A DNA stretch of 64,000 nucleotides from Paenibacillus oralis (GTDB lineage: Bacteria > Bacillota > Bacilli > Paenibacillales > Paenibacillaceae), in the NCBI RefSeq assembly GCF_003863965.1, contig NZ_RRCN01000001.1:855042-919041 (forward strand), in the 5' to 3' direction. Position numbers and translations under genes: made by a program. Below are positions 1 to 64,000 of this stretch, piece by piece. Numbering within the stretch: the first letter of the stretch is position 1; every line of letters begins with the position of its first letter. The notes beneath the pieces were generated by a model that searched no databases, had not been told where the DNA came from, and worked only from the letters and a program-made list of their open reading frames with translations.

Positions 1-1139
1 TCGCCGGCCTCGCCCTCCTGCTTCACGCCTTTGCGGCGCAGGTCGTAAACGCGTCCGCCTTCCTCTTTTTTCGTCGGATCCCCGGCATCAAACACGATCC
101 CGTCGCCGCGCTTAAGCGGTGCTTCCAGCTTGCAGACAACGCCGTCGCGCAGCACTTTTTCGACCCGGCCCAGGTACACGCCCCGGCTTTTCGGGAACGT
201 TCCGTCGACCAGCTTTTTATTGTTCGTCCCTTCCAGGAACCCGTGCGTAAAGCCGCGCGAAAAGCTCTGCTGCAGCTCGCGGATCTCCTCCTTGGAAGGC
301 CGCGCGCGCTCCCCATCAAAATACTGGTCGATCGCCTTGCGGTATTTGCTTACCACGTTCGCCACGTACTCCGGACTTTTCAGCCGCCCTTCGATTTTGA
401 ACGAAGTTACGCCTGCCTCGATCAGCTCCGGCATAATGTCGATCGCCGCCAAATCCTTCGGCGACAGCAGATACGCCACATCGCCCATCGGTTTCTTTTC
501 CCCGTCGACCATGAGGTCGTACGGCAGCCGGCACGCCTGCGCGCATTCGCCGCGGTTGGCCGAACGCCCGCCCCACATTTCCGAGGTCAGGCACTGGCCG
601 GAATACGACACGCACAGCGCCCCGTGCACAAACACCTCCATCGGCAGCTTCGCCTGCTCCCCGATCACCTTGATCTGCTTCAGGTTGTTTTCCCGTCCCA
701 AAACGACCCGCTCCATGTTCCACGGCTTGACGAACTCCACCGCCTCCGGCGAAGTAATCGTCATCTGCGTCGATCCGTGAATCGGAAAATCCGGCGATAT
801 TTCGCGGATCAGCTTCACCAGCCCGAGGTCCTGCACAATCACCGCGTCCACGCCGCTGTTGATACACGCCTCCACCAGTTCCTGCGCCTCTTTCAGCTCA
901 TCCTCGAACACGAGAATGTTAAACGTCAAAAACCCTTTGACCCCATAGCTGTGCAAAAACGCCATGATTTCCGGCAGCTCGTCCATGCGAAAATTGTTCG
1001 CCCGCGCCCGGGCATTAAACTTCTCGACGCCAAAAAAAATCGCGTCCGCCCCGTTCGCCACCGCCGCCCGCATGCAGTCCCAGTCGCCCGCCGGCGCCAG
1101 CAGCTCCACATCCTGCCTTGTCAATCCTGACTTGCTCAT
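1..1139 (-). CDS. U32 family peptidase / RlhA-like protein (3' end outside window)
   Basis: The reading frame runs from an ATG at 1139 to the left edge without a stop, giving about 379 residues of a longer protein. The start is set by AGGAGG six bases upstream. The N-terminus (VELLAPAGDWDCMRAAVANG) is typical of U32 proteins. The Cys-rich stretch EVFVHGALCVSYSGQC followed by GECAQACR resembles the U32 signature and its metal or iron-sulfur cysteines. Members of this family act on RNA (E. coli RlhA hydroxylates 23S rRNA C2501) or are annotated as collagenase-like proteases. Which of these applies cannot be told here. The long C-terminal domain of the large U32 forms would lie outside the window. 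A palindrome, CCGGCTTAAGCCGG, sits just before the ribosome binding site. Confidence 0.85.
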   Translation of the reverse strand, partial: MSKSGLTRQDVELLAPAGDWDCMRAAVANGADAIFFGVEKFNARARANNFRMDELPEIMAFLHSYGVKGFLTFNILVFEDELKEAQELVEACINSGVDAVIVQDLGLVKLIREISPDFPIHGSTQMTITSPEAVEFVKPWNMERVVLGRENNLKQIKVIGEQAKLPMEVFVHGALCVSYSGQCLTSEMWGGRSANRGECAQACRLPYDLMVDGEKKPMGDVAYLLSPKDLAAIDIMPELIEAGVTSFKIEGRLKSPEYVANVVSKYRKAIDQYFDGERARPSKEEIRELQQSFSRGFTHGFLEGTNNKKLVDGTFPKSRGVYLGRVEKVLRDGVVCKLEAPLKRGDGIVFDAGDPTKKEEGGRVYDLRRKGVKQEGEAG

Positions 1140-1357
1140 GTATATCCTCCTAAAACCGGCTTAAGCCGGCACAAAGTCTTAAATCTATATTCATACCTAA
1201 TAAAAGTTCAAAATTTAATCATCCGTCAACTTATATATTCTAGCAGACATTGCTGGCGTACTCTAGCTTTTCCATCCATTCACAAGGAAAAAACATGCTC
1301 AGCGATGCCGCGGGTCCGCAGCCGAAAAAAACCATACAGCCTGCCACGCCCGCCAGC

Positions 1358-1403
1358 TACAAAAAACCTCCGCTCCCGTAAATGGGATGCAGAGGTTTTG
1401 TAC
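1358..1403 (-). terminator. Intrinsic terminator after dck
   Basis: On the minus strand a stem built on ACAAAACCTC and GAGGTTTTTTGT encloses a smaller CCCAT/GGGA-type pairing and ends in a T-run. It lies right after the dck stop. Confidence 0.8.
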
Positions 1404-1408
1404 CCAGC

Positions 1409-2071
1409 TTATTTGCTTCGCCGCGCCCGCGAAGCTTGAATGATCTCCGCCGCCTGGCAGATGATCTCATCCAGTGAGGCCTCGTCCGTGGCGTCGTATT
1501 CGTCGATGTTCAGCCGCAGCACCGGGCAAGCGTTAAATTCCTCAATCCATTTGGCATATCGCTCATACATATGCTCCCAATAGGATACATCGGTCTGGAT
1601 TTCCATTTCCCGGCCCCGCAGCCGGATACGGTTCAAAATCGAAGACAGCTCGCCTTCCAAATAGATCAGCACGTCCGGGTGCGGAAAATACGGCGTCATC
1701 ACCATCGCCTCGAACAGGCTGCTGTACGTTTCGTAATCGGTTTTGGACATCGTCCCCTGGTCGGCATGCATTTTGGCAAAAATACCCGTATCCTCGTAAA
1801 TCGAACGGTCCTGCACAAACCCGCCGCCCGCTTCGACAATCGCTTTTTGCTCCTTAAACCGTTCGGCCAAAAAATAAATTTGCAGATGAAAGCTCCATCT
1901 TTCAAAATCGTGATAGAACTTCTCCAGATAGGGGTTCTGATCGACCTTCTCCATCGAAGTGCGGAAACCGAGCCGGGCCGCCAAGGCGGCAGTCAGCGTG
2001 GACTTGCCGACGCCCACGGTGCCCGCGACCGTGATCAAAACGTCTTTGGGGATGTGAAAATCATGGCTCAT
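1409..2071 (-). CDS. dck: Deoxyadenosine/deoxycytidine kinase
   Basis: A 220-residue deoxynucleoside kinase of the salvage pathway, phosphorylating dA and dC with NTP in the cytoplasm. The P-loop GTVGVGKS is at about 17-24. The nucleoside-binding and lid features are visible as QIYFLAERF, DRSIYEDTGIFA and RIRLRGREMEI. The sequence is very close to what I recall of B. subtilis Dck (YaaF). It starts three bases after the dgk stop, with an AGGAG site inside the end of dgk, so the two are co-transcribed and probably translationally coupled. The length is normal for the family. Confidence 0.93.
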   Translation of the reverse strand: MSHDFHIPKDVLITVAGTVGVGKSTLTAALAARLGFRTSMEKVDQNPYLEKFYHDFERWSFHLQIYFLAERFKEQKAIVEAGGGFVQDRSIYEDTGIFAKMHADQGTMSKTDYETYSSLFEAMVMTPYFPHPDVLIYLEGELSSILNRIRLRGREMEIQTDVSYWEHMYERYAKWIEEFNACPVLRLNIDEYDATDEASLDEIICQAAEIIQASRARRSK

Positions 2072-2074
2072 CGT

Positions 2075-2695
2075 TTACATGCGCTCCTTTATCTCGGCAA
2101 CGATTTGTTCAAAATGATCCGGATGCTCGACAAAATCCATCGCATTGCCGTCAACCGTGATGACAACCGTTTCAGGTTCATTCGCTTTTATGTGGGCCAT
2201 GGCCGTCTCGTAATCCTCGATTAACTGCTCCAGATAACCGGGATCGATGTCCTGCTCAAAACTCCGGCCGCGTTTCGCGATTCTTTGCTGCAGGGTCGCC
2301 AGATCCGCTTGGATAAACACGATGAAGTTAGGCTTCGGCAAATCGTCGGTCAGCAGATGATAAATCTTCCGGTATTTGTCAAGCTGGGCCCCTTTCAACG
2401 TGCGCTGGGCAAAAATCAAATTTTTATAAATATGATAATCCGACACGACCGGCTCGCGCCGGGACACAAACTTAAGCGCCGTATCCTCCAGTTGCTTGTA
2501 CCGGTTGCACAAAAAAAACATTTCCAGTTGAAAGCTCCAATCCCCGCTGTTCTGATAAAACTTGTCCAGGAACGGATTTTCCTCCACAATCTCCTTCAGG
2601 AGCGGAAAATCAAACCGCTTAGCGAGCATTGTCGCCAGCGTTGTTTTACCGGCCCCAATCGCGCCTTCCACTGCAATAAACGGACTTGGTTTCAT
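2075..2695 (-). CDS. dgk: Deoxyguanosine kinase
   Basis: A 206-residue deoxynucleoside kinase and the first gene of the dgk-dck pair. It phosphorylates deoxyguanosine in the cytoplasm. The P-loop GAIGAGKT lies near the N-terminus. WSFQLEMFFLCNRYKQLEDT and DYHIYKN are the family substrate-site motifs. The sequence resembles B. subtilis Dgk (YaaG) throughout. The chosen ATG (MKPSPFIAVEG) has GGGAGGA about 11 bases upstream. The frame stays open seven codons further up but has no ribosome site there. Confidence 0.92.
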   Translation of the reverse strand: MKPSPFIAVEGAIGAGKTTLATMLAKRFDFPLLKEIVEENPFLDKFYQNSGDWSFQLEMFFLCNRYKQLEDTALKFVSRREPVVSDYHIYKNLIFAQRTLKGAQLDKYRKIYHLLTDDLPKPNFIVFIQADLATLQQRIAKRGRSFEQDIDPGYLEQLIEDYETAMAHIKANEPETVVITVDGNAMDFVEHPDHFEQIVAEIKERM

Positions 2696-2773
2696 AACTC
2701 TATGGTCCTCCCGCATCTCACTCGCTCGTTAATAGACTAGAACATTGTAGCATAGAACTTGCGAACCCGTGAG

Positions 2774-2815
2774 CAAAAAAGAACTCCTTCCCCAAAAACT
2801 AGAGAAAGGAGTCTT
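2774..2815 (-). terminator. Intrinsic terminator after the large secreted protein
   Basis: On the minus strand GACTCCTTTCTC pairs with GGGAAGGAGT around a short loop and is followed by TTTTTT. It ends the two-gene unit 7002-2828. Confidence 0.8.
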
Positions 2816-2827
2816 CCCAAACTTTTC

Positions 2828-5800
2828 TTAATGCGTAACCATAGAGCGGAAATCGCCCCGGCTCGATTGGTCCGCGTGGTAGAACACGACGTCCCCGTCC
2901 ATCAGCGAAAAGGTCCGTCCGTACGGATCGGCCACGCTGCGCTTAAACCCTTCCATCCCGTACCACTGGTTCATCAGCGGGGCATCGATATATTGAAGGT
3001 GGGGCCTATCTGTGTTCCCCTCCCGCACCGTCTCGATGTTGAAGTTCACGGCAATGTACCCGTCCTTCAAAAAAATCGGCGACTTGTCCGTCAGCCCGCC
3101 GTGCGTCCGCCCGTACTCGGCCACATTCGTACCCGCTGCCACCGCGTACAGGTCGGCCGGCAGGCTGTACTCCCCGTACCATTTTTGCACCGCGGCATTG
3201 ACCCGGGCCGGATCGACGCTGGACGGCAGATCCGTTTTTGGTCCGATCAACGTCCGGACGCCTTCCGGCAGCCGCAGCAGGCTGAAACTGCCCACGGCTG
3301 TCCGCTGCCTCGTCGTTTTGCGGATAAAGTTCTGCACGAACTGGCTTCGCCCGATCCCGGCCACCTGGCTGAACGAATAATAGTGATCGTATTTGTACAG
3401 CGCCGTATCGGTCAACACTTCAGTCGGCACGTTCCGCAGCCGCTCGTTCAGAATGACGTAACGCCGCACTTTGTCGGAAGGCGAGCCGATTTTGACGTAG
3501 CTTTTGCTGCCGGTATGGTAGTACAAATCGACGGGGGTCCTTGTCCCTTTTTTCGCATCGATAAAATAAAACGCCGGCGTAATCGCGATCTGATCCTGCG
3601 CCCCAAACATATTCCCTTTCGTTTTGAGATCAAATTTGAAATGGTAGCCCTTCTTGATCACGGCGTTGCTGTACAGCGGATGGCTGCCCGGGCGGATCGG
3701 CAGCGTGTACCGGCTCGTATTGCCGCGAACCGCCCCGTCAATCCCGTTCAAGCCCACCCAATAAGAAGCGCCGGTCGGTGTTCGCCCGCCTTTTTCGGTC
3801 CGGAACACGTTTTCCCAGTTATAGTCGGCTATATCCGTCACGTGAAAATCGTACACACGCCCGATCGCATCCACCGGCACGGTATCGTAAGCGATATGGT
3901 GCTTGAGATTAAGGTTGGCATTGGTCTGATCCGTGGCCCCGGACGGCGCATTGTGCGCTATCGTCCGAAACTCGACGTCGTAAAAACCCTCATCCACCCA
4001 CACCGGCAAGAAAAACGCAAACGACTCCTCGCTTTTGTCCACTTCGATCCACGTATTCTTAGGATAAAAAGCCGATTTCGTTCCGTCGTACACGTCAAAC
4101 GGGAAACGCACCTGCTTGCTGCCTATGTATTTGAGATAGTTCCGATTCCCATATCCGAGATAATTCGCATGCTGTCCGCTGTTTGGCATTTCCACGGTAA
4201 AAGGCCGATCGAGAATAATCGCGGAACGCCCCTGGGCTGGAGTCGTTTTTTGATTGTGGGCCCGGTCGTCCGAGACGCTGGGATAGATCACAACCGGCGT
4301 ATGCACCGTCACCGAATTAATGCCATAGATCGGAAAAGACTGATCCGCCCCGCCGTTGATATTTCCGCTCATAAGCCCGTAATAAATCGTCCCGGTGCTG
4401 GGCTGATCGGCTTTGTTCGTTTTGCTGGTCGGAATCACGTTGCCCGGACTGTACAGCACGTTTTCACCGATTTGCGGCGCCACCGGAATCGTCCCCGGCC
4501 TTGGCCCATGCACCTCCGTTTGCGTGCCATCCATGATCGTGCTCCCGTTAAACGTCAACGCATCGTTTTTGACCTTCACATGTTCGACGGCATCCTCCGC
4601 GAAGGATTCCAGGTTTTCTCCGGATATGCTCGGTTTCGTCTTTCCGCCGCTTTTACTTCCGGGTGGAGCCTCCACCTTGCCGGGCGGACTGGGCGGCGTG
4701 TACCCGCCGGTTTGAGACCCCTTGTAGCTTGGCGGCGAATATCCGCTAGGCTGGATCCGTATCCCCCCGCCATCAAAAGCGTAATTCCAAAGCCCAGCCT
4801 CGTTGATCTTATAAACTTCCAGATTGTCGATCACCCAAAACGAATACTCCCGCTCAATGGTGTACGACCTCGTGAGGGTTTCCGTCGCCGTATGCGGATC
4901 AGGTTCGGTATGCGTTTTACCATTCTCATCCGTCACCTTTTTCCCCGGGTCCCACGTCAAGGTATACTCCCGGCTGACCGTTATTTTATATGAACAAGTT
5001 CCGCCCATTTCCACAAACTTGTTTTGTGTCAAATAACTTTTCGCCAGCACATTCCCATACAAGCTCTCCGAGGTCGGAATCCCGTCCAGCACGTCAAACT
5101 CCTCATCTCCACGTCTGTCCGCTTTGATCACCGCGCTGACCGTGGGATCATTAAGCGGCACATCGATCACGTTCCCGTTTGGGGAAGGCCCGGTACATTT
5201 GCCGGTTTGCGGCTCATCCTCCCGCTCGTAATAGAAGTAAACATAATATGTAGAGAAACCGCCATCATACCTAAATCCAGGTGGATCGCCTGTCGCATTG
5301 GGGCCACCCAAAGGTTCATCCACCGTACTTTTTCGATAACCTTTATATTTATAACTTGCTGATTCTGGAGTATGAGTATATGCATAATCTTGACCTACCA
5401 CAAGTGTTTCCGTCCGGTCACTGAATTCCTCAACCCCATCTAATGACTTCCCGGTAGTAGTGAAATGTTTAATGATGGCTTGTCCTTCAATAGGCTCAAG
5501 TTCGATCGTAATAAGTGAGGGGAAATAATACCGATACCCTACTACATTCTCTCCAAGATCAGGGCGACCTTCTGAAGTAATTTCCGGCTCACTATTAGCA
5601 GTTAAATGACCATTAATAACTTTTACCGTAAATGTTGCTGTTGATGTTCCAATACCTCTTAAAGACCCTGAAACAATTTCAGACTGATAACTATCACTTA
5701 CATTACCTACTCTCTGATCCCACCTTTCTTTTTGATACCGGGATTTATAATATAAGTCTAATGCATTCGGGCTTGTCATATTGGGATCAAATTTCTTTAC

Positions 5801-6073
5801 GATAACACTCTTTATTTTGCGATCAGTAAAATCAAAAGAATAGTTGAAAGTAATATTCTTATATTGTCCTGGTTCTCCTTCAGATGTCCATGTAACCCCG
5901 TCTGAATATCTCCAAATCTCATAATAAAATAGGGCAACAAAATAAAATTTGTTGGGATCATTAGGGTCCTGTGTCGTTGGAAGTGTACCAGCAAAAACAC
6001 GATATGGTAATGTTACTACCACGAACATTAAAATTAAGAGCACCACTCTTTGCAAAAAAGGTTTAAACCTCAT
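2828..6073 (-). CDS. Large secreted protein of unknown function (about 1081 aa)
   Basis: The protein opens with a clear signal peptide (MRFKPFLQRVVLLILMFVVV then an FAG cleavage region), so it is exported. The ATG at 6073 is preferred because AGGA lies at a good distance. Residues of roughly 205-290 (IKHFTTTGKSLDG through YYVYFYYE) resemble a MucBP-like beta domain. A Gly/Pro/Ser-rich linker (PSGYSPPSYKGSQTGGY) divides the protein near its middle, and the C-terminal half has no motif I recognise. It starts 11 bases after the stalk-domain gene stops, so the pair forms one operon and probably one cell-surface system. The first 280 codons are AT-richer than the rest, which suggests mosaic origin. 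Similar Paenibacillus proteins carry uncharacterised DUF labels; I cannot assign one safely. Confidence 0.8.
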   Translation of the reverse strand: MRFKPFLQRVVLLILMFVVVTLPYRVFAGTLPTTQDPNDPNKFYFVALFYYEIWRYSDGVTWTSEGEPGQYKNITFNYSFDFTDRKIKSVIVKKFDPNMTSPNALDLYYKSRYQKERWDQRVGNVSDSYQSEIVSGSLRGIGTSTATFTVKVINGHLTANSEPEITSEGRPDLGENVVGYRYYFPSLITIELEPIEGQAIIKHFTTTGKSLDGVEEFSDRTETLVVGQDYAYTHTPESASYKYKGYRKSTVDEPLGGPNATGDPPGFRYDGGFSTYYVYFYYEREDEPQTGKCTGPSPNGNVIDVPLNDPTVSAVIKADRRGDEEFDVLDGIPTSESLYGNVLAKSYLTQNKFVEMGGTCSYKITVSREYTLTWDPGKKVTDENGKTHTEPDPHTATETLTRSYTIEREYSFWVIDNLEVYKINEAGLWNYAFDGGGIRIQPSGYSPPSYKGSQTGGYTPPSPPGKVEAPPGSKSGGKTKPSISGENLESFAEDAVEHVKVKNDALTFNGSTIMDGTQTEVHGPRPGTIPVAPQIGENVLYSPGNVIPTSKTNKADQPSTGTIYYGLMSGNINGGADQSFPIYGINSVTVHTPVVIYPSVSDDRAHNQKTTPAQGRSAIILDRPFTVEMPNSGQHANYLGYGNRNYLKYIGSKQVRFPFDVYDGTKSAFYPKNTWIEVDKSEESFAFFLPVWVDEGFYDVEFRTIAHNAPSGATDQTNANLNLKHHIAYDTVPVDAIGRVYDFHVTDIADYNWENVFRTEKGGRTPTGASYWVGLNGIDGAVRGNTSRYTLPIRPGSHPLYSNAVIKKGYHFKFDLKTKGNMFGAQDQIAITPAFYFIDAKKGTRTPVDLYYHTGSKSYVKIGSPSDKVRRYVILNERLRNVPTEVLTDTALYKYDHYYSFSQVAGIGRSQFVQNFIRKTTRQRTAVGSFSLLRLPEGVRTLIGPKTDLPSSVDPARVNAAVQKWYGEYSLPADLYAVAAGTNVAEYGRTHGGLTDKSPIFLKDGYIAVNFNIETVREGNTDRPHLQYIDAPLMNQWYGMEGFKRSVADPYGRTFSLMDGDVVFYHADQSSRGDFRSMVTH

Positions 6074-6084
6074 TGACATCAATC

Positions 6085-7002
6085 CTATTTGAACGGATTT
6101 TTTAGCAATTCAATAGATTCTGTCCCAGACCAAAAGCCAATGTACTTCGCTTGACTAATATTAAAATCTTTGTAGTTCTTATCTTTGTGGATATCAGAAT
6201 CTATTTGGCTTGTAGTTTGAAATGTCCAAGTCTGAGTCTTATCCGAATTCGTAATTTTTTCAATGGCACTTCGACCGCGAGGCTGGAAAGTGTTCGTTAA
6301 GTAATAAATATTCATTGGGAGCTTAGAATACCTTATTCTGATACCCTCCTTTGATCCCTGTTTTACCTTCCACACATCGTAAATAATAGTTTCACTTACA
6401 GAATCTTTAAATTTTAAAGGGAGATCTTCTTCTGAAAACACATGAACATCCTTTTTTCCATCTAAATAAATTGTTTTCGTTCCAAAAAACGTATTAAAAT
6501 CATCTAGTGATTGTCCATCGATCCCCGCCTCCTCCGGCGTAGGAACTTCTTTTGACCCGATCCACACCCAATTTCCTACCTGATCCCAACTCACGTTTTC
6601 CCCCAGGTTTTCGCTAATAAATCGGAGCGGAACGTAGGTACGCCCTCTGACGGCTTTGACTGCGGCATCCATCGTTACATTTTTATCGTTAATAGCAGCA
6701 ACTTTACTTCCCAAAGTCAGAACGATCATTTTTCCGTCTTTACTGTAAGTCACCGTTTTATCGGAAAACTTAATTTCCGCCCCCAACGCCTCGCCTATTC
6801 CTCGCAGCGGTACCTGAACGTGGCCATTTTCGGCATAGGGATCTCCGCCTTCAAATTTAACCTTACGCCCATCAATCAATACAGCAAGCTTCGGAGTACC
6901 AACAATAGGCTCAGAACGATCTGCATTTACACCAGTTCCACTTTGAAGAAAACTTAATCCAACTACACTACACAGAAAAATGGCAAGCAACTTCTTGTTC
7001 AT
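6085..7002 (-). CDS. Secreted protein with copper amine oxidase N-terminal-like (stalk) domain
   Basis: A 305-residue exported protein with a signal peptide (MNKKLLAIFLCSVVGLSFLQ). Residues of about 38-150 form the repeated stalk domain seen in many Bacillales surface proteins. Its two half-repeats end in VPLRGIGEALGAEI and VPLRFISENLGENV, followed by W..VGNWVWIGSK. The remaining 150 residues match nothing I recognise. This domain is structural, and no oxidase activity is implied. The gene is the first of a two-gene unit with the large secreted protein downstream. Its base composition is clearly more AT-rich than most of the window. Confidence 0.85.
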   Translation of the reverse strand: MNKKLLAIFLCSVVGLSFLQSGTGVNADRSEPIVGTPKLAVLIDGRKVKFEGGDPYAENGHVQVPLRGIGEALGAEIKFSDKTVTYSKDGKMIVLTLGSKVAAINDKNVTMDAAVKAVRGRTYVPLRFISENLGENVSWDQVGNWVWIGSKEVPTPEEAGIDGQSLDDFNTFFGTKTIYLDGKKDVHVFSEEDLPLKFKDSVSETIIYDVWKVKQGSKEGIRIRYSKLPMNIYYLTNTFQPRGRSAIEKITNSDKTQTWTFQTTSQIDSDIHKDKNYKDFNISQAKYIGFWSGTESIELLKNPFK

Positions 7003-7108
7003 CTCGCATCCTCTCCCAAACTTATTTTTCCATGATGTACTAATTCTCCCTCAACTTCTTTCCACCTCCTTAATTATCCCTTTCTGAAAAAATAACCCAT
7101 TTATACAT

Positions 7109-7154
7109 AAAAAAAAACACACCTCGATCATCGATATACGATATCAAGGTGTGC
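7109..7154 (-). terminator. Intrinsic terminator (second of two)
   Basis: CACACCTCGAT pairs with ATCAAGGTGTG. On the minus strand the hairpin is followed by a run of nine T. It lies downstream of the 69-residue membrane protein gene, beyond the first hairpin. Confidence 0.7.
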
Positions 7155-7204
7155 TTCACCTATTTCCATTATATTACACTTTGCGGATTCGTAAAGACTT
7201 TGCG

Positions 7205-7250
7205 CGAAAAAAAATTCAAAGGCATCACATTCCGCCCGGAATAAGATGCC
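7205..7250 (-). terminator. Intrinsic terminator after the small membrane protein gene
   Basis: On the minus strand GGCATCTTATTCC and GGAATGTGATGCC form a 13-base stem with a GGGC loop, followed by a T-rich tail. With the hairpin at 7109-7154 it makes a tandem stop. Confidence 0.8.
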
Positions 7251-7288
7251 CGTAAATTTCACTGCACGGAGGGTTATGTACCCGAAGC

Positions 7289-7498
7289 TTAACCGAACCA
7301 GCCTTTGATCATGATGGCGTCGGACACCAGAAACACGAGCAGGCTGATAATGCCAAAGGCGATGGCGAACAGATTTTTCTTCGGACGTTCTTTGAACAAG
7401 CGGACCACGCCGATCAAAATGATCACGGTGAACAAAATCATAAAAATATCGAATCCGTTAAACGTCGTTGTCGTTTCTCCCGCTGCGGCGAGCAACAT
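7289..7498 (-). CDS. Small membrane protein, DUF2759-like
   Basis: A 69-residue protein with two predicted membrane segments, about 18-36 and 46-64, separated by a basic loop (RLFKERPKKN). The size and layout resemble the short Bacillales DUF2759 proteins (YqgW-like), whose function is unknown. GAGG lies a few bases before the ATG. Two strong terminators follow, so it appears to be a single-gene unit. Confidence 0.65.
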   Translation of the reverse strand: MLLAAAGETTTTFNGFDIFMILFTVIILIGVVRLFKERPKKNLFAIAFGIISLLVFLVSDAIMIKGWFG

Positions 7499-7811
7499 CG
7501 CGAAACCTCCTCTTGAAATCCACGAAATGACATATCTTCTTCTATGTTATCTTCCCGCCCCGCCGGATGCAAGAGGAAAGACAAAAAATTGTCAAAAAAA
7601 TAACGCCAAAGGTTCGATTTTTACCTCTTTTTGCACATTTATTCATTGACATCTCCATTATTACCTGAACTTTGCTTTTCCATAAGGAAGTCTTATGTCC
7701 AAAAGCCCTTGTATCGGTTTACGCTCCTTCATAACTATGGTACCATAATGTTACTTATATCATAGTTAATCTGTCGGAATTATAGATTTGATCATACAAG
7801 GAGGGTAACGC
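7499..7811. promoter_or_regulatory. Divergent intergenic region with a palindromic operator candidate
   Basis: The main feature in this 313-base gap is a perfect 12-base palindrome, TATGGTACCATA, at 7736-7747. It sits inside a wider inverted repeat (AACTATG at 7733 and CATAGTT near 7761), about 60 bases before the reductase start. That is a normal place for a repressor or activator of a sulfur or nitrogen gene. I could not match it to a named regulator. Confidence 0.4.
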
Positions 7812-9449
7812 ATGGCATATGAGCCGATTTGGACAAAAGAGCCGGAGAAATTAAACAAATTCGAATTCGTTAAACTGGAAAAAGACGGCCTGGACGTCAT
7901 TCGCACCATCATCGAGGAATACGCAGTCCAAGGGTATGACTCCATCCCGGCGGACGACATGGACCGCTTCAAATGGGCCGGCGTATATCAGCAAAAACCG
8001 AAGGACGGCCATTTTATGATGCGCGTGCGGATCAACACCGGGATTATGAACACCAAGCAAGCCCGGGCGTTAGCCGAAATCGCCAAGCTGTACGGACGCG
8101 GGCTCGTGGATGTCACGACCCGTCAGGCGATTCAATTCCACTGGCTGCGCGTGGAGAATTTGCCGGATATTTTTAAGCGGCTGGATGAAGTCGGCCTTTA
8201 TTCGTTTGAAGCCTGCGGCGACTGCCCGCGTACAATCGTCGGCAACCCGCTTGCCGGCATCGATAAGGATGAGCTGATCGACACGACGGACATCGTGGAA
8301 GAAGTGAATACCTTTTTCCTGCTGAACCGCGATTTTTCGAATCTGCCGCGTAAATACAAGATGTCCATCTCTTCCAACATTTATAACAACGCGCAGGCGG
8401 AGATCAACGATCTTTCCTTCGTCCCGGCCGTCAAAACGATCGATGGCGAAGAGGTAATCGGTTTTCACGCGATGGTTGGCGGCGGTCTTTCGGCCAAGCC
8501 GCATCTGGCGAAACCCTTGGACATTTTCGTGAGACCGGAGGACGTGCTGAAGGTGGCGGTCGGCGTGACGACGATTTTCCGGGATTACGGATATCGTGAG
8601 AAACGCCATCAAGCCCGCCTAAAATACCTGGTTGCCGATTGGGGGCCGGAAAAATTCAAAGACAAGCTGATCGAATTAATCGGTGACCTGCCTTCGCGCG
8701 GTGAAGACAAAACGGTGGGCTGGCAAGCCGCCTATTTCGACGGAGTACATCCGCAAAAGCAAGCGGGCTTGAACTACTTCGGCCTAAATGTTCCCGTCGG
8801 CCGTCTCAATGCGGATGAGCTGGTACAGCTCGCTGATGTGGCCGATCAATACGGTGACGGAAAAATCCGCACCACGATGTCCCAGAACATTTTGCTAAGC
8901 GGTATTCCGGACGATAAATTGGAGGAAGCGCTAAAAGCTCCCGTTCTGCAGCGGCTGACGCCGTTTCCGAAGCCTTTTATGAGCCGCACTGTCTCCTGCA
9001 CGGGCAACGAGTTCTGCAATCTCGCGATTGTGGAAACGAAACGCCGCGCCGCCGAGGTCGCCGAATATTTGGACCAGAACATCGAACTGGACGAAAAAGT
9101 TCGCATCCACTTCATCGGCTGCCCGAACGCCTGCGGCCAGAAGCATATCGCCGACATCGGACTTCAAGGCTCTTTGGTAAAAACGCCAGAAGGCATGGTC
9201 GACGCGTTCGACATCGCCGTGGGCGGCACTTTAGGCGGCGGACCAAACGGATCGCAAGCGCAGTTTAACCAGGCTTTGAAAGGCCGCGTCAAAGGCGATC
9301 AAGTGGCTCAGGTGCTGGAACAGCTCCTGCTGTTCTATAAAGAGCAGCGCACCGCCGGAGAATCTTTCCACAGCTTTGTGCTCCGGGTTGGCGCTCCCGC
9401 CTTCCAAGAGAAGCTCAGCAGCATTTTAGCGGCCGGGGTTGCCTCGTAA
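7812..9449 (+). CDS. Ferredoxin-type nitrite/sulfite reductase (siroheme, 4Fe-4S)
   Basis: A 545-residue single-polypeptide siroheme reductase that carries out a six-electron reduction of nitrite to ammonia or sulfite to sulfide in the cytoplasm. The protein shows the two ferredoxin-like half domains and both NiRSiR blocks. The four cluster/siroheme cysteines are present as SCTGNEFC (Cys-x5-Cys) and GCPNACGQ (Cys-x3-Cys). TRQAIQFHWLR is the siroheme-side motif. AGGAGGGTAACGC before the ATG is an excellent ribosome site. The gene stands alone, so neighbours do not decide between nitrite and sulfite. In Paenibacillus such stand-alone forms are usually assigned to sulfite assimilation. Confidence 0.9.
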   Translation: MAYEPIWTKEPEKLNKFEFVKLEKDGLDVIRTIIEEYAVQGYDSIPADDMDRFKWAGVYQQKPKDGHFMMRVRINTGIMNTKQARALAEIAKLYGRGLVDVTTRQAIQFHWLRVENLPDIFKRLDEVGLYSFEACGDCPRTIVGNPLAGIDKDELIDTTDIVEEVNTFFLLNRDFSNLPRKYKMSISSNIYNNAQAEINDLSFVPAVKTIDGEEVIGFHAMVGGGLSAKPHLAKPLDIFVRPEDVLKVAVGVTTIFRDYGYREKRHQARLKYLVADWGPEKFKDKLIELIGDLPSRGEDKTVGWQAAYFDGVHPQKQAGLNYFGLNVPVGRLNADELVQLADVADQYGDGKIRTTMSQNILLSGIPDDKLEEALKAPVLQRLTPFPKPFMSRTVSCTGNEFCNLAIVETKRRAAEVAEYLDQNIELDEKVRIHFIGCPNACGQKHIADIGLQGSLVKTPEGMVDAFDIAVGGTLGGGPNGSQAQFNQALKGRVKGDQVAQVLEQLLLFYKEQRTAGESFHSFVLRVGAPAFQEKLSSILAAGVAS

Positions 9450-9480
9450 AAGAACGTGATACCGGATATTGCATCGCAAA

Positions 9481-9512
9481 GGGCTGGTGATTGATGCCAG
9501 CCCCTTCCTCAT
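9481..9512 (+). terminator. Intrinsic terminator after the reductase
   Basis: GGGCTGG and CCAGCCC form a stem with an 8-9 base loop, followed by CTTCCTCATTT. The tail is weak but the position is right. Confidence 0.55.
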
Positions 9513-9535
9513 TTACTAGGCCAGCAGTGAATAAG

Positions 9536-9711
9536 TGCAAAACTTACAATTACTTTCGGAAATTTGGCTGAATCCTTTGTTTTAATTGCATAACCTGCAT
9601 TTAAAACAGAGCTTAGTTGCGGCCAACCTCTATACCCTATATTTAATTGCACTTTTTACAACTGTTGCTCTCATCCGACTCAAACATGCCATCCCAAATG
9701 CAGGAAATGCA
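9536..9711. repeat. Four-site mirrored intergenic array, TGCA family (divergent copy)
   Basis: Four sites of the form TGCA-N5-(T/A)(G/A)CA lie at 9536, 9587, 9648 and 9699. The two left starts are 51 apart, the two right ends are 51 apart, and the inner distance is 73. This is the same geometry as the two TGCAAAAGTGCA arrays at 17629 and 49946. It fills most of the gap between the reductase and uvrA and contains no gene. Confidence 0.6.
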
Positions 9712-9812
9712 ATTAATTCCGTCCTAACACTATATTTGTCGCCACACAAACTCCATCTTCCTCTTACCAAAAAGTCCACACCCCCGTCATATGGAACCCT
9801 ACTTTAATCGGA

Positions 9813-9860
9813 CAAAAAAACAGCCTGCCCGCAATCACAAGGGACCGCCGCAGACTGTCT
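9813..9860 (-). terminator. Intrinsic terminator after uvrA
   Basis: On the minus strand ACAGTCTGC and GCAGGCTGT pair and are followed by TTTTTTT. It lies about 100 bases past the uvrA stop. Confidence 0.7.
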
Positions 9861-9962
9861 TAAACACTTTTTCTACAACTTTTTCTACAACTTCTTCTAT
9901 ACTTCTTCCTGCAATTCTTTACGCATTACTCTGCATTACTGCATTACGTCCTGCGGATAGTT

Positions 9963-12842
<2,880 letters not shown>

Positions 12843-12867
12843 GCTTTCATCTCCCTTTAAAGGTAGT

Positions 12868-13053
12868 TCAAAAATCATCTTTTGATCACGATGCTAATTT
12901 CTAAGATGATGATTCGGCGTCGAATCTTGAATTCAGCCGGGCCAAGCATATGCTTCCGAAGCATGTTTCCTACGGAAACATTTCAGTTGCTCACGTACCC
13001 AAAACGTACATCCGCAAAGCATACACTTCAGTGCCAAAAAGCCGAATTTTTAA
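12868..13053. mobile_element. MITE-like element, copy 1 (uvrB-uvrA gap)
   Basis: A roughly 186-base segment whose ends are imperfect inverted repeats (TCAAAAATCATCTTTT on the left, AAAAAGCCGAATTTTTA on the right). It shares TCGAATCTTGAATTCAGCCG and GTTGCTCACGTA with the element at 30961-31122. It has no coding capacity. The left end lies within 30 bases of the uvrA start, so it forms the uvrA leader. Confidence 0.6.
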
Positions 13054-13073
13054 ACATCTATATTAAAACTGAG

Positions 13074-13111
13074 GCAGTTCAAAAGTCCGGCTTTCCGGAT
13101 TTTTGAACTGC
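13074..13111. terminator. Strong bidirectional hairpin after uvrB
   Basis: GCAGTTCAAAA and TTTTGAACTGC flank CCGG-CTTT-CCGG, giving a nearly perfect stem. It lies 40 bases after the uvrB stop and can act as its terminator. Confidence 0.65.
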
Positions 13112-13153
13112 TGACTCAAGCTGCTTTTTGCTTTAACCCCAATCCGTTGCCGC

Positions 13154-15148
13154 TTACTCCGCCTTAAGCTCCATAATCGCGTCGCGCAGCTCGGCGGCCC
13201 GCTCGAACTGGAGGTTTTTCGCCGCTTCTTTCATTTCGGCTTCCAAGCGGCGGATCATCGCTTCGCGGTCGCGTTTGGACATCTTCACCTTGGCGGCATC
13301 GGCCAGATATTCGCTCTTGCTTTCGGCTACCTTAGTCGCTTCGATGACATCGCGCACCTTCTTGCGGACCGTCTGCGGCGTAATGCCATGCTTCTCGTTG
13401 TAAGCGATCTGAATGGTGCGCCGCCGTTCGGTTTCCTTGATCGCCTGGTCCATCGATTCCGTGATGCTGTCCGCATACATCAGCACCCGGCCATCCGCGT
13501 TCCGGGCCGCCCGCCCGATCGTCTGGATCAAGGAGCGCTCCGACCGCAGGAAACCTTCCTTGTCGGCGTCCAGGATCGCCACCAGCGACACCTCCGGCAA
13601 ATCCAGCCCTTCGCGCAAGAGGTTGATGCCGATCAGCACATGGAACGTGCCAAGCCGCAGGTCGCGCAAAATACTCATCCGCTCTAACGTTTTGATATCG
13701 GAATGAAGATACCTTACCTTGATGCCGATTTCTTTTAAATAGTCGGTCAAATCCTCGGACATTTTCTTGGTTAAAGTCGTCACGAGTACGCGCTCGTCTT
13801 TATCGATGCGGTCGCGGATTTCGCCGATCAGGTCATCGATCTGCCCCTTCGTCGGCCGCACCTCGATCACCGGATCGAGCAGGCCCGTCGGCCGGATGAT
13901 CTGCTGCACCATCGTATTGCAATGCTCCAGCTCGTAAGGCCCCGGCGTCGCGGATACGTAAATCAGTTGCTTCGCCTTGGCATCGAACTCCTCGAACCTG
14001 AGCGGCCGGTTATCCAGCGCTGAAGGCAGACGGAAGCCGTGCTCCACCAGCACCGTTTTGCGCGCCTGGTCACCGTTGTACATCGCCCGGATTTGCGGCA
14101 GCGTCTGGTGGGATTCGTCGATCACGATCAGGAAGTCGTCGGGAAAATAATCCAGCAGCGTATAAGGGGTAGCCCCCCGCTCGCGGAACGTCAGCGGCCC
14201 GGAATAGTTTTCGATCCCGGAGCAGAAGCCAACTTCCTTCATCATCTCAATGTCGTAACGCGTCCGCTGCTCCAGCCGCTGAGCCTCCAGCAGCTTTCCT
14301 TTCGAGCGAAGCTCCTCCAGCCGCTCCTCCAACTCACGCTCGATGTTGACGAGCGCGATCCGCATCGTCTCCTCCTGCGTAACGAAGTGGGATGCCGGGA
14401 AAATCGCCACATGCTCGCGCTCGCCGACCAATTCGCCGGTCAGCACGTCGATTTCCGTAATCCGTTCGATTTCATCGCCGAAAAATTCCACCCGAATGGC
14501 GTGCTCCCCTTTGGAAGCCGGGAAAATCTCTAGCACGTCCCCGCGCACCCGGAACGTACCGCGCACGAAATTGATGTCGTTCCGCTGGTACTGGATATCC
14601 ACGAGCCGGCTCAAAATCTGGTTGCGCGGTTTCTCCATCCCCACCCGCAGCGACAGCACCAAATTGCGGTATTCCATCGGCGAACCGAGGCCGTAGATGC
14701 ACGACACGCTCGCCACAATAATGACGTCCCGCCGTTCAAACAGCGAGCTCGTCGCGGAGTGGCGCAGTTTATCGATCTCTTCGTTGATGCTGGAATCTTT
14801 CTCGATATAGGTATCGGAGGAAGGAATATAGGCTTCCGGTTGATAGTAGTCGTAATAGCTGACGAAATAGTCCACCGAGTTGTTGGGGAAAAATTCTTTA
14901 AACTCACTGGCCAGTTGCGCCGCCAGCGTCTTGTTGTGGGCGATGATCAGCGTCGGTCTGCCAATCTGCGCAATCGTATTGGCGATCGTAAACGTCTTGC
15001 CCGTTCCGGTTGCGCCAAGCAGCGTTTGATGCCTTTTCCCGGCACGTACGCCTTCAACAAGCTGTTTCACCGCTTCCGGCTGATCCCCTTGCGGAGTGAA
15101 CTCGGAGACGAGCTCGAATTTATTATCGCTAAATACAATTTCACTCAT
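13154..15148 (-). CDS. uvrB: Excinuclease ABC subunit B
   Basis: A 664-residue helicase-like subunit of the UvrABC nuclease, cytoplasmic. Walker A GATGTGKT is at about 45-52. The damage-probing beta-hairpin is visible as [12 protein letters not shown]. Helicase motifs follow ([38 protein letters not shown]). The C-terminal UVR domain ([20 protein letters not shown]) contacts UvrC and UvrA. The length is standard. I looked upstream for a Bacillus LexA box (CGAAC-N4-GTTCG) and did not find a convincing one. Confidence 0.97.
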
Positions 15149-15271
15149 TGTCCAACATCACCCTATCGTCTAAAATGAAATACTAGAGGAGGATCCGACA
15201 AGTTACTCCATAATTCTACCTAGTCTTACCTATATATAAATGAGACCAATTTCCTAATCGTGTTCGTTTGT

Positions 15272-15299
15272 TAAACAGGATCGGTCATGATTCCGATGA
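15272..15299 (+). promoter_or_regulatory. Candidate sigma-D-type promoter for motAB
   Basis: TAAA at 15272 and TCCGATGA at 15292 are separated by 16 bases. This approximates the motility sigma-factor pattern TAAA-N15-GCCGATAT. The leader would be about 110 bases. This is a single weak match. Confidence 0.3.
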
Positions 15300-15415
15300 A
15301 TAAACTATACACCTTCCTTAATTTACAAAATAGGAATGCGTGTTCCCATGTATTATACCTTTTTCATCTTATAGATGCAAACGGTAAGTCGAAGAATAGG
15401 AGTTGTACACACTCG

Positions 15416-16240
15416 ATGGATATCGCAACGTTACTTGGCATCATTCTCGGTCTGGTCGCCCTGGTCGGCGGTTTTTTGTGGGAAGGCGGGGAGCTTGTTG
15501 GGCTCATGCAGATCACTTCCGCCCTTATCGTGTTTGGAGGTACGATCGCCGCGGTGCTGATCAGCTTTCCGGTCTCCAAGCTGCGTACGGTGCCGAAGGG
15601 GCTGGCGCTCGCGTTCTCCTCACGGACCCAGGACTCGGGCGAACTGATCGAAGACATCGTCGGCATGTCCATGGTCGCCCGGCGCGAAGGGGTGCTTGCC
15701 CTGGAAAAAAGAGCGGCGGACTACCCGAATCCTTTTTTGCGCGAAGGGATTCAGCTTGTCGTGGACGGGACCGAACGGAGCATGGTCCAGCAAATTATGA
15801 ACCTCGAAATCGACGCTTTGGAAAAAAAATATGAAAGCTACGCCAAAGTTTTCGAAGCGGCCGGCGGCTACGCGCCGACGATGGGCATCATCGGCACGGT
15901 AATGGGCCTGATCCACGTGCTCGGCAGCCTGAGCGAACCGACGGCGCTGGGGCCGTCGATCGCGCTCGCTTTTACCGCCACTTTGTACGGGGTAGCCAGC
16001 GCGAACTTGATTTTCCTCCCGATCGCCTCCAAAATCAAAGCGCGCAGCGAAGAGGAAGTCGACCGGATGGAGATGATGATCGAGGGCATTTTGTCGATTC
16101 AAAACGGGGACCATCCGCTGCTGGTGCGCCGCAAGCTGGAGTCGTATGTAGCCGACGCCCGGACACCGGGTCAGGGGACGGGAGCCGAGCTTGGCCCGAA
16201 TACACGGTTCAACGTGGATTCCCGGGAGAATGAAATATGA
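15416..16240 (+). CDS. motA: Flagellar motor stator protein MotA family
   Basis: A 274-residue inner-membrane stator subunit that, with MotB, forms the ion channel driving the flagellar rotor. Membrane segments are visible at the N-terminus (LLGIILGLVALVGGFLW), around 35-55, and as a pair near 150-200. The cytoplasmic loop carries the torque residues. GYAPTMGIIGTVMGLI is the family signature before the third segment. The ATG (MDIATLLG) has AGGAG upstream. The frame stays open further up, but that part is not MotA-like. motB overlaps by four bases (ATGA). Proton or sodium coupling (MotA or MotP type) cannot be decided safely from sequence alone. Confidence 0.92.
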   Translation: MDIATLLGIILGLVALVGGFLWEGGELVGLMQITSALIVFGGTIAAVLISFPVSKLRTVPKGLALAFSSRTQDSGELIEDIVGMSMVARREGVLALEKRAADYPNPFLREGIQLVVDGTERSMVQQIMNLEIDALEKKYESYAKVFEAAGGYAPTMGIIGTVMGLIHVLGSLSEPTALGPSIALAFTATLYGVASANLIFLPIASKIKARSEEEVDRMEMMIEGILSIQNGDHPLLVRRKLESYVADARTPGQGTGAELGPNTRFNVDSRENEI

Positions 16241-17160
16241 TTAGTCCGGGATCGCCAAGCGGTAATCACAAGCCTGAGGTTCCGGGTCATGGGAGGCAGC
16301 GGCGGCAGCGCCGCGCGGTACAGCAAGATGCCAAGGACCGTTGGATGATTACATACGCGGATCTGATCACGCTGCTGCTTATTTTTTTCGTGATCATGTA
16401 CGCAATGAGCCGGCTCGATGTGGAAAAATACGAAGTCGTCACCCAGTCCCTGCAAATGACGTTCAGCAATGGGAACTCTATCCTGGATAAAGGTGCCGGC
16501 GTTACCGGTTCGCTCAACAGCTACAACGCCAAAACTCCCTCCTCCACCGTCCAGAATGGTAAAGGAAGCGGCAGTGCGGGCCAGAACGGCAGCAGCGGGA
16601 ACGGCGGCAGCGGGAACGGCGGCCAGCAGGCGTCCGCTCAAGCGGGCTCCGGCCAGGCTCCGCTCACCGAACGCGAGCTGGCGTTCCGCAAGCAGGAGGA
16701 AGAACTGAGCAACCTGATGCAGTTGATCGAGGCGTACATTAAGGAGAACAGTCTGGAGGAGCAAATTCATGTGGCCGATTTGCCGAAAGGCATCTCGATC
16801 ACGCTTAGCGATCACTTCCTGTTCGACACCGGCAAAGCGGATTTGAAAAACGGTTCGGCCAAAACGCTGTCCAAGCTCGCCAGCCTGTTCGGGCAGCTCG
16901 ACACCGTCATCAGCATTGAAGGCCATACGGACAGCCAGCCGATCGGCCGGTCGTCCAAATTCAAGGACAACTGGGAGCTGTCGGGCGCGCGCGCGTTGTC
17001 GGTGCTCCGCTTTTTTGTCGACAAGGAGCAGCTCGATCCGCAGCATTTCCAATACGCCGGTTACGCCGACACCCGTCCGGCCGCCGACAACGACACTGCC
17101 GCAGGCCGCCAAAAAAACCGCCGCGTGGAAATCACCGTGCTGCGGCAACTGCAGCAGTGA
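16237..17160 (+). CDS. motB: Flagellar motor stator protein MotB family
   Basis: A 307-residue partner of MotA that anchors the stator to peptidoglycan. After a basic N-terminus there is one membrane helix, WMITYADLITLLLIFFVIMY, whose Asp (about residue 42) is the ion-binding residue. A long Ser/Gly/Asn/Gln-rich linker (about 85-140) is unusual in length and composition. The OmpA-like peptidoglycan-binding domain follows (EGHTDSQPIG; NWELSGARA; AGRQKNRRVEI). The start codon overlaps the motA stop. Confidence 0.93.
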   Translation: MISPGSPSGNHKPEVPGHGRQRRQRRAVQQDAKDRWMITYADLITLLLIFFVIMYAMSRLDVEKYEVVTQSLQMTFSNGNSILDKGAGVTGSLNSYNAKTPSSTVQNGKGSGSAGQNGSSGNGGSGNGGQQASAQAGSGQAPLTERELAFRKQEEELSNLMQLIEAYIKENSLEEQIHVADLPKGISITLSDHFLFDTGKADLKNGSAKTLSKLASLFGQLDTVISIEGHTDSQPIGRSSKFKDNWELSGARALSVLRFFVDKEQLDPQHFQYAGYADTRPAADNDTAAGRQKNRRVEITVLRQLQQ

Positions 17161-17179
17161 CTGAGGGGCTTCCGGCGCA

Positions 17180-17216
17180 AAGACCGCCGAAGGAATTCAC
17201 TTCGGCGGTCTTCTGA
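17180..17216 (+). terminator. Intrinsic terminator after motB
   Basis: GACCGCCGAAG and CTTCGGCGGTC form a perfect 11-base stem around a short loop, followed by TTCT. Confidence 0.75.
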
Positions 17217-17243
17217 TGTGCCAAAACTAAGCTCTGCCGGAAA

Positions 17244-17439
17244 TAGAGACAATTTATGTCTTTATTTTGAGGTCTCCTCCTTCCAGCGCAAATATAGGGG
17301 AAATTTTTTCCGTTATTTGGGGACTAGGTTTGGAAAAAGCCTCCGTTTGCCCCCATCTTTCTATAAATAGAGGTAAAAAGTTCCTCTATTTTTGCTGCAC
17401 TCCCTTTTTTCACGAAAATAAGCCCCTTTTTTATCGTTA
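17244..17439. repeat. Four-site mirrored intergenic array, AATAGCGG family (B1)
   Basis: Four sites of about 30 bases (each an AAATAG...TTATTT-like imperfect hairpin) begin or end at 17244, 17295, 17388 and 17439. Outer spacings are 51 and 51, and the inner distance is 93. It is immediately followed by a TGCA-family array. No gene is supported here. Confidence 0.65.
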
Positions 17440-17628
17440 TTCCCATAACCTCCATAAAAACGCAAGAAAACCAACTTAAAAGCAGGTCGAGCATGGCTTT
17501 ACAGCGCTGGAACGCGGGGCTTGAAGCCGCTATTCGGGAACTTGAACGTACTGAAACTTTGCGTGGAAGGAAACTACAGATCACTCCCACCACACTGCGA
17601 TACAAGGAAAAGGGGAAATCCCACGAAA

Positions 17629-17805
17629 TGCAAAAGTGCAGGCGATTTTTGTCGAAACTCCTCTAAACCGGTGGTTCAAATGTAAAAGTGCAGTTCATTT
17701 CCGGCCACAAGCTGCTTTTTTATCGGATAGCCTCAAAAGAGATGCACTTTTGCATTTCAATCGCTCTATAGTGACAATTTACGGAATATAGAATGCACTT
17801 TTGCA
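17629..17805. repeat. Four-site mirrored intergenic array, TGCAAAAGTGCA family (A1)
   Basis: TGCAAAAGTGCA at 17629 and TGTAAAAGTGCA at 17681 are direct. TGCACTTTTGCA at 17743 and 17794 are inverted. Spacings are 52, 73 (inner start to end) and 51, and the full length is 177. The array at 49946-50122 has the same spacings and also matches between the sites. Confidence 0.8.
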
Positions 17806-17920
17806 GTTGATCCCATCGGGCCATCCTTCTTCCCATGACAATTCTAAATTTTAAAAACACACGCCGTTCCGATGCCCCCCTGTTCCTGGGTTGCTATAAT
17901 CGAATCGGCGTAGTCAAAAA

Positions 17921-18418
17921 TCAAGCCAGTTTAATGGTGAGTACGGGATCTATACCGACGGCCGCTTCTCCTTCATGTGCGTGAACTTCAAGCACGGCAT
18001 CAATTCCTTCAGGAACGATGAGCGGCGTTATAACCGGAAAGCCGGCTTCAACAATCCGGGCGATATCAAACTCCAACAGCAATTGTCCCGCCTTGATCCG
18101 GTCTCCGGTCTCTACCCGGGGCGTGAAGCCCTCCCCTTTTAGCGAAACGGTATCGACGCCGATGTGAATCAGGAGTTGAGCGCCGGATTCATGTTCAAGG
18201 ATCACGGCGTGTTTGGATTTGATCAGTTGCGCGACAACTCCATCAAACGGAGCATACACTTTTCCTTCGGCCGGCTCAATCGCAACTCCCTCGCCCATCA
18301 TCCGCTCGGCAAATGCCGGGTCGGGCACACGATCAAGCGGTACAGCCAGCCCGTTGACCGGCGCGGTTATTACCAAATCCCCAGCTTGTTTTTTGCTTTT
18401 TTTGGTCCAAGGCAACAT
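17921..18418 (-). CDS. PTS sugar-specific IIA component, glucose family
   Basis: A 165-residue phosphocarrier that passes phosphate from HPr to the IIB domain of a sugar permease. The fold and active site are of the glucose IIA type. HAVILEHESG supplies the supporting His, and LLIHIGVDTV supplies the phosphorylated His. The ATG at 18418 (MLPWTKK) has GGAGG nine bases upstream. The IICB permease at 20947-22500 has no IIA domain, so this is its likely partner. The gene has its own promoter and a RAT antiterminator plus terminator leader, matching the leader of the permease, so both should be induced together. Confidence 0.92.
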   Translation of the reverse strand: MLPWTKKSKKQAGDLVITAPVNGLAVPLDRVPDPAFAERMMGEGVAIEPAEGKVYAPFDGVVAQLIKSKHAVILEHESGAQLLIHIGVDTVSLKGEGFTPRVETGDRIKAGQLLLEFDIARIVEAGFPVITPLIVPEGIDAVLEVHAHEGEAAVGIDPVLTIKLA

Positions 18419-18452
18419 AGTCCCCATCCTCCATTTTTATAAAATCAAAAAT

Positions 18453-18505
18453 AAAAAAGCCCAAAACGAAATAAAGAGGACCGCTCTTTATCACTCGTTT
18501 TGGGC
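18453..18505 (-). terminator. Leader terminator of the IIA gene
   Basis: On the minus strand GCCCAAAACGA pairs with TCGTTTTGGGC, with an inner TAAAGAG/CTCTTTA stem, followed by TTTTTT. It lies 35 bases before the IIA start. Its first arm overlaps the RAT, so the two structures exclude each other. Confidence 0.9.
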
Positions 18506-18531
18506 ATTGCCTGCTCACAGTAACAAACCCC
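18498..18531 (-). promoter_or_regulatory. RAT (ribonucleic antiterminator) for a BglG/LicT protein, copy 2
   Basis: On the minus strand GGGGTTTGTTACTGTGAGCA continues into GGCAATGCCCAAAAC. This fits the RAT pattern of GlcT/LicT/SacY targets (GG.TTGTTACTG...GCAGGCAA.ACC). When the antiterminator binds, the overlapping terminator cannot form. Confidence 0.88.
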
Positions 18532-18548
18532 GATATTTTAGAGGTTGC

Positions 18549-18585
18549 TCAAAAAGTCATCTTTTCTGAAAAACCGGCTTTTTGA
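18549..18585. repeat. Short inverted repeat, ends of the MITE-like family
   Basis: TCAAAAAGTCATCTTTT and AAAACCGGCTTTTTGA are the same ends seen at 12868-13053 and 30961-31122, but with no interior. It may be an internally deleted copy. It sits in the transcribed leader of the IIA gene, before the RAT. Confidence 0.5.
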
Positions 18586-18609
18586 ACTCGCACTTTTATT
18601 GGCAAACTT

Positions 18610-18638
18610 ATCTTACTTGAATGGTTTTTTCTTGTCAA
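18610..18638 (-). promoter_or_regulatory. Sigma-A promoter of the IIA gene
   Basis: On the minus strand TTGACA and TAAGAT are separated by exactly 17 bases. The site lies after the FGE stop, so IIA is transcribed separately. Confidence 0.8.
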
Positions 18639-18679
18639 ACCGCAAGCTAGATTCCCGAAAAAAGAACCCCGGTTAACCG

Positions 18680-19666
18680 TCAAGCATCGGCGGCGCAGCG
18701 GAATCCGGCATTTCCGGACGAGCTGTCGGGCGAGTTCCGGCTTCGTGCCGCAACCCGATACCGATTGCAATAAGAGTGGTGGCACAGATACGAACCGCCC
18801 CGCATGGATTTCACATTTCCCTTGGACGGACCTTTCGGATTTACGTTGTCTTGGGTCCGGTGGTAACGCACGTCGAACCAATCCCCGCACCATTCCCAGA
18901 CATTCCCCGCCATATTGTACAGACCGTAGCCGTTAGGCTCGAACGCATTTACCGGAGCGGTCCCCGCGTATCCGTCCAACGCCTCGTTCTGAACGGGAAA
19001 TTTCCCCTGCCAGATATTGCACATATGCTTGCCTTCGGGGGTGAGTTCATCTCCCCACGGAAATTTTTTCTGCACCAGCCCGCCGCGTGCGGCATATTCC
19101 CACTCGGCTTCCGTCGGCAGCCGTTTGCCGGCCCAACGGCAGTATGCCTCCGCATCGTGCCAAGAGACATGGACCACGGGGTGATCCATCCTTCCTTGAA
19201 GCCCGGAATCAGCCCCTTCGGGATGCTGCCAGTCGGCCCCCTCGATCAGCCGCCACCACGGCGTTTGCATGACAACATTCGTCGTATCGGCCAGCACATC
19301 CGGCGGCAGAAACAGATGAAATACAAACGAGTTGCCGAATTTCTCGGCATCGGTACGGTAGCCTGTAGCCCGGACAAACTCAGAAAACTGCCGGTTGGTT
19401 ACCGCGTAGGAATCTATATAAAACGGGGACACCGTCACTTCCCTTACCGGTCCTTCGCCATCCGTAGGAAAGCCTTCTTTGTCGTCCGTGCCCATCAAAA
19501 ACGTCCCGCCCTCCAAGCGGATCATGTTGCTTTGCACTCCCGCCGCTTTAGGGCGCCCGCTGTTCGCTGAAAATGCCGCGGCTCCACTGCCCAGCCGGAC
19601 AGCAGCCGGTTTTGAACGTTTCGGGGAACAGCAAGAAGGTGTAGCCTTGTTATGATCTTGATCCAC
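18680..19666 (-). CDS. Formylglycine-generating enzyme (sulfatase-activating)
   Basis: A 328-residue FGE/SUMF1-type enzyme. It oxidises the Cys of the sulfatase motif CxPSR to formylglycine using copper and oxygen. The C-terminal block GGSYLCHHSYCNRYRVAARS, followed by NSPDSSSGNAGFRC, carries both active-site cysteines and matches the true FGE pattern. Many FGE-fold proteins lack these residues. The body shows HPVVHVSWHDAEAYCRWAG and LPTEAEWEYAARGG. There is no signal peptide, so it acts in the cytoplasm. The start is GTG with GGAGAGGTAGGA upstream. It is transcribed away from the antiterminator gene. Its obvious client is the sulfatase at 22520-23872, whose motif is CSPSR. Confidence 0.95.
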   Translation of the reverse strand: MDQDHNKATPSCCSPKRSKPAAVRLGSGAAAFSANSGRPKAAGVQSNMIRLEGGTFLMGTDDKEGFPTDGEGPVREVTVSPFYIDSYAVTNRQFSEFVRATGYRTDAEKFGNSFVFHLFLPPDVLADTTNVVMQTPWWRLIEGADWQHPEGADSGLQGRMDHPVVHVSWHDAEAYCRWAGKRLPTEAEWEYAARGGLVQKKFPWGDELTPEGKHMCNIWQGKFPVQNEALDGYAGTAPVNAFEPNGYGLYNMAGNVWEWCGDWFDVRYHRTQDNVNPKGPSKGNVKSMRGGSYLCHHSYCNRYRVAARSRNSPDSSSGNAGFRCAADA

Positions 19667-19872
19667 GTCCTACCTCTCCTTTCTACGCTGATAAAGCTAA
19701 TCTGCGCTGGTAAAGCTAATGTTATTATATCAGCTTAAATCCATTTTGAAAGAAACTTAAATAAATTATTTTCTGGCAACCGGGTTGATTTTTGGGGAAA
19801 TCCGAGATTATAGTATACCTAATTCCGTTTTGGCGGCATGAACTAACTGTTCTCCGGGAATATTAGCTTTAA

Positions 19873-19900
19873 TTGACGCCTGGACATGGTTGTTTATACC
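19873..19900 (+). promoter_or_regulatory. Candidate promoter of the antiterminator gene
   Basis: TTGACG and TATACC are 16 bases apart, about 30 bases before the start. No RAT or terminator lies between, so the regulator itself should be made without inducer. Confidence 0.5.
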
Positions 19901-19930
19901 AAAACGAACTAAAGACTAGGAGCAAGATTC

Positions 19931-20758
19931 ATGAAAATCAGCCGTGTTCTGAACAATAACGCCGTTGTTGTAAAAGAAGGGGACAGCGAGAAAATAATTA
20001 TGGGGGCGGGAATCGCGTTTCAGAAAGGAAAAAACGATGTCATCGATCAGAGCAAGATCGAGAAGACCTTCGTTTTGAAGGAGGAGGGCCACAAGTTCCA
20101 GGAGCTTCTCAGCACCGTTCCCGAAGCTCATATTGCCGCGGGGGAGGATATTATTTCCTACGCGGAACAGCAGCTTGGCATGAAATTGAGCGACCACATT
20201 CATATTTCCTTAACCGATCACCTGACCTTTGCCATCGAGCGTTTAAACCAGGGCATCGAAGTCCGGAACAAGCTGATGAACGAAATCCGCATTCTTTACC
20301 GCGAAGAATTTAAGATCGGGCAATGGGCGCTCCGCTATGTGCAGGAGAAGCTGGGGATCACGTTTCCCGAGGATGAAGCGGCTTTTATCGCCCTGCATAT
20401 CCATACCGCCAAAATGGGGGACGCCCATATCGAAGACTCCATCAAAAAAGCGCTGATTCTGCAGGATGCCAGCGATTTTATGCTTAAGGATCTGGGCGTA
20501 AGCATCAGCAGCGACAGCATTTCCTATCATCGCCTGCTGACGCACCTGGAATACGCCATCCACCGCTTTTACGAGAATAAACCGTTTCATACGCTGGACG
20601 ACGACATGCTGAAAGTCATTAAGAAAAAATATAAAAAAGGCTACAAAACCGCGCAAAATGCCGCATCTTTTCTTCACCAAAAATACGGCGTTGCTTTTCC
20701 GGAATCGGAAATGGCGTATATTGCGCTGCATCTGCAGCGCATCCTAGAAAATATTTAA
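19931..20758 (+). CDS. BglG/LicT-family transcription antiterminator
   Basis: A 275-residue RNA-binding regulator. The first 55 residues (MKISRVLNNNAVVVKEGDSE...) are the co-antiterminator RNA-binding domain. Two PRD domains follow, with conserved histidines in LTDHLTFAIERL and ALHIHTAKMG (PRD1) and in YHRLLTHLEYAIHRF and MAYIALHLQRI (PRD2). In this family the PTS phosphorylates PRD histidines: the cognate permease inhibits and HPr activates. The protein then binds RAT RNA as a dimer. Two RATs lie next to it, one before the permease-sulfatase operon and one before the IIA gene, so it should control both. Confidence 0.94.
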   Translation: MKISRVLNNNAVVVKEGDSEKIIMGAGIAFQKGKNDVIDQSKIEKTFVLKEEGHKFQELLSTVPEAHIAAGEDIISYAEQQLGMKLSDHIHISLTDHLTFAIERLNQGIEVRNKLMNEIRILYREEFKIGQWALRYVQEKLGITFPEDEAAFIALHIHTAKMGDAHIEDSIKKALILQDASDFMLKDLGVSISSDSISYHRLLTHLEYAIHRFYENKPFHTLDDDMLKVIKKKYKKGYKTAQNAASFLHQKYGVAFPESEMAYIALHLQRILENI

Positions 20759-20761
20759 GGC

Positions 20762-20790
20762 TTGACGAAAAAATTTTAACCGTCTACAAT
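20762..20790 (+). promoter_or_regulatory. Sigma-A promoter of the permease-sulfatase operon
   Basis: TTGACG and TACAAT are separated by exactly 17 bases, directly after the antiterminator stop. Confidence 0.85.
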
Positions 20791-20817
20791 GTAACCGTAT
20801 CCAAGAAATTTCATATC

Positions 20818-20853
20818 GGGGATTGTTACTGGAAAGCAGGCAAGACCTAAAAT
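20818..20853 (+). promoter_or_regulatory. RAT (ribonucleic antiterminator), copy 1
   Basis: GGGATTGTTACTGGAAAGCA continues into GGCAAGACCTAAAATG, an almost perfect LicT/SacY-type RAT. Its 3' part is also the first arm of the terminator that follows. Confidence 0.93.
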
Positions 20854-20904
20854 GTTTAAGAGCGCTTAAAGCCTTTTTGCTCTTGAACGTTTTAGGTCTT
20901 TTTG
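20842..20904 (+). terminator. Leader terminator of the permease-sulfatase operon
   Basis: AAGACCTAAAA pairs with TTTTAGGTCTT, extended by AAGAGC/GCTCTT, and TTTTTG follows. It is about 40 bases before the permease start and overlaps the RAT. Confidence 0.93.
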
Positions 20905-20946
20905 TTTTCCCGGAATCACTCACAACTTAGAAAAGAGGGGATCATT

Positions 20947-22500
20947 ATGCTTAAAAGCTTGTTCAGCAAATTCCAGGTCTTCGGCAAAGCGATCATGCTG
21001 CCGATCGCCGTACTCCCTGCCGCCGGGCTGCTGCTGGGGATCGGGGGAGCCTTCACCAACCCCAACACGCTAGGCAACTATCCGTTTCTTGACCAGCCGT
21101 GGCTGCAGGCTATCTTCACCATTATGAGCTTTGCGGGGCAAATTATTTTCAGCAACCTGCCGATTATTTTCGCCATCGGGATCGCCGTCGGACTGGCGAA
21201 GTCGGACAAAGGCGTAGCCGGGCTCGCCGCGTTGCTGGCTTATCTGGTGATGAATGCGTCGATTAACGCGCTTCTGGTCGTTACCGGGAAGCTGGCCAAA
21301 GAAAAGCTGGCCGACGTAGGCCAAGGGATGATTCTGGGGATTCAAACGCTGCAAACGGGCGTATTCGGCGGCGTCATCGTTGGCCTCTTGACCTACTATC
21401 TGCATAAAAAGTTCGGCAAAGTCAAACTGCCGCAATGGCTTGGTTTTTTCAGCGGCTCCCGCTTTATTCCGATCATTTGTTCCTTCTCGGCCGTACTGCT
21501 GGGGATGGTCATGTTTGTCGTCTGGCCGCCGGTGCAATCCGGGATTGCCAGCTTGGGCGGCATCGTCGACCGCACGGGTTATTTCGGCTCCTTTATGTTC
21601 GGATTCATTGTAAAATTGCTGGGACCGCTCGGACTTCACCATATTTTCTATCTCCCGTTCTGGCAAACGGCGCTCGGCGGAAGCATGGTCGTCAACGGGG
21701 TTGAGGTGCAGGGAGCGCAAAATATATTTTTCGCCCAGCTTGCGGACCATAATACCCAACAGTACTTTGTCGGCGTCTCCCGCTTCATGAGCGGAAAATA
21801 TTTCCCGATGATGTTCGGTCTGCTTGGAGCCGCACTGGCCATGTATCATACCGCCAAGCCGGAAAACAAGAAAAAAGTGCTTGGCCTCCTGCTTACCGGG
21901 GCGATCACTTCCTTCCTGACGGGGATCACCGAGCCGCTGGAATTCGCCTTTTTGTTCGTGGCGCCCTTGCTTTTTGTGATTCACGCCGCGCTATGGGGAG
22001 TCGCCTATATGCTGGCTCACATCCTTAACATCACGGTCGGCATGACGTTCTCCGCCGGGCTGATCGACTTTACGCTGTTCGGCATCCTGCAGGGCAACGA
22101 CAAAACGAACTGGATTCTTGTGCCGCTTGTGGGAATTGGCTTTTTTATCGTTTATTATTTCACGTTCCGTATTTTGATCACGAAGCTCAACCTGAAAACC
22201 CCAGGCAGAGAAGATGAAGACATTTCCGGCAGTGAATCTGCCGCAGCCGGTTCGTCCGGAAATGCCGATCAACAGACAGTAGCGATCCTGTCGGCGCTGG
22301 GGGGCAAAGCCAATATTGAAGATTTGGACTGCTGCGCAACACGGCTTCGCGTTACGGTCCGGGATGAAAGCCAAGTATCCAAGGAAGAGCTGCAAAAGAC
22401 CGGTTCCAAAGGCGTCATTGTAAAAGGCAAAGGGGTGCAAATTATTTACGGCCCGCATGTCGCCCTGATTAAAACGGAGCTGGAAGAAATGCTCCAATGA
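20947..22500 (+). CDS. PTS permease IICB, glucose/N-acetylglucosamine class
   Basis: A 517-residue membrane permease. Residues 1 to about 425 form the IIC channel with about ten membrane segments (IMLPIAVLPAAGLLLGIGGA; LGLHHIFYLPFW; GITEPLEFAFLFVAPLLF). After a Gly/Ser-rich linker, the IIB domain carries the phospho-Cys in DLDCCATRLRVTV. There is no IIA domain, which matches the separate IIA gene. The ATG (MLKSLFSK) has GAGGGG upstream. Proteins of this class phosphorylate hexoses or hexosamines, usually at O6. It starts a RAT-controlled operon with the sulfatase 19 bases downstream, so the natural substrate is probably a sulfated sugar with a free C6 hydroxyl. Confidence 0.93.
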   Translation: MLKSLFSKFQVFGKAIMLPIAVLPAAGLLLGIGGAFTNPNTLGNYPFLDQPWLQAIFTIMSFAGQIIFSNLPIIFAIGIAVGLAKSDKGVAGLAALLAYLVMNASINALLVVTGKLAKEKLADVGQGMILGIQTLQTGVFGGVIVGLLTYYLHKKFGKVKLPQWLGFFSGSRFIPIICSFSAVLLGMVMFVVWPPVQSGIASLGGIVDRTGYFGSFMFGFIVKLLGPLGLHHIFYLPFWQTALGGSMVVNGVEVQGAQNIFFAQLADHNTQQYFVGVSRFMSGKYFPMMFGLLGAALAMYHTAKPENKKKVLGLLLTGAITSFLTGITEPLEFAFLFVAPLLFVIHAALWGVAYMLAHILNITVGMTFSAGLIDFTLFGILQGNDKTNWILVPLVGIGFFIVYYFTFRILITKLNLKTPGREDEDISGSESAAAGSSGNADQQTVAILSALGGKANIEDLDCCATRLRVTVRDESQVSKEELQKTGSKGVIVKGKGVQIIYGPHVALIKTELEEMLQ

Positions 22501-22519
22501 TAAAGGAGATGTCACCGCA

Positions 22520-23872
22520 ATGAATCAACCGAACATTATCTTCATGATCTCTCACGACACGGGACGATACCTTAGCTGCTACGGCCATCAAGTGCCGACC
22601 CCGGAGCTTGACGAGTTGGCCGAAAAGGGGATCCGCTTCGACCAGTATTACTGTCCGGCTCCCCAATGCAGCCCCAGCCGGGGCAGCATCCTAACCGGCA
22701 AATATCCGCACAATAATGGTCTGATCGGGCTGGCCCACTTAAATTTTCATATCCACGAGGACGAGTCTACTTTGCCGATGGAATTGAAAAAAGCCGGTTA
22801 TGAAACCGCGCTGATCGGCTTCAGCCACGAAACGATCGGCGAAACCGAAAAGGGCATATACAGTTCAACCCACAAGCTGGGGTATGACAGATATATGGGA
22901 GTCGAAGGCTCCAGAGCCCCAGGCGTAGCGGATGCGGCGATCGAATATTTACGGGAAAAGGCCGCGGCGGTCGAGGAAGGCCGCCCGTTCTTCGCCAATA
23001 TCGGCTTTTGGGAGACGCACCGCTCTTTTGACGAATACGATAACATCAAAGACGACGCAGACAACGTGCAGGTGCCTGCTTATTTGCCGGACACCGAAAA
23101 TATCCGTCGCGATTTTGCCCAATTTCATGGGTCCGTCAAAGTGCTTGACGAAGCCGTAGGCCGGATCAAGGCCGCGCTGAAAGAGACGGGGCTGTTAGAG
23201 AATACGCTGATTATTTACACCACGGATCATGGCATCGCTTTTCCGCGTGCGAAAGGAACGATGAAGGACGCCGGACTGGAGACGGCCCTGATCATGTACG
23301 GGCCCAAGTGGATTCAAGGAAACGGACGGGTCATCGCTGAGCTTCTATGCAATATCGACATGCTGCCGACGCTGCTTGAGCTGGCGGGAGCGCCGATTCC
23401 CGAAAATATCGACGGCATCAGCTTCACCCCCTTGCTGCGAGGCGATGATGCGCCGACCCGGGAGGAATTTTTCTGCGAGCTGACCTGGCATGACAAGTAC
23501 CACCCGATGCGCGGCATCCGTACGGCCCGATTCAAATACGTCAAGAATTTTATAGACGGTCCGAAAATTTACATGCCCGTAGATATTCATCGCAGTATTT
23601 CCGGTCCGGACGTGCGGGAGCAGTTTTATGTCGCCAACGAACCGGAGGAGCTTTACGACCTGGAGAAGGACCCGCTGGAATATACGAATCTGATCCACGA
23701 TCCCGGCTACGCGGAGGTGGCCGAAGAACTGCGCCGCAAAGTGGCGAATTGGATGTCGTCCACGGACGATCCGATTTTAAAAGGTCCGGTAGCCGGAACC
23801 GAATCGGCCAAATGGGCCGAGGAAGCCCTCCACGGCAGAGTTTACGTACCTCGGAATGGCGGAAACAAATAA
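22520..23872 (+). CDS. Cytoplasmic Cys-type sulfatase, N-sulfoglucosamine sulfohydrolase-like
   Basis: A 450-residue type I sulfatase that hydrolyses a sulfate ester or sulfamate. The motif CSPSRGSILTG holds the Cys that FGE turns into formylglycine. TDHGIAFPRAKGTM supplies metal and active-site residues. The order of motifs (CSPSR-x-S-LTG, later IAFPRAKG) resembles human SGSH-type N-sulfatases more than arylsulfatases; I infer this from memory. The usual N-terminal Asp-Asp metal pair reads His-Asp (MISHDTGRYLSCYG). No signal peptide is present, so the enzyme works inside the cell on what the PTS imports, probably a sugar phosphate. It is the last gene of the RAT-controlled operon. Confidence 0.9.
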   Translation: MNQPNIIFMISHDTGRYLSCYGHQVPTPELDELAEKGIRFDQYYCPAPQCSPSRGSILTGKYPHNNGLIGLAHLNFHIHEDESTLPMELKKAGYETALIGFSHETIGETEKGIYSSTHKLGYDRYMGVEGSRAPGVADAAIEYLREKAAAVEEGRPFFANIGFWETHRSFDEYDNIKDDADNVQVPAYLPDTENIRRDFAQFHGSVKVLDEAVGRIKAALKETGLLENTLIIYTTDHGIAFPRAKGTMKDAGLETALIMYGPKWIQGNGRVIAELLCNIDMLPTLLELAGAPIPENIDGISFTPLLRGDDAPTREEFFCELTWHDKYHPMRGIRTARFKYVKNFIDGPKIYMPVDIHRSISGPDVREQFYVANEPEELYDLEKDPLEYTNLIHDPGYAEVAEELRRKVANWMSSTDDPILKGPVAGTESAKWAEEALHGRVYVPRNGGNK

Positions 23873-23883
23873 TATGGATGCAA

Positions 23884-23924
23884 ACAAGGAGTGCTCGGGA
23901 ATTAACCCGCCCACTCCTTGTTTA
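23884..23924 (+). terminator. Intrinsic terminator after the sulfatase gene
   Basis: AAACAAGGAGTG and CACTCCTTGTTT form a perfect 12-base stem. The T tail is short. Confidence 0.7.
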
Positions 23925-23958
23925 GGTTCTGCGCGGTGGCCTCGATCAGCCCCGTTTG

Positions 23959-24495
23959 TCACACGCTTAACTCTTTTTTTAGTAAAGAGTAGTGGTATTG
24001 ATCGCAAACTGTACCGTCACTAAACCAGTAATGCTCCCTATATGCGCCCTCGAATTTGAAGTTGAAACGCTCCAATAGCTTGATCGAAGGTTTATTGTAA
24101 GCTGCAGTTGTGGCATAGATTTTATTCAAATTTAAATATTGATCATGGAACACTTCTTTCAAGAATAGATGAACCAAGCGGCGTCCCACTCCCTTGCCCC
24201 TATGCAAAGTCGGAACATAGTAACCAAATTCCGCACTGCGATTCCTCGGATTATAATCAAAAAGGCTTATTTTGCCGACAACCTCATTTTCCTCAACATC
24301 AATCATAATGTAATGGAGTTTTCCGTGGTTTAGTCCGGAAGTCACCTTCTCTCTATATGCCTCGTAACTATCCATTTCTCTGATCGGACGGCAAGTATGG
24401 TACTCTTTTTCAGTCTCGTCGGCAGCCCACTGAAAAATCACAGGCAGATAGGTAGGCGCGTTGGCCTCGGTTAACTTTAATAGTTTAAACGTCAT
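23959..24495 (-). CDS. GNAT-family N-acetyltransferase
   Basis: A 178-residue acetyltransferase with the acetyl-CoA loop LHRGKGVGRRLVHLFL at about 98-113 and the later motif AAYNKPSIKLLERFNFKFEG. The full-length alignment with the family (RimJ/RimL-like layout) is good. The acceptor is unknown; it may be a protein N-terminus, an antibiotic or a small amine. It is a single gene that converges on the sulfatase operon. The adjacent 360-base gap (24496-24855) holds only a small palindrome near 24765. Confidence 0.88.
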   Translation of the reverse strand: MTFKLLKLTEANAPTYLPVIFQWAADETEKEYHTCRPIREMDSYEAYREKVTSGLNHGKLHYIMIDVEENEVVGKISLFDYNPRNRSAEFGYYVPTLHRGKGVGRRLVHLFLKEVFHDQYLNLNKIYATTAAYNKPSIKLLERFNFKFEGAYREHYWFSDGTVCDQYHYSLLKKELSV

Positions 24496-24764
24496 TTTCT
24501 AGCACGTCCTTGTTCTCCCCTTGAAATTGAAGCATGTCGCCCTTGAAGTCCTTTTTTGTTCCTCATTCGGATGACCAGGCATTTGTTTTTCAACAACCCC
24601 ACGCCAGCCCCGGTTCACATGTTTTCCTTAGTAGGTATTAGACATTTGATTCCGAAATCCTCTAGTGCCAAGCTGTACGGTTCATTGGAGTTCAATTTTT
24701 GCGGATTCCCCATCCCTGTTGCCTGAACATGGAAATAACGTTAAACTATATTTGAATAGGTCGT

Positions 24765-24820
24765 GAAGCACGCGCCGTTTCGATGTATCTGCCCTGTCCC
24801 GGGTTGATGTATCGAGGCGG
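24765..24820. repeat. Palindromic segment, copy b
   Basis: CGCCGTTTCGATGTATC is mirrored by GATGTATCGAGGCGG around CTGCCCTGTCCCGGGTT. A similar palindrome (CGCCGTTCCGAT ... ATCGAATCGGCG around CCTGTTCCTGGGTT) lies at 17861-17913. Confidence 0.45.
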
Positions 24821-24855
24821 TGTTTTTACTAGTTGATAAGGGAGTTGAAATTTGG

Positions 24856-25499
24856 ATGCGGTTTGAGCAAGCTTTTGAGGAATGGATGCGGCTTAATATT
24901 GCCGAAGAGAAAAATCATAGACGGATCGAAATACTTGAGCATGGTTTGGGGCACGGAACAATGGAATTTTTACGTCGGGTCTGGTTTCCTGCGGTGGGGA
25001 ATTTCGATCATCTGTATCCGGAATCGGAGGTGCGGGATTTCAATAACGGCTATCGTTATTTGGATCTGGCGTATATGCCGGACACGGCAAAAGGAGGCAT
25101 TGAAATTCAAGGATACGGCCCCCATGCAAGGGATCTCGACGTAAGACGCTTTAAAGACTTATGCTGGCGCCACAGTCTGTTGGCACTTGATGGCTGGACT
25201 TTTTTGCCGATTGCGTACTTGTCGATTATGGACGAACCCAAACAATGCCAACAGTTAGTGCTCTCGTTTATCGAAAATTTGTTGCTGTCGATGTACAATC
25301 GGAGCTAAATTGGTTGGAGGCGGAATCGGTTCGGTTCGCACGCCGTATGTTGCGGCCCTTTACGCCCAACGAGTTGTCGGAACATCTCCAAATATCGGTT
25401 CGTCAAACCAGACGCATTTTGTTGGAACTGGTCGATAAGCAAATTTTGTTTGTAGCCGGTGGAAATGTCCGCTATCGTACGTATCAACTTAAGTGGTGA
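24856..25499 (+). pseudogene. Nuclease-fold (DUF559-like) protein with C-terminal winged helix, frameshifted
   Basis: The first frame (24856-25308) encodes the nuclease-like part. YRYLDLAYMPDT...GIEIQGYGPH and LALDGWTFLPI align with the intact paralogue at 34923-35588. The second frame (about 25281-25499, at -1) encodes the winged-helix C-terminus (FTPNELSEHLQISVRQTRRILLEL). A -1 shift joins them into a 214-residue protein, close to the paralogue's 221. The shift zone holds A AAT TTG in the zero frame at 25275-25281, a slippery heptamer of the X XXY YYZ type. This may be programmed frameshifting, or simply a one-base mutation or sequencing error. In the Glu-x-Asp position of the paralogue this copy reads EIQ, so a metal ligand may be lost. 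Confidence 0.65.
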
Positions 25500-25517
25500 A
25501 CTAGTCTCACAAATCCC

Positions 25518-25803
25518 GCAAGGCTAGTGATACAAGCAACGTGAGAGTACCGTAGGAATGGGCGTAAGACCAATGATGCGAGCAATTTTAGAATGCCGTA
25601 GGGGTGGTCGTAAGACTAGTGATGTGGGCAACTTGAGAATACCGCAGGAGTGGACGTAAGGCTAGTCATGCGACAATTTGAGAATACTGTAGGAGTGGAC
25701 GTAAGGCTAGTGATGCGACATTTTGAGAAACCGTAGGAGTGGGCGTAAGGCTAGTGATGCGAACAACTTAAGAGTACCGTAACGGTGGACATAAGACTAG
25801 CGT
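25518..25803. repeat. Tandem repeat, about 45-46 bp, six copies
   Basis: Units begin with TAAGGCTAGTGATGCGA and end in ACCGTAGGAGTGGACG, starting near 25520, 25566, 25611, 25657, 25702 and 25745, with a partial unit at 25792. All frames contain stops, so it is not coding. It directly follows the frameshifted nuclease-fold gene. Confidence 0.8.
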
Positions 25804-25821
25804 GGGACTGCAAGTAGGTGT

Positions 25822-25908
25822 GATGATTAGTGTGTTAATTAGTGTGTTAATTAGTGTGTTAATTAGTGTGTTGATGAGTACGTTGATGAGTGTGTTGATA
25901 AGTTGTTG
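25822..25908. repeat. Tandem repeat, 12 bp, about seven copies
   Basis: TTAATTAGTGTG repeats in register, then drifts to TTGATGAGTACG, TTGATGAGTGTG and TTGATAAGTTG. It continues the 45-bp array. Confidence 0.8.
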
Positions 25909-26003
25909 ACTAGTGCGAAACCTATGTACTCCTAGCATTCAACTAGCGTACAGTTAAGCATGTGGTAGACGTGAGGCAAAGTGTGCCTTTAACGGACGTC
26001 TCC

Positions 26004-26186
26004 TAACGGACTGGAAAGACCTTATTTGTAATTTCCCGCGTCATTTCCCAGTCTAAAGGACTGGAGAGACCTTATTGACCAACAAACGCGGAATTTAGCA
26101 TCAGTTTGAGTGGAATAAGTGCATCTCAGTCCGTTAGGGCAAAAAAACAGGTGATTTCAGTCAAATAAGGGCTGCTGTGTCCGTTA
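26004..26186. repeat. Four-site mirrored intergenic array, TAACGGAC family (C1)
   Basis: TAACGGACTGGAAAGACCTT at 26004 and a close variant at 26054 are direct. Two inverted copies (AATAAG...GTCCGTTAGG) end at 26136 and 26186. Spacings are 50, 82 and 50 and the total is 183, identical to the array at 59033-59215. Confidence 0.85.
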
Positions 26187-26202
26187 GGGCAGACGATCCA
26201 AA

Positions 26203-26239
26203 AATAACCGCCTGGATGACGGTCATCCAGGCGGTTATT
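26203..26239 (-). terminator. Intrinsic terminator downstream of minJ
   Basis: A perfect 18-base stem (AATAACCGCCTGGATGAC and its complement) with a one-base gap, followed on the minus strand by TTTTT. It lies 260 bases past the minJ stop, beyond the duplicated GC-rich segment. Confidence 0.75.
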
Positions 26240-26372
26240 CTGCAATACAACGCTCGCAGAGAAAAGCACGCATTCGCGGAAAAGCCCGTGGACGCTGGTT
26301 GTCTGCCACTTTGGCTGTGCTCCGCGACCGCAACATATACAGCGCGGGAGTGCGCGTCGCGGTGGCGGCATC

Positions 26373-26690
26373 GCCCGCGAAGCCGGCGCAGCCGCCCCAG
26401 GGCCGGGCCCGCCCGCTTCCCCCGGGCCCGCTCCCCCCGCGGTGGCGGCGCTCCCGCCCCCGCCGCCGCTCACACGAGCGCCCCGCACCGCGCGGGCGCT
26501 ACACCTCGGCGGGCGGGCCGTCCGCCGCCGAGCCGCCCTGCCGCTGCGCCGCCCGCGAAGCCGGCGCAGCGGCCCCAGGGCCGGGCCCGCCCGCTTCCGC
26601 CGGGCCCGCTCCCCCCGCGGCGGCGGCGCTCCCGCCACCGCCGCCGCTCGCACGAGCGCCCCGCACCGCACGGGCGCTCCGCCGCGGGCG
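26373..26690. repeat. GC-rich tandem duplication, 178 bp period
   Basis: The segment starting GCCCGCGAAGCCGGCGCAG at 26373 recurs at 26551, and both copies continue through matching Gly/Pro/Ala-coding GC-rich sequence. The composition is far above the rest of the window. The second copy encodes the end of the minJ frame. The first lies past its stop. Because 178 is not a multiple of three, the copies are read in different frames. Confidence 0.8.
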
Positions 26691-27923
26691 CACAAGCTGC
26701 AGCAGCGATAGCGGCTGCAGCCGCACCGCCGCCGGCGCCAGCTCGTCCGGCGCCAAAATCGCGCCGAGCTGGTGATGATCGCCGGCGTAAATCGCCCGCT
26801 GGAGGAATTTGCTCTCGCCCGCGAGATTCCGCACCTCCAGCTTGCAATAAGCCGGGTTGATCCGCAGCGCCGCGTGCAGATCTTCCTTGGTCGGCACCGG
26901 CGTACCGTTTACTTTGACGATCGTTTCGCCGGCCCGGATGCCAAGCTCGTCCGCCGGGCTCCCCGGCAGCACCGCGAGCACCCTCACCCCGCCCTGCGGG
27001 TTCACGAACAGCGGGCTGCGCTGCTGCTCCTCATAGCGGCTGTACCAGACGAGCCCTTCGTGCAGCAGAAACGCCGCCAGCGCCGCCAGCAGCATCAGCG
27101 GGCTCCACCACGCGGCGGCCAGCGCCAGCACCAGCACCACCGCGCCGTACGCCAGCAGGCGCCCGGACGACACGCGGGCCTTGTCCTTCGGCAGCAGGCC
27201 CATCGTCATTTCCGAGAAACCGATGATAATCGGAAGTCCGATCATCCCAAAACCGCCCTGCCAGGCGTCACCGCCAAAAAACGGCGTCCACGGCAGCACA
27301 TTTCCCGTCGTCTCCATCGGGACCAGCAAAAACAGCGGCACCGCCCACAGGCTTTGCATTTGGTAACCGCCGACCAGCTTGCCCCGCTTGCCTTCATAAA
27401 ACAGCGGACCGGCAAACGAAGCCCCCTGCCAGCGGACAAGCAGCCCTTCCGCAATATGCAGCAGCCCGACCAGGCACAACAGCGCCGGAATATTCAGTTC
27501 CCTCACGATACGCACGATTTCGGCGGCCCATCCCGTCCCGGCAAAGCCCGGAAACAGGTTCAGGCCAAACTGCACGATCCCCAGCAGCCCCACCGAGTAG
27601 GCAAGGCATAAATACCGGACACGCAGCAGCAGCAGCACGATCGTAACGGCCCAGATGCAGACGATGCCTTCCAGCGTCAGATCCATTCCGAGGAAGGCAA
27701 ATAGGACGGATACCGCAATGCCCGCCAACAGACCGGCGATAACGGTACGCCACGTTTGAGCGCCCCAGCTATGCAGACGCGCATGAAACAACTTGCGCTC
27801 CAGCAGCACCTGCCGGCGATAAAGCAGCGCGATCATGATGATGGAAATATAGTAAAAAGGCTGCAAAAACAACTGCGCTACCGTTTCCGCCAAACTCCAC
27901 AATCCTTCAAGAATAAGATCCAA
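26499..27923 (-). CDS. minJ: MinJ-like PDZ membrane protein (division-site topology factor)
   Basis: A membrane protein of about 474 residues with six to eight membrane segments in the first 310 residues, then a PDZ domain (about 320-400: VLAVLPGSPADELGIRAGETIVKVNG). B. subtilis MinJ has the same layout, bridges DivIVA and MinCD, and lies in the same order next to ctpB. The preferred start is TTG at 27923 (LDLILEGLWSL), with AAGGAG 12 bases upstream. After about residue 420 the protein ends in a low-complexity Arg/Gly/Ala/Pro tail (ASGGGGGSAAAAGGAG) that has no place in the family and is encoded by the GC-rich tandem duplication. The original C-terminus may have been displaced. Confidence 0.75.
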   Translation of the reverse strand: MDLILEGLWSLAETVAQLFLQPFYYISIIMIALLYRRQVLLERKLFHARLHSWGAQTWRTVIAGLLAGIAVSVLFAFLGMDLTLEGIVCIWAVTIVLLLLRVRYLCLAYSVGLLGIVQFGLNLFPGFAGTGWAAEIVRIVRELNIPALLCLVGLLHIAEGLLVRWQGASFAGPLFYEGKRGKLVGGYQMQSLWAVPLFLLVPMETTGNVLPWTPFFGGDAWQGGFGMIGLPIIIGFSEMTMGLLPKDKARVSSGRLLAYGAVVLVLALAAAWWSPLMLLAALAAFLLHEGLVWYSRYEEQQRSPLFVNPQGGVRVLAVLPGSPADELGIRAGETIVKVNGTPVPTKEDLHAALRINPAYCKLEVRNLAGESKFLQRAIYAGDHHQLGAILAPDELAPAAVRLQPLSLLQLVRPRRSARAVRGARASGGGGGSAAAAGGAGPAEAGGPGPGAAAPASRAAQRQGGSAADGPPAEV

Positions 27924-28028
27924 AGGGTGTTCACGCTCCTTTTCGCAACAAGCGGACAACTTCGGACCGTTTCCCGAAGCGTCTTTTTCTAGGTGTATTT
28001 ATATCTGGCTCAAAATGCAAACAAACAA

Positions 28029-28058
28029 AGAAAAAAGAAGGCTAAGTTTCAGCCTTCC
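28029..28058 (-). terminator. Intrinsic terminator after ctpB
   Basis: GAAGGCTGAAACTTAGCCTTC folds into a 7-8 base stem and is followed on the minus strand by TTTTTTC. Confidence 0.8.
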
Positions 28059-28072
28059 TATGGATTCGACGC

Positions 28073-29524
28073 TTACGAAGCGATTTCCTTCCGAATTTCC
28101 TCTACCGCCCGTTTTAACTGCATGTCATTTTTGGGATCGCGAATTTGCTCGATGACGCTGCTCTCCAGCGCTTCCGCCGTTTTGGCGTCCAGCAAGCCGG
28201 TCGGCTCCATGTTTTGGCTTGTTTGGAATTTCTTCAAGGCGCTCTCCGTCTTCTTGTCGAAGTACCCGTCCTTGCGTCCGGGGTCCAGCCCCAAGCCGTC
28301 CAGCATCGTTTGCGCGCTTTTGATATCGTCGCCCAGCATATCATATTTGAACGTTTTCTCTTTATTGATCGGCGCTACCGAAAAATAATCCGGCTGCGAC
28401 ACGGGGACATCCGGCTGGATGCCTTTTTTGTGAATCCACTCGCCGCCCGGCGTTAGCCACTTGGCGATCGTGATTTTGAGCATGCTGCCGTCGCCCATTT
28501 CCTGCGTGTAGCTCGATTGAACCGTACCTTTGCCGTACGTCGCCTCGCCGACCAGTTTCGCTCCGGCCGATTCCTGCAGCGCTCCGGCCAAAATTTCCGA
28601 AGCGCTGGCGCTGCCCTTGTTCGTGACGACCACGACCGGATACTTTTTGCCACTGCCTTTCGACAAGGTCTGATCGCGGCGTTTGTTTTTGTCTTCAACC
28701 TGCACGATAACCTTGCCTTTCGGCACAAATTGTTCGGACATGTCCTCGACGACGGTCAGCACGCCGCCCGGGTTGTTGCGCACGTCGATGACCAGCCCTT
28801 TCATCCCCTGCTTCTCCAGAGAAGCCAACTCCTCCTTGAAGCGTTCCGCCGTGTTCATCGAAAACTCGGTGACCTCGATCACGCCAACGCCGCCGTTCTC
28901 CATCCGGGAATATACCGTTTCCAGGGCAATATCGGCGCGGACGATCTTAAATTCGAGCGTCGTGTCCGAGCCGGCCCGCTTCACTTTGATTTTGGCTTCC
29001 GTCCCTTTCGGGCCGCGGATTTTGGCTACCGCTTCATTCAGGCTAAGCCCCTCAAACGATTCGCCATTCACCGACAGCAAAATATCCTTCGGCTGAATCC
29101 CGGCCTTTTCGGCCGGAGAGCCTTTGATCGGGGATACGACAACTACATTGCCGTTTTCCATCGACACTTCCGCCCCGATGCCGGTAAAAGAGCCTTCGAT
29201 CTGCTCCGAGAACTGCTGCGCCGTGTCCGGCGCCATATAGGACGAGAAAGGGTCCCCCAACGCGCCCATCATACCGTCGATCGCCCCGTCCACCAGCTTC
29301 TTCTGGTCGACGTCTTCGACATAATTTTTTTCCACCAGGGCCAGCGCCTTTTCGATTTTCTCGATGCCGGCTTTGCTGCTTTGCCCGGTGCTGTCGGCAA
29401 ACAGCCCGCTGCGCAGCGGCGCAGAACCGGCGAAACTCCATTCGCCCGTCAAAGTTAAGGTCAGCAAGCAGCTGACCAGCATGGACACCACGACAAGAAA
29501 TGTAACCGTACGTCCTTTAAACAT
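28073..29524 (-). CDS. ctpB: S41-family carboxyl-terminal processing protease (CtpB-like)
   Basis: A serine protease of about 483 residues anchored by one N-terminal membrane helix (TVTFLVVVSMLVSCLLTLTL), acting outside the membrane. The PDZ domain (about 85-165) includes VSPIKGSPAEKAGIQPKDIL. The catalytic Ser is in NKGSASASEILAGAL and the Lys in EATYGKGTVQ. A C-terminal peptidoglycan-binding domain (DGYFDKKTESALKKFQ) follows. In B. subtilis, CtpB cleaves SpoIVFA during sporulation signalling. The gene order with minJ and ftsEX matches. GGAGG lies upstream of both the ATG (29524) and an in-frame GTG (29536); the ATG is preferred. Confidence 0.9.
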   Translation of the reverse strand: MFKGRTVTFLVVVSMLVSCLLTLTLTGEWSFAGSAPLRSGLFADSTGQSSKAGIEKIEKALALVEKNYVEDVDQKKLVDGAIDGMMGALGDPFSSYMAPDTAQQFSEQIEGSFTGIGAEVSMENGNVVVVSPIKGSPAEKAGIQPKDILLSVNGESFEGLSLNEAVAKIRGPKGTEAKIKVKRAGSDTTLEFKIVRADIALETVYSRMENGGVGVIEVTEFSMNTAERFKEELASLEKQGMKGLVIDVRNNPGGVLTVVEDMSEQFVPKGKVIVQVEDKNKRRDQTLSKGSGKKYPVVVVTNKGSASASEILAGALQESAGAKLVGEATYGKGTVQSSYTQEMGDGSMLKITIAKWLTPGGEWIHKKGIQPDVPVSQPDYFSVAPINKEKTFKYDMLGDDIKSAQTMLDGLGLDPGRKDGYFDKKTESALKKFQTSQNMEPTGLLDAKTAEALESSVIEQIRDPKNDMQLKRAVEEIRKEIAS

Positions 29525-29717
29525 AAATAAATTCACCGCCTCCGATTGATCGGCCAAACAGTAGGTAAGGCCCAGCAAGTCCAAAAATGGAACGTCCCAT
29601 AGTATATGTTCTGTCCATAATAAATATTTACCAATCCCGCATGAACAACGGAAAAACGGATAATCCGTCCCGGCCGGGCGGTATCCGTTTTTTCTATCGC
29701 ATCATAACGCTATTTTA

Positions 29718-30929
29718 TTATAAATACGGCATCGGGTCTACCGGTGTCCCGTTAATCCGCACCTCAAAGTGGCAGTGAGGCCCCGTGGAATTGCCGGTGC
29801 TGCCGACTTCGGCGATTTTTTCGCCTTTTTTGACCTTCTGTCCTGTTTCGACTTTAATCCCGCCGTTGCGGATATGTCCGTACAGCGTCCAAACGTTGTC
29901 GCCATGGTCGATGATTACCGCGTTCCCGTAACCGCTCCACCATTCGGCGACGATGACGACCCCGTCTTCCGCGGCATGGATATCGGTTCCTTGCGGTGCC
30001 GCAAAATCCACCCCGGTATGCTTCTTCTTCACCCCGGTAATCGGATGGATTCGCGTTCCGTACCCTGAAGAAATCCGGGCCCCGTTCACCGGAAGACCAA
30101 AGTCGCCGCCGTTCCCCTTAAAACCGCCGGAACCTGAGGAGCTCTTTCTGTAAGTATAGACCTGAGCCGCCTTGAGCTTGTTCTTTTCCTTTTCAAGGGC
30201 AGCCCGTTTGGTCGCCAGCTCAACCAGCAGCTTTTCCTGCTCTTCGCTGATATCGTCGGATTCTTCGATCTCCGAACTATATTGGGCGATCAGTTGCTGT
30301 TTCTCTTCTTCTTTGGTCTCAAGCTCGCTTTTGCGGTCTTCGGCATCGGCATACAGCTGTTTGACCTTCTTATAGTCCTTCTCTAGCTGCGCCTGCTGCT
30401 TCGCGATCAGTTCTTTGTCCCGTTTATGCTCCTCCAGCAGAACTTGGTCCTGATTAATAATCGCCTGCAGCGAATCGGCGCGTTCGAGAAAATCCGTAAA
30501 ACTCGTCGAGGACAGCAAAACATCCAAATAGGAGACGGCCCCGTCGGTATACATCAGCCGGACCCGGGTATCCAGCAAATGCGAGCGCTCCTTGATCCGC
30601 GCTTCCGTTGCTTCCATCTGCTGCCCGGTGTTGCGCAAATCCTCTTTCGTTTGATCGATTTCGACGGAAATCTTCGTCAACTGGTTGCTGACCACATCGA
30701 TTTGCGCCAACAGCTGTTTGAGATAATTCCTGTTTTTGTTGACGTAATGCTGCGCTTCCTGCTTTTGGCCGGCGGCCTTTTCCTGCGTCTTTTTGGCTTC
30801 GGCAGCTTGCTGCTGAAGCTGTTTCAGTTCTTTGTCGATTTGGCTGATCGTTTTGGCGGAGCCTTCGCCAGGCTGGAAGATCAAAGCGGCTAAGGACACT
30901 ACGGCGATCGTGGATACCCATTTTTTCAA
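29718..30929 (-). CDS. EnvC-like murein hydrolase activator / M23 metallopeptidase
   Basis: A 403-residue exported protein. A signal peptide (MKKWVSTIAVVSLAALIF) is followed by a long coiled coil (about 28-265, rich in Gln/Lys/Glu heptads). A Gly/Ser linker and an M23 domain follow (about 285-400), with metal ligands in HTGVDFAA and GPHCHFEV. In this order next to ftsX-ftsE it is the likely extracellular target of the FtsEX complex, as EnvC is in E. coli and CwlO or PcsB are in Firmicutes. The metal ligands look intact, so it may itself be an active endopeptidase. The start is TTG. Confidence 0.9.
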   Translation of the reverse strand: MKKWVSTIAVVSLAALIFQPGEGSAKTISQIDKELKQLQQQAAEAKKTQEKAAGQKQEAQHYVNKNRNYLKQLLAQIDVVSNQLTKISVEIDQTKEDLRNTGQQMEATEARIKERSHLLDTRVRLMYTDGAVSYLDVLLSSTSFTDFLERADSLQAIINQDQVLLEEHKRDKELIAKQQAQLEKDYKKVKQLYADAEDRKSELETKEEEKQQLIAQYSSEIEESDDISEEQEKLLVELATKRAALEKEKNKLKAAQVYTYRKSSSGSGGFKGNGGDFGLPVNGARISSGYGTRIHPITGVKKKHTGVDFAAPQGTDIHAAEDGVVIVAEWWSGYGNAVIIDHGDNVWTLYGHIRNGGIKVETGQKVKKGEKIAEVGSTGNSTGPHCHFEVRINGTPVDPMPYL

Positions 30930-30960
30930 CTTCGTTTCCCCATCCTTCTTATAGATGTTG

Positions 30961-31122
30961 TCAAAAATTCAACTTTTGATCGCGAAGTAACTCTGGGAGT
31001 GATACCGACATCGAATCTTGAATTCAGCCGGTCGCTCCGTTGCTCACGTAGGCTACCCTACGCTCCGCTACTCACTCCCGGCTTCATCCAACCTTCTCGG
31101 CGCTGAAAAGTCGAATTTTTGA
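30961..31122. mobile_element. MITE-like element, copy 2 (ftsX-M23 gap)
   Basis: A 162-base segment bounded by 17-base inverted repeats with one mismatch (TCAAAAATTCAACTTTT and AAAAGTCGAATTTTTGA). The interior includes TCGAATCTTGAATTCAGCCG and GTTGCTCACGTA, shared with 12868-13053. A further end-like fragment (CAACTTCTTATCGCGAAG) follows at about 31140-31160. There is no coding capacity. Confidence 0.7.
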
Positions 31123-31170
31123 CTCGGATTATAATTCAACTTCAACTTCTTATCGCGAAGTTTTCTCGCA

Positions 31171-32085
31171 CTACACCTTCAAAAACTTGCGGATCGACAT
31201 CGTGCTGCCCCAAATGCCGATCAGTAGGCCCAGGCCGACAAGCAGCCCGCCGATCTCCAGACCGATTTCGCTGACCGGCACGAGCCGGAACGCCAGCGTA
31301 ATGTCCGCTTTCACGGACTGAACCAGTTGATTGTAACTGATGTATAGAATCGCTACCGTAATGAGGGAGCCGATCAGGCCGATCAGCGCGCCCTCCACGA
31401 AAAACGGCCAGCGGATGAACCTGTTCGTCGCGCCAACCAGCTTCATGATGCCGATCTCACGGCGGCGGGCCAAAATGGTCACGCGAATCGTATTGGAGAT
31501 GAGAAACATCGCCATCAAGCCGAGGCCCGCTACAAACGCAAACCCGATGTTGCGGATCAAACGCGTGATTTTAAACAATTTCTCGACCGTGCCTTGTCCG
31601 TAATTGACCTTATAGATCGGGTCGCCGTCATATTTATCGTTAAGCGCCTGGATCTTGTTCGCCACAAAAGGGATCGTCGTCGGTTCGACAACTTCCACCT
31701 GGAACGTATCGGGGATCGGGTTCGTCGTTTCGTCGTAACCCTCCAGCAAATCCTTGCCTTGTTCCCCCAGCTTTTCCCTGAAATCCTTCAAACCTTGCGC
31801 TTTTGGGATCAGGGTCACCCGGCTGACTTCGGCCATCGAACCAATTTCGTTGGAAAGCTGATTGCGCACGGCTTCGGTGACGTTGGAATTCAGGTACGCC
31901 TTGATCTGCACCTGGCTGTCCGCTTCGTCGACAAACGAGTTGACATTCAGCACTAGCAGGATAAACACGCCGAGAATCAGCAGCGAAACGATGATTGAAG
32001 TAATCGACGCCACCGACATCCAGCCGTTGCGGAACACGCTTTTCGCGCCTTCCCGCAAATGCCGGAAGAAGGTGCTAATAGTCAT
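31171..32085 (-). CDS. ftsX: Cell division ABC transporter permease FtsX
   Basis: A 304-residue membrane protein with four helices: one near 22-45, then three near 175-200, 225-245 and 270-295. A large extracellular loop (about 50-170) is the part that binds the murein hydrolase partner. RREIGIMKLVGATNRFIRWPF is the family cytoplasmic motif. The gene overlaps the end of ftsE by 11 bases. Together they form the FtsEX complex that controls cell-wall hydrolysis at division or elongation. Confidence 0.95.
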   Translation of the reverse strand: MTISTFFRHLREGAKSVFRNGWMSVASITSIIVSLLILGVFILLVLNVNSFVDEADSQVQIKAYLNSNVTEAVRNQLSNEIGSMAEVSRVTLIPKAQGLKDFREKLGEQGKDLLEGYDETTNPIPDTFQVEVVEPTTIPFVANKIQALNDKYDGDPIYKVNYGQGTVEKLFKITRLIRNIGFAFVAGLGLMAMFLISNTIRVTILARRREIGIMKLVGATNRFIRWPFFVEGALIGLIGSLITVAILYISYNQLVQSVKADITLAFRLVPVSEIGLEIGGLLVGLGLLIGIWGSTMSIRKFLKV

Positions 32086-32761
32086 AACCGTATTCCCCTC
32101 TCAGCTGGTCTCGCACGATGTTGCCGTGTTCGATGGCAATCACGCGCTTGCGCATGGTGTTGACGATTTCTTTGTTATGGGTGGCCATGACGATCGTCGT
32201 ACCGCGGAAATTGATTTCATCAAGCAACTGCATGATGCCCCATGACGTCTCGGGATCCAGGTTGCCGGTAGGCTCGTCCGCGATGATGACGGACGGACTG
32301 TTGACAATCGCTCTCGCGATTGCGACGCGCTGCTGTTCGCCGCCGGAGAGCTGGGAAGGATCGCGGTTTGCTTTATTTTTCAGCCCGACCAGTTCGAGCA
32401 CTTCCGTCACGCGTTTTTTGATTACTTTTTTGGGAGCTTCGATAACCTCCAAAGCAAACGCAACGTTTTCGTAAGCCGTAAGCTTTGGAAGCAGGCGAAA
32501 ATCTTGGAAAATGACGCCGATATTTCGGCGAACATACGGAATTTTGCGGGGTTTAAGCTTGCCGATGTTAAAACCATTGACGGAAATTTGCCCTTTGGTG
32601 GGCACCTCTTCCCGGTATATAAGCTTCATAAAGGTCGACTTCCCCGCACCGGAGGGTCCAACCAGATAAACGAATTCATTGCGGTCTATTTTGACCGATA
32701 CCCCTTTCAGGGCATGGGTTCCATTTGGATACGTCTTCCAGACATCCTGCATCTCTATCAC
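32075..32761 (-). CDS. ftsE: Cell division ATP-binding protein FtsE
   Basis: A 228-residue ABC ATPase. Walker [10 protein letters not shown]-loop IFQDFRLLP, signature [14 protein letters not shown] and Walker [13 protein letters not shown] are all intact. The GTG at 32761 (then [13 protein letters not shown]) has AGGA nine bases upstream and gives the normal family length. The frame is open 19 codons further up without support. It is first in the ftsE-ftsX unit, with the M23 hydrolase gene further downstream. Confidence 0.95.
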
Positions 32762-32901
32762 TTCATCACGTCCTAAACCTTGATTCCGAAACCTTATTTT
32801 TTGAACATTAGACAGCACATTAGACAGCCCTAATTTACATTCGACACGTTCTTGCCAAATCCTTTAAAACCTGAGCAATTTCATTTTAGTCCGATTAACA
32901 T

Positions 32902-32918
32902 TGTAACAAAGATGTTAC
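32902..32918 (+). promoter_or_regulatory. Candidate WalR box before the VanW gene
   Basis: TGTAAC-AAAGA-TGTTAC fits the WalR consensus TGT(A/T)A(N)-N5-TGT(A/T)A(N) exactly, as a direct repeat on the plus strand. A TATATAT element follows about 36 bases downstream, and the VanW start is about 100 bases away. The same bases also read as the inverted repeat GTAACA-AAGA-TGTTAC. Confidence 0.5.
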
Positions 32919-33018
32919 TTTTTGAGTACCCGAAAGTTTCCTGTTTTCCATCATATATATGGTTGTACAAGGATTTTTCCAGCCTTAAGTAAAGATCAAA
33001 CCGTTGAAGGAGCGGGTT

Positions 33019-34551
33019 ATGAAAAAAAATCGTTTGGCAATGATCTCCATCGGATTGGTCATAATTACCGGCTCGCTGCTGCTCGGCGGGCTGCATTTAT
33101 ATGCGGGGCAGGGCACGATTCCTCGGGGAACGGTTGTCGCCGGCCTCCCGCTGGGCGGCCGCCAAAGTGCTGATGCGCTGGGGCTGCTGAATGAAGAGAT
33201 TGCCCTGATACTGAAGAAAAAAGTGATTTTATCGGCAGACGAAAGCGAAAAAACGCTGACCTGGCAGGAGACCGGAATCTCCTTCGACACCTCCTCCTTT
33301 CGTGCGGCGGTCCGGCAGTTGGGGGCCGGAACGCTGTGGGAACGGGTGCAAACCCGCAAAAATTTCCCGAAGCAGTGGGAGCTCAAGATTACTTTAAATG
33401 AAAAAAAGCTGCATGCGATCTTTCCACCCTCCTGGGAAAAGTCTCAATTCGGCGATCCAACGGACGCGGTCCGAACGATTACGCCTGACGATCAAATCCG
33501 CTACTTGCCCGAAAAAACAGCGCAGCGTGTCGATTGGGAGCGCTTTGCGCCCGCGCTGGCAAAATCCGCGGAAACGGAATGGAGCCGCAGGCTCGTTGAG
33601 CGGCGGCGGCCCGGGTCCGGAGATGGATCCGGCCCTGGAGACGGGAACGCCTCCGGCGAGAAGAGCCCGGGCGAATATGCCCCCGGCGCTTCCGCTCCCG
33701 TCCGCCTTGTTGTCCCGCTGCGCACGGTTCAGCCGAAGGTTACGGTTACAACCTTGAAAAAAGAAGGCATTCGCCGCAAAATCGTGCAGTTTTCCACCGG
33801 GCTGCTGACCAGCGGCGCGGGAAGAATCCACAATGTCGATGCGGCCGCGCGGAGCATTGACGGAAAAGTGCTGGCGCCGGGCGAAATTTTCGACTACGGC
33901 AAAGCGGTGGAATACGCGGAAAAAACGTACGGGTTCCGCGAAGCGCCGGTTATTTTTGCGGGTAAGCTTGTACCGGGAGTGGGAGGCGGCATCTGCCAGG
34001 TGTCCAGCACGTTGTACAATGCGGCGGTGCGCGCCGGGCTTGATATCGTGGAGCGCCGCAACCATTCCGTGCCGGTCAGCTATTTGCCCAAAGGACAGGA
34101 TGCTACGTTCGCGCAAGGCCACATCAATTTCCGCTTTAAAAATACATCCGGCCACCACCTTCTGATCCGCGCGGAAGTCGAAAACAAACGGCTGACCGTC
34201 AAGCTGTTTGGCGATCTGCCCGAAAACGTCGCCTATGCCATCGAATCGCGTACAATGGAAGTGATCCCCGCGCCGGAAAAACATGTCGTTAACGGAGCGC
34301 TCCCTGCGGGAAGCAAGCAACTGGTCTTGCCAGGAAAGCAGGGCTATGTCGTCGAAACGTACCGGATAAAAAAAATCGACGGCCGCACCGTGGAACGAAT
34401 TCGCATCTCCGAAGACATCTACCCGGCGCAGCCGGCGGTTATCGCTGTCGGTGGAACCGAAAACTCTTCGGGTAGCAAAGGCGGGGCTTCAGACAAATCC
34501 ACACCTAAGCAAATTTTGGAGGACGGCGTGCAAGGGCCGAATTTCCGATAG
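33019..34551 (+). CDS. VanW family protein with G5 domain
   Basis: A protein of about 510 residues. A membrane anchor or signal segment (MISIGLVIITGSLLLGGLHL) is followed by a peptidoglycan-binding-4-like region (about 35-165) and a Gly/Pro-rich linker. The VanW domain follows (about 270-400: STGLLTSGAGRIHNV; GEIFDYGK; GGGICQVSSTLYNAAVRAGL) and then a G5 domain. VanW proteins occur in some vancomycin-resistance clusters and widely in Firmicutes cell-wall biology, but their reaction is not established. The ATG at 33019 has GAAGGAG upstream. The gene is divergent from ftsE and may be WalR-controlled. Confidence 0.9.
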   Translation: MKKNRLAMISIGLVIITGSLLLGGLHLYAGQGTIPRGTVVAGLPLGGRQSADALGLLNEEIALILKKKVILSADESEKTLTWQETGISFDTSSFRAAVRQLGAGTLWERVQTRKNFPKQWELKITLNEKKLHAIFPPSWEKSQFGDPTDAVRTITPDDQIRYLPEKTAQRVDWERFAPALAKSAETEWSRRLVERRRPGSGDGSGPGDGNASGEKSPGEYAPGASAPVRLVVPLRTVQPKVTVTTLKKEGIRRKIVQFSTGLLTSGAGRIHNVDAAARSIDGKVLAPGEIFDYGKAVEYAEKTYGFREAPVIFAGKLVPGVGGGICQVSSTLYNAAVRAGLDIVERRNHSVPVSYLPKGQDATFAQGHINFRFKNTSGHHLLIRAEVENKRLTVKLFGDLPENVAYAIESRTMEVIPAPEKHVVNGALPAGSKQLVLPGKQGYVVETYRIKKIDGRTVERIRISEDIYPAQPAVIAVGGTENSSGSKGGASDKSTPKQILEDGVQGPNFR

Positions 34552-34612
34552 ATGCATGCTTGTCGGCCACACCATCTTCCTCTTTCCGGCCAATCACGAC
34601 ATCCTCGAAAAG

Positions 34613-34806
34613 TAGCGGCATTTTATGGCGTTATTTGAAAAATTCATCCCCTGGGGCAAAAATAGCGGAAATAAATGGCGTTATTTTGCAATCTCCCGCA
34701 TAAAAAGGCACCTGCATAGCCCATCTTCATAAAATAGAGACATTTTATTCCGTTATTTCCCCGGAAATTGTCTCCTTCGGTCAAATAGGCCCATAAAAGG
34801 GCGCTA
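34613..34806. repeat. Four-site mirrored intergenic array, AATAGCGG family (B2)
   Basis: TAGCGG starts at 34613 and 34663. CCGTTA and GCGCTA end at 34755 and 34806. Spacings are 50, 92 and 51. It fills most of the gap between VanW and the nuclease-fold gene. A short run of ACCTGGCAC repeats lies at 34889-34921. Confidence 0.75.
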
Positions 34807-34922
34807 TTTATCAGTGGAACCAGCCATCCGCTTGTTCCCCTCCGCTAGCCCCCCCTCACTCGTCCCCCGCCCCTCTTCCCATCTCAGCCACATCGCACAC
34901 CTGGCACACCTGGCACACCTGA

Positions 34923-35588
34923 CTAGATCACAAATCGCTTGCCCTCCATACTGAGCTGATAGGACCGAATCCGCTCGCTGCCTCTGGCTGGCTCAATCCA
35001 ATTTTTGCCCGCCATTTGGCGGAGCCACTTTCTTGCCGTTTTGTTTTCCACCCTCATATGCAGGCAAATATCGCTTGGGGTAAGCGGGTGTCCCGTCCGC
35101 AGAAACAAGCGGATGATTTCCTTCTCAATGTAGTCGATCTCCGGAACTGTCTTCCCTTCGCCAAGCCATCTCCCCATAAACTGCTGCAGCGTCTGCTGGC
35201 AGTAGCGCGGACTCTCCTTCACATCGTCGTAGGTAAACCGCAACACTTTCCAGCCATCCAGGATCAGGTCGTTTTGCCGGCGGCAGTGATCCGAAAACTG
35301 CAGCCGGCTGATGTTGCGCAAGTGGGGCCCATACCCGTCAATCTCCACAGCCAGCAGCAGGCCTGAGCGGATATAAGCAAAGTCGAGATAGCGATACCCG
35401 TCCTTAAAATCATTGACTTCATATTCCGGGTGCAGATGATCCAAACTCCAGAATGACGGCCACCAAACTTTTTCCACAAACAAACTTTCCGCATGGCCAT
35501 GCCCCTCCTTAAGCCTTCTTCCCCGCTCGCCTTGACGCGAGGCCAAATGCCTAGCGATCCACTGCGAATACAACTCCTCAAATGCCAT
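34923..35588 (-). CDS. Nuclease-fold (DUF559/Vsr-like) protein with C-terminal winged helix
   Basis: A 221-residue protein. The middle shows the pattern of PD-(D/E)xK-type nucleases related to DUF559: YRYLDFAYIRSGLLLAVEID, then HLRNISRLQFSDHCRRQNDL, then LDGWKVLRFTYDDV. Asp and Glu-x-Asp are candidate metal ligands. Residues of about 150-215 form a winged-helix-like DNA-binding part (LTPSDICLHMRVENKTARKWL). The function is unknown. A frameshifted paralogue lies at 24856-25499, and both copies sit beside repeat arrays. GGAGGTG precedes the ATG. A strong hairpin with a T-run lies directly before that site. Confidence 0.75.
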   Translation of the reverse strand: MAFEELYSQWIARHLASRQGERGRRLKEGHGHAESLFVEKVWWPSFWSLDHLHPEYEVNDFKDGYRYLDFAYIRSGLLLAVEIDGYGPHLRNISRLQFSDHCRRQNDLILDGWKVLRFTYDDVKESPRYCQQTLQQFMGRWLGEGKTVPEIDYIEKEIIRLFLRTGHPLTPSDICLHMRVENKTARKWLRQMAGKNWIEPARGSERIRSYQLSMEGKRFVI

Positions 35589-35602
35589 TGATCACACCTC
35601 CA

Positions 35603-35654
35603 AGAAAAAATAAAACGCCTTTCGTCTACGACAACGTTCGTAAACAAAAGGCGT
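35603..35654 (-). terminator. Terminator-like hairpin in the leader of the nuclease-fold gene
   Basis: On the minus strand ACGCCTTT and AAAGGCGT, with an inner GTTTACGA/TCGTAGAC stem, are followed by TTTTATTTTTT and then at once by the ribosome site. No other minus-strand gene lies upstream, so it is placed to attenuate this gene. Confidence 0.7.
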
Positions 35655-35872
35655 GCGCTTCACGGCCTGACCTGCGGATGACCAGCCCCTGACTCCCGGC
35701 TATTTAACCGCAGCAATTAAATGATTAACTTGATTAGTAGTTTACCATATTACGGAAAAAACGCAATAGTGGATTACCGAATACACCAGAAATCGGCAGT
35801 TTTTACGGTTCAACCTAGAAATCGGCAGATGACAGCAGGCTACCGGAACGACCAACTGTCGGCCTTCAAACA

Positions 35873-36074
35873 TAGCGGCACTTGGCACTTTATGTACTTA
35901 TTATCCGGAGCCCTAGCATGTTCATCTCCATTAGCGACATTTTTTGCCCTTATTTTCCCATGAATGTACCAGAATACGGGCATTTCCTGCGACGGGGGAA
36001 TATAGCGACATAATTTGCCTCTATTTCTCTCAAATGGACGGATATCGCCGGAATAACGCCATTTTTCGCCCTTA
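35873..36074. repeat. Four-site intergenic array, AATAGCGG family (B3)
   Basis: Sites start at 35873 and 35932 (59 apart) and end at 36023 and 36074 (51 apart), with inner distance 91. It is a looser copy than the others. It occupies the gap between the nuclease-fold gene and the MFS gene. Confidence 0.6.
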
Positions 36075-36252
36075 TGTTCTATGCTGGAGTTTGGTTTTGA
36101 GCCCTTTTTAGGTTTAACAAGCTGTGGCAACTAAAGTATACTGGAGTAAGCTTGTCTATGTGACAAAAAACGCATCAAAGGTACGATATAGGATTCAAAC
36201 TACAAATAGCGGCTTTATGATTCGTTTTTCTTCCAAGGAGGGTTCAACATCA

Positions 36253-37524
36253 ATGCATAAAACAACGACCGTTTCCGGGGGGCAGGCCACCGGAGGGCAG
36301 ACCGCCGGGGGCCAAGCCGCCGGGGCGCGCAGCGCCTCGGCCGGACTGCTTATCGCCGCCGTACTGCTAACCGCCGCCACGCTGCGTTCGCCGATCACCG
36401 GGGTCGGCGCCATGATCGGCCAAATCGAGGCCGCCACCGGCTTGTCCCATGCGCTGTCGGGCATGCTGACGACGCTGCCGCTGATCGCCTTCGCCGTTTT
36501 TGCGCTCGCCGCCCCCACATTGTCCGCTTTGTGGGGCATGGAGAGAACGCTTTTTTATAGTATGGTACTCATGACTGCCGGCGTTATCATACGATCGCTG
36601 CCCTCTATTGCGGCGCTTTTTGCCGGAACCGCACTGATCGGAGTGGGGATCGCTGTGTGCAACGTCCTGCTTCCGGCGCTGATCAAGCGAGATTTCCAGC
36701 AGCGCGTAGGGCTGATGACCAGCTTGTACACCTCGTCCCTCAATCTCTGGGCGGCGATCTCCTCCGGCATTAGCGTTCCGCTCGCCGCTACCGCCCTGGG
36801 CTGGCGGGGAGCGCTGGGCTGCTGGGCCGTGCTGGCGGCGGTGGCGGCTTTGGCGTGGGTTCCGCAGCTTCGCCGCCGCCCTGCGGCCTCTGGCGAAGCC
36901 AAGGGGCAGCATTCCCGGACGACGGCAGGCGCTCCCGCCCGGCGAGGCGGAATTTGGCGTTCCAAAACAGCCTGGCTCGTCACCATTTTTATGGGCTCAC
37001 AGTCGATTATGTTTTATGTGAGCGTTTCGTGGCTGCCGGATATTTTACAGGTGAAAGGGATGAGTCCCGAAAAAGCCGGCTGGATGCTTTCGCTGATGCA
37101 GATCGTCAGCATGGGCGGCTCCTTCCTGATGCCGCTCATCGCCGCGCGAACGAATGACCAAAAAGTGTTGACCGCCGCTTCGTCCGCTCTCTTCCTCATC
37201 GGATTCGGCGGAATCTGGCTTGGTCCGGCGGCGCTCGCTCCGCTGTTCATTGTTTTGCTCGGTATCGCCAGCGGTACGACGTTCAGCCTGGTGATCGTCT
37301 TTTTTTCGCTGCGCTCGCGTACGGCGGAGCAAGCCGGTCAGCTGTCCGGCATGGCCCAATCGGTCGGATACCTGGTGGCGGCGCTTGGGCCTGCATTGTT
37401 CGGTTATATCCATGATCTCAGCGGAGGGTGGAACGCGCCGCTGGCCGCCATCGTCGCCCTTTCGGTCCTGACCATCCTGTTTGGGTATGCCGCTGGCCGG
37501 CGAGGTTTTGTCGACGCGCGGTGA
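36253..37524 (+). CDS. MFS transporter, CynX/NimT family
   Basis: A 423-residue membrane protein with about 12 segments and the CynX/NimT-type opening LRSPITGVGAMIGQIEAATG. ALIKRDFQQRVGLMTSLYTSSLNLWAAISSG is the family loop before segment five, and WLPDILQVKGMSPEKAGWML lies after the central loop. Members export or import small anions such as cyanate or 2-nitroimidazole. The substrate here is unknown. The ATG at 36253 (MHKTTTVSGGQATGGQ) follows AAGGAGG. The short GGQ(A/T) repeat at the N-terminus is unusual. It is a single gene. Confidence 0.88.
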   Translation: MHKTTTVSGGQATGGQTAGGQAAGARSASAGLLIAAVLLTAATLRSPITGVGAMIGQIEAATGLSHALSGMLTTLPLIAFAVFALAAPTLSALWGMERTLFYSMVLMTAGVIIRSLPSIAALFAGTALIGVGIAVCNVLLPALIKRDFQQRVGLMTSLYTSSLNLWAAISSGISVPLAATALGWRGALGCWAVLAAVAALAWVPQLRRRPAASGEAKGQHSRTTAGAPARRGGIWRSKTAWLVTIFMGSQSIMFYVSVSWLPDILQVKGMSPEKAGWMLSLMQIVSMGGSFLMPLIAARTNDQKVLTAASSALFLIGFGGIWLGPAALAPLFIVLLGIASGTTFSLVIVFFSLRSRTAEQAGQLSGMAQSVGYLVAALGPALFGYIHDLSGGWNAPLAAIVALSVLTILFGYAAGRRGFVDAR

Positions 37525-37563
37525 TCTAACCCAAGCTGCTCAGGCCAGAAATCCTGAATCGCA

Positions 37564-37757
37564 TAACGGTAATTTTAGGCGTTATTTATAACAATTTGCC
37601 TCTTGCCGGCGGCATAGCGGCACTTTTTGGTCTTATTTTGATAACAGCTTAGGAAAAAACACGAATCAGGCCACATCCGCCAAACATAGCGGTAAAAAAA
37701 TCCTTTATTCCACCTAAACCTCCTTCTTTCCGAAAATAGATACATTTTTTACCGCTA
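37564..37757. repeat. Four-site mirrored intergenic array, AATAGCGG family (B4)
   Basis: TAACGG at 37564 and TAGCGG at 37615 are mirrored by CCTTTA ending at 37707 and CCGCTA ending at 37757. Spacings are 51, 92 and 50. It lies between the convergent MFS and chemoreceptor genes. Confidence 0.75.
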
Positions 37758-37855
37758 TTTCCGTGTCCTCCGAGGTCTTCGCAAACAGATCCCCAACGTA
37801 GTGGGCTGTCGGTAGTTTTTCTTGCTTATCAGGTTACCGAAGTTCCGCAGGTTCA

Positions 37856-37902
37856 AAAAAAACGTGCGGCCCTTTCCTTTGCAGGAACAGAGGCGCACGC
37901 AG
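37856..37902 (-). terminator. Intrinsic terminator after the chemoreceptor gene
   Basis: On the minus strand CGTGCG pairs with CGCACG, with an inner TTCCT/AGGAA pairing, and TTTTTTTT follows. Confidence 0.8.
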
Positions 37903-37934
37903 CGAAATGAGGTATGAGGTTAAAAGAAAGCCGT

Positions 37935-39932
37935 TTAAAGCTTAAACCGTTCGATCTGCGCATTGACATCGGCTGCCATCCGCGCCAGGCCTTCCGATGC
38001 CGAGGAGATCTCTTCCATCGAAGCGAGCTGCTCCTCGGTGGCGGCGGTTACGCCTTGGAAGCTTTCCAGGCTTTTCGCCGAGGTCGTCGCAATCTGTTCG
38101 ACCGAATTTGCGATTTCGTCCGCGCTGGCCGACATCTGCTCGGTAATGGCCGACACTTCATGGATTTGTTCCGAAATGCGCTGCGTTGAGCGCTCGATTT
38201 CGCGGAACGCCTGCTGGGCTTCTTCGGTAACGGACATGCCCCGGTCCACATTTGCGTTGACGTCCAGCTTGATCATTTGGTACGCCTTGCCGGTAAGCTC
38301 GGTCATTTGTTCGATATGCTGCTGGATGAGGTCCGCCGTCCCGCGCGACTGCTCGGCCAGCTTGCGCACCTCGCCCGCCACGACCGCAAAGCCGCGGCCT
38401 TCTTCACCAGCCCGGGCCGCCTCGATCGCCGCGTTCAGCGCCAGCAGATTCGTTTGCCCGGCGATGTCCGAAATCGAGCCGCTCATCTCGGCGACCAACG
38501 CGCTGAGCTCGTTCATCTGCTGCATCAGCTCCGCCGATTCGCGGGTAGAGCGGCGAATTTCTTCCATTTGCAGCCCGACCTGAGCAACCTTCTCGCTGCC
38601 GTTCTGCACATCGGATACCGTTTGCGAAGACGACTGAACAATGGTAGACGAAGCTTCGGCGATTTTGCGGATGCCCATGGACATTTCGTCCATCGTTTTG
38701 GCGCTTTCGGCCGAAGACGAAGCCTGACTCTCCGCATCGCCCGAAGCTTCCTGCACCAATTCCACGACATGCTCGACCGCTTTCGCGTTTTGCTCCGTTC
38801 CGGCCGTCAGTTCTTCGCTCGAAGCGGCGAGCTGGCTGGCGGTTTCGGACATTTCCTGTACCATGGTGCGCAAGGAATTCAGCATGCCGTTGTAATTCAT
38901 GGCCAGCTCTCCGATTTCATCCTTCCGCTTGGTTTCGACGTCTTCGTTTAAGTAGCCTTCACTAACCCGGCGCGCCGATCGGTTCAACCGTTCGATCGGA
39001 CGGGTAATGCTGCGGATGACGAAAAACAGCACGATACCGGCAACCACCAGCGAAATTCCCAATACAATCAAGGATGTCCATAAAATCGGCATGGAGGCCT
39101 CGCTAAATTCCTGTAGTTCCAATACGCCGACGATCTTGAATCCCGTAAGTTTGTTCGTCATGAAAAATACGCTTTGCGGCAAGTCTGTAGTTGGGTTGAC
39201 ATACTCCATAAATCCCGATTCCGTACCCTGAATTTTGGCGATTTGATTTCCGCTCGCTTCTTCTCCAACGGCATTTGTCGGATGCGACACAAACTTGCTG
39301 GTCCGGTCCATAATATAAATGTACCCGTTTTTGCCCAGACGTATCGTTTTAACCATTTCGTTCAACTGAGCCAGATCGAGGGATACCGTGATCGCCCCCT
39401 GTCCATCCGCCAACGCGCGGCTGATGAACAAATTGTAGTGACCGGTCGACGACGAAGTGAACGGGTCGATGATAACCGTTTCATTCGGAGCCTTCATCGC
39501 GGCCTTGTACCAGTCTCTATCCCGCGGATCATAGTCCTGCTGGCCTTGATCCGGCGCTTTCATCCACGCCCCGTTTTGATTCCCGACGGTCAGGACCTCC
39601 AGCTCGGGATGTTTCTCCATAAATAATTCTATCAGCTCCTGGACCTCGGGCGACTTCGCGTCGATTTGCGCCGAATCGATTTGCATCACCAGTTGTTCGA
39701 CGTTGCGGCTCTCCGCTTCGATGATTTGATTCAGCGTTTCATCCAGCAGGTTTACGTTCGATTTGACGCTTTCCTCCATTTTGGAGCGCAGCTGCCCGCT
39801 GGCGCTGGTATAGCTGGAATATGCGATGACCAGGTTCGGGATGATCAGCAAGACGGCAAAAATAAGGAGCATCCGGTTGCGCAATGTCCTGACTTCCAAT
39901 AAACTAAGCAGACGATTCCAAAAAGCTTTCAT
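37935..39932 (-). CDS. Methyl-accepting chemotaxis protein with dCache sensor
   Basis: A 665-residue transmembrane chemoreceptor. One helix at about 19-38 and another at about 285-308 flank an extracellular dCache sensor ([24 protein letters not shown]). A HAMP domain follows, then a long signalling coiled coil whose tip reads [20 protein letters not shown] and [18 protein letters not shown]. The ligand is unknown. dCache sensors often bind amino acids or organic acids. AAGGAGAGAG precedes the ATG. A sigma-D-like promoter lies about 115 bases upstream. Confidence 0.94.
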
Positions 39933-40045
39933 TAAACTCTCTCCTTTGCGGTATGTGTAAGATTTAAAAGTAAACTGGGTTGATAGGGATCACGTTTGAT
40001 TGAGGAGGGGGTTAAAGATCATTCACATAAAGTGGCATAATCTAT

Positions 40046-40071
40046 ATTTCGACAGTTTATGGCACTTTTTA
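40046..40071 (-). promoter_or_regulatory. Candidate sigma-D promoter of the chemoreceptor gene
   Basis: On the minus strand TAAA and GTCGAAAT are separated by 14 bases, close to the motility promoter pattern. The site is embedded in an 11/12-base inverted repeat (AAAGTGCCATAA and TTATGCCACTTT, 40029-40068). Nothing else is seen in the 304-base gap 39933-40236 apart from the argH terminator. Confidence 0.45.
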
Positions 40072-40162
40072 TAGAGCATTTTTGAAATTTCAATGAAAAA
40101 TATTATAGATTCCTTTCATTTTTTCATACAAAATTGGAATGGTTTAGGAGTTCCGTCCGCTA

Positions 40163-40202
40163 ACAAAAAAAGCAGCCGCTCGTCAATGACGATGGCTGCT
40201 TT
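40163..40202 (-). terminator. Intrinsic terminator after argH
   Basis: On the minus strand AGCAGCCATCGTCA and TGACGAGCGGCTGCT pair, and TTTTTTT follows. It closes the arginine cluster. Confidence 0.85.
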
Positions 40203-40236
40203 CGATTTACAGATCAGCCCAGCATGGGCCAGCTGT

Positions 40237-41652
40237 TTATTTGCTTTTTTCCGCGTACTCCTGCACCCACGCCCGGCCGCTTTCCAGCTTCTGCTCCGCG
40301 CGTTCGATCGCCGCGATCACTTGTCCGGTTGCCGTGCCTCCATAAACATTCCGTGCATTTACCACGCTTTCCGGCTGCAGCACCTGATAGATGCTGTTGT
40401 CGAACAGCGGCGAAAACTGTTTGAATTCCTCCAGCGTAAGGTCCAGCAAATATTTTCCGTTTTGGATGCAGTACAGCACCGTTTTGCCGATGACCTCATG
40501 CGCCTGGCGGAACGGCAGGCCTTTGTTCGCCAGGAAGTCGGCAATGTCGGTCGCGTTGGAAAAATCCTGGTTCACCGCTTCGCGCATCCGTTCCTTGTTC
40601 ACCTTCATCGTGGCGATCATCGGAGCAAACAGCTGCAGCGCCCCCTCCAGCGTGGCGACCGTATCGAACATGCCTTCCTTGTCCTCCTGCATGTCTTTGT
40701 TGTACGCCAGCGGCAGCGACTTGAGCACGGTGAGCAGCCCCATCAGATTGCCGTACACCCGCCCCGTCTTGCCGCGTACCAGTTCCGGCACGTCCGGGTT
40801 TTTCTTCTGCGGCATGATGCTGCTGCCCGTACAAAACGCATCGTCCAGCTCAATAAAGCGGAATTCGGTGCTGCTCCACAACACCAGCTCTTCACTGAGC
40901 CGGGACAGATGCATCATCAAAATCGAAGCGTCCGCCAAAAATTCGAGAATAAAGTCGCGGTCGCTGACCGCATCAAGGCTGTTTTCATAAACGCCGTCAA
41001 AATGCAGCTGCTCGGCCACGAAATGCCGGTCGATCGGGAACGTCGTCCCCGCCAGCGCCCCGGCCCCCAGCGGCAGCACGTTGATCCGCTTGTAGCTGTC
41101 CTGCAGGCGTTCAATGTCGCGCTGGAACATCGACACATACGCCAGCAAATGATGGGCGAACAAAATCGGCTGTGCCCGCTGCAGATGGGTGTACCCGGGA
41201 ACGATCGTATCCTGGTTTGCTTTGGCCTGTCCCAGCAGCGCCTCCTGCAAATCCTGCAGCAGGGCGACGAATTCGACGACCCGTTTGCGCAGGTACAAAT
41301 GCATGTCCGTCGCCACCTGATCGTTCCGGCTCCGCCCGGTATGCAGCTTCCCGCCGACCCCGCCGACCTCTTCGATCAGCTGTTTTTCGATATTCATATG
41401 AATGTCTTCATCCGACACGGAGTACTCCAGCTCGCCGCGCCGGATTTTGTGCAAGACGGCATGCAGGCCTTCCTTGATTTTGTCCACGTCCTCCTCGGAC
41501 AGAATCCCGCATCTGCCCAGCATCGTCACATGCGCGAGACTCCCCTGCACATCCTCCTCGGCCAGTGCTTTATCAAACCCGATGGAGGCGGTATATTCCT
41601 CGACTAAACGGTTGGTCTGCTTCGTGAAGCGGCCTCCCCACAGTTTGCTCAC
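40237..41652 (-). CDS. argH: Argininosuccinate lyase
   Basis: A 471-residue enzyme that splits argininosuccinate into arginine and fumarate, the last step of arginine synthesis. The fumarase-superfamily signature [20 protein letters not shown] is intact, as are [15 protein letters not shown] and [17 protein letters not shown] motifs. The GTG at 41652 (then SKLWGGRF) has AAGGGAG eight bases upstream. The codon three positions earlier is too close to the site. It is the last gene of argDFGH. Confidence 0.96.
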
Positions 41653-41706
41653 CTGATCCACTCCCTTATCTGCTATAGAGGTAACTTATAAAGCTCGTTC
41701 AACGGC

Positions 41707-42945
<1,239 letters not shown>

Positions 42946-43012
42946 GATCCTGATATCCTCCTCGTTGATTGTCAAAGCGAAACCCGGGCTTCCCCGGGCA
43001 TCATCTCCCAAA

Positions 43013-43975
43013 TTATCCGAGCAAAGCCGCCATCAGCGCTTTTTGGGCATGCAGCCGGTTCTCGGCCTCGTCAAAAATAATCGAGTGCGGGCCGTCGATC
43101 ACGCCTTCGCTGACTTCTTCGCCGCGATGCGCCGGCAAACAATGCAAAAAGACGTAGTCCGGTTTGGCGTATTTCGCCAGCTCTTCGTTGACCTGATAAT
43201 CCTTAAAGGCGGTCTCCCGGATTTTTTGCTCCTCTTCGAAACCCATGCTCGCCCACACGTCCGTATAAATCGCGTCGGCGTCCTGCACGGCTGCCTTAGG
43301 ATCGCGGACCACTTCAATCTGCGCGCCCGTCGCTTTGGCGATTTCTTGCGCGTCCGCCACGATTTGCGGATCCGGTTCGTAACCTTCCGGGCTCGCCACC
43401 GATACGTGAACTCCAAGCTTCGCCCCGCCGATCATCAGCGAATGCGCCATGTTGTTGCCGTCGCCGATGTAGGCCAGCTTCAAGCCTGTCAGCTTCCCTT
43501 TATGCTCATAAAGCGTCTGGAAGTCGGCCAGCACCTGGCACGGGTGAGCCAGATCGCTCAGGCCGTTAATCACCGGCACAGTAGCGTAGCGGGCCAAATC
43601 GACCACTCTGTCATGGCCGAACGTACGGATCATCATGCCGTCCAAATAGCGGGACATCACCCCGGCCGTATCGGCGATCGTCTCGCCGCGCCCGAGCTGG
43701 ATATCGTTTTTGCTCAAAAACAACGCATGGCCGCCCAATTGATAAACTCCCACTTCAAAAGATACCCGCGTCCGCGTCGACGATTTTTCGAAAATCAGCC
43801 CGATAGTCTTGCCTTTGAGCGGTTGGTACACCTCGCCGTTCTTCTGTTTGCGCTTGAGTTCAACGGCCAGGTCGATCAAATAGTGGATCTCTTCCGTAGT
43901 ATAATCGGTTAATTCGATAAAATCACGTCCGCTCAGGTTAATGCTGCTGCGTTTCGCCTGCTCCAGCAAAGTCAT
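43013..43975 (-). CDS. argF: Ornithine carbamoyltransferase
   Basis: A 320-residue enzyme forming citrulline from ornithine and carbamoyl phosphate. The carbamoyl-phosphate motif [10 protein letters not shown], the HPCQVLAD motif and the ornithine motif [10 protein letters not shown] are all intact. It begins three bases after the argD stop and shares its transcript. The gene context (biosynthetic arg genes, no arcA or arcC) indicates the anabolic enzyme. Confidence 0.97.
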
Positions 43976-43978
43976 CGG

Positions 43979-45190
43979 TTATTTCCCCTCCTTGGCGGTA
44001 TATGCTGCGATCACATCGGCCAGCGTTGCTACGGCCTGATCGATTTCGTCCTTCGTTACCTTCAGGTTCGGCAGCAAACGGATGACGTTGGGTCCGGCCG
44101 TGACGAACAGCAGGCCTTGTTGCTGGCCAAGCGTCACGATATCCGCGACCGGTCCGGCGCATTCGATGCCGATCAACAGGCCTTTGCCGCGAACCTCCTT
44201 GACGAACGGAACGGCCTGGAACGTTTCCTCCAGACGGCTGACTAGGTAACGGCCCATCTCGTCCACGTGCTCGGGAATCCGCTCTTCCTTCATCGTTTCG
44301 AGCGTGGCGATGATCGCCGCCGCAATGACCGGATTGCCGCCGAAGGTGGAAGCATGGGTTCCTGGCGTGAAGGCCTCGCGCAAGTACTCCTTCGCCAGCA
44401 TTGCGCCGGCTGGCAGCCCGCTGGCGATGCCTTTCGCCGAAGTGAAAATGTCCGGCTCAATGCCGTAATGCTGGTAAGCGAACCATTTGCCGGTCCGGCC
44501 CATGCCGGTTTGCACTTCGTCGATGATCAGCAGGAGCCCCTGCTCCCGGCACAGCGCCGCAAGCTCCTGCACAAAGCCTTGATCGACCGGATACACACCG
44601 CCCTCGGCTTGAACCATCTCCAGCATCACCGCTGCGGTGTGCGGGCCGATGGCGGCCTTCAGCGCGTCCAGGTCATACAGCGGCACGGTTTTAAAGCCGG
44701 CAGGCAGCGGCAGGAAGCCGTCCTTCACCTTTTGCTGGCCGGTGGCCGTCAGCGTCGCCAGCGTCCGGCCGTGGAACGATTGCTCGAACGTAATAATCTC
44801 ATAACGTTCCGTTCCCTTCACCTTCTGATGGTACCGCCGCGCCAGCTTGATCGCCGCTTCGTTCGCCTCCGCGCCGCTGTTGCAGAAAAACACCACATCG
44901 GCGCAGCTGACCTCGGTCAACATCCGCGCCGCCGTCTCCTGCTGCGGAATGTGGAACAGGTTGGAGACATGCCACAACTCGTCGAGCTGGGCTTTCACCT
45001 TGGCCTTCACTTTTTCCGGCGCATGTCCCAGATTGGCTACGGCCAAGCCGCTCATAAAGTCCAAATAGCGGTTGCCTTTGTCGTCCCACAGCCAGCTCCC
45101 CTGGCCTTTTACAAGATGAATCGGATACCGGGCGTAGCTCGGGAAAATCGCGCTGGGGCTTGAGTTTGAGGCAAGATCACTTTGTGCCAT
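43979..45190 (-). CDS. argD: Acetylornithine aminotransferase
   Basis: A 403-residue PLP-dependent class III aminotransferase converting N-acetylglutamate semialdehyde to N-acetylornithine. The PLP region shows FCNSGAEANEAAIKLAR, DEVQTGMGRTGKWF, and the Lys in FTSAKGIASGLPAG. The ATG at 45190 (MAQSDLASN) has AGGAG 11 bases upstream. It is the first gene of argD-F-G-H and is separated from argB by 539 bases of repeats, so it may have its own promoter. Confidence 0.95.
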   Translation of the reverse strand: MAQSDLASNSSPSAIFPSYARYPIHLVKGQGSWLWDDKGNRYLDFMSGLAVANLGHAPEKVKAKVKAQLDELWHVSNLFHIPQQETAARMLTEVSCADVVFFCNSGAEANEAAIKLARRYHQKVKGTERYEIITFEQSFHGRTLATLTATGQQKVKDGFLPLPAGFKTVPLYDLDALKAAIGPHTAAVMLEMVQAEGGVYPVDQGFVQELAALCREQGLLLIIDEVQTGMGRTGKWFAYQHYGIEPDIFTSAKGIASGLPAGAMLAKEYLREAFTPGTHASTFGGNPVIAAAIIATLETMKEERIPEHVDEMGRYLVSRLEETFQAVPFVKEVRGKGLLIGIECAGPVADIVTLGQQQGLLFVTAGPNVIRLLPNLKVTKDEIDQAVATLADVIAAYTAKEGK

Positions 45191-45269
45191 AAGCTTTTTC
45201 ACTCCTGTCTATGATTAAGAAATAAAATCGGCTCGCTGTGCAGCCCTTTTCGCGGCGGCACACGTATCA

Positions 45270-45462
45270 TAACGGTAAAAAATGTCGTTATTTCGGCGGT
45301 ATCTCCCACTTTGCGTGAAATAGAGGAAATTTATGTCGTTATTTTCCCGAATCACAGAGAATTTACCCTTTTCGCACCGTTCCTTGGAAAATAAGGACAA
45401 AAAAGTCCGCTAATGGGGATGAACATGCTCATGTCCGAAAATAAGAACTTAAAGTTCCGCTA
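45270..45462. repeat. Four-site mirrored intergenic array, AATAGCGG family (B5)
   Basis: TAACGG at 45270 and TAGAGG at 45321 are mirrored by CCGCTA ending at 45412 and 45462. Spacings are 51, 91 and 50. The orientation of all four sites is clear here: two direct, two inverted. Confidence 0.8.
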
Positions 45463-45493
45463 TTTTGATGGGGCCGTGTTATTTTGAGGTCGT

Positions 45494-45641
45494 GCTACTA
45501 TATAAGTTGAACTATTGATTGTACGGATCAGGGCAGCCGTGTGAAATGTTCTTACGATCGCTGTTGTTCGCGGATTTCTCCAATTTAACTAAATTCAGAT
45601 GCTGTAGAAATCCGCATTTCTTTAGTTCAACTTATATAGTT
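45494..45641. mobile_element. MITE-like element with perfect 18-bp terminal inverted repeats
   Basis: ACTATATAAGTTGAACTA at the left end has an exact reverse complement, TAGTTCAACTTATATAGT, at the right end. The element is about 148 bases and non-coding. It has an inner inverted repeat (GCGGATTTCT / AGAAATCCGC). No clear target duplication is visible. It sits between argB and argD. Confidence 0.8.
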
Positions 45642-45729
45642 AACCTCCGTAATCTAGCGTCCGCCGTACCTATCGTTCACTCTATTAACCTAACTATAAC
45701 GCACTATAGCGCAAACGGGAACAATGGGG

Positions 45730-46569
45730 CTACTGCATCCGGACGATTCTGGTGCCGATCTTTTCGCCGGACAGCACTTTCCCCAGCACGCCGGGTTCGG
45801 CGCCGTTGACGATGACGACTTCCTTGACTTTGCCGCTGATGCAGTCCACCGCCGCGCGAACCTTCGGAATCATGCCGCCGTAAATTTCCCCGGCCAAAAT
45901 CATGTCCTCGATCTGCTGAACGGTGATCGTCTCCAACACGCGCTTCTCCCCGTTCACGGTCTTCATGATGCCGGGGACGTCCGTCACGACAATCATCTTC
46001 GACACGCCCAACTCGGACGCTACCGAGCCTGCGGCGGTATCGGCGTTGATGTTGTAGCGCTGACCGTCCGGGCCGACGCCCACGGGGGCGATGACCGGCA
46101 TGTAGCCGAGATCCAGCACGCCGCCAACCAAATCGGCGTTGACGCCGGTCACTTCGCCGACCAGGCCGACTTCATGGCTTGCCGCCACCGGCTTCGCCTG
46201 CAGCAGGCCGCCGTCTACGCCGGACAGGCCAAGCGCCTTGCCGCCGGATTTGGCGATGCGCCGCACGATCATTTTATTGATGCTGCCGGACAGCACCATT
46301 TCCACCACATCAAGCACCTCTTCCGAGGTATAGCGCAGCCCGTTTACGAACTTGCTTTCGATCCCGAGCTTGCCGAGATTTTCCGAGATCGCCGGCCCGC
46401 CGCCGTGCACGATGACCGGCTGAACACCACTCTCCTGCAGCTTGACGAGATCACCGAAAAAAGATTCCGGCAGCTCCGCAAGCGTGCTGCCTCCGCATTT
46501 CATGACAAACATCCGCCCTCCGGAAAGCTTACCCGCGGCATCCGGGGCGCTGTTTACTGCCGTTGTCAT
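45730..46569 (-). CDS. argB: Acetylglutamate kinase
   Basis: A 279-residue amino acid kinase acting on N-acetylglutamate. FVMKCGGSTL is the phosphate-binding start, with IVHGGGPAISENL and the acceptor-site block YNINADTAAGSVA. The ATG at 46569 (MTTAVNSA) has GGAG nine bases upstream, better than the TTG two codons before. The N-terminus lacks the long helix usually linked to hexameric arginine-inhibited forms, so feedback control may act elsewhere. Confidence 0.96.
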   Translation of the reverse strand: MTTAVNSAPDAAGKLSGGRMFVMKCGGSTLAELPESFFGDLVKLQESGVQPVIVHGGGPAISENLGKLGIESKFVNGLRYTSEEVLDVVEMVLSGSINKMIVRRIAKSGGKALGLSGVDGGLLQAKPVAASHEVGLVGEVTGVNADLVGGVLDLGYMPVIAPVGVGPDGQRYNINADTAAGSVASELGVSKMIVVTDVPGIMKTVNGEKRVLETITVQQIEDMILAGEIYGGMIPKVRAAVDCISGKVKEVVIVNGAEPGVLGKVLSGEKIGTRIVRMQ

Positions 46570-46605
46570 CGTCAAAAGCTCCTTTCCAAAAACAAAATAT
46601 ATGAA

Positions 46606-47841
46606 TTAAGTCCGATACGCGGCGTTGATCCGCACGTAATCGTAGGTTAAATCGCAGCCCCAGGCGGTCGCTTCACCCTTGCCGTTATGCAGGTCAACGA
46701 AAATATTCACGGTGTCGCCCTTTAAGTAAGCGAGCGCCTCATCCTCGTCGAAAGGAATCGGCCGCGATCCCGACAGCACGAGGATGTCGCCGAGCTTGAT
46801 GTCGACGGTCTCGGGGTTGATCGGCTCGCCGGCGCGGCCCGCCGCCGCAATGATCCGGCCCCAGTTGGCGTCGGCGCCAAACACCGCCGATTTGACCAGA
46901 CTCGAGCCGACGATCGTCTTGGCGATCGCGCGGGCGGACGCATCGCTGACGGCTCCCGTGACCGTTACCTCGACAAGGCGCGTGGCGCCTTCCCCATCGC
47001 GGGCGATCGCCTTGGCGAGCGTCTCGCACACGTACCGGAACGCGGCGGTGAAGGCATCCCAATCGGCGTGACCCGGCGCAAGCTCGCCGCCACCGGCAAG
47101 GCCGCTCGCCATCGCCAGCAGCATGTCGTTTGTGCTGGTATCTCCGTCGACCGTGATCATATTAAACGTCAGGTCGGTCGTCTCACCCAGCAAGCTTTGC
47201 AAAGCCTGCGGCTCAATCGCGGCATCGGTCGTCACAAAGGCGAGCATCGTCGCCATGTTCGGATGAATCATGCCCGAGCCTTTGGCCGCTCCGGCGATCG
47301 TCACCTCGCGCCCGCCTATGTCGAGCTTGACGCACACCTCTTTTTTCACGAGGTCGGTCGTCAAAATCGCCTGGCAAAAGCGCTCGGCGCCCTCGCCGCT
47401 TGCTGCCAAATTCGCCGGCAGACCGGCGATGCCGGCGGAAACGAGGTCCATCGGCAGCAGTTCGCCGATGACCCCGGTCGAGGCCACGGCGACTTCGTGC
47501 TCGCCGAGCCCAAACGCCGCGGCGGCCGCGGCGCGCATGGCGTACGCGTCGGCTTCGCCTTGCGCGCCGGTGCAGGCGTTGGCGTTGCCGCTGTTGACGA
47601 CGACGGCCCGCAGCCGCCGCCCGCCCGACGCGATGCTCTCCCGCGTCACCTTCAGCGGGGCGGCCTGGAACACGTTCGTCGTGTACACGGCCGCGGCCAC
47701 CGCCGGCACCTCGCATACGATCGCGCCTAAATCGTTGCGCGATGTTTTTTTCAAACCGCAATGCAGTCCGCCGGCCCGAAAGCCTTTTGGAGAGGTAATG
47801 CTTCCCTCCGGTGCAACGCGAAATAAACTAACTACTCCCAT
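46606..47841 (-). CDS. argJ: Bifunctional ornithine acetyltransferase / N-acetylglutamate synthase
   Basis: A 411-residue N-terminal-nucleophile enzyme that cleaves itself and recycles the acetyl group from acetylornithine to glutamate. The self-cleavage site is in GSGMIHPNMATMLAFVTTD, between Ala and Thr. VVNSGNANACTG is the oxyanion-side motif. AAGGAG precedes the ATG. Because argJ is present, no separate argE or argA is needed for the cycle. Confidence 0.97.
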   Translation of the reverse strand: MGVVSLFRVAPEGSITSPKGFRAGGLHCGLKKTSRNDLGAIVCEVPAVAAAVYTTNVFQAAPLKVTRESIASGGRRLRAVVVNSGNANACTGAQGEADAYAMRAAAAAAFGLGEHEVAVASTGVIGELLPMDLVSAGIAGLPANLAASGEGAERFCQAILTTDLVKKEVCVKLDIGGREVTIAGAAKGSGMIHPNMATMLAFVTTDAAIEPQALQSLLGETTDLTFNMITVDGDTSTNDMLLAMASGLAGGGELAPGHADWDAFTAAFRYVCETLAKAIARDGEGATRLVEVTVTGAVSDASARAIAKTIVGSSLVKSAVFGADANWGRIIAAAGRAGEPINPETVDIKLGDILVLSGSRPIPFDEDEALAYLKGDTVNIFVDLHNGKGEATAWGCDLTYDYVRINAAYRT

Positions 47842-47875
47842 GACGTTCTCCTTTCCATCTCCTTAGCCAATATTC

Positions 47876-48928
47876 TTACGGATATACCGGGATGTAATTC
47901 AGTCCAGCCGTTTCGTCCCAGCCCATCATCAGGTTTAAATTTTGAATCGCCTGGCCCGCGGCCCCTTTGACCATGTTGTCGATCACGGAAATAATCGTCA
48001 GCCTTCCGGTCCGCCGGTCCGCCGCAAACCCGATGTCGCAATAATTCGAGCCGAACACTTCTTTCGTCGCCGGCCAGATGCCATTTTCACGAATACGGAC
48101 AAAAGAACGCCCTTTGTAAAACTGCCGGTACAGCTGAATTAAATCCTCCTCGGTATATGCGCCCTTCAGCCCGGCGTACATCGTGCTCATAATCCCCCTC
48201 GTCATCGGCGTCAGATGCGTCGTAAACGTCACCGTTACCGGCTCGCCGGCGACCTGGGACAAAACCTGCTCGATTTCGGGAATATGCTGATGTTTATTCA
48301 CTTTGTATGCTTTTAAATTTTCGTTGATTTCCGCATAGTGCGTCGTCAGGCTCGTGCCTCTGCCCGAACCGGACACGCCCGATTTGGCGTCGATGATGAT
48401 GCTGCCCGGATCGATCCAGCCTGCGCTGAGTGCCGGGATCAGACCAAGCAGGGTCGCCGTCGGATAACAGCCGGGGTTGGAGATCAGCCCTGCGCCGCGC
48501 ACCTCATCGCCGTATACTTCGCTAAGTCCGTAAACCGCTCGGTCCAGCAGCTGGCTGTCCGGCGCCTCATGCTTATACCATGTTTCATACACGTCTCCGT
48601 CTTTAATCCGAAAATCGCCGGAAAGATCGATCACCTTCAGCCCGGCCTTCAGCAGCTCAGGCACCAGCTTGCCGCTGACGCCGGATGGCGTTGCGGTAAA
48701 TACGACATCCGCTTTGGCGGCGATTTCCTCCGGCTCCACCGCGTCCAAAGACTGGACGATAATATCCGACAAATGCGGAAACCCTTCCGTGATCGGCGCT
48801 CCGGCGCTGGATGCCGAAATGACCGAAACGATCTCTACCGCCGGATGCCCCCATAAAAAACGAATCAGCTCCACGCCGCCGTACCCCGTAGAACCGACAA
48901 TCGCAACTTTTACTTTTTCCCCGTTCAC
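47876..48928 (-). CDS. argC: N-acetyl-gamma-glutamyl-phosphate reductase
   Basis: A 350-residue NADPH-dependent reductase and the first gene of argC-J-B. The nucleotide motif VAIVGSTGYGGVELIR is at the N-terminus. The active-site Cys is in GLISNPGCYPTATLL, and the later His lies in TTHLTPMTRGI. The start is GTG (VNGEKVKVAIVG), 84 bases before a TTGTAT-N17-TATAAT promoter. Confidence 0.96.
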   Translation of the reverse strand: MNGEKVKVAIVGSTGYGGVELIRFLWGHPAVEIVSVISASSAGAPITEGFPHLSDIIVQSLDAVEPEEIAAKADVVFTATPSGVSGKLVPELLKAGLKVIDLSGDFRIKDGDVYETWYKHEAPDSQLLDRAVYGLSEVYGDEVRGAGLISNPGCYPTATLLGLIPALSAGWIDPGSIIIDAKSGVSGSGRGTSLTTHYAEINENLKAYKVNKHQHIPEIEQVLSQVAGEPVTVTFTTHLTPMTRGIMSTMYAGLKGAYTEEDLIQLYRQFYKGRSFVRIRENGIWPATKEVFGSNYCDIGFAADRRTGRLTIISVIDNMVKGAAGQAIQNLNLMMGWDETAGLNYIPVYP

Positions 48929-49002
48929 CTGCTTGCCCTCGCTTTCTTCGCTCGCCTGTTTCTATCAAACCAACATTCGAATGTATAAAACCGTATTAAA
49001 TA

Positions 49003-49039
49003 TGTATTATTATACGAGTGAACTTATATAAATACAATC
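49003..49039 (-). promoter_or_regulatory. Promoter of argCJB with a candidate arginine-repressor box
   Basis: On the minus strand TTGTAT and TATAAT are 17 bases apart. The -10 overlaps an AT-rich imperfect palindrome (TGTATTATTATACG at 49005) that resembles ArgR/AhrC boxes. The promoter is fairly clear; the operator is a weak match. Confidence 0.5.
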
Positions 49040-49153
49040 CCATTCCAAAAAATTTACACAACAATGTTAGGAAACGGCCGCTCTTAACGACTTGGCCATA
49101 TTAAAGTATAGTTAGATAGTAAATCATAAACAGCAAGAGTAAGGAGGAGGTTC

Positions 49154-49849
49154 ATGATGACAACTGTAGCTTTTATTTATGCTCATCCCGATGATGAGAC
49201 ATTTGGCTGTTCGTACCTGATCCGGCAAATCGCCGATGAAGGGGGCAATGCGGTGCTGCTGACGGCAACCCGGGGAGACGCGGGGAAAACCGGGCGGTTA
49301 GGGGCCATGACCCGGGAGGAGTTGGCCGCCAAAAGAGACCTGGAATTGGAGAAAGCCGCCAACATTTTAGGCATCTCCACGGTGGAGCAGCTAGGAATGG
49401 GGGACGGCAAGCTGAAGGAAACGGACCCGGCCCTGCTGCGGGAGAAGATCGCCGATTTTTTACAGCGCCATCAGGCCGAGGTCGTCGTAACGTTTCCGGA
49501 GGACGGCATTTCCGGGCATCAGGATCATATCGTGATCCATTATGCCGTTAATGATGTGGTATTTAGCGGCCAGGCGCCTACGGTACAGAAGTTGTACTAT
49601 AACCAATTCGGATCGTTTGATTCGAATAAGTCGAGCGTGCTGCGCGTGGAAGCCGCCAGCCGCTGGGACGCCAAACGCCGGGCGCTCGAAGCCCATGAAT
49701 CGCAAACCTTAAGCGTTGAGCGAGTATTCGGCAAGTTGGGGCCGCATGTTCCGCCGCACCTCCAATTGGAGTCATTCGAGCTGGCCTGGGAGCGGGGCGT
49801 CCGGTTTCCGCTGAAAACCGAGCAGTCCATCTATGATGGCTTGATTTGA
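49154..49849 (+). CDS. PIG-L family deacetylase (possibly bacillithiol-related)
   Basis: A 231-residue zinc-dependent N-deacetylase. AHPDDETFG at about 11-19 and GHQDHIVIH near 117 hold the metal ligands and catalytic Asp. The family includes BshB1/BshB2, which deacetylate GlcNAc-malate in bacillithiol synthesis, and also lipid and antibiotic deacetylases. The short length and sequence fit the BshB2-type group, but I cannot confirm that. Two ATGs follow AAGGAGGAGG; either may be used. It is a single gene followed by a TGCA-family array. Confidence 0.85.
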   Translation: MMTTVAFIYAHPDDETFGCSYLIRQIADEGGNAVLLTATRGDAGKTGRLGAMTREELAAKRDLELEKAANILGISTVEQLGMGDGKLKETDPALLREKIADFLQRHQAEVVVTFPEDGISGHQDHIVIHYAVNDVVFSGQAPTVQKLYYNQFGSFDSNKSSVLRVEAASRWDAKRRALEAHESQTLSVERVFGKLGPHVPPHLQLESFELAWERGVRFPLKTEQSIYDGLI

Positions 49850-49945
49850 CTCTAACAACGTTTCTTACACGCACGAAAAAGGGACTTTCATGGCTATCGA
49901 ATACTCTCAGGAAGGCAGCCCCCGTCTCTCCAAAACCCGCTGAAA

Positions 49946-50122
49946 TGCAAAAGTGCAGGCGATTTTCGTCGAATTTCCTCGAAATGGGCGGCCCAACTGC
50001 AAAACTGCAGTTCATTTCCGGTCAAAAGATACTTTTTTATCGTATGGCCTTAAATGAGATGCACTTTTGCACTTCAAGCGCTCCAAAATGGGGATTTACG
50101 GAATACCAAATGCACTTTTGCA
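49946..50122. repeat. Four-site mirrored intergenic array, TGCAAAAGTGCA family (A2)
   Basis: Sites at 49946 and 49998 are direct, and those at 50060 and 50111 are inverted. Spacings are 52, 73 and 51, total 177, identical to 17629-17805. The bases between sites also match well (TTCATTTCCGG; ATTTACGGAAT). Confidence 0.85.
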
Positions 50123-50151
50123 GTTGATCCAATCAAGCTGTCCTCCATAAC

Positions 50152-50186
50152 AAAGAAGGGACTCCTTTCGGAGCCCCTCTTCATTC
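50152..50186 (-). terminator. Intrinsic terminator after the lipoprotein gene
   Basis: On the minus strand AAGAGGGGCTCC and GGAGTCCCTTCTT pair around GAAA, followed by a short T-rich tail. Confidence 0.7.
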
Positions 50187-50199
50187 TGTATATTAGGCA

Positions 50200-50970
50200 T
50201 TATTCAGCAGCCGTCGTTTTGGACTGCAGCAGCTCGATCAACTGCTCGCCGGCGTCGGCTATGCCGCCCGGTCCACCAGGGCCCGTGTCTCCCTGCCCCA
50301 TACCGCCGCTACGCCCGGCCGGCTCGGCCGCATCCTGGCCGTCGCCAGCCGGCGCTTGTCCGTCGCCTTGCGGCGGCGTGGTCGGCTGGCCGCCGTTTTC
50401 CGGCGGCGTTCCCGCCTCGCTTCCGGCAGCACCTTCCGTACCTGCCGCCGCTTGATCCGATGCGCCCGTCTGGCCGGCTCCCGGTGCACCTTGGCCTGCG
50501 TCCCCTGAAGGCGCTTGGCCACGCGCTCCCCTGCCGCCCATTTGCGACGCGGACTCCGTCAAATACGCTTGCTGCTGCTCCGTGAGCAGAGCCGTTATGC
50601 CGGCTTCATTATCGTCCGTCAATTCGCTTGCGGTGACGGCCTCCTGAACGATAGGCAGCATCGATTCCGCCTGTGCTTTCGTAATCTCCAGCCCTTCCTG
50701 TTCATCCATGCGAATCAAGGAGCGGAAGGTTCGCATCATTTTCATTTGGCCTTCATCCATTTGGCCCCCGCCCGGACCGGCTTGCTGCCCGGCGGCGGAT
50801 GTATCCGAAGACGAGTTTCCGGAGGTATCGGCCTCGGCCGTTGCCGCGGCGCCGCTGTTGCCCGCTCCCGCCTCTCCGCTGCTTTGTCCTTGTGTGGAGT
50901 TGCATGCGCTTAGCAACAGCAGTGCCAACATGCTCACACTCATTATTTTCATAAAAGCTGACTTATTCAT
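50200..50970 (-). CDS. Predicted lipoprotein with Gly/Ala/Pro-rich tail
   Basis: A 256-residue protein. The signal peptide ends in a lipobox (MLALLLLSAC), so the mature N-terminal Cys should carry lipid on the outer face of the membrane. Residues of about 50-75 and 150-240 are low-complexity (Gly, Ala, Pro, Gln, Asp). A helical core lies between (MDEGQMKMMRTFRSLIRMDE... ITALLTEQQQAYLTE). No known function. The ATG at 50970 (MNKSAFMKI) has GGGGAG close upstream. It follows the YitT-family gene but is separated from it by a strong terminator. Confidence 0.75.
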   Translation of the reverse strand: MNKSAFMKIMSVSMLALLLLSACNSTQGQSSGEAGAGNSGAAATAEADTSGNSSSDTSAAGQQAGPGGGQMDEGQMKMMRTFRSLIRMDEQEGLEITKAQAESMLPIVQEAVTASELTDDNEAGITALLTEQQQAYLTESASQMGGRGARGQAPSGDAGQGAPGAGQTGASDQAAAGTEGAAGSEAGTPPENGGQPTTPPQGDGQAPAGDGQDAAEPAGRSGGMGQGDTGPGGPGGIADAGEQLIELLQSKTTAAE

Positions 50971-51072
50971 ATGGTCTCCCCAACCGCCTTTCCTTAATTT
51001 GGTTTTGGTTTTCTGGAATCCATCATAACCGCCCAATCTGAATTTTCACTGAGCCTCAACTTAAAGCTTACT

Positions 51073-51133
51073 AAAAAAAACTCCTCTATAATTAGCGAAG
51101 TTACTTTAACCGCTAATTATAGAGGAGTTTTTC
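51073..51133. terminator. Bidirectional terminator after the YitT-family gene
   Basis: AACTCCTCTATAATTAGCG and its exact reverse complement form a 19-base stem with a 13-base loop, with A-run on the left and T-run on the right. It lies two bases past the YitT-family stop. Confidence 0.85.
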
Positions 51134-51134
51134 C

Positions 51135-52019
51135 CTAGCCTCGCTTAAATCCTTCTCCCAAAACCTCATGGGCATTTGTGATGATAACGAAGGCGGTGGG
51201 GTCCAGCGTCTGCACGAGCGTTTTGAGCCGGGTGACCTCGCTTTGCCCCACGACCACCATCAGCACGGTCCGTTTGTCGCCGGTATATCCGCCGCGCCCG
51301 TCCAGCTTGGTGAGCCCGCGGTCCAATTGCGACAGCACGGCCTCCGAGATTTGTTCGGTCTTTTCGGCGATGATATAGGCCACTTTCGTATAGTTGAAGC
51401 CAAGCTCGATCGCGTCGATGATTTTACCGGTGATGTACAGGCCGATCAAGGCATACAGCGCCTTTTCCGGCGACAGTATAAACATAGCCAGCGCAATCAC
51501 GGTACCGTCCATCAGGACGACGCAAACGGACAGGCTGAGCCCGCTGTACTTCTGAATGATTTGCGCGAGCGTGGACAAACCGCCGGTCGATCCGCGCCCC
51601 CGAAAAACGATGCCCAGCCCCAGGCCTACGCCAATCCCCCCATATAAGGAGGCTAGCAGCGGATCGGTCGTTGGGACCGGGAAATCTTTGGTCAAAAACA
51701 CGAATAACGGCAAAACGATCGTGCCAAGCAAAGAGCGAATCGCATAATCCCGCCCGAGCAGTAAATACCCCGCGACAAAAAGAGGGATATTCAGCGCCCA
51801 TTGAGTGTACGCCGGCTCCATGCCAAACAGTGCTTGCGCGATAATCGAAATCCCCGATACGCCGCCCGAGGCGATGTGGTTCGGGACGAGAAACAAGTTG
51901 AAGGCCAGCGCCGTGATCAGCGATCCCACGAAAATCATCGCCGTGTCGATCGCATGGCGTACCGGTCCGGTTAAAGGAATATAATCGCCAAATCTGCGTT
52001 TGCGGGTTTTCGGCGGCAC
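51135..52019 (-). CDS. YitT family membrane protein (YvjA-like)
   Basis: A 294-residue protein with about five or six membrane segments in the first 200 residues (FVGSLITALAFNLFLVPNHI; GGVSGISIIAQALFG; GGIGVGLGLGIVFRGRGSTG). A soluble DUF2179 domain follows at about 215-290 (GYTGDKRTVLMVVVGQSEV; TNAHEVLGEGF). Transport or sensory roles have been proposed for the family, none firmly. B. subtilis has a member (YvjA) in the same place after prfB. Confidence 0.88.
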   Translation of the reverse strand: MPPKTRKRRFGDYIPLTGPVRHAIDTAMIFVGSLITALAFNLFLVPNHIASGGVSGISIIAQALFGMEPAYTQWALNIPLFVAGYLLLGRDYAIRSLLGTIVLPLFVFLTKDFPVPTTDPLLASLYGGIGVGLGLGIVFRGRGSTGGLSTLAQIIQKYSGLSLSVCVVLMDGTVIALAMFILSPEKALYALIGLYITGKIIDAIELGFNYTKVAYIIAEKTEQISEAVLSQLDRGLTKLDGRGGYTGDKRTVLMVVVGQSEVTRLKTLVQTLDPTAFVIITNAHEVLGEGFKRG

Positions 52020-52163
52020 CGCGGCCCCTCCTTATTGATCGCTTCTAAAACTATTATGTATGTATGCACCCGAAAAAGAAAAACCCACCCGATCAAGGCG
52101 GGACAAGCCCTTCGCCTGAGGTGGGTTTTCGGTTCTATAGTTGAATGCGGCACAAGGACGAAA

Positions 52164-53274
52164 TTAGGCCTCGGAGCGAATTTGGCTGCGCAAATATCCG
52201 TCGATAAACGCGTCCAGGTCACCGTCCATGACCGCGCCGATGTTGCCCGTCTCCACCGAGGTGCGGTGATCTTTCACCATGCTGTACGGGTGGAACACGT
52301 AGGAACGGATCTGGCTGCCCCAGGCGATATCGGATTGCTCGCCGCGGATTTCGTCCAGTTCCTTCTGCTGCTCTTCGAGCTTGCGCTCGTACAGCTTGGA
52401 ACGAAGCATCGTCATGGCGCGCTCGCGGTTTTTGATCTGGGAGCGTTCGTTCTGGCATGTCACGACGATCCCGGTTGGAATGTGCGTAATCCGCACCGCC
52501 GAGTCGGTCGTATTGATGTGCTGGCCGCCGGCGCCGCTGGCACGGTACGTGTCGATCTTCAAGTCCTCGGGACGGACTTCGACTTCGACGTCTTCGCTGA
52601 TCTCCGGCACGACATCGCAGGACACGAACGAGGTGTGACGCCGCCCGGAAGCGTCAAACGGCGAAATCCGCACCAAGCGGTGTACGCCTTTTTCCGCCTT
52701 CAGGTAGCCGTACGCATTGTACCCTTTAATCAGCAGCGTTACGCTTTTGATCCCCGCTTCGTCGCCGGGCAAGTAGTCCAGCGTCTCTACCTTGAAGCCG
52801 CGTTTCTCGGCCCAGCGGGTGTACATCCGCAGCAGCATTTGCCCCCAGTCCTGGGACTCGGTGCCGCCCGCGCCGGGGTGAAGCTCCAAAATAGCGTTCA
52901 TTTTGTCGTAAGGCTGATTGAGCAGCAGCCCAAGCTCGAAATTCTCAAGCTTCCTCACCATAGCCGTGACGGATTCGGAAATCTCCGCCGCCAGCGACTC
53001 GTCGCCTTCCTCCTCAGCCAGCTCGGCCATTGTTTCGATGTCGTCGTATTCCCCCTGCAACGCCAGGTACTGGTCAACGGAGGATTTCACGGCGTTCATC
53101 TCGGCGATAGTCGCTTGGGCCTTCTCGTTGTCGTCCCAAAAATCCGGCGCCGCCATTTTTTCCTCATAGTTGGCGATCATCTCTTGCTTAAGATCTAAGT
53201 CAAAGAGACCCCCTAAGATTGGATAATTTCTTGGCGATTTCGCGCATATCATGCTTTACGTTGGCTTCGATCAT
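52164..53274 (-). CDS. prfB: Peptide chain release factor 2 (programmed +1 frameshift)
   Basis: RF2 recognises UGA and UAA stop codons. The real start is the ATG at 53274: [20 protein letters not shown] then RGSL and an in-frame UGA at 53202-53200. The classic autoregulatory signal is present, with an internal Shine-Dalgarno AGGGGG, the slippery CTT and TGA C. A +1 shift continues into [15 protein letters not shown]. The total is about 369 residues. The GGQ catalytic loop ([14 protein letters not shown]) and the stop-recognition motif SPF ([13 protein letters not shown]) are intact. It begins 15 bases after the secA stop. Confidence 0.97.
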
Positions 53275-53289
53275 GTTAATCACCTTTCC

Positions 53290-55797
<2,508 letters not shown>

Positions 55798-55904
55798 GAT
55801 TTACCCCTTTCACGCATAAACAGATGATTTGCCTAAATTGTAACAGTTTGTAAGGGTCGCCGCAACACGCCCAATCACACCTCTATTGCGCTAAAGCGGC
55901 CATC

Positions 55905-55948
55905 TATACGAATAAAGAGCCCTATCCGCGAGGGGATAAGGCTCGTTT
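55905..55948 (-). terminator. Intrinsic terminator after hpf
   Basis: On the minus strand GAGCCTTATCC and GGATAGGGCTC pair around CCTCGC, followed by TTTATTCG. It separates hpf from secA. Confidence 0.7.
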
Positions 55949-56020
55949 CCTTTACGTTCGGGATGCAGGAATTACCACCTCATTCACCCAATCGTCAAAA
56001 AGAATGGAGAAATTAAGAGG

Positions 56021-56572
56021 TTAACCCTGTTCAATCAAACCGTATTTGCCGTCGTTCCGTTTGTAAACGACATTCACTTCACGCGTGTCGATGTTGGAGA
56101 AGACAAAGAAATTATGCCCTACCATGTTCATTTGCAAAATCGCTTCTTCCACATCCATCGGCTTCAGGGTGAAGCGTTTTGTCCGGACGACTTCCAGTTC
56201 CTCGTCGCTTTCATCCACGGCTACGGAACCGCCGTTTGCGCTTTCGGCGAACAGGCCGATCTTGACGCCTTTCTGGCGCAGCTTACGGTTGATTTTCGTT
56301 TTGTGCTTGCGAATTTGACGTTCCAGCTTGTCCACAACCGCATCGATCGATGCGTACATGTCGTCGCTGCGGTCCTCCGCGCGAAGCACAACGCCGGTAA
56401 GAGGAATCGTCACCTCTACCGCGTGCAAACCTCGTACCACAGTTAACGTAACAGTACCGTCCGAGGTGGGGGGTGCATCAAAGTACTTGTCTAGCCGGCT
56501 GAGCTTCTTGTCTACGTAGTCACGCAAGGCCTCAGTCACTTCAATCTGCTGTCCTCGAATACTAAAATTCAT
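56021..56572 (-). CDS. hpf: Ribosome hibernation promoting factor, long form
   Basis: A 183-residue long-form HPF that dimerises 70S ribosomes into 100S particles in stationary phase. The N-terminal S30AE domain (MNFSIRGQQIEVTEALRDYV ... KLERQIRKHKTK) is joined by an acidic linker to the C-terminal dimerisation domain (KRFTLKPMDVEEAILQMNMVGHNFFVF). The site AAAGGAGGAG precedes the ATG. Expression is probably growth-phase controlled, but I see no clear sigma-B or sigma-H promoter. Confidence 0.95.
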   Translation of the reverse strand: MNFSIRGQQIEVTEALRDYVDKKLSRLDKYFDAPPTSDGTVTLTVVRGLHAVEVTIPLTGVVLRAEDRSDDMYASIDAVVDKLERQIRKHKTKINRKLRQKGVKIGLFAESANGGSVAVDESDEELEVVRTKRFTLKPMDVEEAILQMNMVGHNFFVFSNIDTREVNVVYKRNDGKYGLIEQG

Positions 56573-56659
56573 AGGGCACTCCTCCTTTGCTTTGCACCTT
56601 CATTATACCACAGGTGTTAAGGCAAAGTAAAAAGAGTTAAGGGAGTGTAAAGACCCCTA

Positions 56660-57781
56660 TCAATTCAGCGCACGAACGGTCGGCGCGGCTTCGATCCCCG
56701 CGGCATAGTAATAATTCAGCACACTGTAGAAATCGATCGCCTTTTGGGTATTCAGGTCGTAGACCAAAATGTGCGGCCCATAGCCTTCGATATCCTCTTC
56801 ATCCAGGTATCTTGGCGTTCTTTTGCCCAGCGTGTCGTCAAAGGTGCTTTCATAAATATGATCAGGTCCGGATTGATAATATGCCGCATGATGCATAAAC
56901 GAGGTACCTTCGTTGAGATAAATCAAAATCGCATTGTTGGAGCTTGCGTAAGCGGACGTATAGCTTACCGGCGCCGAAACCGAGGCGATCTTGACGTTAG
57001 ATATCTTGTGAGTCCGTGAGTTATACCCGCTTCCCCATGAGAAATAGAATTCACGTGTCCAGTCGAGATGCGAATTGTAGCTCTGGGTGTTCCCGACCAG
57101 AACTCCGCTGGAATAGATGTTCCCGTTAGCATAGGAAGCCACTACATACTTCAATGAATCCGAGATGGAGAGCAGGCTTGAATAATCGGCCGGATTCGCT
57201 GCGTTCATCCGCAGCGTATAGTTATCCCCGACGCTTCCCTCCGAGTAAACCCGGAACACATAATCCCCCGCCGGCAAATTTTTCAGCGCGATCTGCGTTT
57301 GCGCATACGCACCTACACTTGTGGGATAGGCCTGTCCGGTGCTCCAATCCACAATATACAATTGTGCGAGGTAATCGCTATTGCCTGACAACAACTTCAG
57401 CACCATGCTTCTGTCCGTATTGACGCTGAAAAACCAGAAATCGTCAGGATCATCCACCTGAAGCGAGTCGGTAAAGTTCATCAGCGAGCCGTCCACTTCA
57501 TAAACCGCATTGGTGACGATAGGTCTTTCCACCGCGATGCCCGACTTCTTGTCGGAATCAACCCCATCAAACGTCTTCAAGTCCGTTTCCGCAGTTCCTA
57601 AAGATGAAGCCCCAGGCAACTCTAACGCCGAAGCGTCAAATGCTTGAAGTTTTGCCTCCGGCAGCTTCGTCTCCACGTTCGGCTCATCGGCCGACACCGC
57701 CGATCCGCACAGCCCAACTATTACGAACAGCAACACCAACACCGTTAGTACTTTACCGCTTCTGCTCTTCCTCTTCAGCAT
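56660..57781 (-). CDS. Exported protein with a pre-peptidase-C-like domain
   Basis: A 373-residue secreted protein: a signal peptide (VLTVLVLLFVIVGLCGSAVSA), then a variable stretch. A beta domain at about 90-195 (DDPDDFWFFSVNTDRSMVLK; LKNLPAGDYVFRVYSEGSVGDNYTLRM) resembles bacterial pre-peptidase C-terminal domains. The remaining C-terminal 170 residues are Tyr- and Ser-rich and match nothing I know. No catalytic motif is visible. GAGGAG precedes the ATG. Confidence 0.78.
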   Translation of the reverse strand: MLKRKSRSGKVLTVLVLLFVIVGLCGSAVSADEPNVETKLPEAKLQAFDASALELPGASSLGTAETDLKTFDGVDSDKKSGIAVERPIVTNAVYEVDGSLMNFTDSLQVDDPDDFWFFSVNTDRSMVLKLLSGNSDYLAQLYIVDWSTGQAYPTSVGAYAQTQIALKNLPAGDYVFRVYSEGSVGDNYTLRMNAANPADYSSLLSISDSLKYVVASYANGNIYSSGVLVGNTQSYNSHLDWTREFYFSWGSGYNSRTHKISNVKIASVSAPVSYTSAYASSNNAILIYLNEGTSFMHHAAYYQSGPDHIYESTFDDTLGKRTPRYLDEEDIEGYGPHILVYDLNTQKAIDFYSVLNYYYAAGIEAAPTVRALN

Positions 57782-57907
57782 CTCATCTTCTCCTCTTTTC
57801 CGTGGGATTTGACAAGCTTGGACCTTAGAGCTTGCGGTGAAATGAACATATACAACGGTGACTGCTAAAATATAATATTATATCCATTTCACTATTTTTA
57901 TAGTAAA

Positions 57908-58414
57908 TTATCCCTCAGTGTTTGGCAATATATGGATTTCGCGTTTCTCCCTCCATTTTTCTAGCAGGATCATAAGTAGCCCGCCGCAGATCGCCCCCGC
58001 CGTATCAATCAGCACATCCTGAAACAACGCCGTGCGCCCGGGCGTGAGCATCTGATGCAGCTCGTCCGAGCAAGCATAAAGGAACGAAATCAGCACCGCA
58101 ATAAGCAAACGTCTGGGCCGTCCGCCGGATTTCAGCGCGTACATCAACAGCAGTCCCAATAACCCGTAACACGAAAAATGCGCGCTTTTCCGGATAAAAA
58201 ACTCGATAAAACCCGCCACCCCCAGGCTGCCAATGCTTATCTCGTGCCCTGCATAATGAAATGCAATCCCGCCAAAGCGCTCGGCAATCGACCGATCCGA
58301 AATCGCCCTTTCGATGTCGGGTTTCAGGTCCTGTGCCTCATACGACTGGGAAGAAAACCCGAAAATAATCGCCATGAGCACAAGCGCGGGAATCCATCTG
58401 TACAACTTGCGCAA
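57908..58414 (-). CDS. VanZ family membrane protein
   Basis: A 168-residue protein with four membrane segments and the family block IRKSAHFSCYGLLGLLL, SDELHQMLTPGR and DVLIDTAGA. VanZ gives low-level teicoplanin resistance in enterococci; most relatives are uncharacterised. The TTG at 58414 (LRKLYRWIPAL) follows AGAGGTG at a good distance and is preferred to the TTG six codons earlier. Confidence 0.9.
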   Translation of the reverse strand: MRKLYRWIPALVLMAIIFGFSSQSYEAQDLKPDIERAISDRSIAERFGGIAFHYAGHEISIGSLGVAGFIEFFIRKSAHFSCYGLLGLLLMYALKSGGRPRRLLIAVLISFLYACSDELHQMLTPGRTALFQDVLIDTAGAICGGLLMILLEKWREKREIHILPNTEG

Positions 58415-58440
58415 TGAGTTCACCTCTTTCAACGATAAGC

Positions 58441-58472
58441 AAAAATAAAACCCCAGGTTTCCCCAGGGTCTA
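58441..58472 (-). terminator. Intrinsic terminator after the cold-shock gene
   Basis: On the minus strand ACCCTGGG and CCTGGGGT pair around GAAA, and TTTATTTTTG follows. It lies just before the VanZ-family leader. Confidence 0.75.
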
Positions 58473-58536
58473 TTGCTAGCGAATCTTTAATTGTTAACCA
58501 TCGTACCGTGCTATGTAGGTCGGCTATGCCGGATGA

Positions 58537-58734
58537 TTATAATTTGATTACGTTAGCGGCTTGCGGTCCACGAGCGCCTTCAACGATTTCAAACTCGACG
58601 GATTGCCCTTCCTCCAAAGTTTTGAAGCCTTCGGATTGGATTGCGGAGAAGTGTACGAATACGTCGCCGCCTTCTTCAGTTTCGATAAACCCGTAGCCTT
58701 TTTCTGCGTTGAACCATTTAACTTTACCTTGCAT
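58537..58734 (-). CDS. Cold-shock protein (CspA/CspB family)
   Basis: A 65-residue single-stranded nucleic-acid-binding protein with RNP1 KGYGFIE and RNP2 DVFVHF, and the usual length and beta-barrel pattern. It acts as an RNA chaperone. The leader upstream is at least 100 bases with no other gene, as is common for cold-shock genes. The 625-base gap 58735-59359 contains this leader, a small ACGCC/GGCGT hairpin at 58950-58970 and a four-site array. Confidence 0.96.
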
Positions 58735-59032
58735 GCACTAACATTCCCTTCATTTTCAAATAAGCGTGTGACCCCAATAAACCAAGCCCCACATTTCTGA
58801 CTATACCACCCGACTTATCCAGTGTCAATTACCAAAGAAAAGGTTTTACTGTAAATAATTTGTAAAAACTTGTCGATTGGTGAACTTTGGAGTCAGATCT
58901 GTTAATAAATAATACCCCGCACAGAAAATTATGAAACATTGCTCCTAAGAAAAACGCCTGACGGCGTCCTTTAATGGCTTTGACTTCTACTTTGGAGCGA
59001 TTGGGGCTCGTCCTAAACTTTTAACGCTGCTC

Positions 59033-59215
59033 TAACGGACACCAGCGACCTTATCCGCCCATTTCCCGGATATTTCCCAGCCTAACGGACATACATGACC
59101 CTATTTCGCCCAAAACCAGTTCATCCAGGCCGTTTTGAGGTAAATAAGGTCTTCTGTGTCCGTTACATTTTGCAAACTCCCGTTTTTTCGCAAATAACGG
59201 CTCTGGTGTCCCTTA
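59033..59215. repeat. Four-site mirrored intergenic array, TAACGGAC family (C2)
   Basis: TAACGGAC at 59033 and 59083 are direct. GTCCGTTA ends at 59165 and GTCCCTTA at 59215, both inverted. Spacings are 50, 82 and 50, total 183, the same to the base as 26004-26186, although the bases between sites differ. Confidence 0.85.
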
Positions 59216-59301
59216 GCCCCCCCAGGTCTTTCTTCTCCTCCCCCTCTCTACCTGCGGATCGCCCTCTACCATGACCGGAATTTTATAAATTCTATAAGGT
59301 T

Positions 59302-59345
59302 GAAAAAAGCTCTTGGGCAAAGATTATGCATCTCCCAAGAGCTTA
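59302..59345 (-). terminator. Intrinsic terminator after the Fn3-repeat protein gene
   Basis: AAGCTCTTGGG and CCCAAGAGCTT form an 11-base perfect stem, and TTTTTTC follows on the minus strand. Confidence 0.85.
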
Positions 59346-59359
59346 AATCGCTTTAGAAC

Positions 59360-62296
59360 TCAGTAAGCATTAACCTCAAACGTAATGATTTTATCAAAGA
59401 ACACATAGTCCTTGCGGTTTACAAACGGACCTTTATTATTGTCGTGCTTATCAATAGCAAACATAGCGCTTCCCGATCCGTTGGCGCGTTCCTCGTACCA
59501 GTTAATGAAGGCATTTACTTCTGTCATGGACAAGTCGTATTCTTTTTCAATGCCGTTTATGAGGATCAGCCGAAGCAATGCCCGCTCACCTTCTTGACCA
59601 GGATCGGGGGGATTTACCACATCGCCTTGCGGCGTAGCGGAGACTTCATTTGAACTTCCGCTTTCACCGGCAGCGGTAATAGCTGTGACAATATAATAAT
59701 AAGTAGTCCCGTTAATAACATTGTTGTCCGTGTAAGTACTGTAAGTGGCGCTCGTAACCGTGTTAATCACATCGTATGGACCGCCGGAAACCGTGGACCG
59801 CTTCACGTTAAAGCCCGTGACGTCTTTACTGGCTCCGCTCCAAGTTAAATTAACCTTCTTGTTCCCTGCGGTTGCGGTTAAATTCAACGGCTCTTCCGGA
59901 GATGGAATCTCCCCGCCTTTGCCGAAGACATTCCATTCGTATACTCTTGCACTGCTTCCCGTGTACTTTAAGGCGACGGTGGAAACACCTTTTACCGGGG
60001 TCGGAAGCGTCTGAATCTCGTCATTGTTTAACAATGCATATCTTTGCAGCAGATTGTTATTCGCATCAAAAAATTCAACGGCTAACGTGCCGGTGTTTTT
60101 TACTATGACCGCTGAAATCTCCATAGGGGAGGCAAAGGTGTACCAGATAAAATTGCCGCCACTGATGTCAGTATAAGTGGTTATGTTATTATCCGTCATT
60201 TCCCGCGAAGTACTAGTCGGGTTGGATATCGATTGGCCCACCTGCAGGTTAAGCCAGTCGAGCAAGCCCCCCGTGTAGCTTGTCGCATCCGGCTTGATGC
60301 TTTTTTCCGGTGAGTTGGCGCTTTCTCCCGCCCGATTTACTGCGGAAACCACATAATAATATGTCGTTCCGTTGGTTACGGTTGTATCCGCAAATGAAGT
60401 TCCCTTGACATTGGTAAGCAGAATATAGGTTCCGCCAGGGGAAATGGCGCGTTTCACGTTGTACGATTCCGCTCCCGTTGCCCCCCACTCCAATTTCACA
60501 ATCTTATCACCGCTTTGAATCCAATTAATCGTCGTAGGCAATGGCGCTGCGGATGGAGCAGTAAAGACATTCCATTCGTAAATGGTCGCACTGGACCCCG
60601 CCGTGTATTTTAAGGCGACGGTGGAAACCCCCTGCACCGGAGCCGGTAGCGCCTGAACTCCATCATTGCTTAATAATTCATACTTTTGCAGCAAGATGTT
60701 ATTCGCGTCATAAAATTCAATAGCTACGGTGCCTGTGTATTTTGCCGCGACCGTTGAGATATCCACCGGGGAGGAAAAGGTGTACCAGACAAAATTACCA
60801 CCACTGATGCTGGTATAAGTGCCTGTGTTATTATCCGTCATTGCTCTCGAAGTACTCGTCGGATTGAATATGGATTGACCCACTTGCAGGGTAAGCCAGT
60901 CGAGCAATCCTCCCGTGTATTTGGTAGCATCCGGCTTTATGCCTTTTTCCGGCGAGTTGGCGCTTTCTCCCGCCCGGTTTACTGCGGAAACCACATAATA
61001 ATATGTCGTACCATTGCTTACGCTTGTGTCCGTATATGATGTTTCCTTGACATTATTGGTAAGCAGAATATAGGGTCCGCCAGGGGAGGTTGCGCGTTTC
61101 ACGTTGTACGACTCCGCTCCCGTTGCCGCCCACTCCAATTTCACGGTCTTATCGCCGCTTTGAATCCAGCTAATCGTTGTGGGCAATGGCGCTGCGGATG
61201 GGGTAGTAAAGACATTCCATTCATAAATGGTCGCACTGGCTCCCGCCGTGTACTTTAAGGCCACGGTGGAAACCCCCTTTACCGTAGTCGGCAGCGCTTG
61301 AATTCCGTCATTGTTTAATAAATCATATTTTTGCAGCAAGTTGTTATTTGCGTCATAAAATTCAACGGCTATGGTGCCTGTGTATTTTGCAGCGACCGAT
61401 GAGATATCCACTGGAGAAGAGAAGGTGTACCAGACAAAATTACCACCGCTGAGGCTAGTATAAGTGCCTATGTTATTATCCGTCATTACTCTCGAGGTAC
61501 TCGTCGGATTGAATATGGATTGACCCACTTGCAGGGTAAGCCAGTCGAGCAATCCTCCCGTGTACCTGGTGGCATCCGGCTTTATGCTTTTTTCCGGGGA
61601 GTTGACGCTTTCTCCCGCCTTATTCACCGCGGAAACCACATAATAATATGTCGTTCCATTGGTTACGGTTGAGTCGGTATATGATGTTTCCTTCACATTT
61701 TTAAGCAGAATAAAGGGTCCGCCAGGGGAGGTTGCGCGTTTCACGTTGTACGATTCCGCCCCCGTTGCCGCCCACTCCAATTTCACGGTCTTATCGCCGC
61801 TTTGTATCCAGCTAATCGTTGTAGGCAATGGCGCTACGGGTGGGGTAGTAAAGACATTCCATTCGTAAATAGTCGCACTGGCCCCCGCCGTGTACTTTAA
61901 AGCCACGGTGGAAACTCCCTTTACCGTAGCCGGCAGCGTCTGAATTCCGTCATTGTTTAATAAGTCATATCTTTGCAGCAAGTTGTTATTTGCGTCATAA
62001 AATTCAGCGGCTACGGTCCCTGTGTATTTTGCAACGACCGCCGAAATCTCCACTGGAGAATTGAAAGTGTACCAGATAAAATTACCGCCACTGATGCTGG
62101 AATAAGTAGCTATATTACCGTCCGTTATTTGTTTGACCGCTGTCGATGATTGTCCCACTGCGGCGCCAACTTGCACCGGCTCACCATCCAGCAGCCCGCC
62201 TGTATATTGCGATGCTGCGCTTACACCTGTAGGACCGACAATGACCACACTCAAAAAAATTGCTAGAACTAGTAAAAAATGCCCAATTCGTTTCAA
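59360..62296 (-). CDS. Secreted protein with four near-identical beta/Fn3 repeats and a shared C-terminal domain
   Basis: A 978-residue exported protein with a TTG start after AAGGAGG and a signal peptide (IGHFLLVLAIFLSVVIV). Four repeats of about 215 residues each start YTGGLLDWLTLQVGQ. Each combines a discoidin-like beta module (GGNFVWYTFSSPVDIS; ATIYEWNVF) with a fibronectin type III module (GDKTVKLEWAATGAESYNVK; GTTYYYVVSAVN). A fifth Fn3 module and a C-terminal domain of about 70 residues (EKEYDLSMTEVNAFINWYEE; AIDKHDNN; RKDYVFFDK) follow. No catalytic motif is seen; a surface or carbohydrate-binding role is likely. The DNA of the repeats is nearly identical, so duplication or gene conversion is recent. 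Confidence 0.88.
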   Translation of the reverse strand: MKRIGHFLLVLAIFLSVVIVGPTGVSAASQYTGGLLDGEPVQVGAAVGQSSTAVKQITDGNIATYSSISGGNFIWYTFNSPVEISAVVAKYTGTVAAEFYDANNNLLQRYDLLNNDGIQTLPATVKGVSTVALKYTAGASATIYEWNVFTTPPVAPLPTTISWIQSGDKTVKLEWAATGAESYNVKRATSPGGPFILLKNVKETSYTDSTVTNGTTYYYVVSAVNKAGESVNSPEKSIKPDATRYTGGLLDWLTLQVGQSIFNPTSTSRVMTDNNIGTYTSLSGGNFVWYTFSSPVDISSVAAKYTGTIAVEFYDANNNLLQKYDLLNNDGIQALPTTVKGVSTVALKYTAGASATIYEWNVFTTPSAAPLPTTISWIQSGDKTVKLEWAATGAESYNVKRATSPGGPYILLTNNVKETSYTDTSVSNGTTYYYVVSAVNRAGESANSPEKGIKPDATKYTGGLLDWLTLQVGQSIFNPTSTSRAMTDNNTGTYTSISGGNFVWYTFSSPVDISTVAAKYTGTVAIEFYDANNILLQKYELLSNDGVQALPAPVQGVSTVALKYTAGSSATIYEWNVFTAPSAAPLPTTINWIQSGDKIVKLEWGATGAESYNVKRAISPGGTYILLTNVKGTSFADTTVTNGTTYYYVVSAVNRAGESANSPEKSIKPDATSYTGGLLDWLNLQVGQSISNPTSTSREMTDNNITTYTDISGGNFIWYTFASPMEISAVIVKNTGTLAVEFFDANNNLLQRYALLNNDEIQTLPTPVKGVSTVALKYTGSSARVYEWNVFGKGGEIPSPEEPLNLTATAGNKKVNLTWSGASKDVTGFNVKRSTVSGGPYDVINTVTSATYSTYTDNNVINGTTYYYIVTAITAAGESGSSNEVSATPQGDVVNPPDPGQEGERALLRLILINGIEKEYDLSMTEVNAFINWYEERANGSGSAMFAIDKHDNNKGPFVNRKDYVFFDKIITFEVNAY

Positions 62297-62497
62297 TTTT
62301 TACCCTCCTTTAGTAATTTATTGGTTCTTTTATACTAGTAAAATAGCATTTTTAAATATGGGTGTCTATACTAAAATTTCCATTAATATAAAAACAACCT
62401 ACGATTAACCACTTTTGGCTCGGGTCTCTGCGGCATCAAGGAAACTAACATCATAAATTGTGTAATAAGTTTCTTCATTCTTGAAAGATACAGAAAT

Positions 62498-62528
62498 CAA
62501 AAAGGAGCCGCTTCAGCGACTCCTTTTA
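62498..62528 (-). terminator. Intrinsic terminator after the Kelch gene
   Basis: On the minus strand AAAAGGAGTCGC and GCGGCTCCTTTTT pair around TGAA and end in T. Confidence 0.8.
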
Positions 62529-62533
62529 TAAAA

Positions 62534-63800
62534 TTATTCATTTGTAACACTGTTGTACTCATTTACTTCGAAAGTCAGTATTTTATCAAAAATAACGTAG
62601 TCTTTTCGAGCACTAAATGGTCCTCTATTGTTATCATGTTTATCAATTGCGTAAGAAGCTGTTCCCGTACCGGCTTGTTTGTTCTCGTACCAAGTTATAA
62701 AATCATTAACTTCTTGCATTGAAAGGTCAAACTCTTTTTCAAATCCTGTGTTCATTGTAATTACAAGAATGGCACGGTTTCCTGTCGTCGGTTGCTCTGG
62801 CTCCGGGTTTTCATCGTTCGCGATTTTTATCATTTCAACAGTCTTTAGAGCACCGTTAGTAGAGCCATCAGTACCGCCAATTACGTATAGATCATTTCCC
62901 ACTGACGCTGCAACGTTTTGAACTCTTGAAAATGTAAGGTTTTTAAAAGAATTCAATGAATTGTCAATAGGGTCGTATACTTCAACCGTATCCATAATAC
63001 CGTTAGGCCCATTGGAGCTCCCACCTAACAAATATATCTTTCCATTTATAATAGCTGTACCCATAGCTGTTCTTAAAGAGGTTTCTTTTTTTAGTGTCCA
63101 AGTTTCATTGGCTGGATCGTATTCATATATTGTGCCATAAGTAGAAGAGTAGTTAAATCCCCCCAAAACATATATCTTATCCCCGATACTCTGAGATGTG
63201 ATATTGGCTGAGAAAGGCATATCTTTTAAGGTTGACCAGGAGTTTTTTTCAATATCAAAACATTCAATTGTCGGAAGAGCAGTGCTTATAGTTCCACTAT
63301 CATTTCCGTTTTTTGCTCCCCCCATAACATATATTTTGTTCCCAACCGTACTTGCTGCAGCCCATGATCTGGCGGTAGGCATATTTGGGGCAGTCGTCCA
63401 TGTATCGAGTTTAGGGTCATAAATCTCAACTTTACTTGTTCGCTGTAGTTTAGTACCAACATCAAGGTATCCACCAATTACATAAATTTTATCATTATAT
63501 ACTGTAGCAGTAACACCTGCTCTTGCTGTAGGCATATTCTTTTTTTCAGTCCATTTGTCCGTTTCAGGATCATATTCGTATGTGTTATTCTTTTTAACTC
63601 CTAAGTGAGCAAAAACTAGAGTCTGATGCTCCACCGAAAACATAAATTTTCCCATCCAGAGTGGCGACAGCAGACCCCATACGAGGAGCTGGAAGATCGC
63701 TTTTCTTTACCCAATCTTCACCATTGGCAAAAATAAGTGATGAATTAAAAGCAATACCGAAAAGCAACATGAATACAAATGCAATAGATAGTTTCTTCAT
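62534..63800 (-). pseudogene. Secreted Kelch-repeat protein, frameshifted near the N-terminus
   Basis: The first frame (63800 to about 63610) gives a signal peptide (LSIAFVFMLLFGIAFNSSLIFA) and the start of a Kelch blade (LDGKIYVFGGASDSS). The second frame continues with NNTYEYDPETDKW and five further Kelch units (KIYVIGGYLDVG; KIYVMGGAKNGN; KIYVLGGFNYSS; KIYLLGGSSNGP; DLYVIGGTDGST). It ends with the same C-terminal domain as the neighbouring Fn3 protein. Removing one T from the TTTTT run at 63611-63615 (minus strand) joins them into about 421 residues. It may be a real inactivation, a phase-variable tract or a base-calling error. The region is AT-rich. Confidence 0.85.
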
Positions 63801-63917
63801 AAAAATAGCCTCCCCTTACTTTGTAATATGGAGTTGACTTTACTAAAGAAAATTAGGATTGTCTAAACAAATATGTCTATTTGTGTAAGTTTATGTCGAA
63901 CAATAAATATTTTTAGA

Positions 63918-63956
63918 ACAAAAAAAGGGCCGTCATCGACGACCCAAAAAACAGAA
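63918..63956 (-). terminator. Intrinsic terminator after the gene at the right edge
   Basis: On the minus strand GGGTCGTC and GACGGCCC pair around GAT, and TTTTTTT follows. Confidence 0.8.
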
Positions 63957-63960
63957 AACT

Positions 63961-64000
63961 TTATTCATAAGTTGCAGCAGTAACGGTACTATATTCGTTT
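63961..64000 (-). CDS. C-terminal end of a third secreted paralogue (rest outside window)
   Basis: The last 12 codons and stop read NEYSTVTAATYE. This matches the end of the Kelch protein (FEVNEYNSVTNE) and, more loosely, the Fn3 protein (FEVNAY). A terminator follows at the right distance. The likely identity is a further protein with the same C-terminal domain. Only 40 bases are visible. Confidence 0.6.
   Translation of the reverse strand, partial: NEYSTVTAATYE

Follow-up and report, generated by a model that had tools for sequence, protein, structure and literature searches.

The locus raises the question of whether a sulfated sugar may be imported through a phosphotransferase system (PTS) and desulfated inside the cell. 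To our knowledge, the carbohydrate sulfatase systems described so far mostly act outside the cytoplasm. Two heparan sulfatase systems are described as periplasmic (PMC10154612).

Analysis of the window, the whole 64,000-nucleotide stretch of Paenibacillus oralis DNA, confirmed five genes in one locus: a glucose-type EIIA and a formylglycine-generating enzyme (FGE) on the minus strand and, divergently, a LicT/GlcT-type antiterminator, a glucose-type EIICB and a Cys-type sulfatase on the plus strand (Table 1). The complete PTS set reported by the initial annotation was found, with an EIIC joined to an EIIB carrying Cys463 (within CCATRLR) and an EIIA carrying His88 (within HIGVDTV), as in glucose-family systems. 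The sulfatase carries the motif C50-S-P-S-R54 and the FGE, of the SUMF1 type, combines its FGE-sulfatase domain with two cysteines, C295 and C300, within GGSYLCHHSYC. We take C50, C295/C300, Cys463 and His88 to be the catalytic residues. The EIICB start at ATG 20947, preceded by AGAGGGG, is likelier than TTG 20902, and the sulfatase gene follows EIICB after the 19 bases noted initially, which hold an AAAGGAG ribosome site. Both sulfatase and FGE had been annotated as lacking a signal peptide; in agreement, neither N-terminus is hydrophobic (top 15-residue means of 0.62 and 0.87, respectively), as judged from Kyte-Doolittle hydropathy over the first 60 residues, and the sulfatase domain begins at residue 4.

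Table 1. Features of the sulfatase-PTS locus, in positions of the window
Feature	Position	Strand	Details
EIIA, glucose family, stand-alone	17921..18427	-	PF00358, 159.3 bits; TIGR00830, 141.7 (cut-off 97.5)
RAT antiterminator overlapping terminator, ahead of EIIA	18433..18546	-	RAT core 18497-18529; motif and fold
Promoter-like site, just upstream of EIIA RAT	18610..18638	-	TTGACA-17-TAAGAT; 10/12 consensus bases
FGE	18680..19666	-	PF03781, 299.4 bits
Weak promoter-like site, upstream of antiterminator gene	19785..19814	+	9/12 consensus bases; shuffles give about as many
Antiterminator, BglG/LicT/GlcT family	19931..20758	+	CAT RNA-binding domain PF03123; PRDs PF00874
Promoter-like site, just upstream of EIICB RAT	20762..20790	+	TTGACG-17-TACAAT; 10/12 consensus bases
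RAT antiterminator overlapping terminator, ahead of EIICB	20808..20919	+	RAT core 20820-20849; motif and fold
EIICB permease, glucose family	20947..22500	+	mechanical ORF from 20902; PTS_EIIC PF02378; PTS_EIIB PF00367
Sulfatase, Cys-type	22520..23872	+	Sulfatase PF00884; SGSH_C PF16347; C50 codon 22667-22669; Lys245; Lys249

The RATs ahead of EIIA and of the EIICB-sulfatase pair are a new addition to the initial annotation. They were the sole matches to the Rfam family bglG-cis-reg (RF03530) at E<=1 in 7.5 kb, both under the curated gathering score of 80 (31.5 bits, E 0.011 for EIICB; 29.9 bits, E 0.027 for EIIA), and RATs precede EIIA and EIICB in all seven genomes found to carry the set. The CAT domain, the PRDs and a RAT overlapping a terminator, which together characterise BglG/LicT systems, were all present; the antiterminator scored 276.1 of 300 with the LicT model and 241.4 of 320 with the GlcT model. 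The promoter-like site of EIIA was among the two best of 8 matches, while shuffled sequence gave a mean of 5.5 (sd 2.1). The small gene set seems to be self-regulated.

The search in other genomes revealed EIIA, antiterminator, EIICB and sulfatase together in seven genomes of several genera, the window included, with EIICBs 73-98% identical; found in more than one genus, the gene set is more than a chance assembly. The FGE gene lay in 5/7 of these loci and a TauE/SafE gene (PF01925) in two (L002 and L003). The phylogenetic tree showed that the sulfatases of the window's clade (branch support 100/99) lie directly behind a PTS permease in 9/9 cases of known context, near kin included (window and L032; L103 and L104), while ABC-importer-linked sulfatases formed separate sister groups. 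Three kinds of permease occur in the PTS clade: that of the window in seven cases, in L102 a second glucose-type EIICB sharing 42% identity with the window's, and in L064 a trehalose-specific EIIBC (TIGR01992, 619.8, above the cut-off of 591.95) with the sulfatase 180 bases downstream. A relative of FGE is encoded in all nine PTS-clade genomes. The proposed tie between PTS import and an FGE-matured cytoplasmic sulfatase, kept across genera, is in our view well supported by these genomic comparisons. The conservation expected of the gene set held across genera, but the set is rare: the sulfatase was present in 2/40 genomes of the genus and in 13/394 of the family; among these 13, only 3 had the PTS set and 8 an ABC importer, while one showed no importer and one lay on a cut contig.

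Profile searches of the PDB with the sulfatase placed S1_8A first (208.8 bits), followed by human sulfamidase, SGSH (180.2 bits). S1_8A ranked first in both PDB searches, at least 30 bits above any non-S1_8 protein, while the profile lead of SGSH over the protein that follows it, from S1_11, was less than 2 bits, and in the single-sequence search SGSH fell below an S1_11 enzyme; S1_8B and S1_8C stood below several other families by profile. By fold (Foldseek, VIA) human sulfamidase occupied the top rows, with S1_8B 49th by VIA Z (34.5) and S1_25 within the first six (39.7). The protein shows the formylglycine sulfatase fold, C-x-P-S-R and an SGSH_C-type C-terminus, and we assign it as nearest to S1_8, by nearness only, since identity to solved S1_8 members is 23-30%. 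The initially noted likeness to N-sulfoglucosamine sulfohydrolases stood in this respect but not at the position of sulfamidase Arg282, which is Lys245 in the window and Lys in 33/33 aligned relatives, the state assigned to O-sulfatases in the sulfamidase paper (PMC4014121). His103 retains sulfamidase His125 while Lys123 is replaced by Phe101, so that the formylglycine-binding pair of SGSH is incomplete; the replacement is neutral within S1_8 because S1_8A also does not have that Lys. The S1_8 members described in the literature consulted act at C2, and the substrate of S1_8B is a galactose also carrying 6-sulfate (PMC12549532), so S1_8 enzymes do not as a family exclude an anion at C6. Lys249, four residues from the sulfate-binding Lys245 and picked from a scan over all alignment columns, occurred in 20/20 PTS-clade rows versus 2/24 ABC-clade rows, and may represent a single inherited change.

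The permease had been placed in the glucose/GlcNAc class, and the glucose half of this placement fared better. The best model was glucose TIGR02002 (569.3, just below the cut-off of 591.8), while the GlcNAc model TIGR01998 gave 442, below its cut-off of 553.2. TIGR02002 was the top model for all seven EIICBs of the set, three of them above cut-off (L003, L103 and L104), and none of the seven reached the GlcNAc cut-off. The closest PDB protein was a glucose-specific EIICB (362 bits). A lactose-family PTS was considered and rejected, the EIICB being of the glucose family. The next relatives of the window EIICB (61-65% identical), on plasmids of E. coli, Pantoea, Priestia, Leclercia and Citrobacter, adjoin nanE and a MurR/RpiR regulator, with a sulfatase adjoining in none of the five regions inspected.

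Taken together, the locus is probably a PTS regulon induced by its substrate, a small sugar of the glucose type that is sulfated at C2. EIIA and EIICB would import the sulfated sugar and phosphorylate it, presumably at C6, and PTS phosphate flow would signal its presence to the PRD antiterminator, which would bind the RATs ahead of EIIA and EIICB-sulfatase and let transcription pass the terminators. In the cytoplasm, FGE would mature the sulfatase by converting its Cys50 to formylglycine, and the sulfatase would then take the C2 sulfate off the 6-phosphorylated sugar, giving sulfate and an ordinary hexose-6-phosphate, namely glucose-6-phosphate from an O2 sulfate or glucosamine-6-phosphate from an N2 sulfate. 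We infer this order of steps, with phosphorylation before desulfation, as well as the C2 position and the choice of glucose over glucosamine.

A C2-sulfated glucose unit, with an O-sulfate, is put slightly ahead of N-sulfoglucosamine (GlcNS) because of the Lys in place of Arg282 and the glucose genes of the relatives (trehalose PTS in one genome; GH65-family genes in 11/11 loci of the halophile ABC clade). Import of GlcNS as GlcNS-6-phosphate and its de-N-sulfation to GlcN-6-phosphate, the leading proposal of the initial annotation, was not established and appears less likely. The EIICB relatives beside nanE do point to a C2-amino sugar, a pneumococcal nanE-adjacent EIICB is reported with a glucosamine phenotype (PMC3302838), and a heparinase II/III gene is found close to one haloarchaeal relative. 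The O-sulfatase-type Lys, the glucose-type permeases and the trehalose or alpha-glucoside genes neighbouring many relatives argue against it, and inspection by eye of the ORFs listed for the loci turned up neither nagA or nagB nor a heparin lyase or GH88. Moreover, 6-O-sulfate is described as inhibiting the S1_8 sulfamidase that acts on heparan in P. heparinus (PMC10154612), which also weighs against the main reading, since a 6-phosphate would not necessarily be tolerated.

The trehalose neighbours would also fit salvage of 2-sulfotrehalose, a haloalkaliphilic archaeal osmolyte (or of mycobacterial trehalose-2-sulfate), which would enter as a phosphate and lose its sulfate to give trehalose-6-phosphate, a reading that we regard as unlikely. 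Besides the trehalose-specific EIIBC ahead of its sulfatase, the L064 genome has another trehalose permease adjoining treC; the halophile ABC clade adds to its GH65 (phosphorylase) genes a beta-phosphoglucomutase-like gene in 8/11 loci (that of L006 shown only as a HAD hydrolase); and the best ten plasmid matches (43-47%) are all haloarchaeal, including Natrialba magadii, where 2-sulfotrehalose is reported (PMC3403918, PMC1224877). The GH65 type is, however, ambiguous by match (kojibiose, maltose and others), and the permease of the window is not trehalose-type, TIGR01992 matching only its EIIB part within the locus (36.6 bits). The window's genome has no trehalose permease above the TIGR01992 cut-off (best 379 of 591.95, outside the locus) and no TreC above cut-off (best 734 of 799), although a lower TreC score need not equal absence, because a gene at 705 bits adjoins a trehalose/sucrose-type permease in L036. 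A TreC-like gene was not found in the loci of the window and G012, nor by BLASTP in L001, L002, L003, L103 and L104. Least probable is a shared operon with separate substrates, the sulfatase freeing sulfate from another ester or hydrolysing a phospho-ester while an ordinary sugar enters through the PTS. Phosphonate and phosphodiester hydrolases are among the S1 relatives, and the metal site is DH rather than DN, as in one such hydrolase (table in PMC4014121); yet S1_8A, a sugar sulfatase, has DH as well, a single PTS-linked clade of nine uses three kinds of permease, ABC importers or sugar enzymes adjoin the sister-clade sulfatases, and FGE in the loci and PTS-type antiterminator control go with the set.

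Returning to the C2-sulfated glucose-type sugar, we tentatively propose a distinct Bacilli clade of cytoplasmic "6-phospho-sugar 2-sulfatases" that might have evolved with PTS import, the sulfatase recognising the permease-added phosphate, with Lys249 as candidate residue, and uptake and desulfation being coupled in a single pathway for glucose, glucosamine or trehalose sulfated at position 2. If true, S1 enzymes would gain phosphosugars as a new class of substrate, and the sulfatase-PTS pairing that was reported in 2012, with no substrate named, would come closer to having a function. Glucose units sulfated at C2 could also be catabolised in this way, among them those of the archaeal osmolyte 2-sulfotrehalose, for which a limited literature search found no sulfatase.

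The route that the locus seems to encode, uptake of a sulfated sugar with phosphorylation on entry and desulfation inside the cell, has already been suggested for bacteria. The initial statement that no pathway of exactly this form was described must be softened, since pneumococcal work of 2012 describes an island of lactose-type PTS, sulfatase, modifying factor and TauE, for which one paper proposes uptake, desulfation and export of a sulfated sugar (PMC3302838, PMC3283741). This island, S. pneumoniae SPH1922-SPH1930, resembles the locus in gene set, the basis of the comparison, and its TauE-type exporter recalls L002 and L003. Its PTS, however, belongs to the lactose family and consists of separate IIA and IIB and two IIC, and it has a ROK/MarR-type regulator instead of a RAT antiterminator; deletion mutants were made, and these papers report neither a substrate nor detected sulfatase activity. 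Pseudoalteromonas S1_8A, closest by sequence, shares the Lys and the DH metal site and is described as monosaccharide-specific, removing C2 sulfate, but S1_8A/B/C carry signal peptides and serve a periplasmic cascade for galactose 2-sulfate from carrageenan that is not PTS-linked (PMC12549532). SGSH (4mhx/4miv) shares the closest fold, the Pfam C-terminal domain and C-x-P-S-R, but is lysosomal, has Arg282 and Lys123, and acts on heparan ends (PMC4014121). In the proposed haloarchaeal glycosaminoglycan route, (sulfated) disaccharides likewise enter through a PTS or ABC importer, but desulfation is placed earlier, by analogy, and the substrate is chondroitin rather than C2-sulfated glucose (PMC13260240). 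With the BglG/LicT/GlcT systems the window shares the CAT and PRD protein and the RAT/terminator ahead of PTS genes, and it differs from them in the Rfam score below the curated threshold and in having a sulfatase inside the controlled unit.

Analysis of the locus indicated that the EIIA and FGE genes are encoded on the minus strand and the antiterminator, the permease EIICB and the sulfatase on the plus strand, flanked by MotA/MotB-like genes on one side and a GNAT gene on the other. The family matches of the five genes, their active-site letters, which were read, and the lack of hydrophobic N-termini in the sulfatase and FGE were all as described in the initial annotation. ORFs were called with a simple script; EIICB probably starts at ATG 20947 and ends 19 bases before the sulfatase start.

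The set of EIIA, antiterminator, EIICB and sulfatase was found in seven genomes from five genera: that of the window, G012 of the same genus (locus L032), Paenibacillus sp. JJ-223 (L001), Virgibacillus halotolerans (L002), Gracilibacillus dipsosauri (L003) and two genomes of one further genus (L103 and L104), by inference Niallia, to which L102 to L104 were assigned partly from identity to named proteins. FGE lay within the locus in 5/7, the remaining two genomes encoding it at another site, and a TauE/SafE gene occurred in 2/7 loci. This is a real, conserved PTS-sulfatase locus. The sulfatase itself is rare, being found, with the window's genome counted, in 2/40 genomes of the genus, 13/394 of the family, 5/398 of the class and 3/398 of the phylum. 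Only three of the 13 in the family carried the PTS set, while eight had an ABC importer beside the sulfatase. Phage and plasmid relatives were distant matches only (best 38% and 47%).

Features of the window and of related loci (L-numbers)
Feature	Locus	Position	Strand	Remark
RAT overlapping terminator, 5' of EIIA	window	18497-18529	-	script scan
RAT overlapping terminator, 5' of EIICB	window	20820-20849	+	script scan
Two overlapping ORFs	window	24820-25499	+	
Tandem repeat	window	25818-25915		12-base unit, 8.2 copies
GC-rich stretch	window	26126-26860		encodes Ala/Gly/Arg-rich tail of PDZ-domain ORF
216-residue ORF	L065	2925-3575		
Loose RAT pattern, not a RAT	L001	11641		
Loose RAT pattern, not a RAT	L002	15100		
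EIICB with extra IIB-like domain	L002	5122-6984		Cys lost
EIICB with extra IIB-like domain	L003	5146-6969		Cys lost
EIICB with extra IIB-like domain	L103	9323-11218		Cys kept
EIICB with extra IIB-like domain	L104	9350-11191		Cys kept
Second sulfatase, then PTS IIBCA	L003	10569-14378		same region in L052
Clostridial sulfatase cluster	L058	7010-14980		TIGR03942 487
Clostridial sulfatase cluster	L059	2043-11185		TIGR03942 485

A RAT, an antiterminator RNA element, precedes both EIIA and EIICB, and these control elements are new to the present analysis. Comparison of 17500-25000 with Rfam at E up to 1 gave exactly two matches, both to the bglG/LicT cis-element and located at the two RATs, with scores of 31.5 and 29.9 bits, each short of the 80 bits set as gathering score. 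The two top-ranking promoter-like sites (10/12) were just upstream of the RATs, the excess of such sites being small (8 vs 5.5 in shuffles, sd 2.1). RATs were found 5' of EIIA and EIICB in all seven loci with the window-type gene set; the loose pattern of the script scan yielded four further matches that are not RATs (in L001, L002, L011 and L012) and no match in L102 or L064. The locus is probably self-regulated. A role in sulfur starvation was set aside in favour of carbon induction, because the control elements are PTS-type RATs, although L002, L003 and L064 do contain a LysR-family gene nearby.

The tree of 51 sulfatases (50 in an earlier run) showed five context groups, each forming one side of a branch: a PTS-linked group (9/9 context-known rows of a clade that also holds eleven rows without known context; support 100/99), a Paenibacillaceae ABC-linked group (8 rows), a halophile ABC and GH65 group (11), a haloarchaeal group (5) and a clostridial multi-sulfatase group (2). 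Rows P0050, P0058 and P0072 are placed in the PTS clade, and the names of P0050 and P0072 mark them as clostridial or gut MAGs. Context labels were our own and drew on N-terminal letters and on BLASTP comparison with a chosen set of reference proteins, only some of the proteins being also checked by profile; for L034-L041, the label ABC was based on letters read by eye and one scanned substrate-binding protein. L042, where no importer was seen, was labelled 'none' in the 50-sulfatase run, giving the ABC group two changes, and left ungrouped in the 51-sulfatase run, giving one. L008, L043, L074 and L075 (partial or duplicates) were left out, L033, L052 and L067 were taken as duplicates of L001, L003 and L002, respectively, because their contigs are equally long, and L102-L104 replaced proteins P0013 and P0020 in the larger tree.

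Permeases of the PTS clade were of three kinds, namely that of the window (7 rows), the glucose-type EIICB of L102, only 42% identical to the former, and the trehalose-specific EIIBC of L064, over its curated cut-off. That the sulfatase lineage kept PTS import while the permease kind changed argues for a phosphorylated sugar as the likely substrate. A scan of all columns for PTS-clade marker residues revealed one basic residue, Lys249, four residues past Lys245, in 20/20 PTS-clade rows vs 2/24 of the ABC clades (L004 and L006). Chosen post hoc, it is a candidate phosphate contact, and the pattern possibly reflects one inherited change. Judged from sequence, PTS import with desulfation is a plausible mechanism.

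Other features were noted in the window and in the related loci. The two overlapping window ORFs match two halves (82% and 59%) of the single L065 ORF, and therefore this gene, from a family without assignment, looks frame-broken. The PDZ-domain ORF is common to G012 (92.8% over 486 aa). In L003 the second, different sulfatase (592 aa, C-x-P-S-R) and beta-glucoside-type IIBCA (TIGR01995 744.4 over 614.7) lie ~2 kb from the first locus. The extra N-terminal IIB-like domain spans ~100 residues and is lacking in the window's EIICB. Haloarchaeal plasmid relatives L009, L010 and L012 are near NDP-sugar synthase and glycosyltransferase genes, the first two also near an ADP-dependent glucokinase.

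The nearest solved relatives by profile were S1_8A of Pseudoalteromonas (208.8 bits) and human sulfamidase (180.2), followed by an S1_11 enzyme (178.4), and by fold sulfamidase, S1_8C, S1_25 and S1_8A. Since the S1_8 members described in passages of PMC12549532 take off C2 sulfates (from galactose-2-sulfate, xylose-2-sulfate and GlcNS), C2 is our best guess for the sulfate position. The initial annotation had proposed GlcNS, desulfated as its 6-phosphate. A section of PMC4014121 assigns sulfamidase Arg282 to N-sulfatases and Lys to O-sulfatases; the corresponding residue is Lys245 in 33/33 rows of alignment A1, which counts against sulfamidase in particular. One haloarchaeal row (L013) of the 51-sulfatase set has Met there. 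Glucose is favoured by the EIICBs, which matched the glucose model best in 7/7 (over cut-off in 3/7), by the sister clade, with GH65 genes in 11/11 loci and beta-phosphoglucomutase-like genes in 8/11, and by the L064 trehalose permease. Glucosamine is favoured by pairing of the window EIICB's neighbouring relatives with nanE, by a heparinase II/III gene near L013 and, if SP1684 belongs to the nanE-paired group as assumed, by the SP1684 phenotype reported in part of PMC3302838. L064, the halophile hosts and the haloarchaeal relatives would suit 2-sulfotrehalose; against it, neither a trehalose permease nor TreC scored over cut-off in the window's genome. On this opposing evidence a glucose-2-sulfate-type sugar and GlcNS are close, with glucose slightly ahead.

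Three further lines were discarded. For treA-type GH13 genes, NF008183 was over cut-off in 11/12 genomes, without discrimination; TIGR02403 was over cut-off in 7/9, the exceptions being G000 and G012. The treC and trehalose/sucrose PTS genes beside the ABC-type locus in L036, L038, L041 and L043 are weak evidence because they come from one genus and ABC import yields no trehalose-6-phosphate. Comparison of GH65 with solved structures gave no single type.

FGE as a universal sulfatase partner was rejected. At E 1e-40 it was detected in 9/15 genomes of one set and 6/6 of another, and in none of the ABC-type genomes G174, G227, G209 and G052 or the clostridial genomes G785 and G1067; in these last two, an anaerobic sulfatase maturase scored over its cut-off. 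The sulfatases of the four ABC-type genomes (L036, L037, L038 and L034, respectively) have CSPSR, yet no close FGE at that threshold. The clostridial relatives in L058 and L059 lie in clusters of several sulfatases that include the anaerobic maturase (TIGR03942 cut-off 349).

In the open-licence literature no system closer than the pneumococcal and haloarchaeal ones was found. The pneumococcal island combines a lactose-type PTS, a sulfatase, a modifying factor and TauE (passages of PMC3283741 and PMC3302838); the latter proposes sulfated sugar uptake with removal and export, and a substrate was found in neither study. For haloarchaea, a portion of PMC13260240 proposes that sulfated disaccharides enter through a PTS or an ABC importer.
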